Source of the DNA: Sorangium aterium
GTDB lineage: Bacteria > Myxococcota_A > Polyangia > Polyangiales > Polyangiaceae
DNA: 64,000 nucleotides
Reading direction: 5' to 3'
NCBI RefSeq assembly: GCF_028368935.1
Contig: NZ_JAQNDK010000002.1
Span: forward strand, 2,294,001-2,358,000
Under the pieces are notes generated by a model. The model searched no databases. It saw nothing but the letters and a program-made list of their open reading frames with translations, and was not told where the DNA came from. The stretch's first letter is position 1. Every line of letters begins with the position of its first letter. Shown piece after piece: positions 1 to 64,000 of the stretch. The position numbers and the translations under genes are program-made.

Positions 1-1516
1 CGGTGCGCCCGGCCGCGGCCGGCGTCAGGCTGAGCAGCAGCGTCTGGGTCAGATCGACGACCTGAAGCGCGGCCTTGCGGAGCGCGAGCATCTCGAGGAT
101 CGTCGGTCGCAAGCTCACGAGGCCGTTCTGGCCGCGGAGCTCGAAGCGCGCGATCTGCATCGGCACCTCGGCCCACTCGGCGAAGAAGCCGTCCTCGTCG
201 ATCGCCTTCATCAGGTGCTCGCGCACGAGCAGCCCCGTGAGGCCGTCGCGCCGGGCGAGGTAGCGCTTCGCCTTGTCGTGGTGCGGCGAGTCGGGCCCGA
301 ACGTGACCACCATGAGGCGGCACTCGCCGAGCTGCACCTCGGCCCCGTGGAGCAGCGAGACCTGCGCTTTGCGCTCGAAGGGGAAGTCCGCGTACGTGCC
401 GTTCGTGCTGTTCAGATCCTCGACCAGCCAGGAGCCCGTCTGCCAGCGGAGGAGCGCGTGTGAGCCGGAGACGGTCGCCTCGGCGAGGACGAGATCCTGA
501 TCGCTGCGGCGGCCGATGGAGAGCACCGGCTTCTGCAGCGGGAACAGGGTGGCGACGCTGTCGGGCGCGTTCGTGGCGTACGTGATGAGCAGCGACTGCG
601 CGCCGGGCGTGAACTGCGTCTTGATGGCGCGCCCAGGCGCCGGGCCTGGATCGATGCGCTCGCGCGGCAGCTGGATCGGCGCGGTCGCGGTCTGCGTCGG
701 GTTGAAGAACCGCATGTGCCGCGCCTGCGGGCGCATCTGCGGATCCGGGTTCAGCGCGCGGAAGATCTGCCTGATCTCGTCGTTCGTCAGCGCAGCGGGC
801 ACGTCGAACGTGATCTGCTGCTTCATCGTCTTGAGCCGCGGCTTGTAGCCGGGCTCGGGGACGCGGCAGGTCCACATCTCCCAGAGCGTCAGCGCCGCGG
901 CGTAGACATCGTCCTCCGGGCTCGCGCCGCCGCTGCGCAGCCGCTCCGGCGACATGTAGTGAGGCGTGCCGCCGTCCGGAGGCGCCCCCGGCTTGCGCAC
1001 GGCGGCGCGGGCGCGCTCCTTCGCGAAGCCGAAGTCGAGGATGACCGCGCGATCGTCGGCGACCATCACGTTGCCGGGCTTCAGATCGCCGTGCACGAGC
1101 CCCTGCTGGTGGATCGCGGCGAGCCCCGCGCAGACGTCGGTCGAGATCTTGCGGAACTCGTCGGCGCTGAAGCCGCCCGACGTCTTGCGCTTGCGGATGT
1201 GGTTGTGGAGCGTCTGCCCGGGGATGTACTCCATCACGAGGATGGGCCCCCACGGGCTCGGGGCGAGGTCGTGCACGCGGCAGACGTTCGGGTGGCGGGC
1301 CTTCTGCGCGAGGATCACCTCCTGTCGCAGGGCCTCGTCGTCGCCGGGCATGGCGGAGGCCTCGGGCACCACCTTGAGCGCAACCTGCTGCTGGGTGAGG
1401 CGGTCGAAGGCCAAGAACACCTCGCCCATGCCGCCTTTGCCGATGCTCTTCAGGACCTCGTAGCGGTCGTTGATGACCGTTCCGACGTCGATGGGAGGGA
1501 GGGGATCTTTGGTCAC
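1..1516 (-). CDS. Ser/Thr protein kinase with FHA and degenerate GGDEF-like domain (3' end off window)
   Basis: Hanks-type kinase domain at the N-terminus: glycine loop GKGGMGEVF, VALKVV lysine motif, catalytic loop HGDLKPGNVM, where the usual HRD reads HGD, DFG loop DFGFAKE, and APE-type HYMSPERL. A linker leads to an FHA domain (SIGRRSDQDLVL, then GSHALLRW and LNSTNGTY). After it comes a stretch starting RRDGLTGLLVREHL, which resembles the opening of a GGDEF domain, although no GGDEF active-site signature is visible before the window ends. Start chosen at GTG 1516; another in-frame GTG lies at 1522. HGD in place of HRD is common in prokaryotic kinases of this kind and does not itself imply inactivity. 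Likely a cytoplasmic signalling kinase whose FHA reads phosphothreonine. No transmembrane segment is seen in the visible part. Confidence 0.85.
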   Translation of the reverse strand, partial: MTKDPLPPIDVGTVINDRYEVLKSIGKGGMGEVFLAFDRLTQQQVALKVVPEASAMPGDDEALRQEVILAQKARHPNVCRVHDLAPSPWGPILVMEYIPGQTLHNHIRKRKTSGGFSADEFRKISTDVCAGLAAIHQQGLVHGDLKPGNVMVADDRAVILDFGFAKERARAAVRKPGAPPDGGTPHYMSPERLRSGGASPEDDVYAAALTLWEMWTCRVPEPGYKPRLKTMKQQITFDVPAALTNDEIRQIFRALNPDPQMRPQARHMRFFNPTQTATAPIQLPRERIDPGPAPGRAIKTQFTPGAQSLLITYATNAPDSVATLFPLQKPVLSIGRRSDQDLVLAEATVSGSHALLRWQTGSWLVEDLNSTNGTYADFPFERKAQVSLLHGAEVQLGECRLMVVTFGPDSPHHDKAKRYLARRDGLTGLLVREHLMKAIDEDGFFAEWAEVPMQIARFELRGQNGLVSLRPTILEMLALRKAALQVVDLTQTLLLSLTPAAAGRT

Positions 1517-1805
1517 GGCCACGGGCGCACGAAGGGTGAGGAAGAGCTCCGCGACGGCGCCGAAGGAGACGCGCCGGGACGCCGATACGGACTGCGCGCA
1601 GGGTCGTCCATTCGCGCTCCGGGCGCAACGAGTCGTTGCACAAGGGCTGCAGGCGGCCCGTTCGGCGCCGCACGGGGCCGCCCCGCCGCTCCTGCGCAGG
1701 GCCGCCTGGCCACCGTGCGGGGCCCGCGGGGCGCGGCCGCCGCGGTCGTCGCAGCCGCCGCGGTCGTCGCGGTCGTCCACAGACGCGCGCGGCGCGCGGC
1801 GCTGT

Positions 1806-2633
1806 TCAGGGGAACGGCCGCGCCGTGTGGGCGTGGTTCAGCGGACCATGGCCCTGGCCGAGCCCCGGCGCGGAGCGCATGGCCTCGCGGAGGTAGCGCC
1901 GCGCGCGCCCGATCGACGGGACGAGGGCGAGGCCCTGGGCGAGGCCAGCGGCGATGGCCGAGGCGAGCGTGCAGCCCGTGCCGTGCGTCGCGCGCGTCTC
2001 GATGCGCGCGTCCTCGAACAGCAACTCGCCCTCCGGCAGCCCGGAGGCGCCGGGCCCCGGCGCGGCCCGGAGGACGTCGACGACCGTCGCGCCCGGGAGG
2101 TGGCCACCCTTCAGCAGCACGGCGCGCGGCCCCATGGCGAGCAGCTGCGCGGCGGCGCCGCGCATCGCGTCCACGCTGTCGATGACCACGCCGGTCAGCG
2201 CCTCGGCCTCGGGGATGTTCGGCGTGAGCAGCGCGGCGAGCGGCAGGAGCCGGGCGCGCAGGGCCCCCTCCGCTTCGGGCTTCAGCAGCCGGGCGCCGCC
2301 CTTGGCGACCATCACGGGGTCCACCACGAGCGGCGCGCCGCGGCCGAGGCGCTCGTAGACGCGCGCGACCTCGTCGATGACCTCGGCCGAGTGGAGCATC
2401 CCGGTCTTGATGGCGTCCGCGCCGATGTCGTCGAGCACCACCTCCATCTGGCGACCGATGAAGTCGGGAGGCACCGGGAACACGGCGTCGACGCCACGGG
2501 TGTTCTGGGCGGTGAGCGCGGTGATCGCTGTCGCGCCGAACGCGTCGAGCGCGGTGACTGCCTTGAGATCGGCCTGGATTCCGGCGCCGCCGCCCGAGTC
2601 GGATCCGGCGACGATGAGGACGCGTCCTTTCAT
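1806..2633 (-). CDS. thiD: Hydroxymethylpyrimidine / phosphomethylpyrimidine kinase
   Basis: 275 residues, the usual ThiD length of about 266-280. It phosphorylates HMP and then HMP-phosphate to the pyrophosphate for thiamine synthesis in the cytoplasm. Diagnostic motifs are the N-terminal GSDSGGGAGIQADLK, LTPNIPEAEAL in the middle, VLLKGGH, and the ribokinase-family anion-hole motif THGTGCTLASAIAAGLA with the Cys typical of ThiD. The ATG at 2633 is preceded by GGAGG about 10 nt upstream and places the first beta strand (RVLIVAGSDS) right at the N-terminus, so longer in-frame starts are not needed. The small Zn-ribbon gene 72 nt upstream on the same strand could be cotranscribed. No other thiamine genes are in the window. 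Confidence 0.93.
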   Translation of the reverse strand: MKGRVLIVAGSDSGGGAGIQADLKAVTALDAFGATAITALTAQNTRGVDAVFPVPPDFIGRQMEVVLDDIGADAIKTGMLHSAEVIDEVARVYERLGRGAPLVVDPVMVAKGGARLLKPEAEGALRARLLPLAALLTPNIPEAEALTGVVIDSVDAMRGAAAQLLAMGPRAVLLKGGHLPGATVVDVLRAAPGPGASGLPEGELLFEDARIETRATHGTGCTLASAIAAGLAQGLALVPSIGRARRYLREAMRSAPGLGQGHGPLNHAHTARPFP

Positions 2634-2704
2634 GAAGCTGAAGCCTCCGGGCCGCGCGCGGCGGCCGGCCATGTGTCGCTCACGCGCGCTCGCTTCGCTG
2701 CACG

Positions 2705-2950
2705 TCAGTAATGCTTGTCGAGGACCGCGGGATCCTTCGTCGTCGCGAAGACCGTGTCGCAGCGCCGGCACCTGTACTTCACCTTCGTCGGCCGGGCCGA
2801 GATCCCGAACGCGAGCTGGATGTACCCGAGGACGCGGTACTCCGCCTCGGCGCTCACCATGTAATGATCGCGACCGTGGCCGCAGGGGCACTGGACCGGC
2901 TCGGGCGTCGTACGGTCGCGATAGGGCATCGAGGACGGGCTCGTTGGCAT
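2705..2950 (-). CDS. Small zinc-ribbon-like protein
   Basis: 81 residues with two paired-cysteine knuckles, CPCGHGRDH near residue 21 and CRRCD near residue 60, an arrangement that suggests a single structural zinc site. Between them is a mixed region (SAEAEYRVLGYIQLAF). No signal peptide or membrane segment. No function can be assigned; such ribbons may bind nucleic acid or protein. The start at 2950 lacks a clear Shine-Dalgarno and an in-frame ATG at 2929 is an alternative. It lies directly upstream of thiD on the same strand. Confidence 0.6.
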   Translation of the reverse strand: MPTSPSSMPYRDRTTPEPVQCPCGHGRDHYMVSAEAEYRVLGYIQLAFGISARPTKVKYRCRRCDTVFATTKDPAVLDKHY

Positions 2951-3128
2951 GGACGTCAGCGTAGTCTAGGGAGCCCGCGGCGGACGTCGAGAGGCGGCGC
3001 CGCCACGCGGCCTGGACGGGGGCGACCGGGCGGCGCGAGCAGGCGACGGTGCGCCGGGCCGCCCTGCGTGCGGGCCCGTACGAAGGGCGCTTTGCGCCGC
3101 GCCGCCGACCGAACTAGGAGACGCTCCC

Positions 3129-3914
3129 ATGCGCCCCGCCCTGTGCGCCGAGCGTCTGGTGAAGCGGTACGGCGGCGTCACGGCCGTGGACGGGGTCGAT
3201 CTCGCCGTGCACGCCGGGGAGGTCGTCGGGCTGCTCGGGCCGAACGGCGCGGGCAAGACGACGACCTTGCGGATGCTCGCCGGCATCCTGTCGCCGGACC
3301 AGGGGCAGATCCTTGTCGGCGGCGTCGACCTGGCCGCGAGGCCGCTCGAGGCGAAGCAGCGCCTCGGCTTCCTCTCCGGGGACACGCAGCTCTACCAGCG
3401 GCTCACCCCCCGCGAGGTGCTCCGCTACTTCGGTCGGCTGTACGGCATGGAAGAGGCGGCGCTCTCGCGCCGGATCGACGCGCTCGTGGCCGACCTGGAG
3501 ATGGAGGCGTTCGCGTCGCGGCCGTGCGGCACGCTCTCCACGGGGCAGAAGCAGCGCGCCAACATCGCGCGCGCGTTCCTCCACGAGCCGCAGGTGCTCA
3601 TCCTCGACGAGCCGACGACCGCGCTCGACATCCTCAGCGGCCGCTTCATCGTCGCGTCGATCCGGCGGGAGCGCGCCGCGGGCAGGGCCATCCTCTTCTC
3701 GACGCACATCATGAGCGAGGCCGAGTACCTCTGCGACCGCATCGCCCTCATGCACGAGGGCCGCGTCGTCGACGCCGGCACGCTGCCCGAGCTCCTCGGG
3801 CGGTCCGGCACGACGAACCTGACCGACGCCTTCCTCCACCACGTGGAGCGGAGCCGCCCGAGCGCTGCGCGCGATACGTCCGAGCGCCCGAGCGCGCCCG
3901 CGCAAGGAGGCTGA
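3129..3914 (+). CDS. ABC transporter ATP-binding protein, NatA type
   Basis: 261-residue ATPase subunit. Walker A GPNGAGKTTT around residue 38, Q-loop region SGDTQLYQRL, signature LSTGQKQRANIARAF (LSTGQ in place of LSGGQ), Walker B VLILDEPTTALD and switch His in STHIMSE. The pattern fits the NatA/CcmA-like exporter branch. The next gene, beginning 7 nt later behind an AAGGAGG ribosome site, encodes the matching ABC-2 permease, so the two form an operon and probably one exporter. Substrate unknown; NatAB in Bacillus exports Na+, but the sequence alone does not fix that here. Confidence 0.9.
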   Translation: MRPALCAERLVKRYGGVTAVDGVDLAVHAGEVVGLLGPNGAGKTTTLRMLAGILSPDQGQILVGGVDLAARPLEAKQRLGFLSGDTQLYQRLTPREVLRYFGRLYGMEEAALSRRIDALVADLEMEAFASRPCGTLSTGQKQRANIARAFLHEPQVLILDEPTTALDILSGRFIVASIRRERAAGRAILFSTHIMSEAEYLCDRIALMHEGRVVDAGTLPELLGRSGTTNLTDAFLHHVERSRPSAARDTSERPSAPAQGG

Positions 3915-3920
3915 GGCGCC

Positions 3921-6050
3921 GTGAGGCTCGCCATCGTCTGGACGATCCTCCGCAAGGAGCTCGTCGAGTCGCTCCGGGATCGGCGCACGCTCGTGCGCCT
4001 CGTCGTGGTCCCGCTCCTTCTCTACCCGCTCTTCGCGCTCGCGATGAGCAAGCTCGTCGGCTTCGAGGCGGATGCGCGCGAGGCGCGCCCGTCCAGGATC
4101 GCGGTCTGGGGAGAGCTCGCCGAGGACCTGCAGACGAGGCTCTCGGCGGCGGGCAAGATCGAGCTCGCGCCGTGGGCGGGCGCGCCCCCCGACGTGCGCG
4201 AGGGGCTCCTCTCCGGGGCGCTCGCGCCGCCGGCGGGGCCGGCGCCCGCGCCGGACGAGGGCGAGGCGCCGCCCCCCGAGGCCGAGCCGCCGAGGTGGAT
4301 CGAGCCGGAGAACCCCGTGCTCGCTGCGGCGCGCGCCGCGGTGAGCGAGCGCAAGGTCGACGCGGTGCTCGTCCCGTGGCCCTCGCTGGGGGCCGAGCTC
4401 GGGCGCGGCGGGAAGGGCGCCGTCGCGATCTACTTCGACTCGGTCCGCGCCGACTCGGCCACGGCGGAGGCGCGCCTCGAGGGCGCGCTGCGGCGCGCCC
4501 GCAGGGCCATCATCGCGAATCGAGAGGTGGAGCGCGGCCTGCCCGAGGGGTTCTCGCGCGCGTTCGACGTCGTGCCGCGCGACGTCGCCGCGGACAGCCG
4601 CAAGGTCGGCCAGATCCTCGGCGCGATGATGCCGATGCTGCTGATCCTGATGTCGCTCCTCGGCAGCTTCCTCCCCGCGATCGATCTGACGGCGGGCGAG
4701 AAGGAGCGCGGCACGATGCAGACGCTGCTGTGCGCGCCCGTGCGGCCCATCGAGATCATCTCGGGCAAGTTCCTGGCCGTGTGGGTCATCTCGCTGCTCA
4801 CGGCGCTAGGCAACGTGGTGAGCATGTCGCTCACGGTGAGCCGGTTGCTGCCCGACGCGATGGTGGTCGGCCCCGGCACCTTCGCGCTGACGTTCGTGCT
4901 GCTCGTGCCGGTCACGCTCCTGTTCTCGGCGCTGTTCCTCGCGCTCGCCGTGTTCGCGAAGGACTTCAAGGACGGTCAGAACGCGCTCATGCCGGCGTAC
5001 CTGCCGCTCTCGCTGCTCGCCGGCATCACGGCCCTGCCGGTGGTCGAGCTCAACCCGTGGACGGCCTACGCCCCGGTCCTCAACATCGCGGTGTTGATCA
5101 AGGCGCTGTTCGTCGGAGAGGCGCCGGCCGATCTCCTCTTCACGGCGCTCGTCTCCTCGGCGCTCTATGCCTGCCTCGCGCTCCTCTTCGCCGCGCGTGT
5201 CTTCGAGCGCGAGAGCGTGCTCCTCGGGGGGCACGAGTCGGCGCGCGCCGTGCTCGGCCTGGGGCGCCGGGCCGGCGGCGTGCCCTCAACGGGCTTCTCG
5301 CTGGCAGCGTTCGCGGGCGTCCAGGTGCTTTTCTTCTATGGCAGCCTGCTCATCGCCCGCGCCAGCGTGGCGGTCCAGCTCGCTGTCTCGCAGGTCGGCT
5401 TCTTCCTGGTTCCGACCCTCGCGCTGGTCGCCGGCTTCGGCTACTCGCCGCGGGCGTCGCTCGGCCTCAGGGCGCCCGCGGTCCGCGGCGTCGCCGGGGC
5501 GCTGCTCCTCGGCGTCTCGGCGTGGGCCGCGATCGGCGGCACCGTCCTCCGGTGGTTCCCCGCGCCGGAGCCCTTCGCCCGTGAGCTAGGGGAGCTCGTG
5601 CTGCTCGGCGGGCAGCCGTACCCGGTCGTCCTGCTGCTCGTCGCCGTCACGCCGGCCGTCTGCGAGGAGCTCCTGTTCCGCGGCCTCGTCTACGCGGGCC
5701 TGCGCCGCGCCGGGCCCGCGGTGGCGATCGTCGTTTCGGCGCTCCTCTTCGGGCTCGCGCACGGGTCGGTGTACCGGCTCCTGCCGACGTTCTCGCTCGG
5801 GCTGGTGCTCGGCTACGCGCGCCACCGCACCGGCTCCGTGCTGCCCGGAGCGCTGCTTCACGCCCTGAACAACGGGCTCGCGGTGTCGCTCCTCTATTTC
5901 AAGCCGTCGTGGGGGCAAGGCGTCATCGAAGGAGAGCTCCTGCCGTGGAGCATCACGGTTGCAGGGATGGTCGTCTCGCTGGCCGGGCTGCTCCTGCTCC
6001 GGTTCTCGGCGCCGGGCGCGCCGGAACCGGACGATTCACCGCGGCCCTGA
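3921..6050 (+). CDS. ABC-2 permease fused to CPBP-family intramembrane protease
   Basis: 709 residues. The N-terminal part is a NatB/ABC-2 permease: a membrane segment after the RKELVESLRDRRT motif, a large extracytoplasmic Pro/Ala-rich loop, then several helices following TAGEKERGTMQTLL, the classical ABC-2 coupling motif. From about residue 450 a second set of helices leads to a CPBP (Abi/CAAX-protease-like) domain with EELLFRGLVY, FGLAHG and a late HALNNG, which supply the Glu/His metal ligands. GTG start at 3921 with AAGGAGG 10 nt upstream. Its 3' end overlaps the convergent hydrolase gene by 15 nt. The fusion implies that export and an intramembrane proteolytic or prenyl-protease-like activity act together. 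Known families; joint function inferred. Confidence 0.9.
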   Translation: MRLAIVWTILRKELVESLRDRRTLVRLVVVPLLLYPLFALAMSKLVGFEADAREARPSRIAVWGELAEDLQTRLSAAGKIELAPWAGAPPDVREGLLSGALAPPAGPAPAPDEGEAPPPEAEPPRWIEPENPVLAAARAAVSERKVDAVLVPWPSLGAELGRGGKGAVAIYFDSVRADSATAEARLEGALRRARRAIIANREVERGLPEGFSRAFDVVPRDVAADSRKVGQILGAMMPMLLILMSLLGSFLPAIDLTAGEKERGTMQTLLCAPVRPIEIISGKFLAVWVISLLTALGNVVSMSLTVSRLLPDAMVVGPGTFALTFVLLVPVTLLFSALFLALAVFAKDFKDGQNALMPAYLPLSLLAGITALPVVELNPWTAYAPVLNIAVLIKALFVGEAPADLLFTALVSSALYACLALLFAARVFERESVLLGGHESARAVLGLGRRAGGVPSTGFSLAAFAGVQVLFFYGSLLIARASVAVQLAVSQVGFFLVPTLALVAGFGYSPRASLGLRAPAVRGVAGALLLGVSAWAAIGGTVLRWFPAPEPFARELGELVLLGGQPYPVVLLLVAVTPAVCEELLFRGLVYAGLRRAGPAVAIVVSALLFGLAHGSVYRLLPTFSLGLVLGYARHRTGSVLPGALLHALNNGLAVSLLYFKPSWGQGVIEGELLPWSITVAGMVVSLAGLLLLRFSAPGAPEPDDSPRP

Positions 6051-7973
6051 TCGCAGCTCGAGGATCCGCACGTCGAACGGCGAGAGCTCCACGGCGTGGA
6101 CCGGGGATTTGCCGCCCAGCTCGGTCAGGTGCCCCGAGGCCGCGGCGGGCTTCACCGAGAGCGGCTGATCCGCCTGGCTGACCAGGAACACGAAGCGGCG
6201 GCCATCGCGGTGGCGCAGCGTGTCGGCCGCGACGCGCGGGTCGTCCACCGTCACCGGCCGCTTCACGCCGGCGAGCTCGGCGAGCGCGTCGTAGAGCCGG
6301 TAGGTCGGCTCCGGGTTGATCCGCGGGGTCGCCGCGGCGAAGTGCTCGATCGGATAGGTGCAGAGCACGACGCTGCCGCTCCCGATCTTGCGCCGCAGCA
6401 GCGCAGGCCGGCCGCGCTGGTCGACCGCGACGACCTCCGCGCCCCTGGCGCGCACGGGCAGGTAAGCGCGGCTGTTCTCGGTGCCGGAGACCGGGAACGT
6501 GAGCGTCGTGCCCGCCGCGATCGTGCCGAACGGGCATTCGAAGGTGAGCTTCGCGCGATCGTCCTCGATCGGATCGACCATCCCGTAGCGCAGCTGGTGC
6601 TCGACGCCGAACATCGCGTTGAGGTGCGCGTACCACGGCCCGCGCTGCGACCCGTGCGTGCCGTGGCAGTACGACGCGTAGACGACCGCTCCGGCGGACG
6701 CCAGCCGCTCCAGGAGATGCCATGTGGGCGCGGTCAGCTGCTTGGCCGACGGCAGCAGGTAAAGCCGGCAGTCCTCGGCGATCCCGTCTCGCTCCCGGGT
6801 CAGCCCGACCGGCAGGTCCGCCTCCTTCGCCGCGATGTAGGCCTGCCGCAGCATCGTGAACAGATAGCTGCGGTCCTCGGCCTCCGTGAACGGGAACGCG
6901 CCTTCCAGGTACGATGGGACGATGATCGCCGCGTCGGCCGGCTCGCGCTCACAGCCGAGGACGTCGATGTCGGAGAGCACCTTCGCGAAGCGGGCCATCT
7001 CCTCGAGCTGCGGCTTGGGGCGGCCGTCGACGGTCGTCAGCCCGAAGTGGAGCTCGAAGGGGTGGTGCCTGTAGGGATCCTGGTGGATGAGATCGAAATC
7101 GGTGTTGTTCCAGCCGATCCAGCCCGTGGCGCCGGCAAGCAGCGTGTTGTGGAGGACCTGCCGGTAGTAGTGCGCGGCGTTCTCGTCGGAAGCAAAAGCC
7201 GATGACACGCCGAACTCCTCCAGCACGACGGGCTTTCCGAGGAAGCCCGTGAGCTCGCAGACGAACGCCGCGCCGTAGTGCTGGCGCACCAGGTCGTTCT
7301 CCATCCGGTACACGTGCGGGCCGAGGAAATCGACGAGCGCGCCGAGATCGCGGACGGAGAACCCATTGTCGTTTCCCGTGACCTCGATGCCCCACGCGCC
7401 ATCGCCGATCGAGATTGGCTGGCTCGCCCCGCCGGCCCGCAGCGCCTGCACGACCAGGCTCGCCCAGCTCGTGACGTTCTCGCGGATCGAGCGCTCGCGC
7501 TCGCCGTAGATCGGCATTTCGTTGGAGACGAGCCAGCCCGTCACCGCCGGGTGCCCCGCGAAGCGCCGCGCCATCTGCTCGGCGAACCAGGCCTGCCGGG
7601 CCACCATCCACACGTCGCCATAGAGGTCCCGCCCGCGCCGCCAGGCCGGGTCCCAGTTCTCCCCGGACATGTGGCCGACGAGGAGGGTCGGGATCGTCGT
7701 GAGGCCCGCCTCGACGTGCGCCTCGAGGAAATCGGCATAACGCGCGACGCAGTCCTCGTCGATCCGGTCCGGCTCCGGCATGAAGTGAGGCCAGTAGAAG
7801 AACGACCGGGTCATGGTCAGGCCGTGATCGGCGAGCACCCGGAGCTCCTCGCGGACCACGAACGGATCATAGCTCTGCCACATGAGCGGGCCGCCGCGCC
7901 TCGACCAGAAATTGGCCCCCAGCCAGGCGATCGCCTGTTGACGAACTGCGACTTTGGCGAAATTGCGGTGCAT
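6036..7973 (-). CDS. Clan GH-A glycoside hydrolase (beta-galactosidase/cellulase-like)
   Basis: 645 residues, no signal peptide, so probably cytoplasmic. The N-terminal half is a TIM barrel of clan GH-A: SNEMPIYG carries the acid/base Glu (about residue 152) and VLEEFGVSS the nucleophile (about residue 253), roughly 100 residues apart as expected. The second half (from about residue 310) looks like a glutamine-amidotransferase-like/trimerisation module of beta-galactosidases (LYLLPSAKQLT, AGAVVYASYCHGTHG) followed by a beta domain. ATG 7973 is preferred; a GTG at 8015 is in frame. Two LacI-type operators lie 80-116 bp upstream, and the LacI regulator gene is just beyond them, so it is probably sugar-induced. 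Exact substrate not determinable. Confidence 0.82.
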   Translation of the reverse strand: MHRNFAKVAVRQQAIAWLGANFWSRRGGPLMWQSYDPFVVREELRVLADHGLTMTRSFFYWPHFMPEPDRIDEDCVARYADFLEAHVEAGLTTIPTLLVGHMSGENWDPAWRRGRDLYGDVWMVARQAWFAEQMARRFAGHPAVTGWLVSNEMPIYGERERSIRENVTSWASLVVQALRAGGASQPISIGDGAWGIEVTGNDNGFSVRDLGALVDFLGPHVYRMENDLVRQHYGAAFVCELTGFLGKPVVLEEFGVSSAFASDENAAHYYRQVLHNTLLAGATGWIGWNNTDFDLIHQDPYRHHPFELHFGLTTVDGRPKPQLEEMARFAKVLSDIDVLGCEREPADAAIIVPSYLEGAFPFTEAEDRSYLFTMLRQAYIAAKEADLPVGLTRERDGIAEDCRLYLLPSAKQLTAPTWHLLERLASAGAVVYASYCHGTHGSQRGPWYAHLNAMFGVEHQLRYGMVDPIEDDRAKLTFECPFGTIAAGTTLTFPVSGTENSRAYLPVRARGAEVVAVDQRGRPALLRRKIGSGSVVLCTYPIEHFAAATPRINPEPTYRLYDALAELAGVKRPVTVDDPRVAADTLRHRDGRRFVFLVSQADQPLSVKPAAASGHLTELGGKSPVHAVELSPFDVRILELRSGPR

Positions 7974-8052
7974 AGTCCTCACGTCCTGGTCATGCAGGGC
8001 GGCGCTCTCGAACACCGTCCGTCACCCTGCTCGCGGCGCGGCCGGCGGGATG

Positions 8053-8066
8053 CATAATCGGTTCAG
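8053..8066. promoter_or_regulatory. Putative LacI-family operator, site 1
   Basis: CATAATCGGTTCAG, a 14-bp imperfect palindrome with a central C|G step, typical of LacI/PurR-family operators. It lies 80 bp upstream of the hydrolase start and matches sites at 8076 and 9560 in 12 of 14 positions or better. Confidence 0.65.
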
Positions 8067-8075
8067 GTTACGTTA

Positions 8076-8089
8076 CTTAATCGGTTCAG
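8076..8089. promoter_or_regulatory. Putative LacI-family operator, site 2
   Basis: CTTAATCGGTTCAG, same orientation as site 1 and 23 bp from it, about two helical turns, which would allow two dimers on one face of the DNA. It lies between the LacI gene stop and the hydrolase start, so it should control the hydrolase promoter. Confidence 0.65.
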
Positions 8090-8138
8090 TCTACACGCCC
8101 GTGCGGGAGGGCCGCGCCCTCGCTCGGGCGAGGCCGTC

Positions 8139-9158
8139 TCATGCGCGGGGGGGCGGGGCGGTGCTGCCCCGCGTCGCGAGCGTCGGCGCGCTGCACTCGT
8201 CGTCGGTGACCGGCTCTCCGGCGACGAGGCGGAGGAGCAGCGCGGCGGCGCGGGAGCCGTGCTCGGCGATGTTGCGGCGCACCGCGGTCAGGGCGGGGTG
8301 CACGAGCTGGCACAGCGCCGAGTCGTCCCAGGCCACGATCGAGAGGCGCTCCGGCACGTGGACGCGCATCTCGTGGGCGACCGCGAGCGCGGCCACGGCC
8401 ATCACGTCGTTGTCGAAGACGATGGCCGTCGGCGGCGAGGCCTCGGCCAGCAGCCGCCTTGTGGCCTGGCCGCCCGCCTCGCCCGTGTAGTCGGCGTGGA
8501 CCGTCTGCACCCGATCCAGGCGCCGCTGGCGTGCGGCCGCGGTGAACGCCTTGGTCCGGACCGCTGTGTGCACGAACTCCGCGGGGCCGGCGACCCGCGC
8601 GATCGACCGGTGACCCAGCGCGGCCAGGTAGTCGACGACGGCCCGCATCGCGCTCGCGTCGTCGCTCCACACCGCGGGCAGCTGCCCCTTGCCCGCCGGC
8701 CCGCCGATCACCACCGCCGGGAGCTTCAGCTCCTCGATCAGCTTCACGCGCGGATCGTCGTCGCAGAGGTCGACGAGGATCACCCCGTCGACCCGCCGCT
8801 CGGCCCACCAGCGGCGGTAGGTCTCCACCTCGGCCACGCGATCTTCCGTGACCTTGAGCAGCAGCGCCTCGGCCTTCTCGGACAGCTCCGCCTCGATGCC
8901 GGAGATGAGCTGCATGAAGAACGGCTCGATGCCGAGCATGTGCGCGGGCCGATCGATGACCAGGCCGACGGCGCCTGCGCGGCCGTCGGAGAGCGCCCGC
9001 GCCGCGTTGCTCGGCTGCCAGCCGAGCTCCGCCGCGATGGCCAGGATCCGCTCGCGCGTCGGCTCCGACACGCCGGGCCTGCCGTTCAGCGCATACGACA
9101 CCGCTCCTTTGGACACCCCCGCACGCCACGCGATGTCCGTGATCGTCGGACGCTTCAC
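8139..9158 (-). CDS. LacI-family transcriptional regulator
   Basis: 339 residues. N-terminal LacI helix-turn-helix and hinge: TITDIAWRAGVSKGAVSYALNG, then RILAIAAELGWQPSNAARAL with the hinge-helix Leu that inserts at the central CpG step. The rest is a periplasmic-binding-protein-like sugar sensor (VGLVIDRP, VDGVILVD, IVFDNDVMAVAAL, SIVAWDDSAL). It is upstream of the glycoside hydrolase on the same strand, separated by 123 bp or more holding two operator-like palindromes; a third lies about 400 bp upstream of its own start. It is therefore the obvious local repressor of the hydrolase. Effector unknown. Confidence 0.92.
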   Translation of the reverse strand: MKRPTITDIAWRAGVSKGAVSYALNGRPGVSEPTRERILAIAAELGWQPSNAARALSDGRAGAVGLVIDRPAHMLGIEPFFMQLISGIEAELSEKAEALLLKVTEDRVAEVETYRRWWAERRVDGVILVDLCDDDPRVKLIEELKLPAVVIGGPAGKGQLPAVWSDDASAMRAVVDYLAALGHRSIARVAGPAEFVHTAVRTKAFTAAARQRRLDRVQTVHADYTGEAGGQATRRLLAEASPPTAIVFDNDVMAVAALAVAHEMRVHVPERLSIVAWDDSALCQLVHPALTAVRRNIAEHGSRAAALLLRLVAGEPVTDDECSAPTLATRGSTAPPPRA

Positions 9159-9411
9159 GCATCACCTCCGCTCCAGGCGACGGATCGCGCCTGTTGTGTG
9201 AACCGGCTTCTCCGCATGGCCCCGGTTGGATAGCACGACGGCCCGCGGGCGAGCCGAACGCCGCGCAGGGTCGAACGCCGCGAGCGAGCGAAGAGCCTGG
9301 CGCAGCCTCTCCCACACCGTCGCCTGGCCAGGGACGGGGGGGCGGGGCGCCGCGCCGGACGGCCGCGAGGGGCCGGCCAGCGCGCCGGGATCACCAGCCC
9401 GGGGCCGACTC

Positions 9412-9514
9412 GATCGCCGGCGCGAGCTCCGCGGCCATCGCCTCGTGCTCCGCGGCGTCCGGTGATCGCCGGCGCGAGCTCCGCGGCCATCGCCTCGTGC
9501 TCCGCGGCGTCCGG
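9412..9514. repeat. Exact 52-bp tandem duplication
   Basis: Two head-to-tail copies, 9412-9463 and 9464-9514, both beginning GATCGCCGGCGCGAGCTCC. Read on the minus strand, each copy gives DAAEHEAMAAELAPAI. Because 52 is not a multiple of 3, the second copy shifts the frame. With one copy removed, a minus-strand frame would run on to ESAPGW and stop near 9400. The surrounding 540-bp gap between the LacI gene and serB may therefore hold a decayed short gene; no intact gene was recognised in it. Confidence 0.85.
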
Positions 9515-9559
9515 GGGGGTCCCGCAGCCCTCGCCCGGTGTCGACGGGCCAGCCGTGAA

Positions 9560-9573
9560 CTGAATCGGTTCAG
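9560..9573. promoter_or_regulatory. Putative LacI-family operator, site 3
   Basis: CTGAATCGGTTCAG, with perfect CTGAA/TTCAG outer arms, is the most symmetrical of the three sites. It lies about 400 bp upstream of the LacI gene, just upstream of the possible decayed minus-strand frame. It could serve autoregulation, looping to sites 1 and 2, or be left over from a lost regulated gene. Confidence 0.6.
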
Positions 9574-9698
9574 GCCTGTGGGCGCGTGCGCCTGTCAAGC
9601 GTGGCGTCGCGCCGTCGCGCGGGCGTGCGGCATGCCCGCGCGACGGCGCAGCGTCCCGCGGGACTCCGCTGCTGGCCGGACGGGTCGTGTCGTGTCGC

Positions 9699-10883
9699 TC
9701 ACGCCACCTCGAGGAGCTCGCGTTCGGTGATGCCGAGCAGGAAGAGGATGGCGTCGAGGCCGCTCGCGGAGAGGGACGTGTCGGCGACCTCTCGCAGCTT
9801 GGGCTTTGCGCGGAACGCGACGCCGAGGCCGGCCCTCTGCAGCATCAAAAGGTCGTTGGCGCCGTCGCCCACGGCGATGGTTTGATCGAGCAACACGCCT
9901 TCTGCCTGGGCGATGGTCTCGAGCAGCTCGGCCTTGCGTTGCGCGTTGACGATCGGCCCTGTGACCCGGCCGGTCAGCTGTCCGTTCACGACCTCCAGCG
10001 CGTTCGAGTAGGCGTAATCGATCCCGAGCCGTGCCTTCAGCGCCTCCGCTGCGATCGAGAAGCCGCCGGAGATCACCGCGGTCCGGTAGCCGAGCCGCTT
10101 CAGCACCCGGATGAGCGTCTCCGCGCCCTCGGTGATGGGGAGCTCTGCGGCGAGCTTCCGCAGCACGCCGACGTCGAGGCCGCGGAGCAGCGAGAGCCGC
10201 TGGCGGAGCGACTCGTCATAATCCATCTCCCCCTGCATCGCGCGCTCGGTGATCTTCGCCACCTGCTCCGCGACGCCCTTCGCGCGCGCCAGCTCGTCGA
10301 TCACCTCGATCCGGATGAGCGTCGAGTCCATGTCCATCACGACGAGCCGCTTGCTCCGGCGGAAGAGGCCTTCGCGTTGCAGCGCGAGATCGAAGCTGTT
10401 CTGCGTCGCGAGCGCGAGGAGGGCCTGCTTGAGGGCGTCGGCTTCCTCCTCGCGCTGGAGCAGCACCTGGATCTCCACGGAGGAGAGGCGTTCGACCGAC
10501 AGCCGCGCGATCTTCTCGATGTTCGCGCCGTGGGCTGCGAGTGTGGCCGCCACGTCGTGCAGCGGCTTCGCGCCGAGCTCGCGGCCGATGGCTGTCACCA
10601 CGTACCGGCTCCCGGGCGCGCGCCGCGGCGCGCCGCCGTCGAGCGGCTTGAAGTCCAGCGTCACGCCGAGCTCCTTCGCGGCGAACAGCAGCTCCTTGAG
10701 TCCGCTGCGTGTCTCGGGGAAGAGCGCGAGGAGCGCGAGGTTCAGGTTTCCGTGCACCACCACCTGCTCGATGTCGAGCAGCGTGGCGCCGATGTCGCTG
10801 AGGATGCCGGTGAGTCGAGCGGTGATGCCCGGGTGGTCCCTACCGGTGACGGTGACGAGTATCGGATCGGGCGAGACTGCCAT
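9699..10883 (-). CDS. serB: Phosphoserine phosphatase with N-terminal ACT domains
   Basis: 394 residues. Last step of serine synthesis: phosphoserine to serine and phosphate, in the cytoplasm. The N-terminal ~170 residues form two ACT-type segments (ILVTVTGRDHPGITARL, then YVVTAIGRELGAKPL), usually amino-acid binding. The HAD catalytic domain follows: motif I VVMDMDSTLI with the nucleophile Asp near residue 184, motif II AVISGGFS, motif III and IV in IAVGDGANDLLML. This two-ACT form is known from actinobacteria and others. The gene reads alone; the region upstream (10884-11275) holds a large hairpin element and the end of uvrB. Confidence 0.95.
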   Translation of the reverse strand: MAVSPDPILVTVTGRDHPGITARLTGILSDIGATLLDIEQVVVHGNLNLALLALFPETRSGLKELLFAAKELGVTLDFKPLDGGAPRRAPGSRYVVTAIGRELGAKPLHDVAATLAAHGANIEKIARLSVERLSSVEIQVLLQREEEADALKQALLALATQNSFDLALQREGLFRRSKRLVVMDMDSTLIRIEVIDELARAKGVAEQVAKITERAMQGEMDYDESLRQRLSLLRGLDVGVLRKLAAELPITEGAETLIRVLKRLGYRTAVISGGFSIAAEALKARLGIDYAYSNALEVVNGQLTGRVTGPIVNAQRKAELLETIAQAEGVLLDQTIAVGDGANDLLMLQRAGLGVAFRAKPKLREVADTSLSASGLDAILFLLGITERELLEVA

Positions 10884-11075
10884 GCCGGCGCCCCCTTAAC
10901 AGCGCCGCGCCCCAGGGTCGACGCCGATACAGCGCCGCCCGAAGCAAAACGATGCTTTCCCGAAAAGAAGCTCCTTTACCGAACCACCGCTTCCCCCTTC
11001 GCGTTCCGCCCCCGTCCGCTCCCCCGCTTCGTAGCGCCTGCAGCCACCCCCCCCATCCCCCCATCCCCCCACAAA

Positions 11076-11269
11076 GAGCCCGCGGGGGAGGAGGCTGCGC
11101 GCGCGGGGGGCGGTGGGCGGGCCCCACGAACCCGAGGGCCGGCCCGCAGCGCAGCCATTGCCGTGCGGACTCACCCACCCCGTCCAGCAGGCAACAGCCC
11201 CCCAAAAGGCCCGAGTTCGTGGGAGGGCCCACCGCCCCCCGCGCGCGCAGCCTCCTCCCCCGCGGGCTC
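11076..11269. repeat. Long-arm hairpin element, copy 1 (194 bp)
   Basis: The outer 43 nt at each end (GAGCCCGCGGGGGAGGAGGC... and its complement) are perfect inverted repeats. Inside lies a second short stem (CCACGAAC/GTTCGTGG) and a ~75-nt centre containing GCCGGCCCGC. It begins 5 nt past the uvrB stop codon and is about 190 bp upstream of serB. Related copies occur at 15471 and 28337. The C-rich stretch before it (10995-11072) contains no gene. No poly-T tract follows, so it is not a textbook terminator, though an RNA fold here could stop or protect the uvrB transcript. Confidence 0.9.
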
Positions 11270-11274
11270 CGTCG

Positions 11275-13434
<2,160 letters not shown>

Positions 13435-14207
13435 GGAGCGGAGGACCCTAGTGCGGCGAGGCGCTCCTCGCAACCTCCGCGGCCGTCAGGGCCGGAGGGC
13501 GGGGTGGCCTCGCCGGGAAGGCGCGGTCTCGTCCGGCTTCGTCGGTCTTCCAACTATCGGCAACCATTGGCAACCATCGCCCGAGCGGAAATTGTCGACC
13601 CGCTGTTACCTGGAACGAGCGCACCTGGAACGAGCGCGTCCCATGTCCCGCGCGCCTCCGTCCGGCCCACGCACGTCCCCGCTTCGCCGCATGCCTCGCA
13701 CCTCGCCGCGCGCTCGTCGCTTCTCCAACGCGGGCTCCGTGCGCTCGTCGCCTGCGCTCCGTGCGCTGTGCTCGCTGTCGTTGCAGACGGGCCGACCCGA
13801 GAGCGCTTGACGTGGGCGCGGGACCATAGGATTCTGGCTGCTGTCGCGTCGTGGTGACGTGAGCCGACACGGAGGTTAGGTCATGAGTGCCAACACATCG
13901 CACACCCATTGCGCCGCCGCCGTCGTTTCCGCCGCGGTCGGCTGAGCTCGTCTCCACGTCTCCGCGACGTCGCCCGCGTGCCCTGAGGGGCGCGTGTGTG
14001 CCCTGAGCGCGTGCCCCTCGCAGGGATCTGCCCTGGCCGGGCGTGTCTTCTGGCGTGACGTCCTGATCGATCGACGAGCTCCGCTCCGCGGCGGCCCCGC
14101 GCGTGGAATGGCCGGCGCGTGCGCGCTTGTGCGCCGCCGCGCCCTGTCCGTCGATCGCCGCGCACCGAGCTCGGGCGCGGCCGAACGCCATGGAGCGCTC
14201 GTCCGTC
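13435..14207. other. 773-bp gap with short direct repeats and one candidate micro-ORF
   Basis: No large gene is supported between uvrB and rsgA, which are transcribed away from each other. The gap holds two short tandem repeats: 11-bp GGCAACCAT(T/C) units near 13560 and a 15-bp CCTGGAACGAGCGCA/G pair at about 13609-13638. A TTGACG box at 13807 with a weak GATTCT 17 nt downstream is a possible plus-strand promoter for the micro-ORF or rsgA. Confidence 0.4.
13883..13945 (+). CDS. Candidate 20-residue micro-ORF upstream of rsgA
   Basis: ATG at 13883 is preceded by a perfect GGAGG (13871-13875) with 7-nt spacing, rare for a chance ORF. It encodes MSANTSHTHCAAAVVSAAVG and ends at TGA 13945. It has one Cys and an Ala/Val-rich C-terminal half. 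It may be a leader peptide or chance; translation is unproven. Confidence 0.25.
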   Translation: MSANTSHTHCAAAVVSAAVG

Positions 14208-15320
14208 ATGCAAACTCACCTCGATTGTCTCGTTGATCCGTCTTCGCAGCACGAAATGCAGCCCGATCTGATCGGGCTCGGATGGACTCCCTTCTTCGCG
14301 AGCCAGCTCGCTTGTCTGGAGGATGCCGTGCAGCCTGCGCGCGTCGTCCTCGCCTCCGCGTCCAGGCACCACGTTCAGACCGCGGAGGGCCCGCGCCTCG
14401 CGGTGGTCAGCGGGCGCCTCGCGCACGAGGCCGCGGATCGCGCGGCGCTCCCCACCGTCGGTGACTGGGTGGGGCTCAGGCCTGGCGACGGCGCCGGGCC
14501 CGCGTACATCGTGCACACGTTCGCGCGGAGCACGTGCCTGCGCCGCAAGGCCGCGGGGCCCACGGTGGAGGCTCAGGTGCTCGCGGCCAACATCGACAAG
14601 GTGTTCATCGTCACGTCGCTGAACGCCGACTTCAACCTGCGCCGCCTGGAGCGGTACATCGACGCCGTCCTCGACAGCGGCGCTCGCCCGGTCCTCGTGC
14701 TCAACAAGGCCGATGTCTGCCCGGATCCGGAGCGGTACATCGACGCGGCGCGGGACGTCGCCCCCACCGCGCGGGTCGCGCTCGTCAGCGCGCTCTCAGG
14801 CGCCGGCCTCGACGCGCTCCGCGCCGAGATCGGGGCAGGGGAGACCATCGCCCTCGTTGGCTCGTCCGGCGTGGGGAAGTCCGCGCTCAGCAATCGCCTG
14901 CTCGGCATGGAGGTCCAGCGCGAGGGCGCGATCCGGGCGTCGGACGAGCGCGGCCGCCACACGACGGCTCACCGCGAGCTGTTCCTGATCCCTGGCGGTG
15001 GCCTCCTCATCGACACGCCGGGCATACGGGAGCTCGGCCTCTGGTCCGCGGGCGGCAGCGCCCCGGCCGGCTTCGACGATGTCGAGGCCCACGCCGCGGC
15101 CTGCCGCTTCCGGGACTGCGCGCACGACGGCGAGCCCGGCTGCGCCGTGCTCCGTGCCATCAAGGACGGCGATCTCGATCCCGAGCGCCTCGGCGGCTAC
15201 CTCAAGCTGGCTGCCGAGCGACGCCACCTCGCCGGGCAGCAGGACGTGCGCGCGAGGATCGAGGAAAAGCGGCGCTGGAAGCAGATCTCGAAGCAGATGC
15301 GCGCCAATCCGAAGCGATAA
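14208..15320 (+). CDS. rsgA: Ribosome small-subunit-dependent GTPase A
   Basis: 370 residues. Circularly permuted GTPase that checks late 30S maturation. N-terminal OB-fold-like region (TVGDWVGLRPGD), then G-motifs in permuted order: G4 VLNKADV, G1 GSSGVGKSALSN, G3 DTPGIRELGL. A C-terminal zinc motif follows, CRFRDCAHDGEPGC, with its Cys-x5-His type ligands intact. Start at ATG 14208 is preferred by homologue length, with GGAG 12 nt upstream; ATG 14190 is possible. A hairpin element (15471-15664) lies past the stop codon. Confidence 0.93.
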   Translation: MQTHLDCLVDPSSQHEMQPDLIGLGWTPFFASQLACLEDAVQPARVVLASASRHHVQTAEGPRLAVVSGRLAHEAADRAALPTVGDWVGLRPGDGAGPAYIVHTFARSTCLRRKAAGPTVEAQVLAANIDKVFIVTSLNADFNLRRLERYIDAVLDSGARPVLVLNKADVCPDPERYIDAARDVAPTARVALVSALSGAGLDALRAEIGAGETIALVGSSGVGKSALSNRLLGMEVQREGAIRASDERGRHTTAHRELFLIPGGGLLIDTPGIRELGLWSAGGSAPAGFDDVEAHAAACRFRDCAHDGEPGCAVLRAIKDGDLDPERLGGYLKLAAERRHLAGQQDVRARIEEKRRWKQISKQMRANPKR

Positions 15321-15470
15321 GAGCCTCCCCCCCGCCCCCGCGTCCAGACCCCAGCGTCCCCGCCACGCCGCGTAGAGATCGCCCGCAAATCCCCGACTCC
15401 ATCCCGCCCGATCTCCGCCCCCGTCCGCCCGCGCGCACCTTCGAAAACGCTCTTTCCCATCCCCTGGAGA

Positions 15471-15664
15471 GAGCCCTCGGGAGGGGGTGTCGCGCGCGGG
15501 GCCGGCGGGGGAAGGGCCCCACGAACCCGAGCGCCGGCCCGCATCGAAGCGAGTCGCCCCCGGTTCTCCCCCACCCGTTCAGCCGGCCATAGCCACCACA
15601 AGGCGCGAGTTCGTGGGAAGGGCCCCCCGCCGGCCCCGCGCGCGACACCCCCTCCCGAGGGCTC
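15471..15664. repeat. Long-arm hairpin element, copy 2 (194 bp)
   Basis: Same length and layout as the element at 11076. The outer 41 nt are perfectly complementary (GAGCCCTCGGGAGGGGGTGT...) but differ in sequence from copy 1. The inner stem is CCACGAAC/GTTCGTGG. The centre shares CGCCGGCCCGC and CAGCCGGCCATAGCCACC with copy 3. It sits between the converging 3' ends of rsgA and the FHA-sigma54 regulator, 35 nt from the latter's stop. The rest of the 380-bp gap is C-rich and carries no gene. Confidence 0.9.
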
Positions 15665-15699
15665 CCCCCGCGTCCAGGGCTCCCTCTCCCTCCGTCCCG

Positions 15700-17646
15700 T
15701 CAGATCCCGTATTGCCGGAGCTTCTTGTGGAGCCCCTCGCGCGTGATCCCGAGCGACTTCGCCGCGTTGGTCTTGTTGTTGTTGTGCCCGCGCAGCGCTT
15801 CCAGGAGGAAGAACTTCTCGACCGCGTCCATCATCTCCTTGAGCGACCCCTTCGGCGTCCCCGCCCGCGCCACGAGCCCCTCGACCTGCCGGATCCTCGC
15901 CGAGAGCAGCTCCGGCGTCCCGAACGCCCCCGGCTCCAGCTGGATGACGATCCGCTGCACCTCGTTCTGGAGCTCCCGCACGTTGCCCGGCCAGTCGTAC
16001 GCGACCATCAGCTCCATCGCCTGCTGGCTGAACCCGCCGCACGGCTTGCCGATCTCGTCCGCGTAGCGCTCCAGGAAGTGCGTCGCGAGCAGCGGGATGT
16101 CGTCGCGCCGCTCTCGCAGCGGCGGCAGGCGGATCGGGAAGACCTTGAGGCGGTAGTAGAGATCCTCGCGGAACCGCCCCTTGGCCACCTCGTCCTCGAG
16201 GTTCCGGTTCGTCGCGGCGACGATGCGCACGTTGACGTGCTTCGGGCTCGTCGCGCCCACGGGGCGGATCTCGCCCTCCTGGAGCGCCCGGAGGAGCTTC
16301 GATTGCAGCGACAGCGGGGTCTCGGTGATCTCGTCGAGGAAGAGCGTGCCCCCGTCGGCGATCTCGAACAGGCCCTTCTTCTCCTCGGTGGCGCCCGTGA
16401 AGGACCCCTTCTTGTGGCCGAAGAGCTCGCTCTCCAGGAGGCTCTCGGCCAGCGCCGCGCAGTTCTGCGCGACGAACAGCTTGTCGCGGCGGCGGGAGCG
16501 GTAGTGGACGGCGGCGGCGATGAGCTCCTTGCCCGTGCCCGTCTCGCCCTCGATCAGCACCGTGACGCGCGTGTCGACCACCTTGTCGAGCTGCCCGATG
16601 ACCTTCCGCATCGCGTCGCTGTTGCCGATGATGTCGACCGCGCCCCCGCTGCCGCCCCGGCGACGCTCCTCGCGCCCCTTGAGGAAGCTGTTCTCCTTCT
16701 GGAGCCGCTCCTCCGCGAGCACGAGCCGCTTGATGAGCCGGGCGTTCGCCACCGCGAGCGACGCGTTGGCCGCCAGCACGAGGAGCGTCTCCAGGTCGCC
16801 GGCGTTCAGCATCCCCGGCACGCTCCGGTTGTCGGCCTGGAGCACGCCGATGATCTCCTCGCCCTTCCAGAGCGGCACGGCGAGGGTGCTGCGGATCGAG
16901 GCGCCCATCAGCGACTCGGACTGCCCGACCTCGATCGGCGCGTCCGCGGCGAGCACGGCCGCCCGCTCCTTGATCACCTTCCGGTACACGCTGCGCGTGA
17001 TCGGGACCGGCCCTGCAGGCGGCCCCCCTTTGCCCGACGCGGACCGGACCCGCGTCAGCACCGGCACGAACGCCGCCGGCGCCGCGCCCGGCTCCTGGTC
17101 GTCGTCGCGCAGCACCACCGTGACGTGGGTCGAGCTCGGCACCAGCGCGAGCACCGCGTCGGCGATCTCGGCGAGCACCTCGTCGAGATCGTTCGCCGCG
17201 CCGATGCGCTTCTGCGCCGCGTACATCGCCGACAGCGCGCTCGGATCGCGCTCGATCTTCGCCTCGGCAGGCTCGATCTCGTCGAGGCGCCGGATCGAGA
17301 CGACCCGCGCGTCGTCGGCCTCCTCCGGGATCTTCACCACCATCCGGGTGACCGCGTCCCCGGAGCCGAGCTCGATGACGTCCCCCGTCTGGAGGGCGAT
17401 CGCGCTGCGCCCGGCGCCGAGCTCCAGCCGCTCGCCCCGCCGCGTCACGCTCGTTCCGTTCGTCGAGCGCAGATCCTCGAGGATCACCCCGTCCGCGCCG
17501 CTCACGATGCGCGCGTGCGCCCCGGAGACGTGGCGATCGTCGAGGACGACGCGGTTGTCCGACGAGCGCCCGAGCGTGATCAGCTCGCCCTGGAGCTCGA
17601 AGGTGCGCCCGGCAGCGAGACCCTGGGTTACCTCGAGCACGATCAT
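15700..17646 (-). CDS. Sigma54-dependent activator with FHA and GAF domains
   Basis: 648 residues. FHA at about 10-85 (LGRSSDNRVVL, VSGAHARI, LRSTNGTS), a GAF sensor at about 140-310 (STLAVPLWKGEEIIGVLQAD), an AAA+ domain at about 340-570 with Walker A GETGTGKEL, the sigma54 contact motif as GSFTGA (usual GAFTGA), Walker B GGTLFLDEI, and R-finger region REDLYYRLKVFPI. A Fis-type helix-turn-helix ends the protein (NAAKSLGITREGLHKKLRQYG). ATG 17646 chosen because the FHA begins immediately after it. Ser for Ala in the GAFTGA loop is tolerated in some activators. It probably couples Ser/Thr kinase signals to sigma54 promoters, as in other myxobacterial FHA activators; targets unknown. Confidence 0.93.
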   Translation of the reverse strand: MIVLEVTQGLAAGRTFELQGELITLGRSSDNRVVLDDRHVSGAHARIVSGADGVILEDLRSTNGTSVTRRGERLELGAGRSAIALQTGDVIELGSGDAVTRMVVKIPEEADDARVVSIRRLDEIEPAEAKIERDPSALSAMYAAQKRIGAANDLDEVLAEIADAVLALVPSSTHVTVVLRDDDQEPGAAPAAFVPVLTRVRSASGKGGPPAGPVPITRSVYRKVIKERAAVLAADAPIEVGQSESLMGASIRSTLAVPLWKGEEIIGVLQADNRSVPGMLNAGDLETLLVLAANASLAVANARLIKRLVLAEERLQKENSFLKGREERRRGGSGGAVDIIGNSDAMRKVIGQLDKVVDTRVTVLIEGETGTGKELIAAAVHYRSRRRDKLFVAQNCAALAESLLESELFGHKKGSFTGATEEKKGLFEIADGGTLFLDEITETPLSLQSKLLRALQEGEIRPVGATSPKHVNVRIVAATNRNLEDEVAKGRFREDLYYRLKVFPIRLPPLRERRDDIPLLATHFLERYADEIGKPCGGFSQQAMELMVAYDWPGNVRELQNEVQRIVIQLEPGAFGTPELLSARIRQVEGLVARAGTPKGSLKEMMDAVEKFFLLEALRGHNNNKTNAAKSLGITREGLHKKLRQYGI

Positions 17647-17902
17647 GGTTCGTTCTTCAGCCGGGAAGACCCCGTGACAAGGGCCGGAGTAAACCGTCAA
17701 GACGGCGGAGATGCCAGGAAAAATCAGGACCCAGGCGCGTCAGTAGAGCGTCCTGCGAGCGCCGCAAGCATCGCGCCCGGGCGGCGCCAATCAAGGAAAA
17801 TCTGGATCTGGGTGATGTGCCCGCTTGCGCGCTCCGCTCACTCCACGCGCCCCGCACGCCCGACCCGCGGCCGACCGCGGGACGGGGCGCGCGGCGCTCG
17901 GG

Positions 17903-19660
17903 TCACTGCGCGCGGGCGGCGAGGCGGTAGATGACCGTCTTGAAGGGCGCGTTGCCGGCGATCTTCTCGGCGTCCTTCGACGTCTCGCCCTCGTCGACGA
18001 TCTTCTGCAGCTTGGTCGCGACCTCGGCGTCGCCCTTCGGCGAGAGGGCGTCGATGACCGAGACCGAGACGAAACGCACGGCCGCGTTCGTGATCTTCGG
18101 CATCGCGTCGATGATCTGCTGCCGGACCTCGGGGGTGCCGAGCACGCCCGCCATGTAGGCGGACTTGATCCCCTGGAACTGCGTCTCCTTCGCCTGCGAC
18201 GCCGGATCGCCGAGCTTGCCGACGTAACAGTCGAGCTTGGTGCCGCAGGCCGAGAGCAGATCCTTCGCGATCTTGATCTCCTTCTCCATCGACTTGCCGA
18301 CCGTGCCGCCGCCGCTCGTCTTGGTGCCCGCGAGCCGGTCGACGTCGGCGATCTGGTCGGGCTTCATCAGCTTGAGCGCCGTCTGCAGCGAGACGTCGCG
18401 GATCTGCGCGACGTCGTCCTCCTCGCCGCGCGCCTCGAGGCCGGTCTTCACGAGCCACGGCACGAGGCTCGCGTCGAAGAAGTTGCTCGCCGCCTCGGCG
18501 AGCATCACCCGCGCGTTGATGCCGGCCGGCGGCATCTCGAGCCCCGCGGGCGTCTTGTCGTAGGCCGCCTGGAAGGCCGCGAGGGTCTCCGGCGTCTTGG
18601 GCACCTTGGTCAGCTCGCGCGCGATGATGGCGCGCGGCACGTCCTCGGCCTTCTCGAGCGCGGCGAGCAGCGGCTGCGACGACTCCTGCCGGCCGATCGT
18701 CGCCAGGACGAGCGCGGCCGCCGCCACGTGGGCGGTCTCCGCGGCCTTCTTCTGCTCCGCGCTCGCCTTGTCGCCGCCGGCGCCCTTCAGGTTCTCGACC
18801 TTCGAGTACTCGACGAGCTCCTTCTGGTCGCCCTGGAGTAGCGCGATCGTCGGCTGGATCGCGGGCTTGCCGATCTTCGTGAGCGCGAGGATGGCGGTCG
18901 TGGCCGCGTCCGCCTTGAGCGGCGACAGCACCACCTTGAGCAGCGGCACGACCGCCTTCTCGCTGCGCTGCCACCCGAGCAGCTCCGCGGCGGTGATCTG
19001 CCAGAACAGCTCGTTCCGCATCGTGGCGACGTCCTTCGGGTCGTTGATCGGGCGCCCGATCATCGTGATGAGCCCGTCTTCCCAGGACTTGCTGTTGATG
19101 TCGACCATCGCGTCGTGCACGTCGCGCGAGATCGTCGAGCCCTTGGGCTTGCCGTGCTGGAGCTTCGAGAAGACGGCCATGAGCGGCTCGGCGGCCTTCT
19201 CCGACTTCATCGCCCCGAGGCCGCGCACGGCCCAGCGGACGTCCTCCTCGGTGGACTCGGGCTTGTAGTCCTTGAGCGCCTTGATGAGGCAGGCCTCGCC
19301 GCGCGGGTCCCTCGTGTCGGAGATGAACTTGATGAGCTTCGAGTTCGTGCGCTCGTCGAGATCGCCGGCCACGCACTTCTGCGTCATCGGCTCGATGATC
19401 TTGTCGAGGAGCGGCTTCACGGTCGGCCCGGTCCGGTCCTTGTTGTCACGCGTCATCGCGTCTTCGAAGAACTGGACGAGCCGGTTGACGGAGGCGGTGA
19501 GCGTGGCCGGGTCGTCGAGCCGCTTGACGTGCGTCTCGGGGTCGTTCTCGTCGCCGCATCCGACGATGACCCCTGCGGAGAGCGCCATCGACGACGCGGT
19601 GGCGGCCCCCAGGAGGAGCGAGCGAAGGAGCGGCAGGATGCTGCGTGCTGAGCGGGACAT
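17903..19660 (-). CDS. HEAT-like repeat lipoprotein
   Basis: 585 residues. Signal peptide with lipobox VIVGC near residue 35, so probably anchored at the cell envelope. The mature part is almost all alpha-helical, with repeated pairs such as AVRGLGAMKSEKAAEPLM, AAELLGWQRSEKAVVPLL and AILALTKIGKPAIQPTI, characteristic of HEAT/PBS-lyase-type scaffolds. No catalytic motif. Likely a protein-interaction scaffold. It reads alone; 256 bp separate it from the next gene. The name rests on repeat pattern only. Confidence 0.8.
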   Translation of the reverse strand: MSRSARSILPLLRSLLLGAATASSMALSAGVIVGCGDENDPETHVKRLDDPATLTASVNRLVQFFEDAMTRDNKDRTGPTVKPLLDKIIEPMTQKCVAGDLDERTNSKLIKFISDTRDPRGEACLIKALKDYKPESTEEDVRWAVRGLGAMKSEKAAEPLMAVFSKLQHGKPKGSTISRDVHDAMVDINSKSWEDGLITMIGRPINDPKDVATMRNELFWQITAAELLGWQRSEKAVVPLLKVVLSPLKADAATTAILALTKIGKPAIQPTIALLQGDQKELVEYSKVENLKGAGGDKASAEQKKAAETAHVAAAALVLATIGRQESSQPLLAALEKAEDVPRAIIARELTKVPKTPETLAAFQAAYDKTPAGLEMPPAGINARVMLAEAASNFFDASLVPWLVKTGLEARGEEDDVAQIRDVSLQTALKLMKPDQIADVDRLAGTKTSGGGTVGKSMEKEIKIAKDLLSACGTKLDCYVGKLGDPASQAKETQFQGIKSAYMAGVLGTPEVRQQIIDAMPKITNAAVRFVSVSVIDALSPKGDAEVATKLQKIVDEGETSKDAEKIAGNAPFKTVIYRLAARAQ

Positions 19661-19880
19661 GGTGTTTCCTCCGGGACCTCGGTGATGCTGCCGGCCTGAC
19701 CTCGCCGTCGCACGGTGCGCTTCGGGGGAGGCGGTCAGCGGCTAGCCTTCGTTAGCCTGAGGGGACGAAAGTGGACAAAAACAGCGCGCGGCAGGGGGCG
19801 CGGCCCCCCTTCGGCCACGACGTGGCGCCGCTCCGCCATGGAAACGGCGAAGCCGACGCTATTCGCCGCCAGAGAACGTG

Positions 19881-20723
19881 TCAACGCGAGCGCGGCGCCG
19901 AGACGAGCCGACGGATCCCCGTGGCGAAGAGCCGGTCGGGGATGACACGGCGCAGCGCGACGAGCGCCCGTGCGTCCCGGCCAACGAGGGTCCGGAAAGG
20001 CGGCGATGGGTCGTCGATGAGGCGGAGGATCGCCGCCGCGACCGGGGCGGGCGGCGGCGCCTTGGCGGCGTCCTTCAGGACGATCTGCTCGATCGCCCTG
20101 GTCATCGCGCCGTAAGGGCCGTCGAGGGAGACGTGGGCGCCGCGCCGCTGGTTTTCGTAGAAAATTTCGGTCTTGAAGGTGCCGGGCTCGACGAGGCAGA
20201 CGTGGACGCCGAACGGGGCGACCTCCCAGCGCAGCGCCTCGCTGAAGCCCTCGACGGCGTGCTTCGTTGCCGCGTAGGCGCTCACGCCGGGGAGGCCGAC
20301 GAGCCCGGAGATGCTCGAGACGTTGACGATGCGGCCGCGCCCCGCGCCGCGCATCGCCGGGAGCACCGCGCGCGTCACGGCCATCAGCCCGAAGACGTTG
20401 GTCTCGAACTGCGCCCGGACGTCGCCGTCCGCCTGCTCCTCGAAGGCGCCGCCGACCGCGATGCCGGCGTTGTTGACGAGGGCGTAGGCGGGGCCGTGCT
20501 TCTGAAGGATCTCCCGGATCCTGTCGGGCGCGCTCGCCGCGGCGACGTCGAGCTGCTCGATCTCGAGCGTGACGCCCCGCGCGCCGGCGGCGGCGAGGAG
20601 CGCGCCGGCCTTCTCGGGGCGGCGCATCGTGGCGATGACCCGGTGGCCCGCGGCCGCGCACGCGATCGCCGTCGCGAGGCCGATGCCGCTCGAGGAGCCG
20701 GTAACGAGAACAAGGTGACCCAT
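19881..20723 (-). CDS. Short-chain dehydrogenase/reductase
   Basis: 280 residues, classical SDR. Cofactor motif TGSSSGIG at residue 7, NNAG, catalytic Ser in VNVSSIS and Tyr-x3-Lys in YAATK, then PGTFKTE. Cytoplasmic NAD(P)-dependent oxidoreductase; the Arg after the glycine motif region (MRRPEK) suggests NADPH. Substrate unknown. Located 113 nt downstream of the FAD oxidase gene on the same strand, so possibly at the end of that operon. No strong ribosome site. Confidence 0.88.
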   Translation of the reverse strand: MGHLVLVTGSSSGIGLATAIACAAAGHRVIATMRRPEKAGALLAAAGARGVTLEIEQLDVAAASAPDRIREILQKHGPAYALVNNAGIAVGGAFEEQADGDVRAQFETNVFGLMAVTRAVLPAMRGAGRGRIVNVSSISGLVGLPGVSAYAATKHAVEGFSEALRWEVAPFGVHVCLVEPGTFKTEIFYENQRRGAHVSLDGPYGAMTRAIEQIVLKDAAKAPPPAPVAAAILRLIDDPSPPFRTLVGRDARALVALRRVIPDRLFATGIRRLVSAPRSR

Positions 20724-20836
20724 GACGAAGGGGCGCGAGTATAGGCGAAGCGCGGTGCGGCGGGGGAGCGCGGCATGCGCGGCGCGCGGCACGTCGAGTC
20801 GTCGCCACCGCGCCACCGCGCCGCCGCGGCAGGCGC

Positions 20837-21985
20837 TCAGCCGATGATCATCGCCTCGCTGAGGAGCCGGCCCTCCCTGAAGCGCCGCAGGTTCCAGCGA
20901 TCGAACAGGGGGAGGGAGGCGCCCTCGGCGATGTGCTGCGCGAGGAGCTTGCCCATGACGGGCGCGATCATGAAGCCGTGCCCCATGAACCCGGAGGCCT
21001 GGTAGAAGTGCTCGACCTCGTCGACCCCGCCCACGATCGGGTTCTGATCCGGGGTGAGGTCGTAACAGCCGGCCCACTGCCGCAGCACCTTGACGCTGCC
21101 GAGGATCGGGCACGCGGCGACCAGCGCCCGCGCGTACAGGGCGAGGAACTTGTGGCTCGACCCCATGTCGAGGCCGTCGGGGACGTCCTCGTTGGAGATG
21201 CCGCCCACGATCTCGCCGCGCATCGACTGGGAGAAATAGAGGCCGTTCGAGAGGTCCGCGACGAGCGGGCCGAGCCAGGGCTTGAGCGGCTCGGTCGAGC
21301 AGATCTCGTGGCGGTGCGGGTGGTTGGGCAGCTCCACGCCGAGCATGCGCGCGACCTCGGGGCTCCAGGCGCCGGCCGCGTTGACGACCCGGTGCGTCCG
21401 GATCTCGCCGCGATCGGTGACCACGGCGTCGATCCGCGCGCCCTGCGTGCGGAAGCCGAGGACGTTCGTGAAGGTGGCGATGTCGACGCCGAGCTTCTGC
21501 GCGCGCTCGGCGTAGCCCCAGACGAACGGCCAGGGGAACACGACGCCGTCGTCGGGGTTGTAGCTCGCCGCGACGACGCCGTCGGTCGAGAGCTGCGGCA
21601 CGATCGCGCGCGCCTCGTTGGCGGTGAGCATCCGCGTCCCGAGGCCGCACGCGTTCTGCACGGCGACGCTCTTCTCGAGCGTCCGGCGGCCCGCCTCGCT
21701 GCGCACGAGGAAGAGGTAGCCGCCCTGCCGGAACCAGATGTTGATCTTCATCTCGCGGGCGAAATCGCGGCAGATGCGGATGCTCTCCTGCATGAGCCGG
21801 ATGTTCCCCTCGCTCGAGAACTGCGCCCGGACGCCGCCGCCGTTGCGCCCGCTGGCGCCGCCGCAGAGGTAGCTCCGGTCGACGACGACGACGTCGGTGA
21901 TGCCGTGGTGCCGCGCGAGGTTGTACGCGATCGCGAGGCCCATGATCCCCGCGCCGATGATGACGATCTCGGCCTGCCCCCGCAT
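20837..21985 (-). CDS. FAD-dependent oxidoreductase, sarcosine oxidase beta / DadA type
   Basis: 382 residues. N-terminal Rossmann FAD motif VIIGAGIMGLAIAYNLA, followed by GGASGRNGGGVRAQFS, typical of the sarcosine oxidase-beta / glycine oxidase branch. C-terminal signature GCYDLTPDQNPIVG and ASGFMGHGFMIAPVMGKLLA. Oxidises a primary or secondary amine of an amino acid or derivative, giving H2O2 or passing electrons on. Stop of the upstream phosphatase gene is 6 nt away, so they are cotranscribed. Exact substrate cannot be set. Confidence 0.9.
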   Translation of the reverse strand: MRGQAEIVIIGAGIMGLAIAYNLARHHGITDVVVVDRSYLCGGASGRNGGGVRAQFSSEGNIRLMQESIRICRDFAREMKINIWFRQGGYLFLVRSEAGRRTLEKSVAVQNACGLGTRMLTANEARAIVPQLSTDGVVAASYNPDDGVVFPWPFVWGYAERAQKLGVDIATFTNVLGFRTQGARIDAVVTDRGEIRTHRVVNAAGAWSPEVARMLGVELPNHPHRHEICSTEPLKPWLGPLVADLSNGLYFSQSMRGEIVGGISNEDVPDGLDMGSSHKFLALYARALVAACPILGSVKVLRQWAGCYDLTPDQNPIVGGVDEVEHFYQASGFMGHGFMIAPVMGKLLAQHIAEGASLPLFDRWNLRRFREGRLLSEAMIIG

Positions 21986-21991
21986 CGCGCC

Positions 21992-22825
21992 TCAGCCGAG
22001 CTCCGACCTCGCCGCGGCGACGACGGCGGCCTGGAGGGCGCCGTTCGAGGCGATGATGCCGCGGCCGAGCTTGAGCCCGGGGCCGGTGTAGTCGATGGGC
22101 GCGCCCGAGAGGTCGGTGAAGCTGCCGCCCGCCCCGAGGAGCACGGCCTCGGGCGCGCAGCTGTCCCAGAGCTTGGCGCCGCCGCCGCCGTGCACGTAGA
22201 GGTCGACCTCGCCGGTCGCGATCCGGGCGATCTTCACGCCGACGGAGCCGCAGGGGACGACCTTCGAGATGCCGAGCCGCGCGAGGAGCGGCTCGATCTC
22301 CTTCGGCCGGTGCGAGCGCGAGATGATGAGCGTCGCGTCGGCCGGAGCGCTCACGGCCGAGACCCGGAGCGGCCTGCGGCTGCCGTCCCTCGCCTCGATG
22401 AAGGCGGCGCCGCCCTCGCCGGCGCGGCCGGCCAGCGCCTCGCCCGTCGTGGGCATCACCACGACGCCCAGCGCCGCGCGGCCGCGGACCGCGAGCCCGA
22501 TCATCACGGCGAACTCGCCGTTCCTGTCCGCGAACTCGCGCGTGCCGTCGAGCGGATCGACGAAGAACACCCGCTCCTTCCGCAGGCGCGCGGCGAGCTC
22601 GTCGCTGGTCGGGACGCTCTCCTCGGCGAGGATCGCCTCGCCGGGGAACGCGGCCTCGAGCGCGCTGCAGATGAGCGCGTTCGCCTCGCGATCGGCGCGG
22701 GTCACCGGGTCGCCGGGGCCCTTCATCTCGACGGCGAACGGCGTCGCGTACACGTCCATCACGATCGCCGCCGCGGCGCGCGCGATGCGGACGATCTCGT
22801 CGAGCTCCCTGTCGTTCTGGTCCAT
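21992..22825 (-). CDS. CysQ-like bisphosphate nucleotidase (inositol monophosphatase family)
   Basis: 277 residues. FIG-superfamily metal-dependent phosphatase: AILAEES (first metal Glu), DPLDGTREFADR (metal Asp pair), and WDSCAPEAVLLGAGG near the C-terminus. The DPLDGTREF form, with the EF after the motif, is closer to CysQ (3'(2'),5'-bisphosphate nucleotidase) than to true inositol monophosphatase. ATG 22825 is 6 nt from the aldo-keto reductase stop. It may recycle adenosine 3',5'-bisphosphate from sulfate assimilation, an inference; no sulfate genes lie nearby. Confidence 0.87.
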   Translation of the reverse strand: MDQNDRELDEIVRIARAAAAIVMDVYATPFAVEMKGPGDPVTRADREANALICSALEAAFPGEAILAEESVPTSDELAARLRKERVFFVDPLDGTREFADRNGEFAVMIGLAVRGRAALGVVVMPTTGEALAGRAGEGGAAFIEARDGSRRPLRVSAVSAPADATLIISRSHRPKEIEPLLARLGISKVVPCGSVGVKIARIATGEVDLYVHGGGGAKLWDSCAPEAVLLGAGGSFTDLSGAPIDYTGPGLKLGRGIIASNGALQAAVVAAARSELG

Positions 22826-22830
22826 CCTGC

Positions 22831-23772
22831 TCACACCTCGATCCCTGCCTGCTTGAGGCGCGCGGAGAGCTCCGTGAGCGCCGAGTCCTGGAGGTAGGGG
22901 GGCATGCCGGCCTCGCGGACGAGCTGGTCGAGCTGGGCGACCGAGCGGGGGCCGAGCACGGCGGACGAGACGACGCGGTTCGCGAGGACGAAGCGCAGGG
23001 CCGCCGAGCGGAGCGAGGTGACGGCGCCGGAGACCAGCGGCCTGAGCGCGTCGAGCTGGCGGAGCCGGGTCCTGAGCTCCTCGCGGGTCCACCGCTGGTA
23101 GCGGTGATCGTCGAGGTAGAACTCGCGATCGGCGCTCCACTGGCCGGCGAGCAGCCCGTGCGCGAGCACCGATCGGGCGAGGACGCCCGCGCCGGACTCG
23201 GAGACGTCGCCGGCGACCTCGTGGAGGTCGCCGGGGAGGAAGGCGTTGTAGGCGATCTCGATGACGTCGACCTCGTCGCGCAGCGCGGAGCGGGCGACGT
23301 CCGCGGAGCCGGCGCTCACGCCGAAGGCGCGGATCTTCCCGGCCTGCTTCAGGTCCTTCAGGAAGCCGATCGCCTCCGTCGAGTGCATCGCGGCCACGGT
23401 GGGGTTGTGGAGCAGCACGACGTCGACCACCTCGCGGGCGAGGCGCTCCTGGGACCGCTCGAACGCGGTGCGGAGGTGGGCCGGGTCGAACCGCTTCGTC
23501 GGGGGATCGCCGTCGCGAACGGTGCCGATCTTGGTGACGACGAACGTCGTGCCGGCGCCCTGGAGCCGCCTGCCGAGGCAGCGCTCCATCTCGCCGCGGC
23601 CGTAGACGTCGGCGGTGTCGAAGAGATCGATGCCGACCGCGAGCGCGCGATCGATGACGCGATCGATCTCGGTGTCGGCGATGGGACCGTAGCCGTCGCC
23701 GGAGAGTCCCCAGGTGCCTAGGGCGAGCTCCGAGACCTGAAGGGTCGTCTTGCCGAGGGGGCGCTTCCTCAC
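22831..23772 (-). CDS. Aldo-keto reductase
   Basis: 313 residues, NADPH-type TIM barrel. Catalytic tetrad visible: Asp and Tyr in DTADVYGRGE, Lys in VVTKIG, His in LLHNPT. C-terminal SAVLGPRSVAQLDQLV binds the nucleotide. GTG 23772 (VRKRPLGKTTL) fits homologue length; a longer reading to 23808 adds an unlikely Arg-rich tail. First gene of a tight three-gene operon with the phosphatase and FAD oxidase. Divergent from the membrane protein gene at 24148. Confidence 0.9.
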   Translation of the reverse strand: MRKRPLGKTTLQVSELALGTWGLSGDGYGPIADTEIDRVIDRALAVGIDLFDTADVYGRGEMERCLGRRLQGAGTTFVVTKIGTVRDGDPPTKRFDPAHLRTAFERSQERLAREVVDVVLLHNPTVAAMHSTEAIGFLKDLKQAGKIRAFGVSAGSADVARSALRDEVDVIEIAYNAFLPGDLHEVAGDVSESGAGVLARSVLAHGLLAGQWSADREFYLDDHRYQRWTREELRTRLRQLDALRPLVSGAVTSLRSAALRFVLANRVVSSAVLGPRSVAQLDQLVREAGMPPYLQDSALTELSARLKQAGIEV

Positions 23773-23830
23773 GGGCGGCGATCTACACCAGCGCCGGGAG
23801 GGCGCCACGAAATAGGGGCGGAGCTCCGGG

Positions 23831-23948
23831 GCACGGCGCGCCGCGTCGCGCGCCGTGCGCCGTGCGCCGTGCGCCCTGCGACCGCGCGGCCGAGCTCCCC
23901 CCGGGGCGGGCGTCCCCGGTCGACCCTCGGCGCGCGGTCGCAGGGCGC
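23831..23948. repeat. Two adjacent GC-rich hairpins and 7-bp tandem repeats
   Basis: First, an 11-bp perfect inverted repeat GCACGGCGCGC/GCGCGCCGTGC (23831-23858). It runs into three tandem GCCGTGC units (about 23852-23872). Second, arms CTGCGACCGCGCGGCCGAG (23876-23894) and CTCGGCGCGCGGTCGCAG (23926-23943) with one bulged base; the pairing continues a few bases outward. It sits in the 375-bp gap between two divergent genes, so it may overlap their promoters. The rest of this gap holds no gene. Confidence 0.7.
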
Positions 23949-24147
23949 GTCCTCCGGGGCCTCACGCGCCGGCGCGGGCCGTCGGGCCGCCACGTCCCTG
24001 CGCGCTCGGCCACGGAACGCTCCATGCCAGAGAGCCAGGGAAGGGGAGTGATGCGGAAGCGCGCGGGGCGGCGCCGCCGAGGGCAGGGTCTTCGGGTGAC
24101 ATGTCGAGTCGAGCCCTGCCGGTGGACGACGAAGGGGGCTGGAGAGT

Positions 24148-24753
24148 ATGGCGAAAGGGCCTAATGAGGCATCGGCGGCCGAACCCGTCAGCGACCGGAG
24201 GTCGCGGCCGCCCGCGGCGAGCACCACGGCGCGTCGCGCGCTGGAGCTCGTCGCCGTCCGAGGCAAAGACGTGCTCGGCGTCCGCCACGTGCTGGCCGAG
24301 GGGCGCGCGCACATCGGCGACACGCCCGCGTCCATCGTGCGCGTGCCGTCGGGGGAGCTCGATAGAGCGGCCCCGGTCATCGCGGAGGTGATCGGCGCCC
24401 GCTACGTGCTGCACGTGCCGCGGCGGACGCGGGCGCGCCTCCACGGCGCCGACGGGCTCGCGCGCCTCTTGACGGGCCCGGTCGATATCGAGCTCCAGGA
24501 GGGAGACCGCGCCGTGCTCGTGATCGGGGCCGTCCAGATCCGCGCGCAGATCGTGCCCATCGAGATCATCTCACGCCTGGGTGCGTCCGGACTGCGCTGG
24601 ATCGGACTCATCGGCGCCCTCTACCTCGTCGCGCTCGGCATCTGCGCCGCCCTCGCGCCGCGCGACCGCGCCCGCCTCGACGAGGGGTCGATCCGCCGGG
24701 CGGTCAGCGAGGCCGCGGCGCAGCTGTGGCCAGACCACATCCCTGCGCCATGA
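24148..24753 (+). CDS. AgmX/PglI-like N-terminal domain protein with one membrane helix
   Basis: 201 residues, no enzyme motif. Residues about 33-135 follow the layout of the N-terminal module of myxobacterial AgmX/PglI proteins: an FHA-like opening (LELVAVRGKDVLGVRHV, then HIGDTPASIVRVP), a central VLHVPRRTRARLHG, and a closing strand VLVIGAVQIRAQIVP. One transmembrane helix follows (IGLIGALYLVALGICAAL) and a short C-terminal tail with no TonB box or energy-transducer domain. AgmX proteins in Myxococcus act in gliding and the cell envelope; this is a short relative and its role is inferred. No clear operon partner. Confidence 0.55.
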   Translation: MAKGPNEASAAEPVSDRRSRPPAASTTARRALELVAVRGKDVLGVRHVLAEGRAHIGDTPASIVRVPSGELDRAAPVIAEVIGARYVLHVPRRTRARLHGADGLARLLTGPVDIELQEGDRAVLVIGAVQIRAQIVPIEIISRLGASGLRWIGLIGALYLVALGICAALAPRDRARLDEGSIRRAVSEAAAQLWPDHIPAP

Positions 24754-24828
24754 CGTGAGGGCACCGCCGAGCTGGCCGTCACCGGCGGGTGATGCCCGCG
24801 CGTCGTGGAGTGGTAGTCTCTGCCCTCC

Positions 24829-25896
24829 ATGCGATTCAAGATCGTTCCGCCCCTGCCGGTTCAACTCCTGCTCTGCCCGCTCGCCGTCCTCGGCTGTGGC
24901 AGCGAGTCGCCGGACGGGATCCTGAGCCTGCCGTCCGGCTGGAACTCCATCGAGCCGGGCGGCGAGACGACGTGCTCGCGCGGTGATCCTTTCAAGTACT
25001 TCGTCCGTCCGGGCACCGTCAATCGCCTCATCGTCGAGTTTCGCGGCGGCGGCGCGTGCTGGAACGCGACCACCTGCTCGGCCGCGGGATCGCTCTTCCA
25101 GGAGACGGTCGGCGACGACGCCCTGGCGACCGGGATCTACGATCATGAGAACCCGGACAACCCCTTCAAGGACTGGCACCATGTGTACATCCCCTATTGC
25201 ACCGGGGACGTCCACTGGGGCGACAACGTGGCCACGTATGGGGAGGGGAGCCAGGCCGTCACCATCCAGCACAAGGGCGCCGTCAACGTCCGCGCGGTGC
25301 TCGGCTGGATCTACGAGAACGTCCCTGCGCCAGAGACGATCTTCGTGACCGGCTGCAGCGCGGGCGCGTATGGAGCCATCCTCTGGTCCGCGCACCTGCG
25401 AGAGCACTACAAGAGCGCGTCGGTCATCGAGTTCGCCGACAGCGGGGCAGGGATCATCACCGAGACGTTCTTCAGGGACAGCCTTCCTTCCTGGAAGCCC
25501 GAGGGCGCTTATCCCACGTGGATACCTGGCCTCGATCCGGCCGAGATCGCGCGGCTGTCGGTGCTCTACGAGAAGATCGGCGCCCATTACCCCGACATGC
25601 GCCTGTCGCAGTACAACACCGCCTATGATGAGGAGCAGGCCTTCTTCTTCAGCGCGATGGGCGGCGGCGACGCCCAGGCGTGGTCAGACGCGATGCGGGC
25701 AGAGATCGCCGAAATCGAGGCATCGACGCCGAACTTCAGGTCGTTCCTTGCCGCCGGCACCGCGCACTGCATCCTCTGGCGGCCAGAATTTTACACCCTC
25801 GAGTCGCGCGGGACGCGCCTCGTGCGATGGCTGGACGGGCTCGCGAACGGCGCGCAGCCGCCGAGCGTCGCCTGCGACGCTTGCGGCTCGCCTTGA
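24829..25896 (+). CDS. Pectinacetylesterase/Notum-family lipoprotein
   Basis: 355 residues. Signal peptide with lipobox VLGC (residue ~24), so it is exported and lipid anchored or secreted. Family motifs: FRGGGACWN near residue 68 (oxyanion strand), GCSAGAYG with the nucleophile Ser near residue 177, FADSGAG, and the late GTAHC with the catalytic His. The acid is probably the Asp in FADSG. It removes acetyl or acyl esters, probably from plant cell-wall polysaccharide. Not in a clear operon; the glucokinase-like gene follows after 233 bp. Confidence 0.85.
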   Translation: MRFKIVPPLPVQLLLCPLAVLGCGSESPDGILSLPSGWNSIEPGGETTCSRGDPFKYFVRPGTVNRLIVEFRGGGACWNATTCSAAGSLFQETVGDDALATGIYDHENPDNPFKDWHHVYIPYCTGDVHWGDNVATYGEGSQAVTIQHKGAVNVRAVLGWIYENVPAPETIFVTGCSAGAYGAILWSAHLREHYKSASVIEFADSGAGIITETFFRDSLPSWKPEGAYPTWIPGLDPAEIARLSVLYEKIGAHYPDMRLSQYNTAYDEEQAFFFSAMGGGDAQAWSDAMRAEIAEIEASTPNFRSFLAAGTAHCILWRPEFYTLESRGTRLVRWLDGLANGAQPPSVACDACGSP

Positions 25897-26129
25897 GCGC
25901 CGCCGGGGACGGGCGGCGCGGCGGCCGAGGAACCGACGGGCGCGGCCAGCGCGCTGGCGGGCGCTGGCGGGGGGGCGCGGGAAGCGTCGTGGCCCGAGCG
26001 GACGCGCTCCGTTGCGGCGGCAGTTGACGCGCAGCCAGAGCTCAAGATTATGTCCGCCGCGAACGCGGGCGCGTGGGCGCATCCGCGGCGGCCTCGGAGG
26101 AAGAGCTCCGGGGGGAGACAGAGGGATTC

Positions 26130-26822
26130 ATGCGCACGCTTTGTATCGATATCGGCGGAACGGGGATCAAGGCCATCATCCTCGACGAGCAGGGGAATCC
26201 GATGACGGATCGTGTGCGGGTGCCGACGCCCCAGCCGGCCTCGCCCGAACCCATCCTCGATCTCATCGATGAGCTCGCCCGCGCGCAAGGGGAGTTCGAT
26301 CGCGTCTCGATCGGCTTCCCCGGCGTCGTGATGGAGAACGTGACCAAGACGGCGCCGCACCTCGACAACGAGAAGTGGAAGGGCTACCCGCTCGGCGAGG
26401 CCGTCGAGCGCCGCCTCGGCAAGCCTGCCCGCGTCGCCAACGACGCGGGCATCCAGGGGCTCGCCGTCATCGAGGGCAAGGGGCTCGAGATGGTGCTCAC
26501 CTTCGGTACGGGGCTCGGCTGTGCCCTGTACATCGACGGCCGCTACGTGCCGAACCTCGAGCTCGGGCACCATCCGTACGGAAAGAGGGACCTGAAGTAC
26601 GAGGACCGCGTGTTCGACGCCGAGTGCAAGCGCATCGGCGCGAAGCGCTGGAACAAGCGCGTGCGCAAGATGATCGCGCAGGTCGAGCCGATCTTCAATT
26701 ACCGCAAGCTCTACCTCGGCGGCGGCAACGCGCGCCTGCTCGACGCCTCGCGGTTGCCCGAGAACGTCGTCGTTGTGGACAACGTCGCTGGCCTGCTCGG
26801 CGGAATCAAGCTCTGGGCCTAG
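26130..26822 (+). CDS. ROK-family kinase, polyphosphate glucokinase-like
   Basis: 230 residues. ROK nucleotide motif IDIGGTGIKAIILDEQG at the N-terminus, sugar motif GFPGVVMENV, catalytic Asp in VANDAGIQGLA, and LTFGTGLGCALYIDG followed by PNLELGHHP. The last segment resembles polyphosphate glucokinases, and the CxCG zinc cluster of other ROK sugar kinases is absent. It should phosphorylate glucose from ATP or polyphosphate; the donor is not decided by sequence. ATG 26130 has GAGGG just upstream; the longer reading adds an implausible N-terminus. Confidence 0.82.
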   Translation: MRTLCIDIGGTGIKAIILDEQGNPMTDRVRVPTPQPASPEPILDLIDELARAQGEFDRVSIGFPGVVMENVTKTAPHLDNEKWKGYPLGEAVERRLGKPARVANDAGIQGLAVIEGKGLEMVLTFGTGLGCALYIDGRYVPNLELGHHPYGKRDLKYEDRVFDAECKRIGAKRWNKRVRKMIAQVEPIFNYRKLYLGGGNARLLDASRLPENVVVVDNVAGLLGGIKLWA

Positions 26823-26990
26823 CCCAGGGCGGCCGCGCGCGCGTGTGCTGGCGGGGAGGCTGGCCTCCTCGCCAGCGCGGCCTCCTCGTCTGGCCGCCTT
26901 CGCGCCTGAGACAACGCGCCGGCCCGGGGCGGGCCCGCGCGGGGGGCCGCGCCGGTTCCCAAGCGGGCGTGACCGTCGTACCCTGGCCCG

Positions 26991-28280
26991 ATGAACTCGC
27001 CCGACGCACCGAAGCCCGACGCACCGCCCGCGGCCAATCCAGCGGCGGACGCTGATCTCGATCCTTTTCGACTCCAGTCGCCGGAGACCCTCGCGAACCC
27101 GTACCCCGTGTACGCCAGGTTGCGCCAGGAAGCGCCCGTGTACTTCAGCGCGGCTTACAACGGCTGGCTCATCACCCGCTACGACCAGGTTGCGGCGGGC
27201 TTCCGCGACCCGCGCCTATCGGCGAAGCGCTCCAGCGCCTTCGTGACGAAGCTGCCTGACGAGGTGAGGCAGCGGCTGGAGCCCTTGCGCCGCAACCTGG
27301 CGTCGTGGGCCTTGCTGCTCGATCCCCCGGAGCACACGCGCATCCGCTCGCTGATCAACAAGGCGTTCGTGCCGCGGCTCGTCGAGGGGTTGCGCTCCCG
27401 GGTGGAGACGCTGGTCAACGAGCTGCTCGATGCGGTCGCCCCGACGGGCCGGATGGACGTCCTCCGCGATCTCGGCGACCTCTTGCCGCTGCTCGTGATC
27501 GGCGAGGTGCTCGGTGTACCCGTCGAGGACCGGCACCGGCTGAAGGGCTGGTCCAACGCGCTCAGCGGCTTCCTCGGCGCGGGCCGGCCGACGCTGGAGA
27601 TCGCGGGGGGCGCGCTGAGCGCCGTGGCCGAGCTGGAGGACTATTTCCGCGGCGTGATCGCGGCCCGGCGGCAGAGCCCTGGCAACGACCTGCTCAGCCA
27701 GCTCATCCTCGCGGAGGAGCAGGGCACGATCCTCGGCGAGCAGGAGCTTCTCTCCACGTGCTGCATGTTGCTCTTCGGCGGCCACGAGACGACGAAGAAC
27801 CTCATCGGCAATGGCCTGCTCGCGCTCCTTCTCCACCGTTCCGAGCGCGAAGCATTGCGCGGCACCCCGTCGCTGATCGGCCCGGCGGTGGAGGAGCTGC
27901 TCCGATACGACTCTCCGGTGCAGTGGATGAGCCGCGTCGCGCTCGACGACATCGAGCTCGACGGCGTGCGCATCCCGAAGGGTGATCGCGCCTTCCTTGT
28001 GCTCGGCGCGGCGAACCGGGATCCCGCCCAGTTCCCCGACCCCGACAAGCTCGACTTCCGCCGCACGGACATCCGTCACATCTCGCTCGGCCTGGGCGTC
28101 CATTACTGCGCCGGCTCCGCGCTGGCCCGTGTGGAGGCCCAAGCTGCCATCTCCACGTTCCTGCGCCGTTTCCCCGACGCCGAGCTCTCCCCTGGACCGC
28201 TGACCTGGCGCATGAACCCCGGCATGCGCGGCCTCACCTCTATCCCGACAGAGCTAGGCCCCCAGAGCTCCGCTTCCTGA
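26991..28280 (+). CDS. Cytochrome P450
   Basis: 429 residues, soluble bacterial class I type without a membrane anchor. Meander ahead of it is proline rich. I-helix FGGHETT near residue 262 with the Thr that activates O2, ExxR motif EELLRYD near residue 300, and heme loop SLGLGVHYCAG with Cys 373. The first residue of the heme consensus (usually Phe, FGxGxHxC) is Leu here. Needs ferredoxin and reductase partners, none of which are adjacent. Substrate unknown. An inverted-repeat element lies just past the stop. Confidence 0.92.
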   Translation: MNSPDAPKPDAPPAANPAADADLDPFRLQSPETLANPYPVYARLRQEAPVYFSAAYNGWLITRYDQVAAGFRDPRLSAKRSSAFVTKLPDEVRQRLEPLRRNLASWALLLDPPEHTRIRSLINKAFVPRLVEGLRSRVETLVNELLDAVAPTGRMDVLRDLGDLLPLLVIGEVLGVPVEDRHRLKGWSNALSGFLGAGRPTLEIAGGALSAVAELEDYFRGVIAARRQSPGNDLLSQLILAEEQGTILGEQELLSTCCMLLFGGHETTKNLIGNGLLALLLHRSEREALRGTPSLIGPAVEELLRYDSPVQWMSRVALDDIELDGVRIPKGDRAFLVLGAANRDPAQFPDPDKLDFRRTDIRHISLGLGVHYCAGSALARVEAQAAISTFLRRFPDAELSPGPLTWRMNPGMRGLTSIPTELGPQSSAS

Positions 28281-28336
28281 CCCAACCCATCGCCGCTTCT
28301 CCAGACCATCCTCCACCCCGCCCGTTCCACCCTGGA

Positions 28337-28531
28337 GCCGCCGGGGAGAGGGGAGGGGGCGCGCGGGGGCGAGGGGGAAGGGCCCCGCGGATCCGAGCGC
28401 CGGCCCGCTCCGCAGCCAGTCCCCCCAGATCTCCCTCTCCCGTACAGCCGGCCATAGCCACCACAAGGCGCGAGTCCGCGGGAAGGGCCCCCCTCGCCCC
28501 CGCGCGCCCCCTCTCCCCTCTCCCCGGCGGC
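28337..28531. repeat. Long-arm hairpin element, copy 3 (195 bp)
   Basis: Outer arms GCCGCCGGGGAGAGGGGA... pair with their complement at the right end except for a 2-nt insertion. The inner stem is CCCGCGGAT paired with GTCCGCGGG, against CCACGAAC/GTTCGTGG in copies 1 and 2, giving two compensatory base changes and one wobble. The centre carries CGCCGGCCCGC and CAGCCGGCCATAGCCACC, as in copy 2. It lies between the converging ends of the P450 and astD. Confidence 0.9.
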
Positions 28532-28542
28532 CGTCGCGCCCT

Positions 28543-28669
28543 AGAGCGACGGTCACCCGCTTCGGAGACGGGCCCACCTCGACGTTTTCGGTGCTCAGCG
28601 CACCGGAGTGCGCTTGCGCGCCGAAAACGCCGATCTGGGCCCGTCTCCTGTGCGGGAGACCGCCGCTCT
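28543..28669. repeat. 127-bp imperfect inverted repeat with a 4-nt loop
   Basis: Left arm 28543-28603 (AGAGCGACGGTC...GCGCAC), loop CGGA at 28604-28607, right arm 28608-28669. Shared blocks include GGAGACGGGCCCA and CGTTTTCGG, separated by short unpaired patches, and the ends GCGCAC/GTGCGC pair up to the loop. It is unrelated in sequence to the element at 28337, which it follows at once. It is 41 nt past the astD stop on astD's strand and could be a terminator or processed RNA fold. Confidence 0.8.
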
Positions 28670-28709
28670 GCTCTGCATGGTGTAGAGGTGGGCGGAAACC
28701 GCTGTAATT

Positions 28710-30696
<1,987 letters not shown>

Positions 30697-32277
30697 ATGT
30701 CAGTTTTCCCGCCGATGCATCACACGGTGGCTATCTCAGACATCCATCTATGTGAGCTCGAGCCGACCGACGGCCTCTGGATGCGCTATCGGCAGGCGCC
30801 GTACTCCCCGGACGGGGAGATCGCGGCGATGCTCGACGCGCTCCGGGGAGAGGTCCGGAAGGGGGCGGGCGGCTCCGGGGGGCCCGGCGCGGAGCGCGAC
30901 GAGCTCACGCTGGTCCTGAACGGCGACATCTTCGACCTGGATGCGCCTCGGGTGATCGGAAACGAGAGCGTGGTCCACGACCTGCCGCGCACCGCCGAGC
31001 ACGCCGTGCCGGCGATGGAGGCCATCCTGCGCGATCATCCGGTGTTCGTCGCGGCCGTCGGCCGGATCGTCGCGGACGGGCACACAGCGGTCTTCGTGGC
31101 GGGCAACCACGACATCCAGCTGACGCTGCCCGAGGTGCGCGAGGCGGTGCAGCGGAGCATCGTGGACGCGGCCATGCGCGAGCTCGCCACCCGGGACGGT
31201 GGCGCTCCGGCGGGCTCGACCGAGGAGCTCCGCGCGGCGCTCGCGGCGCGGGTGGCCTTCCGCGCCTGGTTCCACCGCACGCACGACGGCGTCATCGTCG
31301 AGCACGGCAATCAGTACGACTCCTACTGCTGTTATCGCTATCCGATGGCGCCGTTCGGCCGGAAGCCGGGGGAGATCCAGCCGACGATGGGCTCGCTCGT
31401 GAGCCGCCTGCTCGTGTCGCGCATGGGGTACTTCAACCCGCACGTCGACTCGTCGTTCATGCTCTCCGGCTTCGGCTATCTCTCTCACTGGACGCGGTAC
31501 TACCTGTTCTCTGGCCGCTCCCTCGTGTTTGCCTTCGGCGTGGGCGCGCTGCGCACGATGATCGAGCTCGTGCGCCGGCGCGACCCGAGCCGCCGGGCGC
31601 TCCGGCGCGCGGACCTCGCCGCGGCCGCCCGCGAGACGGGCGCGCCTTTCCCCGCGGTGGTCAAGCACGCGCGGCTGTTCGCGCGGCCGGCCGAGGACTG
31701 CCTCGGCCGCGTGGCGCGCGAGCTCTGGCTGGATCGCCTCGGGCTCGCGGCGATCGGGATCCTCGCGGCGCTCGCGTGCCTGTGCTGGATGCCGGGGGGG
31801 CTCGCGGCGGCGGCGTTGCTCGCGCCGACGCTCCTCGTCGCGTACGAGTGCGCCGTGCCGAAGCCCACGCTCGACGCTGTCTGGAAGGGCGTGAACCGGG
31901 CGGCGCGGTCCGTGGCCAGGGCGCACGGCGCCAAGGCCGTGATCTTCGGGCACACCCACAACCCGGAGGGGAGCTGGGAAGCCGGGGTGTTCTTCGGGAA
32001 CACCGGCTCCTGGTCCGCGGCGTTCGAGGACATCGCGTGCACGAAGCCCGTCTTCGAGGCGCGCCCCCTCGTCTGGCTGCGGTCCGAGGAGAACGCGGGT
32101 CCCGAGGCGCCCCTCTCGGGCGGCCTCGTGATGTGGAAGGACGAGCGGTTCCAGCCCTGGAGAGCCGACGCGAGGCCGTCCGTGCCGAGGAAGGCCGAGA
32201 TGGCCAAGCGTCCGCGCCCGGCGCTCCGTCCGCGCCCCGCGCTCCGGCCCCAGGCGACGGCCGCGCTGCGCGGCTAG
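30697..32277 (+). CDS. Membrane-associated metallophosphoesterase
   Basis: 526 residues. Calcineurin-like two-metal phosphoesterase: motif I SDIHL, motif II NGDIFDL, motif III AGNHDIQ, then HGNQYDS and the late FGHTHNPEG. Hydrophobic segments (FGVGALRTMIELV and a longer span GLAAIGILAALACLCWMPGG...LLVAYEC) split the catalytic core from the final motif, so it is probably membrane bound with the catalytic face in the cytoplasm. Substrate unknown; lipid-pyrophosphate or nucleotide substrates are possible. ATG 30697 has GGAG 8 nt upstream; GTG 30691 is an alternative. The kinase gene follows after 124 nt. Confidence 0.82.
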   Translation: MSVFPPMHHTVAISDIHLCELEPTDGLWMRYRQAPYSPDGEIAAMLDALRGEVRKGAGGSGGPGAERDELTLVLNGDIFDLDAPRVIGNESVVHDLPRTAEHAVPAMEAILRDHPVFVAAVGRIVADGHTAVFVAGNHDIQLTLPEVREAVQRSIVDAAMRELATRDGGAPAGSTEELRAALAARVAFRAWFHRTHDGVIVEHGNQYDSYCCYRYPMAPFGRKPGEIQPTMGSLVSRLLVSRMGYFNPHVDSSFMLSGFGYLSHWTRYYLFSGRSLVFAFGVGALRTMIELVRRRDPSRRALRRADLAAAARETGAPFPAVVKHARLFARPAEDCLGRVARELWLDRLGLAAIGILAALACLCWMPGGLAAAALLAPTLLVAYECAVPKPTLDAVWKGVNRAARSVARAHGAKAVIFGHTHNPEGSWEAGVFFGNTGSWSAAFEDIACTKPVFEARPLVWLRSEENAGPEAPLSGGLVMWKDERFQPWRADARPSVPRKAEMAKRPRPALRPRPALRPQATAALRG

Positions 32278-32401
32278 GCTGCCGGCGCTCATCGGGTCGT
32301 ACAGCGCCTGTCGGGTTGAGCCCAGCGCGCCCGGACGATAGAGTCTGCGCGGACCTCGGCCCTGGGGAGCTCCCCGGCGCGATCCGCGGAGTGGACGACG
32401 C

Positions 32402-34987
32402 ATGAGCCTCAGCGAGCGCGAGCGGATGGCGCTGACGCAGCCCGCAGGCAGCGCGCCCGCCTCGACCGAGTCGGGCAGCGCGCCGCCGGCCGGCGCCGCG
32501 TCGGACGTCACGTTCAGGCTGCGCGAGTCCCCGGGCGCCGCGGCGCCCGAGCTTCCGCCCATCTCCGTCACGGCCCCGGAGCGCCTGTCCGCGGAGGAGC
32601 GCTACGAGGATCTCGGCTGCATCGGGCGCGGGGGCATGGGCGAGGTGCGCCGCGTGCGCGATCGCATCCTGGGGCGCGTGCTCGCGATGAAGATCCAGTC
32701 GTCCGAGACGCGCGACGCGACGCCCGATCGCGCCCGATTCCTCGCCGAGGCGCGCCTGACCGCGGCGCTCCAGCACCCGGGGATCGTGCCGGTGCACGAG
32801 TGCGGCGAGCTCGCCGACGGGCGGCTGTGGTTCACGATGAAGGAGGTCCGCGGGCGCACATTCGGCGAGGTGATCGCCGAGGCGTACGCGGCCGGCGGCG
32901 GGAGCCTCTCGCCCGTCGCGCTGCGGCGGGCTGTCGACACGTTCCTCCGCGTCTGCGAGGCCGTGGCGTACGCGCACAGCCGCGGCGTGATGCACCGCGA
33001 CCTCAAGCCCGCCAACGTGATGATCGGCGAGTTCGGCGAGGTCCTGGTGATGGACTGGGGCCTCGCGCGGCCCGCCGCGCCGCTGCGCGGGTCGCCCGGC
33101 GCCGCGGGCGCGGCGGACGTGATCGAGGCGGCCCCGCTCACGCAGCCCGGGGAGGTGCTGGGCACGCTGCTCTACATGGCCCCGGAGCAGGCGCGCGGCG
33201 AGGGCGATCGCCTCGGCGCGGCGAGCGACGTCTACGCGCTCGGCGTCGTGCTCTACGAGATCCTCGCCGGGCGCCACCCTTACGGCGGCCAGCCCGCGGC
33301 GGTCTGGGGCGCGCTCCTCACCGGCGCGCTCAGGCCGGTCGAGGCGAGCGCCCCCCACGAGGTGCCCGCGGAGCTCGCGGCCCTCTGCGCCCGCGCGATG
33401 GCGCTCGCCCCGGAGGCTCGCACCCCGGACGCGGGCGCGCTCGCCGCCGAGCTCCGGAGCTGGCTCGACGGCGCGCGGCGGCGCGAGCGCGCGCTCGCGA
33501 TCGTGGACCATGCCCGCGCGATCCGGCCGGAGATCGAGGCGACCCGGGCGCGCGCTCGCGCGCTGCGCGACGAGGCGCGGGCGATCCTCGACGGCCTGAG
33601 CTCGTTCGATCCGGCCGAGCAGAAGGCGCGCGGGTGGCGGCTCGAGGACGAGGCGGAGCGCCTGGAGCGGGAGGCGTCGCTCGGCCAGGTCGAGTGGATG
33701 CAGATCCTCCGCTCGGCGCTGAACGAGGCGCCGGACCTCCGCGAGGCGCACGAGGCGCTGGCCGACCACTACGCCGAGGAGCTCCTCGAGGCCGAGGAGG
33801 CGCGGGATCCGCGGGGCGCGGCGCGCGCCGAGGCGCTCCTGCGGCAGCACGACCGCGGGCGCCATGCGGTGCTGCTCGCCGGCGACGGGGCGCTCACGCT
33901 GGCGACCGCGCCCGAGGGGGCGCAGGTCTCCCTCCACCGCTACGTCGAGCGCGACCGCAGGCTCGTGCCCGAACTCGCGCGCGAGCTCGGCCCCACGCCC
34001 CTGATCGAGGTGGCGCTCCCGCGCGGCAGCTACCTCCTCGAGGTGCGCGCGCCGGGGCACCACGAGGCGTGGTATCCCGTGCTCATCGAGCGCGGGCGGC
34101 GCTGGGACGGCGTCCGGCCAGGCCGGGAAGGGGCCCACCCGGTCCGCCTCCTTCACCTCGGCGAGCTCGGCGAGGACGACCTCTACGTGCCCGCCGGCTG
34201 GTTCCTCGCCGGCGGCGATCCGGACGCGGGGGACAGCCTCCCGCGGACGCGGCTCTGGTGCGACGGCTTCATCGTCCGGAGGCACCCGGTCACCAACGCC
34301 GAGTACCTCACCTTCCTCAACGCGCTCGTCGCGAGCGGGCGGGAAGCCGAGGCCCTCGAGTGCTGCCCGCGCCTCCCGCTCGGCCGCGCCTCCTCGGGAT
34401 CGAGCCCGGACTCGCTCCGGTTCGAGCGGGGAGACGACGGCCGCTTCCGGCTCGGGTGCATCCAGACCGACGTCCAGGAGGAGCCGAGGATGCCTGTCGC
34501 GTTCGTCCACTGGCGGGCGGCGGTGCGTTATGCGGCGTGGTACGCCGCCGGGACCGGCGCGCCGTGGCGCCTCCTGAACGAGCTCGAATGGGAGAAGGCG
34601 GCGCGGGGCGTCGACGGCCGGTGCATGCCCTGGGGTGATTTCCTGGAGCCGACCTGGGGTTGCATGCTGGGCAGCCACGAGGGCGTCGCCGGCCGGCGGC
34701 CCGTCGACGACTTCCCGCAGGACGAGAGCCCTTATGGCCTGCGCGGCGCGGCGGGCAACGTGCGCGACTGGTGCATCAACGCGTGGAAGCGCGAGGGGGC
34801 GCGGACCGAAGCGGGCATCGTGCTGCTCGATCCGGCCGACGACGGCGACGCGGATTTCCGCGCGGCGCGGGGCGGCGCGTGGTCGACGTCGCCGAACCTC
34901 TGCCGCGCGGCGGGGCGCTTCGCGGGCAAGCCCGGGGATCGCTTCGGCGGGATCGGGTTCCGGCTGGCGCGCCCGGCGCCGGGGTGA
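32402..34987 (+). CDS. Ser/Thr protein kinase fused to formylglycine-generating-enzyme-like domain
   Basis: 861 residues. Kinase domain about 68-345: IGRGGMGEVRRV, VLAMKIQ, catalytic loop MHRDLKPANVM with HRD intact, DWGLARP in place of DFG, and LLYMAPEQA. Central part (about 365-590) is charged and helical, possibly coiled coil, including a PEGA-like segment (APEGAQVSLHRY, then PRGSYLLEVRAPGHHE). C-terminal FGE-sulfatase domain from about 595: PAGWFLAGGD, RHPVTNAEYLTFL, LLNELEWEKAARG, NVRDWC, ARGGAWST and GIGFRLARP. This kinase-FGE layout resembles Pkn1-type kinases, where the FGE part acts as a sensor. Start ATG 32402 has GGAG 9 nt upstream. The metallophosphoesterase gene lies upstream on the same strand. 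Confidence 0.9.
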   Translation: MSLSERERMALTQPAGSAPASTESGSAPPAGAASDVTFRLRESPGAAAPELPPISVTAPERLSAEERYEDLGCIGRGGMGEVRRVRDRILGRVLAMKIQSSETRDATPDRARFLAEARLTAALQHPGIVPVHECGELADGRLWFTMKEVRGRTFGEVIAEAYAAGGGSLSPVALRRAVDTFLRVCEAVAYAHSRGVMHRDLKPANVMIGEFGEVLVMDWGLARPAAPLRGSPGAAGAADVIEAAPLTQPGEVLGTLLYMAPEQARGEGDRLGAASDVYALGVVLYEILAGRHPYGGQPAAVWGALLTGALRPVEASAPHEVPAELAALCARAMALAPEARTPDAGALAAELRSWLDGARRRERALAIVDHARAIRPEIEATRARARALRDEARAILDGLSSFDPAEQKARGWRLEDEAERLEREASLGQVEWMQILRSALNEAPDLREAHEALADHYAEELLEAEEARDPRGAARAEALLRQHDRGRHAVLLAGDGALTLATAPEGAQVSLHRYVERDRRLVPELARELGPTPLIEVALPRGSYLLEVRAPGHHEAWYPVLIERGRRWDGVRPGREGAHPVRLLHLGELGEDDLYVPAGWFLAGGDPDAGDSLPRTRLWCDGFIVRRHPVTNAEYLTFLNALVASGREAEALECCPRLPLGRASSGSSPDSLRFERGDDGRFRLGCIQTDVQEEPRMPVAFVHWRAAVRYAAWYAAGTGAPWRLLNELEWEKAARGVDGRCMPWGDFLEPTWGCMLGSHEGVAGRRPVDDFPQDESPYGLRGAAGNVRDWCINAWKREGARTEAGIVLLDPADDGDADFRAARGGAWSTSPNLCRAAGRFAGKPGDRFGGIGFRLARPAPG

Positions 34988-35093
34988 GCGGCTCACAGCG
35001 CTCCGCCTCCGTGCGCTGGCTCCGTGCGCTGGCGGCCTGCCCGGGCGTGCGCAAGGCGGCGCCCCCGGTCGAGGCGTCAAGCGCGCTGGCCGC

Positions 35094-35750
35094 TCACGCG
35101 GGCCTCATCACGCCATGGTAGTAGTACCAGGCGCTCTGAGGGTCGATGTCGCGCGGATCGATCGACGGCGTATCCCCGACGAACAGCTGAGCGAAGCTCA
35201 CCTTGCTCGGGGTCCTCTGGAAGATGAGGCCGTTCTGGGGCCGCTCCATCTTGTACCAGATCGCGTTGCGCAGCTCGCCGGCGCTGCCGAGCTCCACGAG
35301 GAGGCCGATCCGGCGCCCGATCGGCCCGTCTGGATCGACGGCCCAGTAGAGCGCGCTGGCCGGAGAGGTCGGCTGGTAGATGCCCTGAGTCCACTGCTGC
35401 CCGGACGCCTCCTGGTCCGTCGAGAGGACGCTGCCCCCGACGAGCCAGTCCCGGAACTCCTTGGGGTAGTCCGGCGCTCCCGGGCGGTTCGTGAACCCGA
35501 ACGAGGCCAGGGTGATCGCCCTCGACTTGATGGGGGCGAGCCTCGACCAGTACTCGGTCTTCGCGATGAACCCGCCGGGGGGTGTCAAGCCCGTCACGGC
35601 CACATGGAGGAGCGGCGTCCCGGTGCTCGTCTCGAGGAAGCGGAGCTTCGAGTCGATGGGGATCTGCGTCCGGTCCGGCTGATCGCCCCCCTTGGGCAGG
35701 AGGTCTCCCCGCGTGACACCCAGCTCGCTCGTGATTGATCCAGTGCTCAT
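35094..35750 (-). CDS. Unrecognised protein of 218 residues
   Basis: No known domain recognised, no signal peptide, no Cys. Composition is ordinary, with a beta-rich look (FLETSTGTPLLHVAVTGLTPPGG, IGRRIGLLVELGS) and several Trp and Tyr residues (ALYWAVDP, SAWYYYHGVMRP). G+C codon use matches its neighbours, and the ATG is well placed, so it appears to be a real gene. A lipoprotein gene on the same strand ends upstream, 116 nt away. Function not assigned. Confidence 0.6.
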   Translation of the reverse strand: MSTGSITSELGVTRGDLLPKGGDQPDRTQIPIDSKLRFLETSTGTPLLHVAVTGLTPPGGFIAKTEYWSRLAPIKSRAITLASFGFTNRPGAPDYPKEFRDWLVGGSVLSTDQEASGQQWTQGIYQPTSPASALYWAVDPDGPIGRRIGLLVELGSAGELRNAIWYKMERPQNGLIFQRTPSKVSFAQLFVGDTPSIDPRDIDPQSAWYYYHGVMRPA

Positions 35751-35866
35751 GGCTTGATGAACTCCTCGTCTCGTGTGTGGAACCTCGGAATGTTAGCCGG
35801 CTCGTCCGGCGCGAGCGCGACATCCGGCGGGGCGGACCTCGCCGGGCGCGCGCTCGCGCCGGGGGT

Positions 35867-36445
35867 TCACAGGAGACCCACGGTGATGGGCTGGAAGAAG
35901 ACCTGGACGCCGGTCCTGGTCCCCGCCTCGTTGCCCTTCGTGTCGCCGACATAGTCGAGCAGCGAGACGAGGTTGCCGGTCGAGAACGAGAAGAGGTCGT
36001 GGCTGTGGTTCGTGTCGAGGTACTCGTGCTCGAAGTACGTGGGGCTGAGGATCCCGGTGATCTCCCGGGGCGCGGTGTAGAGGTGGAACCAGCCGGTCCC
36101 CTCGGCGCGCGTCCAGTCGCTCTTCGTCTCGATGGCGTCGATATGGACGGAGGCCCAGACCTCGTTGCCATTGAAGACGTGGAGCTCCACTTCCAGAGAG
36201 GTGCGCGGCCCGTGCCCGCCGAAGTCGGCATCGCCGCCGACGCGCGGCGGGATGTAGAACGGCGTCTCTGCCTGAAACGTCACCGCCGAGGAGAGGGCGA
36301 GCGCGGCGCCGTCCACCTCTCCCTCCGCAGCGTCGATGTCCACGTCCTCCTGGACGAGATCCTCTGCGGCCGACTCTCCAGCGGGCGTCACGGCGCAACC
36401 AGCGAGCAGCGAGAAAGACAGCGAAGCGAACAGTGCACGCATCAT
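35867..36445 (-). CDS. Lipoprotein of unknown function
   Basis: 192 residues starting MMRALFASLSFSLLAGCAV; lipobox LAGC at residue ~17. The mature part starts with an acidic stretch (EDLVQEDVDIDAAEGEVDG), then a beta-rich region with many aromatics (FQAETPFYIPPRV, TGWFHLYTAPREI, NHSHDLFSFST). GGGAG-type ribosome site 8 nt from ATG 36445. Probably exported and lipid anchored. No enzyme motif. Paired with the gene at 35094. Confidence 0.65.
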   Translation of the reverse strand: MMRALFASLSFSLLAGCAVTPAGESAAEDLVQEDVDIDAAEGEVDGAALALSSAVTFQAETPFYIPPRVGGDADFGGHGPRTSLEVELHVFNGNEVWASVHIDAIETKSDWTRAEGTGWFHLYTAPREITGILSPTYFEHEYLDTNHSHDLFSFSTGNLVSLLDYVGDTKGNEAGTRTGVQVFFQPITVGLL

Positions 36446-36844
36446 GATAGAGCTCCCTTCGAGGTGTGCCTGCGCGCTCTCCTGCCGAGATAGCGGTGCA
36501 GCGCGCGGCGCTTTGCCTTTCAGCAGGCGTCGTGCCACCGCGAGGAAACGAGGAATCAGGCCGGATCCGTGGCGCTGTCGCGTCCCGGCGCGGCAGGTCG
36601 AGTCACCCTCGCTCGACTTGAGCAAGACCTGCGCGAGCGGCGCTTGCGCGAGCGCCGCGCGGCCCATCCTCGACAGCCTTCCCGGGCGTGGACCTCACCT
36701 CCTCTTCCGAAGGTGCGCTGTTGCTGGAATTCCGACCGGGGTGCTGTTGCTGTAAATATTCATTCATGCTCGATGCCTGGGATCGGCGCTCGGAGGCTGC
36801 ACTCTGCATTGAAGGGGAGAGGCAAGGTGTGATATGTGTTGCCC
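36446..36844. other. 399-bp gap with no gene seen
   Basis: Between divergent lipoprotein genes. G+C drops toward the right end (36720-36840, with AATATTCATTCATGCTC), where the promoter of the 36845 gene probably lies. No distinct operator or RNA gene was made out. Confidence 0.4.
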
Positions 36845-37360
36845 ATGAAGGTTGGGGGAATTCATCTCATCACAGTTGCCGCGCTTCTCGCCTGTGGGTG
36901 CGCCTCCTCTTCGCCGCCCTCGTCCTCGACGCCGCAGAGCCTGGGGGGTGGTGCCCCGGGGGTGGCCGTCGCTCAGCCGGCGGCCCCGGCCGACGACGCC
37001 GCCGCGGCGGGCCCTGCCGGTCCCCGGAGCCGCCGCTATCCGGTGGAAGAGCTGCGCAGGGTGGCTCGCGTCGCGTCCGCGCGTTGCAAGAAGGCGAATG
37101 CGCCCTCGGACTCGGGCTGCCTCCTCACCGAGGCCACACCATTCCTCAAATATCGGCCCGAGGATCCGGATTGCCGTTACGTGTCGGGGACCGCGCTGTC
37201 CGTCGCCGAGTGCTCCGATTTCGAGGAGGGCTGCCAGAGCGTGGACGCGAAGGATCTCGACCACCAGATCGCGGCCCTGCAGACCGCCGGCAAGGACTGC
37301 AATCGCGAGCCGACCGACTCCGAGCGGGCAGAGCTGCTGAAGCTCCTCGGCGCGAAGTGA
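36845..37360 (+). CDS. Cysteine-rich lipoprotein, paralogue A
   Basis: 171 residues. Signal peptide with lipobox-like LLACGC near residue 16-18, then a Ser/Pro/Ala linker. The C-terminal ~105 residues form a compact cysteine-rich domain: [61 protein letters not shown]. The same domain, with the same six Cys, is in the lipoprotein at 39028. No known family recognised. The oxidising periplasm would allow three disulfides. A regulator gene lies 22 nt beyond its stop, on the opposite strand. Confidence 0.75.
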   Translation: MKVGGIHLITVAALLACGCASSSPPSSSTPQSLGGGAPGVAVAQPAAPADDAAAAGPAGPRSRRYPVEELRRVARVASARCKKANAPSDSGCLLTEATPFLKYRPEDPDCRYVSGTALSVAECSDFEEGCQSVDAKDLDHQIAALQTAGKDCNREPTDSERAELLKLLGAK

Positions 37361-37382
37361 GGCCCTGCGTCCCCGGCGCGCG

Positions 37383-38825
37383 TCAGCGCGTGGCCTTGCC
37401 CTTGCGCGGCCGCGGGATGCCGTAGGCGCTCAGCCGGGCCACGAAGGTGCGGCGGGGCATGCCCAGGAGCGCCGCGGCCTGCGTCTGGTTCCCCGCGCAC
37501 TGCTCCAGCGCGTCGACGATCCGCTTCCGCTCGATGGCGTCGAGCTCGCCCCGCAGGCCGCCCCCGCCCTCGGCCGGAGGGACCGTGCCGGCCGGCGCGG
37601 CGGCCTCGGGCGCCGCCGCGGGGCGCGGCTCGGCAGGCGCCGCCGCGGGGCGCGCCTCGACGGGCGGCAGCGCGGCGGCGGCGTCGAGCAGGAGGTGCTC
37701 CGGGAGCAGCGTGTCCCCGCCGGAGAGCACGACCGCGCGCTCGATGACGTTGCGCAGCTCGCGGATGTTGCCGGGCCAGCCGTGCGCCTCCAGCGCGGCG
37801 AGCGTCTCGCGGGCGAACGCCGGCGCCGGGCGCCCGAGCGCGCTCGCGGTCCGATCCGCGAGCGAACGAGCCAGCGGCGCGATCTCGGAGATGCGCGCCC
37901 GGAGCGGCGGGATCGTCAGCGCGATGCCGTTCAGCCGGAAGAACAGATCCTCCCGGAAAGCGCCCCGCTTCACCTCGGCGGCCAGATCGCGGTTCGTGGC
38001 CGAGATGAAGCGCACGTCGATGGGCCGCGGGCTCAGCCCCCCGACGCGCATCACCTTCCGCTCCTCGAGCACGCGCAGGAGCTTCACCTGGATGCTGGGC
38101 GGCAGCTCGCCCACCTCGTCGAGCAGCACCGTGCCCTTCTCGGCCGTCTCCAGGAGGCCCGGCTTCGCCTGGACCGCGCTCGTGAACGCGCCCCGCTCGT
38201 GGCCGAACAGCTCGCTCTCGAGGAGCGACTCCGAGAGCGCCGCGCAGTTGAGCCGCACGAAGGGCCCCTGCGCGCGCGGCGAGCGCCGGTGGATGTGCTC
38301 GGCCAGCACCTCCTTGCCGGCGCCCGTCTCGCCGAGCAAGAGCACCGTGATCGGCGCGCCGGCCACGCGCTCGGCCAGCGCGTAGAGCCGCTCCATGGCC
38401 GGGTCGAGCACGATGGGCTGGCCCTGCCCCTGGCCCGGCGCCGCGCTCGCGGTGCCCTCGCGCGGCAGGATCACGATCAGCGTCGAGCCGAGGTTCACCG
38501 CGTCCCCGACCGAGAGCTCCATCGTCTTGCCCTGCTCGGGCTGGAGCTCGACGAGCTTGGTCGTCGGCCCGGCGCTGCGCTCGCGGCGGAGGCGGGTCCC
38601 GTTCGCGCTCCCGAGGTCCTCGATCGCGATGGGCGGGCCGAGGTGGATGATCGCGTGCCGGCGCGAGACGGAGCTGTCGTCGATCGGGACGTCGTTCTCC
38701 GGCGACCGGCCGAGCGACACCCGGCCCTCGGCCGGCAGCGGGTGCCGCGTCACGCGGCCCCCGGCGAACACCGCGAGCTCCAGGGCGCCCTGCACATCGT
38801 TCCGGGTGGACTTCGCCGAGGCCAC
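37383..38825 (-). CDS. FHA-domain sigma54-type activator with altered GAFTGA loop
   Basis: 480 residues. FHA about 15-105 ([27 protein letters not shown]), AAA+ domain about 140-370 (Walker A GETGAGKE, Walker [10 protein letters not shown]-finger [13 protein letters not shown]), then a long Ala/Pro linker and a Fis-type helix-turn-helix ([20 protein letters not shown]). The sigma54-contacting loop reads GAFTSA, whereas the Gly of GAFTGA is normally required. It could act with an altered mode, at sigma70 promoters, or be weak. GTG 38825 has GGGAG 7 nt upstream. It sits between two paralogous lipoprotein genes transcribed in the other direction and is a candidate to control them. Confidence 0.88.
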
Positions 38826-39027
38826 GTTTCTCTCCCTGTTCACTGCGCCTGGTTCTACCTCGCCGCGCCGCCCCCGTCTGCTCACGTCTCGAGCCACGCG
38901 CGCGCCGGCTGGCGCGCCGTCGTGGTCTCCGCGCACGGCGGGCGGGAGCGCGCACGGCGGGACGGCGAGCGCCGGAGGAACCTCGCTGCGTTGCGGGCGA
39001 TGAAGCGGGTATGGTACTTGTCGCTCC

Positions 39028-39495
39028 ATGAGGCCTGGGGGGTCCTTGCTCGTCCTCGCCTCCGCGTGCGCGCTCCTCGCGAGCGCGTGCTCCGGAGCGC
39101 CGCAGCCCGCCGCGGGCCCGCGGGCCGTCGGCGCCGCGAGCGCCGAGCCCGCTCGCCCCCGGATCCCCATGTATCCGGCGGCCGAGCTGGACCGGATGGC
39201 GCGCCTCGCCGCCGCGCGCTGCAAGAAGGCGAACACACCCTCGGACGAGGCGTGTCTCCTCACGAATGCCTCCACCTTCCTGAGGTATCCGCCCGGGGAT
39301 CCCGATTGCCGCTATGTCGCGGGGACCGCGCTCTCGGTCGCCGAATGCTCCGAGTTCGAGGAAGGGTGCCTGAGCGTGGATCCCCAGGATCTCGTCCGCC
39401 AGCTCGATGTCCTGCAGAGCGCCGGGAAGGACTGCCAGCGCGAGCCGACCGACGCCGAGCGCGCCGAGGTGCTGCGGCGCGCCGGCGCGAAGTGA
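39028..39495 (+). CDS. Cysteine-rich lipoprotein, paralogue B
   Basis: 155 residues. Signal peptide with lipobox LLASAC at residue ~21. Mature part carries the same six-Cys domain as paralogue A at 36845: [59 protein letters not shown]. The two domains are closely similar over about 105 residues while the linkers differ, indicating duplication. Divergent from the FHA activator with 202 bp between, ample room for shared control. Confidence 0.75.
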
Positions 39496-39529
39496 CGCGC
39501 CGGCCCCGAGGCGGGGGACAAGCCTGAGG

Positions 39530-39760
39530 CGGCCTCGATGCAGCGTGGGAATGTCCTCGTCCTGCCGCCGACGCTGCCATCATCGATCGTCGCCACGCCG
39601 GCCGGCGCCGACGCGCCGACGCTGAAGATCGCCGGCGTGGGCCCGCCACCTTCACCCGTGGCCGCCTCGATGGTCACCGAGAACTGGATCGACGTCCCTG
39701 CGTCCGAGACGGTGATATTCAGCTTACCATTGCTGTAAGTGGCCTCGATCGAACCGCCAA
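39530..39760 (-). pseudogene. Possible remnant of a beta-rich exported protein
   Basis: On the minus strand, a coherent stretch reads GSIEATYSNGKLNITVSDAG, then SIQFSVTIEAATGEGG and FSVGASAPAGVATIDDG, low in Arg and rich in Thr/Ser/Val, unlike the Arg-rich reverse frames of nearby genes. It starts next to the hairpin at 39755 without a good start codon and runs into the antisense of the lipoprotein gene. It may be a truncated gene end or chance. This also describes most of the 354-bp gap 39496-39849. Confidence 0.25.
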
Positions 39761-39815
39761 GGCGCCATAAGACGCCAGGATATTTGGTCGTATGGCGTCT
39801 TATGGCGACCTGGCG
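39755..39815. repeat. Hairpin element, small family member 1
   Basis: 15-bp perfect arms CGCCATAAGACGCCA (39763-39777) and TGGCGTCTTATGGCG (39793-39807), extended by CCGCC/TGGCG pairing outside; 15-nt AT-rich loop. A related hairpin with the same CCGCCAAG...GACGCCA order is at 56321. Confidence 0.75.
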
Positions 39816-39849
39816 ACTCATTCCTCGCTTGAACAACGTGATTCGGGTT

Positions 39850-40722
39850 CTAGGAGGTTTCCGCGCCGCTCGCCGCGGCGTCGAGCGCGGTGTCGAGCGC
39901 GATCGCCTCGGTGCGGTCGACGTCGGCCGCGACGCGGGCGAGCTTCGCGCGGATGCCGCTCACCGCGTCGGCGCCGAGCGGCAGGCGGAGCGGCAGCGGG
40001 TCGAGCCCTATCGCATCGACGATCGCGCGCGCCGCCTTCGCCGGATCGCCCGGCTGCGATCCGTCGGACCCGGCCGCGTACGCGCGCGTCGCGCCGACGG
40101 TGGGCGCGTAGGCGTCGAGCGCCGGCATGGACCGGAAGGCGCCCCCGAAGAGGCGCGTGCGGAACGCGCCCGGCTCGACGATGAGGACGCGGACGCCGAG
40201 CGGCGCGAGCTCGGCGGCCATGCACTCCGAGAGCCCCTCGAGCGCGTGCTTCGCGGCGCAGTAGGCGCCGAAGCCGGGCCCCGTCGTCAGGCCGCCCATG
40301 CTCGTGATCTGGACGATCGCGCCGCTCCTGCGGCCGCGCATGTGCGGAAGCACCTCGCGGGTGAGCGCCACGGCGCCGAAGAACATCGCCTCCATCGCGG
40401 CGCGGAGCTCCTCCTCGCTCGTCTCCTCGACCGCGCCGACAAGGCTGTAGCCCGCGTTGTTCACGAGCACGTCGATCCGGCCGAAGCGCGCGAGCGCCGC
40501 CACGACGCCGCGGCGGATGTCGTCCGGCTTCGTGACGTCCAGCTTCACGACCTCGACGCGCCCCGGCGCCTCCGCCGCGAGGCCCGCGAGCGCGTCGACG
40601 CCGCGCGCCGCCGCCACGACCGAGTCGCCACGCCGGAGCGCCTCCTCGGCGATCGCGCGGCCGAAGCCGGAGGACGCGCCGGTGATGAACCAGATCCTGG
40701 AACCGTCGTTTGCAGTGCTCAT
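39850..40722 (-). CDS. Short-chain dehydrogenase/reductase
   Basis: 290 residues, classical SDR. TGASSGFG near residue 14, NNAG, ITSMGG with the catalytic Ser, YCAAK with Tyr and Lys, and PGAFRTR. Fits the group of SDRs that act as 'oxidoreductases of unknown substrate' next to regulators. ATG 40722 has AGGAG about 9 nt upstream. Divergently transcribed from a LysR gene with 93 bp between them, the standard arrangement for a LysR-controlled target. Confidence 0.9.
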   Translation of the reverse strand: MSTANDGSRIWFITGASSGFGRAIAEEALRRGDSVVAAARGVDALAGLAAEAPGRVEVVKLDVTKPDDIRRGVVAALARFGRIDVLVNNAGYSLVGAVEETSEEELRAAMEAMFFGAVALTREVLPHMRGRRSGAIVQITSMGGLTTGPGFGAYCAAKHALEGLSECMAAELAPLGVRVLIVEPGAFRTRLFGGAFRSMPALDAYAPTVGATRAYAAGSDGSQPGDPAKAARAIVDAIGLDPLPLRLPLGADAVSGIRAKLARVAADVDRTEAIALDTALDAAASGAETS

Positions 40723-40815
40723 GGGTCTCTCTCCTCTGCCTTCGACGGGGAGCCTACGCCGCGGTGCTGCGCCAAAAAACGGGGTGAATCTGCACGGGAT
40801 GTTAAGCTGCGCTTC

Positions 40816-41730
40816 ATGATCCAGGACGACCTCGCGGGCCTGTCGGTGCTCCTCGTCGTGGCCGAGAAGCGCAGCTTCACCCGGGCGGCGGCGGAGCTGC
40901 GCGTGACGCCCTCGGCGGTGAGCCAGACGATCACGGGGCTCGAGCGGCGGCTCGGCGTGCGGCTCCTCCAGCGCACGACGCGCAGCGTGGGCCTGACCGA
41001 GGCCGGCGCCCGCTTCCTCGAGCGGCTCCGGCCCGCGCTCGCGGAGGTCCGCGCCTCGTTCGAGGCGCTCGACGAGCTGCGCGAAAGGCCCGCCGGGACG
41101 CTGCGGCTGAACGTCCCGAGGATCGCGTGCCGGCAGGTGATCGAGCCGGCGCTCTCGGCGTTCCTCGCGGCCTACCCGGAGATCCGCGTCGACGTGGCGA
41201 TCGAGGACGGGCTCGCGGACATCGTCGCGCAAGGGTTCGACGCGGGCATCCGCCTCGGCGAGACGCTCGACAGCGAGATGATCGCGGTCCGCGTCAGCGA
41301 GGAACAGCGCATGGCCGTCGTGGGGTCGCCGGCATATCTTTCGGCGCGCGGCAAGCCGAAGCACCCGCGCGACCTGCACGCGCATGCGTGCATCAACTAC
41401 CGGCAGATCACGAGCCGGAACGTCTACAGGTGGGAGTTCACCGAGGACGGGAAGGACTTCGACATCGCGGTGAGCGGGCCTCTCGTGTGCAACGATCCCG
41501 ATCTCATGGTCCGCGCGGCGGTCGACGGCATCGGGCTCGCCTACGTCCTGGAGGCGACGGTGCGGGACGAGCTCCACGGCAAGCGCCTCGCGCGCGTCCT
41601 CGAGGGCTTCTGCCCGCCCTTCCCGGGGTACTTCCTTTACTACCCGAGCCGGGCGCACGTGCCGCCCAAGCTCTCGGTGTTCATCGACTTCCTGCGCCGG
41701 CGCGGGAGCCGCAGGCGGCGCGGCGGATGA
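40816..41730 (+). CDS. LysR-family transcriptional regulator
   Basis: 304 residues. N-terminal winged helix-turn-helix: SFTRAAAELRVTPSAVSQTI followed by LERRLGVRLLQRTTRSVGLTEAG. C-terminal substrate-binding fold (RLNVPRIACRQVIEPAL, DAGIRLGETL, GIGLAYVLEATV). Belongs with LysR members of the CrgA/DsdC-like group that control neighbouring oxidoreductases. Shares a 93-bp divergent promoter region with the SDR gene, so probably controls it and itself. Inducer unknown. Confidence 0.93.
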   Translation: MIQDDLAGLSVLLVVAEKRSFTRAAAELRVTPSAVSQTITGLERRLGVRLLQRTTRSVGLTEAGARFLERLRPALAEVRASFEALDELRERPAGTLRLNVPRIACRQVIEPALSAFLAAYPEIRVDVAIEDGLADIVAQGFDAGIRLGETLDSEMIAVRVSEEQRMAVVGSPAYLSARGKPKHPRDLHAHACINYRQITSRNVYRWEFTEDGKDFDIAVSGPLVCNDPDLMVRAAVDGIGLAYVLEATVRDELHGKRLARVLEGFCPPFPGYFLYYPSRAHVPPKLSVFIDFLRRRGSRRRRGG

Positions 41731-41780
41731 GGGAGGTCACCGAGGGCGATCGGGCGGGCACGCGCCGTCGATCCGGCGGG

Positions 41781-44700
41781 CTACTCGGCTGCGTGATAGC
41801 AGATATCGAGCTTCGGCCTGCGCGCGACGTCGGGATACTCGCTCGCGCGGAAGTCCGTCCTGTTGCTCCCGTCGACCAGCGCGACACCGTGGTTCGGCTG
41901 CGCGCCGTCGACCCAGCCCTGCACGAGGGACGTCAGATCGGCGGTGACGAACGCGTCGGTCTGCGCCAGCGTGGTGAGGGAGGCCTCGACGGCCGGGCCG
42001 TATCCGCTGAACCCGCCCCCATGGAGCGTCGATTCCTCCCAGGCGCCGTTCACGCTGTGCACGGTCACGACGCTGCCCGCGGGCTTCCAGGCATAGGACA
42101 GCGATAGCGTCGCAGAGATCACGCTGGAGCCTGCCGGGATGAACGACAGATCGTAGGCCAGGACCGCCGTCGCCGGCTGGACCGCGCTCGCGCTGGTGAT
42201 GAGGTAGGGATACGCGCCGTACGCCCAGCCCGTCGTGGGGCCCTCGACGAAGGAGTCCTGCACGCCGCCGAACACGCCGCGCCGAAGGCTGACGCACTCG
42301 AGGTCGCAGGCGTTGCCGAGGCCGTCGCCGTCCGAGTCCACCTGGGCGGCGTTGGGGGCAGCCGGGCAGTTGTCGCTCGCGTCGGGGACGCCGTCGCCAT
42401 CCATGTCCGGCGCGGGCGCGATGCGGAAGCGCACGACGCCGGGGTCGTGGTCGCTGGCCTGGTCGGCGAACTCCGCATTGACATGGACGACGTCGAAGCC
42501 CACGAGCTTCGGCCCGGCCAGGTTGGCGCTGACAAGCACGTGGTCGAGCGACTGGCCATTGCCATCGAACACGTACGTGTAGCGCTCCTCCGGCGGGAGC
42601 GTCTCGATGAGCGTCGTCAGCCCGGCGTCCTTGAGGATGCCGAGCGGCGCCGAGAACTGGAAGTCGTTCAGGTCGCCCAGGACCACGACGTTGGCGGAAG
42701 GATCGCTGTCGAGGATCTGCCGCACGAAGCCGGCCACCACGGCGGCCTGCTGCCGCCGCTGGACCTCGCTCGAGAGGGTCGGGGGCTGGAAGCGCCCGTA
42801 GAGCGGCTCGTCGCCGCCCTTGGAGTTCCAGTGGTTGGCCACCACGAACAGCGGCTGGCCGTTCCAGCGGAATTCGCCTGCCAGCGGCTTGCGGCTGCTG
42901 GCGAAGGCCGGATTGCCCGGGTCGATGCGGCCGGGGCTGTAGCGCAGCGACACGCTGCCCGGGCCGCCGAGCACCTCGTTCAGCGTCAGGGCGCCGGCGC
43001 CCGGGCGATCGACGAACTCGAGCCCGCGGTCGGTCCGGAACAGGAAGCCCACGCGGATGTTGCCGCCGGGCTCCCCGCCGTCGGTGCCGTCGGTCGGATC
43101 GATGCTGCGGAATTGATAGGTGCTGGGCCCGCCCGGCACGGCCGCGATCGCGGCGATGAGCCGCGCGAACGTCGTCGAGGCGTCCACCACTCCATTGTTG
43201 GTCGGGCCGCTGTTGTCCTGGACCTCTTCGAGCGCGACGAGGTCGGGGCTGCCGAGGTTGTCGACGAGGATCCGCGCGAGGCGATCGAACTTCTCCTGGG
43301 GATCGCCCGGATCGAGGTTCTCGACGTTGAACGCGGCCACGTCGAGGTCGTCGGCGGTCCGCGGTCCGAGCGACGTGACCTCGCGCGAGAGCGTCGAGGT
43401 CGCCGCGGGGAGCGCCTCGTCGACCGGCAGGAGCTTGTAGTTGGCGAAGTTGTAGTCGACCGTCCCGACGATGGGCCCGGCGAACGTGGCGCCCACGTCC
43501 AGCGCGGGCGCCGAGGCGCGCAGGGGCACCTGGAGCAGGATCCGCTCCGGGTTGAAGTCGCCGGGGCTGACGACGACGGCCCCGCGCGCGCTGCGCAGGC
43601 CGGCCGCGTCGCCCGTGGCCGCGTCGCGGTCGCCCGGGACCAGCGCGATCTCCGCGGTCCCGGAGCTCGGGAACTCGCGGGTGGGGCCCACGACGGTCGG
43701 GGCGTTGACGCTCACCCGCATGCCCTCGAGGCTCTCCCAGAAATCGATGCCGTCGGACCCGGGGTCGAAGCCGTTCGCGGCCTCGACGCTGCCGCTGGCG
43801 TCGTCCTCGATGGTCTGTGTCGGGGGACGGCGCGCGCCGGGCGCGAAGCCGATCGAGACCGGGGCCGGCAGCGCCTGGCCGCTCGAGAGGACGGTGATCT
43901 GCGGGCGGGAGAGCTCGGTGACGGTCAGGTTGTGGTACGCGCTGCCGCGGGAGGCGGTGCACGGGTCGGCGCAGCCGGCGCGGTACTCCGTGACCTCGCC
44001 GGTGAGCTCGACGAGGTCGCCGACCCTCACCGACGGCGCGGCTCCGGTGAAGACGAGCAGGCCCTCGGAGGTGGCCGGATCGCCGTCCGGCGCAGGCGAC
44101 TCCACGGTGAAGCCGTTGCTGCGAAGGGTCGCCACGAGGCCCGTCGTCTTCACGACCGCGCCCGAATGGGGCGACAGGTGCGCGCGCCCCTGGATGTCGT
44201 GGATCGCGATCACCTGCGCCGCCCGCGCCGTGGTGAACGAGACCGACACGTCGGCGGGCAAGGGGTCGATCGTCCCGTTGCTCCCCGGGTCCTGCTCCTG
44301 CACGCCGCTCGCCCGCACGACGAGGAGGCACGCCGTGCTCGGGGGGAGCGGCTCGGTCGGCGTGAGCGTGAAGGCGAGGGGGCCGCCGCTGACCGAGATC
44401 GGGCGCGCGCCGCCCGCGCAGGAGAGCTCGAAGGCATCGGCCGCGACGACCGCCTCGCTGAACGTCACGCTCAGGCTCGCGGCCGGGTCGGCGCCGGTCG
44501 CGCCGTCGCTGGGCGCTGTCGAGGTGACCGCCGGCGGGGTGTCGCCCCCGCACGCGAGCGCCGCGGTCGATGTGTTGCGGGGCGTGGGCGTCCCGGTCGA
44601 GAGGTCGTCGACGTTGCTGCCCGTGTCCTGGCAGCCAGCGCCCTGCCGGAGCGACGCCGTCGCGTTGGCGGTCGCCGGCGCCGGCGCGGTGCCCTCGAAG

Positions 44701-45305
44701 TAGCTCGCCCCGCCGAAGCCGACCAGATCCTCGATCAGCGCCTCCTGGGCCGCCGAGCAGGGCGCGGTGCCGCCGTTGCAGCCGAGGCCCGCGGCCTGCC
44801 GGACGAGGGCGACCTTGCCGGCCGAGCCGCTCATGTTGATGGGGGTCGCGTCGACGAGGTCGGCGGCGGGGAGCGGCGCGCCGCTGCCCGAGCCGACGGC
44901 CTCCTGGACGAGGAAGTACTGGCCGGGCTGCAGGGTGATCGCGGGCAGCTCCGTGAGCTGCGTCGTCGTGGCCCCGAGGGCGCCCGTGCCCGTGGCGCTC
45001 GCGTACTGGATGGACCACCCCGCGAGCGACACCGGGCTGTCCGACCGATTGAACAGCTCGACGAAATCGTGCGTGTAGACGGCCCCCGCGTTGCCCCCGC
45101 CGCCGTACACCTGGCTGATGACCACGCGCCCGCTCGGGAGGGAGGCGGCGAGCTCGGCAGTCCCGAGCTCACCGGGGTCCGGCGAACCGACGCAGCCCCC
45201 GGCGGTCGCGAGCGCCATGGCCGACACCCATCGAATGCGGTCACGCCGAAGGAGAGAATACCCCGCGCGCGAGAGGGCGCGCGGGAACAAGGATGACTTT
45301 AGCAC
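41781..45305 (-). CDS. Secreted multidomain endonuclease/exonuclease/phosphatase protein (ExeM-like)
   Basis: 1174 residues. N-terminal export signal with lipobox-like AGGC. Then a lamin-tail domain ([28 protein letters not shown]), a bacterial Ig-like segment ([20 protein letters not shown]), an OB-type region ([14 protein letters not shown]), and the EEP nuclease core: [37 protein letters not shown], and SDHDPG. A thrombospondin-type-3 calcium repeat ([19 protein letters not shown]) and a DNRLRE-like beta domain ([19 protein letters not shown]) end the protein. It probably degrades extracellular DNA for nutrition or predation. It reads away from the radical-SAM gene. Confidence 0.9.
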
Positions 45306-45610
45306 GATGACACCTGTTGGCCTTCGAAGACGATTGCAAGAAATGGCCGAAGCAGACAGCGGCGGCCACTTTCACATTACGCCAGGACGTGCATTGTGAA
45401 TGTCACGTCTCCATGAAATCGCAACTGGCCAGTACGGCCGATCCCGGGGGCCCCGGATGCTGCGCGAGGAGATGTTTCGATTCAGTGATGATCGTGCTGG
45501 TGTTTGTGATTTGAATTACATTTATCGTGCGATTCGTCTGTGCGACCATGACGGGTGGTGGGACCGGGCCCAGGCGTTAACCAAGATTCGCGCCGCGTTC
45601 TCCTTCCTGT

Positions 45611-45766
<156 letters not shown>

Positions 45767-46013
45767 GACCGATGGTGGGGGGGGAGGGGGTGGGGTTCGT
45801 GCCCTGAGCGCGACCGGACGAGCCTGGTTAGCGCCAGGGGATCCACGGGGCCGATCGAGGTGTCTCTTGTGTCCTCATGTCGTGCGGAGTGCTCGCTGGA
45901 CTGACCCCTGCCCCGTGTAGGGCGTATTTGTGGCGCTCCTGCCCGCTTCCTCGTAGTCGCCCTCCTTGCGTCGAGGGTGTGATACGTCCTGAACTGAACC
46001 AGGAGTGTCCTCG

Positions 46014-47507
46014 ATGCGCATCGCAATCATCTCGACCTATACGCACCCGAGCCGACTGCTCCGCAAGGAGCGCTCGATCATGCAATCGTCCGTTCCCGAG
46101 CTGCTCGCGGCCCTGTGCCCGCCCGACGCCGAGATCGAGCTCTACAACGAGAAGGAGACGGACATCCCGCTCGACCGCCACTGGGACCTCGTGTTCTTCT
46201 CGTACCTGCACGCGTATTACGAGCACACCAAGGTCCTCTCCACGCTGTTCCGGCGGCAAGGCATGACCACCGTGGCCGGCGGGCGGCACGCGAGCCATTT
46301 CCGCGCGGACGCGCTGCAGTACTTCGACGCGGTGGTGGCGGAAGATCCGGAGGCCAACCTCCCGGCGCTCATCGCCGACTTCCAGCGGGGCGAACTCCAG
46401 CCCGTCTATGCGCTCCCGCCGGTGCCCCCGGAGCAGATCCCCACCTACCGCTACGACCTTGTCGATTACCGGAACAACCTCGTCCGCCTGCCCGGCATCG
46501 AGGCGTCGCGCGGCTGCCCCTTCTCCTGCAACTTCTGCGTTCTGACCGGGCACGAACAGTATCGCTATCGCCCCATCGACCACGTGATCCGGGACATCCG
46601 CGACCGGATGATCTTCAACCAGCGCATCCCGGGGGTGACCAACAATGTGTTCAGCTTCCTCGACAACAACCTGGGAGGCTCGCCCCGCTACCTGCGCGAG
46701 CTCTGCGAGGCGCTGATGCCCCTCAAGAAGATCTGGGGCTGCGCGCTCACGTTCAACGTGCTGCGCGACCCGGAGCTGGTCCGCCTCATGGGGCGGGCGG
46801 GGTGCCGCTACGTCTACACAGGGCTCGAGTCGCTGAACCCCGAGTCGATCAGCTCGATGAACAAGGGCCAGAACAAGCTGAGCGAGGTCAGGGAGGTCAT
46901 CCAGCGGGCCTTCGCGAGCGGGATCGTCCTCTCCTTCGGGCTCCTCGTGGGCGCGGACGGGGACACCAACGACTACCTCGAGCGGGTGCCCGAGTACCTC
47001 CACGACCTCGGCGATCACTGCCCGACCTTCCTTGGGATCGTGTGCCCGTACCCGGAGACGCCCTTCTTCGCGCAGGTGGCGGCCGAGGGGCGGCTCCTTC
47101 CCGGGGTGATCAGCCGGGACCTCGATGGATACACCCTCTGCCACCGCCCGCCACGGCTGCACCCCTCGGAGGTGATCGACCATTTCCAGCGCCTGAGCCG
47201 CGCGCTGGGGAGCCTCCACAACGTGGGCCGCCACGTGTGGAATCGCCTGATGACGAGCGATCTGCCCCGTTACAAGGCGTGCGTCGTCATGTCGGCGCCC
47301 GAGGTGATGAGCCTGCGCGCTCCGCTCGCCAACCGCTCACGCAGCTACCTCGCCGGGCGCGATCCGATCGAGGCCTGGGACGCGGAGAAGATGCGGGAGC
47401 TCGGCCTCGAGCCGCAGCGCATCGAGGCGTCGTCGTGCCGCGCGGATCCGCGCGGCCTCGCGCGGATCCGGCCCCGCCGGCCGGGCCGCTCCAGCGCGGC
47501 CGCGTGA
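46014..47507 (+). CDS. B12-binding-type radical SAM protein
   Basis: 497 residues. N-terminal ~130 residues form the Rossmann-like fold of B12-binding radical SAM proteins (RIAIISTYTHPSR, LVFFSYLHA, TTVAGGRHAS), although the DxHxxG cobalamin ligand is not obvious. Radical SAM cluster motif RGCPFSCNFC (CxxxCxxC), then FLDNNLGGSP and YVYTGLESLNPES. It would transfer a methyl group or rearrange carbon skeletons using SAM; the substrate may be a lipid given its neighbours. AGGAG 8 nt from ATG 46014. A desaturase gene starts 19 nt after its stop, so they are in one operon. Confidence 0.85.
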   Translation: MRIAIISTYTHPSRLLRKERSIMQSSVPELLAALCPPDAEIELYNEKETDIPLDRHWDLVFFSYLHAYYEHTKVLSTLFRRQGMTTVAGGRHASHFRADALQYFDAVVAEDPEANLPALIADFQRGELQPVYALPPVPPEQIPTYRYDLVDYRNNLVRLPGIEASRGCPFSCNFCVLTGHEQYRYRPIDHVIRDIRDRMIFNQRIPGVTNNVFSFLDNNLGGSPRYLRELCEALMPLKKIWGCALTFNVLRDPELVRLMGRAGCRYVYTGLESLNPESISSMNKGQNKLSEVREVIQRAFASGIVLSFGLLVGADGDTNDYLERVPEYLHDLGDHCPTFLGIVCPYPETPFFAQVAAEGRLLPGVISRDLDGYTLCHRPPRLHPSEVIDHFQRLSRALGSLHNVGRHVWNRLMTSDLPRYKACVVMSAPEVMSLRAPLANRSRSYLAGRDPIEAWDAEKMRELGLEPQRIEASSCRADPRGLARIRPRRPGRSSAAA

Positions 47508-47526
47508 GGCGATGAGGGGATCCGCC

Positions 47527-48363
47527 ATGAAGGGCCGCACGCGCCTCGTCGCGATCGCCTACCTCGCCCTGGTGCACGCCGGCGCCCTCCTCGGGCTGTT
47601 CCTGCCGATCCGAGCGAGCTCCATCGCCCTCGCCGCCGCGCTCTACGCGGCGCTCCAGCTCTCCACCGTGGTCGGCCTGCACCGGCTGCTCTCGCACCGC
47701 GCGTTCCGCTGCCCGAAATGGGTCGAGTACGCGCTCGTGTCGGTGGCGATGATCAGCGGCCAGGGCAGCCCCATCGCGTGGGTGGCCACGCACCGGCGGC
47801 ACCACGCCCACACCGATCGCGAAGGCGACGTCCACTCGCCGCGCCGCGGCCTCTGGTACGCCCACCTCGGGTGGATCCTCGACGATGGATCGACGGACCC
47901 CCGTGATCCGGAGAAATACTGCCGCGATCTGGTCGGCGATCCCTACTACCGGTGGCTGCTCCGCTGGCGCTTCGCCCCGCAGGTCGCGGCGGTCCTGCTC
48001 GCGGGTCTCGCCCTCGGCTGGGCCGCGGTGCCCTTCGTGTTCTTCGTGCCGCTCGTGTGCTGGATGCACGCGACCTACCTTGTGAACTCCGTCTGTCACG
48101 CGCCCCGCTTCGGCAGCCGCGCGTTCGATACCCGCGACGGGAGCCGCAACGTGGGCTGGGTGGCGGTCCTGACCTTCGGCGAGGGCTGGCACAACAACCA
48201 CCACGCCTTCCCGCGCGCCGCCCGGCAAGCGATGGCGCCCGGGCAGCACGACCTCGCCTTCCTGTTCATCCGCGCGCTCGCGGCGGTCGGGCTCGCCTCG
48301 GACATCCAGCCGAGCTCGGCGGACCGTGAGAGGTTGCGCCCCGCCGCGCAGCCGAGGCGCTAG
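47527..48363 (+). CDS. Membrane fatty-acid desaturase
   Basis: 278 residues, acyl-CoA/acyl-lipid desaturase type. Three histidine boxes that bind the di-iron site: HRLLSH, HRRHHAH and GEGWHNNHH. Hydrophobic segments between them (four likely membrane spans). Inserts a double bond in a fatty acyl chain at the inner membrane. ATG 47527 has GAGGGG 7 nt upstream; ATG 47512 is in frame. It overlaps or nearly touches both neighbours, so the radical SAM, desaturase and STAS genes are one operon. Confidence 0.9.
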   Translation: MKGRTRLVAIAYLALVHAGALLGLFLPIRASSIALAAALYAALQLSTVVGLHRLLSHRAFRCPKWVEYALVSVAMISGQGSPIAWVATHRRHHAHTDREGDVHSPRRGLWYAHLGWILDDGSTDPRDPEKYCRDLVGDPYYRWLLRWRFAPQVAAVLLAGLALGWAAVPFVFFVPLVCWMHATYLVNSVCHAPRFGSRAFDTRDGSRNVGWVAVLTFGEGWHNNHHAFPRAARQAMAPGQHDLAFLFIRALAAVGLASDIQPSSADRERLRPAAQPRR

Positions 48364-48364
48364 C

Positions 48365-48805
48365 ATGGCTGGCATGAGCGATCTCGGCCTGAAGGACGCG
48401 AGCTCCGATGTTCGTGACGACCCCGACGGCATCGTGCGGGTGGTGATCCACGGCGAGGTCTCGGAAGACCGGGTGCGCGCTGTCCTCGGCGCGATCCGGC
48501 GCGTGGCGGAGAGCGGCCGCGACGTCCTGGTGCTCGCCGACGCGCGTCACATGGGCCCTATCTCCGCTTCGGCGCGTAAGGCGGTCACGGAAGAGGTGCG
48601 GAGCACGCGCGTCGATGCGGTCGCGATGATCGGAGCGAGCTTTTCCATGCGCGTGATCGTGGCGCTCCTCGCGAAGGGCGTACAAATGCTCACAGGACAG
48701 CCCTACCCGCAGCAGTTCTTTGACACCGAGGGCGAGGCGCACGCGTGGCTGCTTGCTCGGCGAGACGCGCTCCGGGCCGGGCGGGGCCCGGGTACACCTG
48801 AGTGA
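48365..48805 (+). CDS. STAS/SpoIIAA-like protein
   Basis: 146 residues, soluble. Two central beta-alpha units (IVRVVIHGEVSEDRV, DVLVLADARHMGPIS, AVAMIGASFSMRVIVALL) have the SpoIIAA/STAS-like fold. No obvious phospho-acceptor Ser in the canonical D-S-S/T form. Its start lies directly after the desaturase stop TAG. Homologues of this group are mostly uncharacterised and often found with lipid or signalling genes. Confidence 0.65.
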   Translation: MAGMSDLGLKDASSDVRDDPDGIVRVVIHGEVSEDRVRAVLGAIRRVAESGRDVLVLADARHMGPISASARKAVTEEVRSTRVDAVAMIGASFSMRVIVALLAKGVQMLTGQPYPQQFFDTEGEAHAWLLARRDALRAGRGPGTPE

Positions 48806-48879
48806 CCGCGCGTGTGCACAGGGGCGCTCCAGGACGCCCGTTCGGTGAAGGTGCCGTGGCCGATCGCTCGATCGCGGCG

Positions 48880-49725
48880 TCAGGCCTGGGGCGGGTACTC
48901 GGCGAACTGCGGCAGGGCATCCGTGATCGGGAACCAGCTCGCCTTGGAGTCGACGAAGATGTGGGCTGCGGGGCGGATGCCGGGATCGGTGTCGAGCGTG
49001 CCCGCGGGCACCACGGCGAAGCCGCGCTCGGATGACAGACGGGGGGCCGCGCCGCCGCAGCGCTTGCAGAACGCGACGGTGAAGAACCGCGCGTCGGGCA
49101 CCTTGTAGCTCGCGATCTGCGCGTCACCGTGGATCCAGCGGAAGCTGTCCAGGGCGACGAAGACGTTGGTCGCGTGCGCGGAGCTGCGCCCGAGGCGACA
49201 GCGCGTGCAGTGGCAGCTCACCATGCGGAGGGGCGCGCCGTCGAACTCGAAGGCCACGTCCCCGCACAGGCAGCTCCCCTGGGTGACGCCCTCTTTCGGC
49301 GGGGCCACGGGGCGCGAGACGACCGGCGCCTGCATCTCGGGCCGCCACTCCTCGAACTGCGGCAGGGAATCCGTGATCGTGTACCAGGGCGCCTTGGAGC
49401 CGACGAACTGGTGAAACTTCGGCTCGATGCCGAGATCGCCCTCCAGGTTGCCGGCATGGAGCACGGCGAGCTGCCTCTCGGGGCGGAGCATCGGCGTGGC
49501 CGAGCCGCAGGTGCCGCAGAAGGAGCGACGGTCGCTCGCGCAGGAGGGGCGGATGGCGTCCTCGCCGGCGAGCCAGCGAAAGCCGGGCAGCGGCGCGACG
49601 ACGGCCGTGGTGAACGCCGTGCCGTTGAACTTGCGGCACATCGAGCAGTGACAGTTCAGCATGGTCTGGAACGGACCGTCGATCTCGAAGCGGACCGTCC
49701 CGCATAGACACGCGCCCTTGGTCAT
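48880..49725 (-). CDS. Tandem GFA/CENP-V-type zinc protein
   Basis: 281 residues made of two copies of the GFA (glutathione-dependent formaldehyde-activating-like) fold. Copy 1: CLCGTVRFEIDG, HCSMCRKFNG, FCGTCGS. Copy 2: CLCGDVAFEFDG, HCTRCRLGRSS, FCKRCGG. Each copy has the full Cys set for its two zinc ions. Both copies end with the conserved segment DSLPQFEEW / DALPQFAEY. Cytoplasmic; GFA members bind glutathione or act as zinc-dependent thiol lyases, but true substrates are mostly unknown. Bounded by unrelated genes. Confidence 0.88.
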   Translation of the reverse strand: MTKGACLCGTVRFEIDGPFQTMLNCHCSMCRKFNGTAFTTAVVAPLPGFRWLAGEDAIRPSCASDRRSFCGTCGSATPMLRPERQLAVLHAGNLEGDLGIEPKFHQFVGSKAPWYTITDSLPQFEEWRPEMQAPVVSRPVAPPKEGVTQGSCLCGDVAFEFDGAPLRMVSCHCTRCRLGRSSAHATNVFVALDSFRWIHGDAQIASYKVPDARFFTVAFCKRCGGAAPRLSSERGFAVVPAGTLDTDPGIRPAAHIFVDSKASWFPITDALPQFAEYPPQA

Positions 49726-49867
49726 GTTCGCATCTCCCGTGATCGTGGGTGCTCCGTGTGCGCAGGAGCGATGGATTGCGCGTGCACGCTAGCACGGCGC
49801 GGTGTCCAGGCGCGCGTCCAGGTTCGATTCGAGGGCGCCCTTCACCGGAGGCGCGCCGTCCAGCGGC

Positions 49868-51169
49868 TCAGATCCCCGACAGCACACCCACGATCGCCTC
49901 GCTGATCCGCGATAGCTCGGCTGGCTCGATGATGTAAGGAGGCATGGTATAGACCAGCTTCCCGAAAGGCCGTAACCAGACGCCGCGCTCCACGAACGCC
50001 GGCTGCACGCGCGCCATGTCGACCGGCTGCTCGAGCTCGACCACGCCGATGGCGCCGAGCACACGCACGTCGGCCACCGCGTCGAGCGCGCGGCAAGGGG
50101 CGAGCTCGCGGCGGAGCTGGGCCTCGATGGCCGAGACGCGCGCGCGCCACGGCGAGCCGAGCAGGAGCCGGATGCTGGCCAGCGCGGCGCTGCAGGCGAG
50201 CGGATTGCCCATGAACGTGGGGCCGTGCATGAAGACGCGCGGCTCGCCCCGGGAGATGGTCTCGGCCACACGCTCGGTGAAGAGCGCGGCGGCGAGCGTC
50301 ATGGTGCCGCCGGTGAGGGCCTTGCCCAGGCACAGGATGTCCGGCGCGACGCCCGCGTGCTCGCAGCCGAACATCTCCCCGCTGCGGCCGAAGCCGGTCG
50401 CGATCTCGTCGAGCACGAGCAGCACGTCGTGCCGGTCGCAGAGGGCGCGCAGCTCGCGCAGATAACGTGGGTGGTAAAAGCGCATCCCGCCGGCGCCCTG
50501 CACCACGGGCTCCAGGATGACGGCCGCCACCTCGTGCGCGTGCCGCTCGAGCAGCTCGGCCATGCCGTCGAGCGCGCGCGGCGACCACGGCGCGCCGAAC
50601 GCGGGGCCAGGCGCCGGGGCGAACAGGTGCTGCGTGAGCGCGCCGCGAAAGAGGTGGTGCATGCCGTTCACCGGGTCGGTGACCGCCATCGCCCCGAACG
50701 TGTCGCCGTGGTAGCCGCCGAGCACGCTGACCAGACGGCGCTTCTCCGGCTGTCCGCGCGCGATGAAGAACTGGAGAGCGAGCTTGATGGCCACCTCGAC
50801 CGACACGGATCCGGAGTCGGCGAGGAAGACGCGCGTCAGCGGCTCGGGCGTGAGCGCCACCAGCGCCTCGCACAGCTCGACCGCCGGCGCGTGGGTGAGG
50901 CCGCCGAACATCACGTGGCTCATCCGCCCGAGCTGGGCGCTGATCGCCGCCGTCAGCGCCGGGTGCCCGTAGCCGTGGATGGCGGCCCACCAGGAGGACA
51001 TGCCGTCGATGAGCTCGCGGCCGTCGGTCAGGGTGAGGCGGACGCCCTCGGCGCGCTCGACGGCGAAGAGCGGCGCGCTCGAGAGGGGCGCCGCGTAGGG
51101 GTGCATCACGCAGCGGCGGTCGCGGGCGACGAGATCGTCTCGGCCAGGAATGGCGCTCTCCGATGGCAT
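49868..51169 (-). CDS. bioA: Adenosylmethionine-8-amino-7-oxononanoate aminotransferase
   Basis: 433 residues, class III PLP aminotransferase. Makes 7,8-diaminononanoate in biotin synthesis, using SAM as amino donor. BioA signature MSSWWAAIHGYGHP near residue 50, DSGSVSVEVAIKLA, GGYHGDTFGAM, DEIATGFGRSG, and the PLP lysine in LCLGKALTGG. The SSWW motif and the length separate it from other class III enzymes. ATG 51169. No other bio genes are adjacent, so the pathway is split in this genome. Confidence 0.94.
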   Translation of the reverse strand: MPSESAIPGRDDLVARDRRCVMHPYAAPLSSAPLFAVERAEGVRLTLTDGRELIDGMSSWWAAIHGYGHPALTAAISAQLGRMSHVMFGGLTHAPAVELCEALVALTPEPLTRVFLADSGSVSVEVAIKLALQFFIARGQPEKRRLVSVLGGYHGDTFGAMAVTDPVNGMHHLFRGALTQHLFAPAPGPAFGAPWSPRALDGMAELLERHAHEVAAVILEPVVQGAGGMRFYHPRYLRELRALCDRHDVLLVLDEIATGFGRSGEMFGCEHAGVAPDILCLGKALTGGTMTLAAALFTERVAETISRGEPRVFMHGPTFMGNPLACSAALASIRLLLGSPWRARVSAIEAQLRRELAPCRALDAVADVRVLGAIGVVELEQPVDMARVQPAFVERGVWLRPFGKLVYTMPPYIIEPAELSRISEAIVGVLSGI

Positions 51170-51462
51170 GGCGACGCGTCTAGCCCAGAACGCCCATCGC
51201 CACCAGGTCCGCCGGGCGCGCCGGCGGTCGCCGCGCCGCCGCGCCCGGCGCCGTCCTGCGGCGGGACGCGGCCTCGGCGCCCTCCGGACGATTCCTCGAA
51301 CAGGCTGTAACGTTCGGACCCCCTCCGAGACTGTGCAAGTAGCGGGATAGCCGTCGCGGCGCCGGGGACACGCCCGGGCGCAGGGGCGCGCGCATCCATC
51401 GCACGTCGAAATACCGATGACGTCGCGCTCGAGGAGAGCCTGGCGACGATGAGGAGACATCC

Positions 51463-52314
51463 ATGAACGGTCTGCTTCGCAAGGTCCTGCGGTCTGCCAC
51501 CATGATCTCGGCCGCTGCGCTCATGTCGTCCGCGCTGCCCGGCTGCGGCGGCAGCGACACGGACGGGGGCACGGGAGGCGGCGGCTCCCAGCCCTCGGAC
51601 AAGAACACGTATGTTCTCGTCCACGGCGCCTTCGTGGGCGCATGGGCATGGGACAAGGTGGTGCCGCTCCTCGAGGCCGGCGGCAACGAGGTGATCGCCC
51701 TCGATCTCCCCGCTCACGGCGAGGACGAGACGCCCGTCGCGGACGCCGGCCTGCAGGCCTATACCGACGCCGTGGTGGAGGCCATCGACAGCGCCTCGCG
51801 CCCCGTGATCCTCGTCGGCCACAGCATGGGCGGCACCGTGGTGAGCCAGGCCGCCGAGCAGCGGCCCGACAAGGTGAAGAAGCTCGTCTACCTGACCGCG
51901 TTCCTGATCAAGGACGGCCAGTCGCTGAGCCAGGAGTGGGCCGATGACGAAGGGGCCGCGATCAAGGAGTACGCGGCCGCTTCGGACGACGGCACGACGC
52001 TGACCTTCAAGGAGGGGTGGGCCGCGAACGCCTTCTGCCAGGATTGCTCTCCGGAGGACGTCGCGCGGCTCGAGAGCCACCTGCGCGAGGAGCCCGCGAA
52101 GCCGTTCGACGAGCCGATCCATGTCACGGAGGAGCGGTGGGGGAGGGTCCCCCGCGTCTACATCGAGGCGCTCAAGGATCTCGCGATCAGCCCTGCAGAG
52201 CAGAAGCAGCAGTACACGGCCTTGCCCTGCGAGCGGGTCATCTCGATCGACGCGGGCCACGCCCCCTTTCTGACGAAGCCGAAGGAGGTCGCGGATGCGC
52301 TGACGTCGCTTTGA
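51463..52314 (+). CDS. Alpha/beta hydrolase lipoprotein
   Basis: 283 residues. Signal peptide with lipobox LPGC (residue ~28) followed by a Gly/Ser-rich linker. Hydrolase core: VLVHGAFVGAWAWDKV (oxyanion HG), nucleophile GHSMGGT near residue 120, and the late catalytic His in DAGHAPF. It resembles esterases of the methylketone/salicylate-esterase and EstC group. Likely envelope-located esterase, substrate unknown. Transcribed in the same direction as the ECF sigma gene but 91 bp away. Confidence 0.87.
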   Translation: MNGLLRKVLRSATMISAAALMSSALPGCGGSDTDGGTGGGGSQPSDKNTYVLVHGAFVGAWAWDKVVPLLEAGGNEVIALDLPAHGEDETPVADAGLQAYTDAVVEAIDSASRPVILVGHSMGGTVVSQAAEQRPDKVKKLVYLTAFLIKDGQSLSQEWADDEGAAIKEYAAASDDGTTLTFKEGWAANAFCQDCSPEDVARLESHLREEPAKPFDEPIHVTEERWGRVPRVYIEALKDLAISPAEQKQQYTALPCERVISIDAGHAPFLTKPKEVADALTSL

Positions 52315-52405
52315 CCGGGTGACGGCTGTCGTCCTCCGCGGGGCGAGCCGCTCCGGAGCTGCGTAGAGCCGCGTCGATTGATGCGGGGCTCGGCGGCGTG
52401 ATACC

Positions 52406-53155
52406 GTGCTCCGCGTGTCCCACGACCCCTCGGCCGCCGCCGACGGCAAACAGGCCGCAACGGCGCAGCGCGCATCGGCCGAGGTAGGCCCGCTCTTCGC
52501 GCCTGGCGCGCAGGGCGGCGCGGCTGAGCCCGCATGCGCGGCGCCGGCGGACGACGTCGCGCTCGTCCGCCGGCTGCTCGCGGGGGACGAGCAGGCCTTC
52601 GAGCAGCTCGTGACCCAGCTCCACACACCCATGCTCCGGCTCGCCCGGGCGGTCGCCGGCCCGGCGGGCGCGCAGGAGGTCGTCCAGGAGACCTGGGCGG
52701 CGGTCTTCGACGGGCTCGTGCGCTTCGAGGGGCGCTCCGCGCTGAAGACATGGGTGTTCAGGATCCTGACGAACCGCGCGAGGACGTTGGGCACCCGAGA
52801 GAAGCGCATGGTCCCTGTCTCCTGGCTGGAGGACGGGGATCTGGGCAGCGAGCCGGCGGTCGATCCGGCCCGATTCGACAGCACCGGTGACTGGTCGACT
52901 CCGCCTGTTCCGTGGACGGAGCAGAGCCCGGAGGTGCTCTTGCTGCGCAAGGAGATGGGCGCCGTGCTGCAGCGAGAGCTCGAGACGCTGGCGCCTGGAC
53001 AGCGCGCGGTGGTGCTCTTGCGCGACGTGGAGGGGTGTCCCTCCGACGAGGTCTGCGAGATCCTGGGTATCAGCGAGGCGAACCAGCGGGTCCTCTTGCA
53101 CCGTGGCCGATCGAAGCTCAGGGCCGCGCTCGAGCGCTACATGACGAGGGGGTGA
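52406..53155 (+). CDS. ECF-type RNA polymerase sigma factor
   Basis: 249 residues. Sigma region 2 at about 60-130 (LLAGDEQAFEQLVTQL, VVQETWAAVFDGL, TWVFRILTNRA) and region 4 at about 190-245 (QRAVVLLRDVEGCPSDEVCEILGISEANQRVLLHRGRSKL). The 50-residue N-terminal extension is Ala/Pro rich. GTG 52406; a second in-frame GTG is at 52415. The anti-sigma gene starts 7 nt after its stop, the standard paired arrangement. Confidence 0.92.
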   Translation: MLRVSHDPSAAADGKQAATAQRASAEVGPLFAPGAQGGAAEPACAAPADDVALVRRLLAGDEQAFEQLVTQLHTPMLRLARAVAGPAGAQEVVQETWAAVFDGLVRFEGRSALKTWVFRILTNRARTLGTREKRMVPVSWLEDGDLGSEPAVDPARFDSTGDWSTPPVPWTEQSPEVLLLRKEMGAVLQRELETLAPGQRAVVLLRDVEGCPSDEVCEILGISEANQRVLLHRGRSKLRAALERYMTRG

Positions 53156-53161
53156 GCGCGC

Positions 53162-53404
53162 ATGATCGTCACGTGCTGTCAGCTGACCGAGATGATCACC
53201 GACCGGAGCGAAGGAAAGCTGTCCTCCGAGCAAGAGGAGGGCTGCGCGCGGCACCTCGCGTGGTGCGACAGGTGCCGCACCTACCTGAAGCAGATGGATC
53301 TGACGATCGACGCGCTCCAGGGGCTCCCGGGCGAGCCTGTGCACGACGACGTCCGCGCTACGCTGTTCGTGCAGTTCCAGCGGCGGAAGACCACCGCCGA
53401 CTGA
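53162..53404 (+). CDS. Small zinc-type anti-sigma factor
   Basis: 80 residues. Carries the ZAS-type motif: a Cys pair at the start (VTCCQL), then HLAWCDRC (HxxxCxxC). No transmembrane helix, so it is a soluble anti-sigma factor of the zf-HC2 group that would hold the ECF sigma factor encoded just upstream. Release is probably by oxidation or another cytoplasmic signal, since there is no membrane sensor. Six nt separate the genes. Confidence 0.85.
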   Translation: MIVTCCQLTEMITDRSEGKLSSEQEEGCARHLAWCDRCRTYLKQMDLTIDALQGLPGEPVHDDVRATLFVQFQRRKTTAD

Positions 53405-53440
53405 GCCTGGCGCCCCGGGCGGCGCGGCGCGCTAACCGGC

Positions 53441-53511
53441 AGGGACGCGTGGAGTGCCGCCAGGGACACGTGGAGTGCCGCCAGCGACGCGTGGAGTGCC
53501 GCCAGGGACAC
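53441..53511. repeat. 21-bp minisatellite
   Basis: Three tandem units of the form AGGGACRCGTGGAGTGCCGCC and a partial fourth (53441-53511), with A/G and G/C variation between units. AGGGACAC-like words recur to about 53640. It lies past the anti-sigma stop and before the convergent helicase end; no gene was found in the 333-bp gap. Confidence 0.8.
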
Positions 53512-53737
53512 GAGAAAAGCATCTAGGTCGACTGCGGGATTGCAACCAGGGACACGGCGGTCCATGACGGGGACAGGAAGCGTCCCCTCAGGGACGCAGA
53601 GGCAGCCTCCAGCGACACGAGGTGAAGGCTCAGGGACACCCCGGCGCGCCTTCGCCTGTCCCTGGCGGTTCCCACGGCACGCCGAGCGTGCGTGCGGGGG
53701 GATCCCACAGGGATCCTGGCCGAGGCCTCCGTGGAGC

Positions 53738-55630
53738 TCAGGACCGAGGGCGGCGCCGCGGGGGCGCCATGCCCGCCGCGCCGTTCCGGGTCTCTGCTGA
53801 GCCGGCGCGTGGCCCGGTCTCGGCCGCCTCGCCTCGGGCCCCAGGCACGCCGCCGCGGGCCTCGGCCGCCCCGCCTCGCGGATCGCGGGACCCCGCGTCC
53901 TCTCGGCGGACCTGGACCTTGCGGCCCTTCAGCCGTGTGGCGCGCAGCGCCTCGATGACGGCGTCCGCCGCGTCGGCCGGGACCTCCACCGTGGAGAAGC
54001 CGTCGGCGATCTCGATGGCGCCGATGTCGCGGGAGCTCAGCGACGCCTCGTTCGCGATGGCGCCGACAAGATCGGCCGGCCGGATGCCCGCGGCGCGCCC
54101 CGCGCTGATGTACAGCCGGGCGACGTTGCCGTCGGTCTCCCGCGCCTCCCGCCCCTCGCGCCGCGGGCGCGCCTGCGCCTCGCCCGGGCGCCCGCGCGCC
54201 CCCGCGGGGCCGCGCGGCGCGCGGTCGTCGCGGGCGCGCTCCGGCCCGCGCGGAGGCGGCCGGAACGACGGGATCTCCGCCTCGTCCTCCTCCCGTTCCC
54301 CCTCCGTCGCGTCGTGGGCGAGCTTCACCGCCGCCGCCGCGATGTCCATCACGTCGAACTCGTCGGCGAGCCCCTCGACAACGACCCGGAACCGCTCGGC
54401 GCCGCCCTCGATCAGCGCCTCCCGCAGCGAGGCGCGCGTCAGCTCCAGGCGCCGCGCGCGCAGGTCGGCCACGGTCGGGAGGGTGGCGGCCTCGATGCGC
54501 TGCCCGGTGAGCCGCTCGACGTTGCGGATCAGGTAGTGCTCGCGCGGCTCGACCAGCGTGATCGCCGCGCCCTCGCGGCCGGCGCGCCCCGTGCGGCCGA
54601 TGCGGTGGACGTACACCTCGGGGGCGCAGGGGACGTCGTAGTTGATCACGTGCGAGACATGCTCGATGTCGAGCCCCCGCGCCGCGACGTCGGTGGCGAC
54701 GAGCAGCTCGGCCGTGCCGGCGCGGAAGCGGGCCATCACGCGATCGCGGTGCTCCTGCGAGAACCCGCCGTGGAGCGCCTGGGCCTCGTAGCCGCGGGCG
54801 CGCAGCGCCTCGGTCAGCTCGTCGACCTCGTTGCGGGTGCGGCAGAAGAGGATGGCCGACGACGGGTCCTCCATGTCGAGCACCCGGGTCAGCGCGGCGG
54901 ACTTGTGCGCCCGCGGCACGATGTACGCCGTCTGGCGGACGCGGGGGAGCTCGCCGGGGGCCGCCTTCTCGCCCGCGATCTTGACCCGCACCGGCTCGCG
55001 CAGGTGCCGGCCGGCGATCGCGGCGATCCGCGGGGGCAGCGTGGCGGAGAAGAGCACGGTCTGGCGCGCCGCCGGCGTGGCCGAGAGGATCTCCTCCAGC
55101 GCCTCGGCGAAGCCCATGTCGAGCATCTCGTCGGCCTCGTCGAGCACGACCGTGCGGATGCCGTCGAGCGCGAGCGTGCCGCGCCCGATGTGGTCGAGCG
55201 TCCGGCCCGGCGTGGCCACGACGACGTGGACCCCGCGGCGGAGCGCGCGGAGCTGCTGCCCGAAGGGCTGGCCGCCGTAGACCGACAGCACCTGCACGCC
55301 GAGCCGGCGGCCGTAGCGGTGCATCGCCTCGGCCACCTGCATGGCCAGCTCGCGGGTCGGAACGAGCACGAGCGCCTCGGGGAGGCGGGGCGGCTCGCCG
55401 CCGATCTGGAGGCGCTGGAGCAGCGGCAGCGCGAACGCGGCCGTCTTCCCGGTCCCGGTGGCGGCCTGCCCCAGCAGGTCGCTCCCGGTCAGGAGGTGCG
55501 GGATCGCCTCGCGCTGGATCGGCGTGGGCTCCTCGTAACCGAGCTCGGCGAGCACACCGAGGAGGGCAGGCGCGATGCCGAGCGCGGCGAAGCTGGCGGA
55601 CGAGGGGGGCGTCTCCACAGGGTTCCCCAT
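53738..55630 (-). CDS. DEAD-box RNA helicase with DbpA-type RNA-binding domain
   Basis: 630 residues. Q motif YEEPTPIQREA, motif I AATGTGKTAA, Ia PTRELA, Ib ATPGRTLDH, II VLDEADEML, III FSATLP, V ATDVAARGLDIE, VI HRIGRTGRAG. After an Arg/Pro-rich linker (about 450-510) a DbpA/CsdA-type RNA-binding fold (LYISAGRAAGIRPADLVGAIA, IGAIEIADGFSTVEVPA), then a Gly/Ala/Arg-rich tail. The layout suggests ribosome assembly or cold-shock RNA remodelling (DeaD/CsdA group). ATG 55630 chosen; nothing lies in the operon downstream. Confidence 0.93.
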   Translation of the reverse strand: MGNPVETPPSSASFAALGIAPALLGVLAELGYEEPTPIQREAIPHLLTGSDLLGQAATGTGKTAAFALPLLQRLQIGGEPPRLPEALVLVPTRELAMQVAEAMHRYGRRLGVQVLSVYGGQPFGQQLRALRRGVHVVVATPGRTLDHIGRGTLALDGIRTVVLDEADEMLDMGFAEALEEILSATPAARQTVLFSATLPPRIAAIAGRHLREPVRVKIAGEKAAPGELPRVRQTAYIVPRAHKSAALTRVLDMEDPSSAILFCRTRNEVDELTEALRARGYEAQALHGGFSQEHRDRVMARFRAGTAELLVATDVAARGLDIEHVSHVINYDVPCAPEVYVHRIGRTGRAGREGAAITLVEPREHYLIRNVERLTGQRIEAATLPTVADLRARRLELTRASLREALIEGGAERFRVVVEGLADEFDVMDIAAAAVKLAHDATEGEREEDEAEIPSFRPPPRGPERARDDRAPRGPAGARGRPGEAQARPRREGREARETDGNVARLYISAGRAAGIRPADLVGAIANEASLSSRDIGAIEIADGFSTVEVPADAADAVIEALRATRLKGRKVQVRREDAGSRDPRGGAAEARGGVPGARGEAAETGPRAGSAETRNGAAGMAPPRRRPRS

Positions 55631-55680
55631 GTCATGGTCGCGCGCTTGCGCGGCCGCAACCCGGCATCCGGCGCCGGGCG

Positions 55681-55756
55681 CAGCGCGCGCACGGCGGACC
55701 GCGTCGCGGAGCGCGCACGGCGGGCCGCGCCGCAGCGCGCGCACGGCGGAGCGCGG
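55681..55756. repeat. ~25-bp imperfect tandem repeat
   Basis: Three units based on GCAGCGCGCGCACGGCGGA in the gap between the helicase start and the DUF6483-like gene. No gene here; it may overlap the helicase promoter. Confidence 0.6.
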
Positions 55757-55819
55757 CGCTTCGGTCGAGCCCGCGCGCGGCGGTCGAGCGCGCGCGGCAG
55801 GCGGGCCCCGCTGCTCCCA

Positions 55820-56266
55820 TCAGCCGAGCTTCGCGGCGAGGGCGCGGTACCGCTCCGGCAGGCGCGCGGCGTCCAGCCGGCCGAGGAGCGCGCGCGCGGC
55901 CTCCTGCGCGCGGGGGCTGCCCTCGGGCGCGCGGCTCACCGCCTCGAGGTAGAGCTCGAGCGCGCGCCTGCGCTCCGCGAGCGCCTGCGCGGCCCGACCC
56001 CGGAGCTCGAGGATCTCGGCCTGCTCCGCGGAGAGCGCCGCGTACGCGCCGATCTTCTCGTGGTCGCCGAGCAGCGTGGCCGCGCCCGCGGCGTCGAGCC
56101 GGTCGAGCATGTCCCGCATCGGACCGAAGAGCCCGTCGGCGGTGGTGCGGACGAGCAGCTCCGCCTCGTCGAGCTGACCGGCGCGCCGGAGCCCGGCGAC
56201 CCTGCCGATGGCCTCGGCGAGCTGCTCGATCATGCGGAGGATGTAGTCGCGCTGTCGGAGCGACAT
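55820..56266 (-). CDS. DUF6483-like helical protein
   Basis: 148 residues, all alpha-helical. Begins RQRDYILRMIEQLAEAIGRV, then LRRAGQLDEAELLV, PMRDMLDRLDAAG, and a TPR-like pair (EQAEILELRGRAAQALAERRRALELYLEAV). The YILRMIEQL opening is typical of the DUF6483 family. No export signal. Role unknown; possibly a helical scaffold. Transcribed toward the helicase gene, divergent from the dipeptidase-like gene. Confidence 0.65.
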   Translation of the reverse strand: MSLRQRDYILRMIEQLAEAIGRVAGLRRAGQLDEAELLVRTTADGLFGPMRDMLDRLDAAGAATLLGDHEKIGAYAALSAEQAEILELRGRAAQALAERRRALELYLEAVSRAPEGSPRAQEAARALLGRLDAARLPERYRALAAKLG

Positions 56267-56320
56267 CGGGTCTTTCGTTCGAGTCTAGGACACCGAGCTC
56301 GTCGATCGAGCGAGAAATGA

Positions 56321-56390
56321 GCCGCCAAGCCCCCAGGGACGCCAAGAACAGAACACGCTCACAGCGTCCTTGGCGCCCCGGCGGTTCAAG
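56321..56390. repeat. Hairpin element, small family member 2
   Basis: CCGCCAAGCCCCCAGGGACG (from 56322) faces CGTCCTTGGCGCCCCGGCGG on the right, 16 of 21 positions paired, with a loop of about 20 nt. Same word order as the hairpin at 39755. It lies between two divergent genes. Confidence 0.6.
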
Positions 56391-56531
56391 ATCCCGCTCC
56401 ATCGAGGCCAGGGCCACCACCAGGACCGATATGTCGGTGCCGAGCGGCGCTGCTGCCTCGCCTCTCCGGCGCACGATCCTGCCGCCGCCATGGCTAGCTT
56501 TCCCGCCGAGCTCGCATGGTACGATCCGGTC

Positions 56532-58088
56532 ATGCGCACTTCGCCAATGCTCGCGCTGCTCGCCGCCGCGTCGCTCGCGGCCTGCGTTCGTTCCCCTGCG
56601 CCCGCGGCGGCGCCCGATGTCGTCGCGCCGTCCGCCGACGACGTCGGGCCCTGGTACACGTCGGCGCCCGACCTCGCGGCGGTCCCGCCGGGACTGGAGG
56701 CGCCGGAGCAGCGGGCCGCGCGGCTGCAAGCCAAGGCGATCCTCGTGGATGGCCACAGCGGCGTGCCCTCGCTGCTCCTCGGCGGCTCGTTCGCTCAGGT
56801 GAGCTCGGACGACGAGCTGATGGCCGAGGAGGTCGCAAGGATCAAGGCGGCGGGCGTCACCGGCGCGTTCTTCCCGATCCACGTCAGCGCGTCCGCGTCG
56901 CCTTCGTCCTCGCGGCTCGGCGGCAGCGCCGCGCGCCGCGCGCTCGATCTCATCGAGGCGACCCACCGGCAGGTCGAGCGCCACCGCGAGACGCTGACGC
57001 TCGTGCGCAACGCGAAAGACGTGCGCCGCGCCGAGCGCGAAGGCAGGATCGCCGTGATCATGGGCATCGAGGGCGGGCACGCCATCGAGAACTCCCTGCC
57101 TGCGCTGCGCTCGTTCTACCGCCTCGGCGTCCGCACCATGGCGCTCACGCACATGACAACGAACGACTGGGCAGGCTCCGCGGGAGGAGCCCTCGATCCC
57201 GGGTATGTGCGCGACCGAGGCCTGTCCCCCTTCGGTGAGGCCGTGGTCCGCGAGATGCAACGGATCGGCATGGTGGTCGACGTCTCGCATGCATCGGACG
57301 GCACGTTCCAGGGCGTCATGAAGGTGGCCAGGGCGCCGATCATCACCTCTTCCACGATGCCCGCCGCCGGCCACCGCCGCCGCAACCTCGACGATTACAT
57401 GCTGCGCGCGATCGCGGAGAACGGCGGGCTCGTCATGGTGAACTCCTGGGCGCTCTTCCTGGACGAGGCGTATGCGGAGCAGTCGGCGCGCTTCGCGCAG
57501 AAGTACGGGGCGCACCTCAAGGAGCTCGGCGAGAGGCTCCCGGGCGACACGAGGGCGCTCCGCGAGGAGATCGAGAAGCTCAGGACCCAGGAGGGGCAGA
57601 TAACGCCGCCGCTGTGGCGGATCATCGACCATATCGACCACGTGGTGAAGGTCGCGGGGATCGAGCATGTCGCCCTCGGCTCCGTCTTCGATGGGAACGA
57701 GGCGCTCAAGGAGGGGCTCGCAGGCAGCGCCGGGGCCCCGAACATCACGCTGGAGCTCATCCGTCGCGGCTACTCGGATGCGGACATCCTCCGCCTGCTG
57801 GGCGGGAACTTCGTGCGGGTCCTCGAGCAAGCCGAGGCCTATGCGGCCTCGACGGAGACCACGCTGTCCGGGGACGGCAGCACACAGCAGCTCAGCGCGG
57901 CCGAGCTGGGCGATCTGCCGACCCAGCCCCTGCTGCCGGCGCCCCCGCCGCCGGCGCCCCCGCCGTCGCGCGGGCCGATGTCGTGGGGGGGTGTTCCGCC
58001 GTCCTCGCCGCAGCAGCGACCTGTCGCGCAGCCCTCGAAGGCCGGAGCGCCGGAGTCTCCGTCCTCGGAGCTCCTGCTGTCGCGGTAG
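56532..58088 (+). CDS. Membrane-dipeptidase-family lipoprotein with a degraded metal site
   Basis: 518 residues. Signal peptide with lipobox LAAC (Cys 18). The body is the renal-dipeptidase TIM barrel: VDGHSGVP, MGIEGGHAIEN, LTHMTTNDWAGS, VVDVSHASDG, HRRRNLDD, LLGGNFVRVLEQ. The conserved zinc/substrate residues are partly lost: DGHND reads DGHSG (Gly 77 for Asp), the ASHS histidine reads TSST (Ser 274), and GSDFDG reads GSVFDG (Val 385). His 75, the Glu of MGIEGG and His 253 remain. It is thus probably catalytically altered or inactive. A Pro-rich tail (from ~470) may span the periplasm. ATG 56532. Confidence 0.85.
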   Translation: MRTSPMLALLAAASLAACVRSPAPAAAPDVVAPSADDVGPWYTSAPDLAAVPPGLEAPEQRAARLQAKAILVDGHSGVPSLLLGGSFAQVSSDDELMAEEVARIKAAGVTGAFFPIHVSASASPSSSRLGGSAARRALDLIEATHRQVERHRETLTLVRNAKDVRRAEREGRIAVIMGIEGGHAIENSLPALRSFYRLGVRTMALTHMTTNDWAGSAGGALDPGYVRDRGLSPFGEAVVREMQRIGMVVDVSHASDGTFQGVMKVARAPIITSSTMPAAGHRRRNLDDYMLRAIAENGGLVMVNSWALFLDEAYAEQSARFAQKYGAHLKELGERLPGDTRALREEIEKLRTQEGQITPPLWRIIDHIDHVVKVAGIEHVALGSVFDGNEALKEGLAGSAGAPNITLELIRRGYSDADILRLLGGNFVRVLEQAEAYAASTETTLSGDGSTQQLSAAELGDLPTQPLLPAPPPPAPPPSRGPMSWGGVPPSSPQQRPVAQPSKAGAPESPSSELLLSR

Positions 58089-58141
58089 CCTCTCGCCGTC
58101 GACAGTCGGCCGAGCCGGGTTTACCGTGGCGATCCTCCGGG

Positions 58142-60415
58142 ATGCGAACGGCGGCGCGAACCCTGACCCGGCCACGAACATCCACGCTTCCGGCGGCGCT
58201 CGCCGCCTGCGTGCTCGGCGGCGCGTGCTCCGAGGCGCCGCCGCCGGGCGGCCACGGCGGCGGAGGCCAGGGCGCCGGCGCGCACCCTGTGACGACGACC
58301 ACGTACGTGAGCGCGGCCACGGGCTTTGGAGGCGCCCTGGAGGAGCTGCCGCGCGTGTTCACGGTGACCGGCGTCGTCACCGACGGCGCGGCGCCGCTCG
58401 AGGGCGCCATCGTGATGCAGGCCGGCGGAGAGCCGGCCCTCGTGACCGGCCCGGACGGCGCGTTCTCCATCGAGATCACGCGGGACATCCCGGGCCAGCC
58501 GACGGTGGTCGCGGCGAAGATCGGGTATCGGACGGACGGCATCGAGTTCGAGGTCGTCCCCGACGGGCCGGTGGAGATCGCCATTCGCCGCGCGTCGCCG
58601 CCGGACAACGCGCTCGGCTACACCTACGGCGATCCGGGCGACGGCGATCCGCACAACTCGACGCGGTTCTGCGATCACTGCCACACGACGCTCGTTGCCC
58701 AGTTCCTCGAGTCGGGGCACGCGCGGTCGGCCAGAAGCCCGCTCCTCCAGGCCATCTACGCCGGGATCTCGATGGCCCCCGCGGACGAGGCCTCGTGCAG
58801 CGCCGCGGGCGGGCGCTGGAAGGCCGGCCGCGTCCCCGGGAGCGAGGGGGCTGCCGCGATGCGGTGTTATCTCGGGAGCGGCGTGCTGCCGGATCTCAAC
58901 ACGTCCTGCGGCGGGGGAGCGCAGCCCTCATGCGACGACCCCGCGCTGCCCGAGGACGCGCGCCCGGCGGCCTTCGGCGCGTGCGCCGACTGCCACGCTG
59001 CGGGGATCGACGGCCCCGCGGGCGGGCGAGACCTCCTCGAGGCCACCGGCATCGCGTTCGAGAAGGGCAATCACTGCGACGCTTGCCACAAGATCCGCGA
59101 CGTCGATCTGAGCAAGCCGCCCGGGGTCGCCGGCGCCCTGATCGTCCAGCGCCCGCAGGAGAGGAGCTCTCCTGACCCTTCATCGAGGCTCCTGGAGGTG
59201 ATGTTCGGCCCGCGGCCGGACGTGCCGAACAGGTTCATGGGCGGCAGCTACCAGCCGAAGTTCTCGTCCTCGGAGCTCTGCGGCGGCTGCCATGAGCAGA
59301 AGCAGGCGGCGCTCCTGCCCGGCGCGGCGCTCGATCCGGTCCGCTGGCCCGACGGGCTCCCGATCCATCAGACGTTCTCCGAGTGGGCCGCGAGCTCCTG
59401 GAACCGCCCGGCCTCGCAGTGCCAGGCCTGCCACATGCCGGGGGTCCTCTCGCTGAAGAGCAGCCTCGACGTGACGAACGAGGCGAACGCGAGCGTCTCG
59501 CTCGGCTTCGTCCGCCCGGCGGGGACGGTCCGCTCCCACCTCTTCCGCGGCCCGCTGGAGGGCTCCCCGCGGCTCATCCAGGGCGCGGTCGACGTCCGCA
59601 TCGACGCCTCGGCCGCGCCGGGCGAGCTCGCGGTCACGGTCTCCCTGGCCGGCGGCGCGGCGGGCCACGCCGTCCCGACCGGGGAGCCGATGCGCGCGCT
59701 CGTCCTCCTCGTCACGGCGGAGGCGTGCGGCGCGCCCCTTGCGCCGTCGAGCGGCATGACCGTGAACGACACCGGCGGCGCGCTCGCGGAGGCGCGCGTG
59801 GGCCAGGGCGCGGCCCTGACGGGCGCCCGGCTCGCCTGGGAGGAGGGCGCGGCGCGCGCGAAGGCGGGCGACGTGGTGCGGATCGTCCGCCCGACCGGCG
59901 TCTACGACGAGTACACCGGCATCGGCCGCTTCGCGGACCCGTCGCTCGACGCGGCGGACAAGGGCCTGGAGATCCGCGCGCCGGTCGGCGAGGCGCGGGT
60001 GGTCGCCGCGGGGGGCGGCGCGATCACCCTGAGCGGCGCGATCCCCGCGCAGGACGGGGATATCGTCTACCTCGGCGCGCCCCTCGCCGCGCCGACCGTG
60101 GATGTCGAGCTACCCGCGGCCGCGTTCGCCGGCGCCGCGGGCTACACCTTCGCCAAGGTGCTCGTCGATCCGGCGGGCGCGCGGCACGCGCCGCAGCACC
60201 GCGCCGTCGACATCGCCAGCGACAACCGCATCGCACCGGGGAGCGTCGCGGTGACGTCGCACGGCTTCGCGATCCCCGCGGGCTGCTCGGCGGCCGCGAA
60301 CGTCACCGCCACGCTGCTCTACCGGCCTGTCCCGCTCGCCCTCGCGCAGGAGCGCGGTGTCGGCGCGCGCGATTACCTGGTCGCCACGGCGTCCTCGCCT
60401 GTGCCGCTCGACTGA
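58142..60415 (+). CDS. Five-heme c-type cytochrome lipoprotein
   Basis: 757 residues. Lipobox-like GGAC near residue 29 after a signal peptide. A carboxypeptidase-regulatory-like beta domain follows (VTGVVTDGAAPLEGAIV, VTGPDGAFSIEI). Five CxxCH heme sites: CDHCH 177, CADCH 281, CDACH 312, CGGCH 380, CQACH 427. The C-terminal third has no heme motif and is beta-rich. The N-terminal lipid anchor and exported location fit electron transfer at the outer or inner membrane. 53 nt separate it from the dipeptidase-like gene, so cotranscription is likely. It converges with the molybdoenzyme genes. Confidence 0.85.
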   Translation: MRTAARTLTRPRTSTLPAALAACVLGGACSEAPPPGGHGGGGQGAGAHPVTTTTYVSAATGFGGALEELPRVFTVTGVVTDGAAPLEGAIVMQAGGEPALVTGPDGAFSIEITRDIPGQPTVVAAKIGYRTDGIEFEVVPDGPVEIAIRRASPPDNALGYTYGDPGDGDPHNSTRFCDHCHTTLVAQFLESGHARSARSPLLQAIYAGISMAPADEASCSAAGGRWKAGRVPGSEGAAAMRCYLGSGVLPDLNTSCGGGAQPSCDDPALPEDARPAAFGACADCHAAGIDGPAGGRDLLEATGIAFEKGNHCDACHKIRDVDLSKPPGVAGALIVQRPQERSSPDPSSRLLEVMFGPRPDVPNRFMGGSYQPKFSSSELCGGCHEQKQAALLPGAALDPVRWPDGLPIHQTFSEWAASSWNRPASQCQACHMPGVLSLKSSLDVTNEANASVSLGFVRPAGTVRSHLFRGPLEGSPRLIQGAVDVRIDASAAPGELAVTVSLAGGAAGHAVPTGEPMRALVLLVTAEACGAPLAPSSGMTVNDTGGALAEARVGQGAALTGARLAWEEGAARAKAGDVVRIVRPTGVYDEYTGIGRFADPSLDAADKGLEIRAPVGEARVVAAGGGAITLSGAIPAQDGDIVYLGAPLAAPTVDVELPAAAFAGAAGYTFAKVLVDPAGARHAPQHRAVDIASDNRIAPGSVAVTSHGFAIPAGCSAAANVTATLLYRPVPLALAQERGVGARDYLVATASSPVPLD

Positions 60416-60427
60416 GCAGCGCGGAGA

Positions 60428-60919
60428 TCAGGAGAAGACGAGGAGCTGCACGGCGCTCTCGCGCAGCGTGGTCTTTAGCCACCGGATCTGCACCTCCTTC
60501 TCCGGGAGCGCCGCCTCCGCGAACGCCTTGAGCCCCTCGTCGCGCGCCGCGTGCCCCGCCTCGCCGAGGAGCACCCAGCCGATCTCGCAGTCGTGCGCCA
60601 TCGGGTAGAGGCGCCGCAGGTCGGCGAACAGCTCGGCGCCGGCCACGCCCGTCCGAGGGCGCACCTTCGCGAGGGCGCGGCGCGCGCCGCTCCGCAGCTC
60701 CTCGCCGATCCGGCGCTCCAGCGCGCCCTCGAGGCGCACGCCGTGCTTCCGGGCGAACGGCCGCAGCCCCTCGGCGCGGCGCTCGCACTGCGCGGCGAAG
60801 CGCAGGCAGAGATGGGCGATATCGAGGTGGTCTGCGTGCCTCTCGGCCGCGGCGCGGAACGACTCGCCGAGGTTGGCCTCGGCCTCGTGGAGCCTGTGGA
60901 GCGCGTTTCCCAGGAGCAA
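60428..60919 (-). CDS. Small helical protein downstream of the molybdoenzyme
   Basis: 163 residues, helical, with an His/Glu-rich ferritin-like first half (HADHLDIAHLCLRFAAQCERRAEGLRPF) but no complete EXXH set. TTG start at 60919 is supported by GAGGAGG 6 nt upstream and lies 17 nt after the stop of the molybdoenzyme, so the two are cotranscribed. Its start is not ATG, so it is easily missed. Possibly a metal- or enzyme-binding accessory protein; function unknown. Confidence 0.55.
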   Translation of the reverse strand: MLLGNALHRLHEAEANLGESFRAAAERHADHLDIAHLCLRFAAQCERRAEGLRPFARKHGVRLEGALERRIGEELRSGARRALAKVRPRTGVAGAELFADLRRLYPMAHDCEIGWVLLGEAGHAARDEGLKAFAEAALPEKEVQIRWLKTTLRESAVQLLVFS

Positions 60920-60935
60920 CTCGGCCTCCTCTCGC

Positions 60936-63374
60936 TCAGCCGCCTGGCCTGGGGTTGGATTCCTCGGCCGCCGGACCGCCCACCGTGGGTGGCACGACGA
61001 CGCCCGGGGCGGGCGCCGCGGCCCCCGTCGTCGGGGCGGGAGAGGGCACCCCGCCGCTCGCGGCCACCCTGAGGAGCTTGACCTTCGCCACCTTGAAATA
61101 GGGCTGCTTGCTCACCGGATCCCACGCGGTGATCGTCAGCTCGTTCGCGGCGCGCGGCCAGCGGTGGCTCCCGGGGTCCTCGTCCCAGGTGCCGTAGTGG
61201 AAGGGAAGGAACACGGCGCCTTCGCGGATCTCGCTGATCCGCGCGCGCACCACCACGTGGCCGCGCGGCGACTCGACGCGGACCCAGTCGCCCTCCTCGA
61301 TGGCGAGCCGGCGCGCGTCGGGCGCGGCGATCTCGACCCAGGCGTCGGGCGCGGCCCGCTGGAGCTGCGGCGCGCGCGCCGTCTTCGTCCGCGTGTGGAA
61401 CTGGTAGATCGTCCGCCCCGTGGTGAGCAGAAACGGGTACTCGTCGTCCGCCTCCTCGATGGGAGGCAGGTACTCGGACGCGCGGAGGAACGCGCGGCCA
61501 GCCGGGTTCAGCGCCCGGAACTCCGTCTCCGAGCGCGCGCCGCCGGTGTCGAGATCGTGGCCGAAGTCCTGCGCGACCTCCGGATCGCTGAAGAAGCGGT
61601 GATCCGTGTAGAGCCGCGGCGTCCCTTCCGGGCGCTCGTCGGTGCACGGCCACTGGATCCCGCCGCCGCGAAGCCTGTCGTAGGTGATTCCTGTGTAATC
61701 GCAGGGGCGGCCCTTCGAGCACACCTTCCACGCCTCGAACGCCTCCTCGGGCGTGCGCCACTTGACGAGCGGCGCGCCGTCCTTGTCCCGGAGATCCATC
61801 CGCCGCGCGTAATCGAGGAGGATATCGAGATCCGACCGCGCCTCGCCCGGCGGCTCGACGGCCTTCTCGGTGAGGTGCACCGTCCGGTCCGTGTTCGTGA
61901 ACGTGCCAGTCTTCTCTCCCCAGATCGCCGCGGGCAGCACGATGTCGGCGTGGCGCGCCGTCTCGGTGAGGAACGCGTCCTGGACGACGACGAAGAGGGG
62001 CTCCTGATCCAGGGTGGAGCGGAGGCGGCGCAGCTCGGGGATCGAGACCGCGGGGTTGGTGGCGATGATCCACAGCAGCTTGATCGAGCCCTCCGCCGCG
62101 TAGCGGAGGATCTTCATCGCGTGGGTGGGCGCTCCCCAGCTCGGGATCACGAGGGGATCCACGTTCCAGATCCGCGCGAGCTCCTCCATGTGCCGCCGGT
62201 TCCGGTGGTTGCGGAAGCCGGGCATCTCGCCGTTGCAGCCCGTCTCGCGGGTGTTCTGCGAGGTCGGCTGCCCGTTCGACTGGATGATGCCGCAGCCGGG
62301 CCGCCCGATCATCCCCCGGACGAGGTGGATGTTGTTCACCTGGACGGCGGCGGCGGTGGCCTGGTTCGACTGATAGACCCCCTGGAGGCAGGCGGAGAAG
62401 AGGCGCTCTGCGGAGCCGAGGACGCGCGCCGCCTCGCGGATCCGATCGGCCGGCACGCCGCAGATCGACGCCGCGCGCGCGGGCGGGTAGCGGTCGACGA
62501 GCGCGGCCAGCGCGTCGAGGCCGATCGTGTATGCGTCGACGAACGCGCGATCGAGCCAGCCGTTCCTGAGGATCTCGTGGAGGATCGCGTTGAGCAGGGC
62601 GACGTTGGTTCCGCCCTTGATAGGGAGGTGGACGTCGGCGCGCCGCGCGGGGACGCTGCGGCGCGGGTCGACGACCACGAGCCGCGGCGGGTCGGGGCCA
62701 TCGAGCCGATCGAGCATGCGCATCCAGAAGACGGTCTGCGTCTCGGCGACGTTGTAGCCGACGAGGAACAGCGTATCGCAGTGGTCCACGTCGGACATCG
62801 AGCCTGGCTGCCCGTCGCACCCGAAGCTCTCGCGCATCGACTGCGCCGCCGTCGCGGTGCAGAGGCGGGTGTTGCCGTCCACGTGCGGCGTGCCCAGGCC
62901 GCCGCGGGCGAGGAGCGAGAGCGTGTAGTACTCCTCGAGCAGGAGCTGCCCGGAGCTGTAGAAGCCGAACGCGCCGGCGCCGTGCTTCGCCCGGATCTCC
63001 CTGGAGCGCGCGACGATCGCGCCCATGGCGGTGTCCCAGTCGGCCTCGACGAGCCTCTCGCCGCGGCGGACGAGCGGCCGGGTGAGCCGGTCGCGCGCGC
63101 GGTTCGCCTGCCAGCCGAAGAGGCCTTTGGGCCCGAGGCGACCGTGGTTGGGGTGGTCCGCGCCCCGCCCGCGGACGCCGACCATGCGCCCGTCCTTGAC
63201 CGCGATGTCGAGGGCGCAGCCGTTCGCGCAGAGCACGCAGGCGGAATGCACCCAGCGCTCCACGTCGCCCTCGGCGAGGCCGGGATCGAGGAGCTGATCG
63301 ACCCGTGTCGGCCACGGTTCGTCCCGCCCGTACGGCGTCCGGACGCCCCAGGGATCCGCGATCCGGTCCAGCAT
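60936..63374 (-). CDS. Molybdopterin oxidoreductase (assimilatory nitrate reductase/formate dehydrogenase type)
   Basis: 812 residues, DMSO-reductase superfamily. N-terminal cluster motif CVLCANGC (Cys 46, 49, 53). The expected fourth Cys of the 4Fe-4S site (in GRLCxKG) is Gly 81 in GRLGPKG. Molybdopterin motifs follow: GQPGSMSDVDHCDT, VVDPRRSVPARRADVHLPI, GRPGCGIIQSNGQPTSQN, FTNTDRTVHLTE, LPFHYGTWDED. No Tat twin-Arg signal at the start, so it is probably cytoplasmic. ATG 63374; longer in-frame reading is possible. Paired with the small gene downstream. Substrate not settled. Confidence 0.85.
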   Translation of the reverse strand: MLDRIADPWGVRTPYGRDEPWPTRVDQLLDPGLAEGDVERWVHSACVLCANGCALDIAVKDGRMVGVRGRGADHPNHGRLGPKGLFGWQANRARDRLTRPLVRRGERLVEADWDTAMGAIVARSREIRAKHGAGAFGFYSSGQLLLEEYYTLSLLARGGLGTPHVDGNTRLCTATAAQSMRESFGCDGQPGSMSDVDHCDTLFLVGYNVAETQTVFWMRMLDRLDGPDPPRLVVVDPRRSVPARRADVHLPIKGGTNVALLNAILHEILRNGWLDRAFVDAYTIGLDALAALVDRYPPARAASICGVPADRIREAARVLGSAERLFSACLQGVYQSNQATAAAVQVNNIHLVRGMIGRPGCGIIQSNGQPTSQNTRETGCNGEMPGFRNHRNRRHMEELARIWNVDPLVIPSWGAPTHAMKILRYAAEGSIKLLWIIATNPAVSIPELRRLRSTLDQEPLFVVVQDAFLTETARHADIVLPAAIWGEKTGTFTNTDRTVHLTEKAVEPPGEARSDLDILLDYARRMDLRDKDGAPLVKWRTPEEAFEAWKVCSKGRPCDYTGITYDRLRGGGIQWPCTDERPEGTPRLYTDHRFFSDPEVAQDFGHDLDTGGARSETEFRALNPAGRAFLRASEYLPPIEEADDEYPFLLTTGRTIYQFHTRTKTARAPQLQRAAPDAWVEIAAPDARRLAIEEGDWVRVESPRGHVVVRARISEIREGAVFLPFHYGTWDEDPGSHRWPRAANELTITAWDPVSKQPYFKVAKVKLLRVAASGGVPSPAPTTGAAAPAPGVVVPPTVGGPAAEESNPRPGG

Positions 63375-63690
63375 GGGTGTTCCGATTACCGCTCGTCGCG
63401 CGCAACAGCGAGTCGGGCGAGTGATGCATTTTGCTACAGAAGCGCCTGCACGCGCGTCATTGGTGTAGTCCGCCGGCCTCGACAACGAACGCTCTCTGCG
63501 GCGGTGCGCCCGAGCGCTGCGGAGGTTCCGCCCCCGCCGGCTGTTCGCGGCGCACGGGCTGCGGCTCGCGATCTCGCGCCCTGGCGCTGCTCAAGCGCGG
63601 AGTCCCGCGCGGCCGGAGCCGTGGCTCGGCGCTTGCACTCACGAGGACCGAGGCCCGAGCCCGAGCGAGCGGTCGTGGAAAGGAGCGACG
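63375..63690. other. 316-bp gap between the molybdoenzyme and iron-permease genes
   Basis: Divergent promoters should lie here. No repeat, RNA gene or extra protein gene was recognised. Confidence 0.4.
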
Positions 63691-64000
63691 GTGCACAACA
63701 AGACGTGGTACGCGCGATTCGCGAAGCAGACGTCCTACCTCTGCGGGCGGCCCAAGGTGTTCGTGCTCGCCGTGGCCGTCATCGTCGTCTGGGCGGTCAC
63801 CGGACCCCTCTTCCACTTCAGCGACACGTGGCAGCTCGTGATCAATACGGGGACGACGATCATCACCTTCCTCATGGTGTTCCTGATCCAGAACACGCAG
63901 ACGCGCGACACCGAGGCGATGCAGCTCAAGCTGGACGAGCTGATTCGCGCGACGCACGGCGCCCACAACGCGCTGATGGATCTCGAGGAGCTGGAGGAGG
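63691..64000 (+). CDS. Low-affinity iron permease family protein (N-terminal part)
   Basis: Truncated by the right edge. Opening NKTWYARFAKQTSYLCGRPKVF is followed by two hydrophobic helices (VLAVAVIVVWAVTGPLF and TGTTIITFLMVFLIQNTQ), then an amphipathic acidic stretch (TEAMQLKLDELIRATHGAHNALMDLEELEE). This is the layout of PF04120 (low-affinity iron permease) proteins, whose bacterial members are small membrane proteins of uncertain role. GTG 63691 has GGAAAGGAG 5 nt upstream. Confidence 0.8.
   Translation, partial: MHNKTWYARFAKQTSYLCGRPKVFVLAVAVIVVWAVTGPLFHFSDTWQLVINTGTTIITFLMVFLIQNTQTRDTEAMQLKLDELIRATHGAHNALMDLEELEE

Follow-up and report, generated by a model that had tools for sequence, protein, structure and literature searches.

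A probable Sorangium lipoprotein of the M19 dipeptidase family predicted to have lost its two-zinc site

Genes and protein layout at the locus

The window (the whole stretch of 64,000 nucleotides from Sorangium aterium analysed here) contains the gene of a predicted M19 pseudo-dipeptidase lipoprotein at 56532..58088 on the + strand, an open frame of 518 codons plus the stop. Its hydrophobic N-terminus (56532..56585, +) ends in a lipobox, LAAC with Cys18, recognised by eye as a probable lipoprotein signal, and the product is probably exported and putatively lipidated. The Peptidase_M19 domain (PF01244) covers residues 65-433 (56724..57830, +) and positions 2-319 of the 319 of the profile, and its score of 292.3 bits against a cut-off of 26 places the protein in the family. 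Within its own genome the gene is the top Peptidase_M19 match (E 6.8e-87), above the other M19 genes. The NCBIfam search of the protein returned no family at E 0.1. The nearest solved chains found by phmmer are SCO3058 (3id7, E 3.1e-54) and human renal dipeptidase (1itq, E 1.5e-50).

Genes of this kind, which lack metal ligands of the family and are called disarmed below, were found six times in five of the six Sorangium genomes examined, since genome G001 carries two; no copy was found in G005, an assembly of 1,270 contigs. The lipobox LAAC can be read by eye in all six, in the second copy of G001 (L029) only with a GTG start. An order-wide search gave matches at E 1e-70 or better in 18 of 183 genomes, all in one family and five genera, and two scans of viral contigs for further relatives found none. 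The 13 orthologues found in four sister genera all have the full set of metal and substrate residues, and are referred to as intact.

The C-terminal 74 residues, counted from an LSG motif (57864..58085, +), form a proline-rich tail (24% Pro). Across the six Sorangium genes the tail from this motif is 64-76 residues long with 24-35% Pro, and it ends in E-L/I-x-x-S-R in four of them (the window gene, L008, L009 and L010); L011 and L029 have closely similar endings. Among the intact orthologues, L061 has 41 residues after the motif at 17% proline, and the other 12 of the 13 end soon after the domain, in 11 cases within 12-23 residues of the LSG motif; L071 is without the motif, and the end of L068, which has another LSG upstream, was read from the printed sequence. 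The tail is thus longer in all six disarmed genes than in the intact orthologues, and it is a possible partner-binding element.

Downstream on the same strand, 53 bases after the M19 gene, lies a multihaem cytochrome gene (58142-60415, +), whose product carries five CxxCH motifs and begins with a stretch, LGGAC, that resembles a lipobox. The original prediction had mentioned this heme lipoprotein as a neighbour. A meaningful link to it was not supported when other genomes were compared: the cytochrome did not turn up close to the M19 copies of four other Sorangium genomes. It had no tblastn match at 1e-8 in loci L030, L031, L033, L034, L035 and L036, an absence that is weak for L030 because that locus reaches only about 2 kb past the M19 gene. 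A conserved association of the M19 gene with the cytochrome was rejected on these grounds. Upstream, a DEAD-box helicase gene and a gene for 148 amino acids have matches only in G002 and G004 among the Sorangium genomes and loci compared. Generally, no conserved operon and no neighbour that would name a pathway or a partner was found among the Sorangium copies compared, and no siderophore gene was seen beside the M19 gene.

Further genes of the window were recorded in passing. A molybdopterin oxidoreductase with an Fe4S4 domain is encoded at 60936-63374 on the - strand and adjoins a gene for a 163-aa protein without Pfam match (60428-60919, -). A Sigma-70-type factor gene (52406-53404, +) is followed by one for an 80-aa protein, whose Cys/His pattern resembles by eye that of an anti-sigma zinc finger, and the pair is kept in L030.

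Metal and substrate positions

Residues were compared in the numbering of 1itq, counted along the phmmer alignment of the window protein to that chain, and 3id7 was aligned as well. We take the M19 metal ligands to be H20, D22, E125, H198, H219 and D288, and the substrate contacts to be H152 and R230. According to the alignment, four of these positions are kept in all six Sorangium genes: His75 (56754..56756, +) and His253 (57288..57290, +) are the counterparts of the metal ligands H20 and H198, and His207 (57150..57152, +) and Arg284 (57381..57383, +) those of H152 and R230. Glu180 (57069..57071, +) corresponds to the bridging E125, which is replaced by Asp in two of the six genes. Gly77 stands where the metal ligand D22 is expected (56760..56762, +), with G, S or A in five of the six genes and D in L029. 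At the position of D288 there is Val385 (57684..57686, +), with V or S in all six, and H219 is missing from all six at Ser273-Ser274 (57348..57353, +), a gap column which holds His in 13 of 13 intact orthologues.

The original prediction gave the coordinates and frame of the gene correctly, and its three changed residues (Gly 77, Ser 274, Val 385) are right as well. For Ser274 the site is right, and the change is better described as a His missing between Ser273 and Ser274 than as His-to-Ser, because both the phmmer alignment and an alignment of 29 sequences place a one-residue gap opposite H219. The same prediction spoke of a loss of metal and substrate residues; as His207 and Arg284, the counterparts of H152 and R230, are present, it is chiefly metal ligands (D22, H219, D288) that have gone. 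Compared by alignment with what an active two-zinc M19 dipeptidase needs, the protein has the substrate contacts and does not have all the metal ligands. Nor does the alignment reveal a conserved replacement ligand, as positions 76, 273, 274 and 385 are Ser or Val. A sequencing or assembly error was considered for these losses and rejected, since those of H219 and D288 recur in six genes of five separate genomes.

To judge how rare such changes are, 106 further homologues were surveyed (29 loci among the matches listed, 60 regions and 17 loci), a sample weighted to strong matches, mostly at E 1e-40 or better, in which the columns of ten odd rows were checked by eye. The disarmed protein, at E 6.8e-87, is itself such a strong match. 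H219, D288 and R230 are each present in 106 of 106, and H20 and H198 each in 105. D22 is found in 97, five of the nine exceptions being divergent starts that read as a gap. E125 is found in 90, with Q in the other 16, and H152 in 88, with W in 16 and Y in 2. Because E125 and H152 vary in this way across the wider family, Asp in place of E125, seen in two of the six Sorangium genes, says little when taken alone. Loss of H219 or D288 occurs in none of the 106 and in none of 23 intact seed-alignment sequences, that is in 0 of 126 distinct proteins, as three are common to both sets; by this comparison the unusual part of the Sorangium pattern is the loss of H219 and D288.

Two side observations come from the same material. 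Homologues with Gln for E125 and with Trp for H152 apparently form whole subfamilies, and L103 and L105, M19 homologues elsewhere in the phylum, read TPQYHHRD and HCEYHHRD at the H20/D22 positions while retaining H219 and D288; they may be other metal-site variants.

The survey bears on the idea that the protein is still a dipeptidase in which unusual residues or solvent complete the two metal sites. The Peptidase_M19 score, higher than that of the other M19 genes of the genome, agrees with it, some proteins predicted to be inactive have proved active, and the variation seen in the survey at E125 and H152 implies a pocket that tolerates some change. However, two or three metal ligands are gone together, Gly, Ser or Ala, a gap, and Ser or Val are not usual zinc ligands, and H219 and D288 are never replaced among the 106 survey homologues, so we regard continued dipeptidase activity as highly improbable.

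An AlphaFold2 model of the window protein, made with four sequences in the input, is of low confidence (pLDDT 64.9, pTM 0.71). Its best structural matches by both Foldseek and VIA-align are M19 entries; in VIA-align rows 1-17 are all M19 (Z 28.9-38.0), while the next row has 15.4. Together with the full-length profile match, this upholds the earlier statement that the M19 fold persists. Most of the pocket is modelled at low confidence, and residues 77, 207, 284 and 385 lie in segments with pLDDT below 50.

If the old pocket had been given a new use, it might be better preserved than the rest of the domain. In the 13 intact orthologues 131 columns do not vary; 130 of these have a residue in the window protein, and the remaining one is H219. 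All six Sorangium genes leave 83 of the 131 unchanged. Unchanged columns make up 4 of the 8 metal and substrate positions versus 79 of the 123 other invariant columns, and pocket retention was rejected on this count as a sign of a repurposed site. These data show no particular protection of the pocket and so lend no positive support to a ligand bound there. Besides, Y117, D289 and F305 are changed in all six Sorangium genes and Y202 in five of them, a pattern to be expected if the original substrate is not bound as before.

These counts also weigh on a reading in which the protein has been repurposed around one metal ion, with His75, Glu/Asp180 and His253 as a putative two-His-one-carboxylate site serving other chemistry or metal sensing. 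The two histidines are kept in all six genes and position 180 is always Glu or Asp, which is what such a site would need. Against it stand the lack of any excess pocket retention, the changes at Y117, D289 and F305 in six genes and at Y202 in five, and the modelling of much of the pocket at pLDDT below 50, so that the closeness of the three residues is putative. We consider a single-metal protein unlikely.

Order of loss and selection

In a maximum-likelihood tree of 29 sequences (LG+F+G4, branch supports from the unrooted tree), the six Sorangium genes form one clade with support 100 and a stem of 0.31. The nearest intact relative of the disarmed clade is L061 (support 79). Within the clade the five genes other than L029 are grouped with support 100, and L029 branches first. 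L029 keeps D22 and Y202 and is without H219 and D288. On these residues the simplest order would place the loss of H219 and D288 on the stem and that of D22 later than the split of L029, although D22 could also have been restored in L029 rather than retained. The loss looks stepwise, because the paralogue that keeps D22 is the first to branch, and L029 is, on this reading of the alignment, a living intermediate of residue loss.

Selection was estimated as omega by an MG codon model with F3x4 frequencies, using our own MG94/GY94 script. All six genes together have an omega of 0.37, which becomes 0.43 when L029 is left out, and omega = 1 is rejected in both cases (2dlnL 89.3 and 46.8, respectively). 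As controls, two families of intact M19 paralogues from Sorangium gave 0.12 and 0.13, and six intact orthologues of one sister genus gave 0.09. When 19 genes were fitted on one joint tree, omega was 0.45 in the crown of the disarmed clade versus 0.10 elsewhere (lnL -12556.67 against -12643.84 for a single omega), and giving the stem an omega of its own yielded 0.098, 0.379 and 0.449; the background value is rough, as many background branches are saturated with up to 7.5 neutral changes per codon, which makes the same-genus paralogues the better control. Omega in the disarmed clade is thus three to four times that of its intact relatives (0.37-0.45 versus 0.09-0.13). NG86 pair counts put dN close to dS for several Sorangium pairs, a near-neutral signal which we attribute to the method ignoring the high third-position G+C (0.95).

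The reading frames are intact as well. There is no internal stop in the six genes, versus 16.4 expected without constraint over the core of the six-gene tree, or 7.5 if the branch lengths are taken from the omega = 1 fit, where they are shorter. The six-gene alignment has 15 distinct gap intervals, every one a multiple of three, although not all of them are independent events. Moreover, 14 core positions are fixed in all six genes to a residue absent from the 13 intact orthologues. The disarmed M19 gene is under relaxed constraint but is kept.

A gene on its way to loss, its enzyme unnecessary in Sorangium and the functionless protein decaying slowly, would also give a relaxed omega, and this counts against a retained function. 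The rise of omega above that of the intact relatives fits such decay, as does the near equality of dN and dS if NG86 is taken alone, and one of the six Sorangium genomes has no copy, though in the assembly of many contigs named above. Slow decay is nevertheless decidedly unlikely in our judgement: omega is significantly below 1, stops are lacking, every gap interval is in frame, and the 14 core positions have been newly fixed throughout the clade.

A predicted role without hydrolysis

From the sequences, we consider it probable that the gene encodes an M19 pseudo-dipeptidase lipoprotein which was disarmed in a common ancestor and has a non-hydrolytic binding or scaffold role. The ancestor would have been an intact zinc dipeptidase of the renal-dipeptidase type, and the disarming, with H219 and D288 going first and D22 later, would date to the common ancestor of the six Sorangium genes. 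Without D22, H219 and D288 the standard two-zinc site presumably cannot form, so the protein is not expected to hydrolyse dipeptides in the manner of the family. It appears to have retained the barrel, the lipid anchor and some of the pocket residues (H20, E/D125, H152, H198 and R230), and its frame is under selection; for this reason it most likely works without hydrolysis. It may serve in the envelope as a binding or scaffold protein, for a peptide-like ligand in the old pocket or for a protein partner, the latter perhaps held through the proline-rich tail. The residue losses, their fixation in Sorangium, the open frames and the purifying selection are observed; that the protein is inactive and lipidated, that it binds a ligand or partner, and what its tail does are inferred.

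Sequence and fold make the protein a member of M19; judged by its residues, it is not expected to be an active dipeptidase of that family. The original prediction of a pseudo-enzyme stands at the level of sequence: the fold is kept, the metal-site losses are fixed in the genus and selection is purifying. Catalytic residues lost from a gene kept by selection, which is what defines a pseudo-enzyme, are both found here, and inactivity is predicted. A more specific and doubtful proposal is that this is a Sorangium-specific M19 lipoprotein whose ruined two-zinc pocket became a receptor, with one metal or none, for a peptide-like ligand that the proline-rich tail passes on or displays; the genes would then form a stepwise series from enzyme to envelope binding protein, with L029 as the intermediate.

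Several known proteins offer comparison. SCO3058 (3id7) and human DPEP1 (1itq) share with the Sorangium protein the fold, the full domain length and the counterparts of H20, E125, H152, H198 and R230; unlike them, the Sorangium protein is without D22, H219 and D288 and has an added proline-rich tail. Human DPEP3 (6vgo) is an M19 member without dipeptidase activity according to the title of Hayashi et al. 2020, as cited in PMC12229892. It is likened to the Sorangium protein by this reported inactivity and not by residues, and it is mammalian. PvdM of Pseudomonas (3b40), a periplasmic bacterial protein of M19 fold, is said in the review PMC13119372 to assist the action of PvdP on ferribactin as pyoverdine matures. 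The likeness is one of fold and description, and unlike the Sorangium protein PvdM is still called a dipeptidase there. The Foldseek matches also include structures of GliJ mutated at Asp38 and Asp304 (5lx4, 5lx7, 5lx1), which, judged from spacing, would be the D22 and D288 positions; those are engineered single changes, whereas the Sorangium changes are natural and combined, with the loss of H219 in addition. In the open-licence literature no Sorangium pseudo-dipeptidase was found among the matches listed, and the word-searched text of a review of inactive metallopeptidases (PMC11266112) has no mention of M19, dipeptidase or DPEP.

The Sorangium case is, as far as residues can predict it, a genus-wide bacterial M19 pseudo-dipeptidase in which the steps of loss are still visible. 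As related Sorangium species keep the gene unbroken, a job other than cutting is most likely. Living genes allow an order of loss to be proposed, in which H219 and D288 go first, D22 follows and E125 drifts, and the intact orthologues of the sister genera serve as controls for the series. The case is also a warning against annotation by family, since no other gene of its genome matches Peptidase_M19 as well as the disarmed one. Enzymes whose chemistry is lost but which selection keeps show how new functions start.
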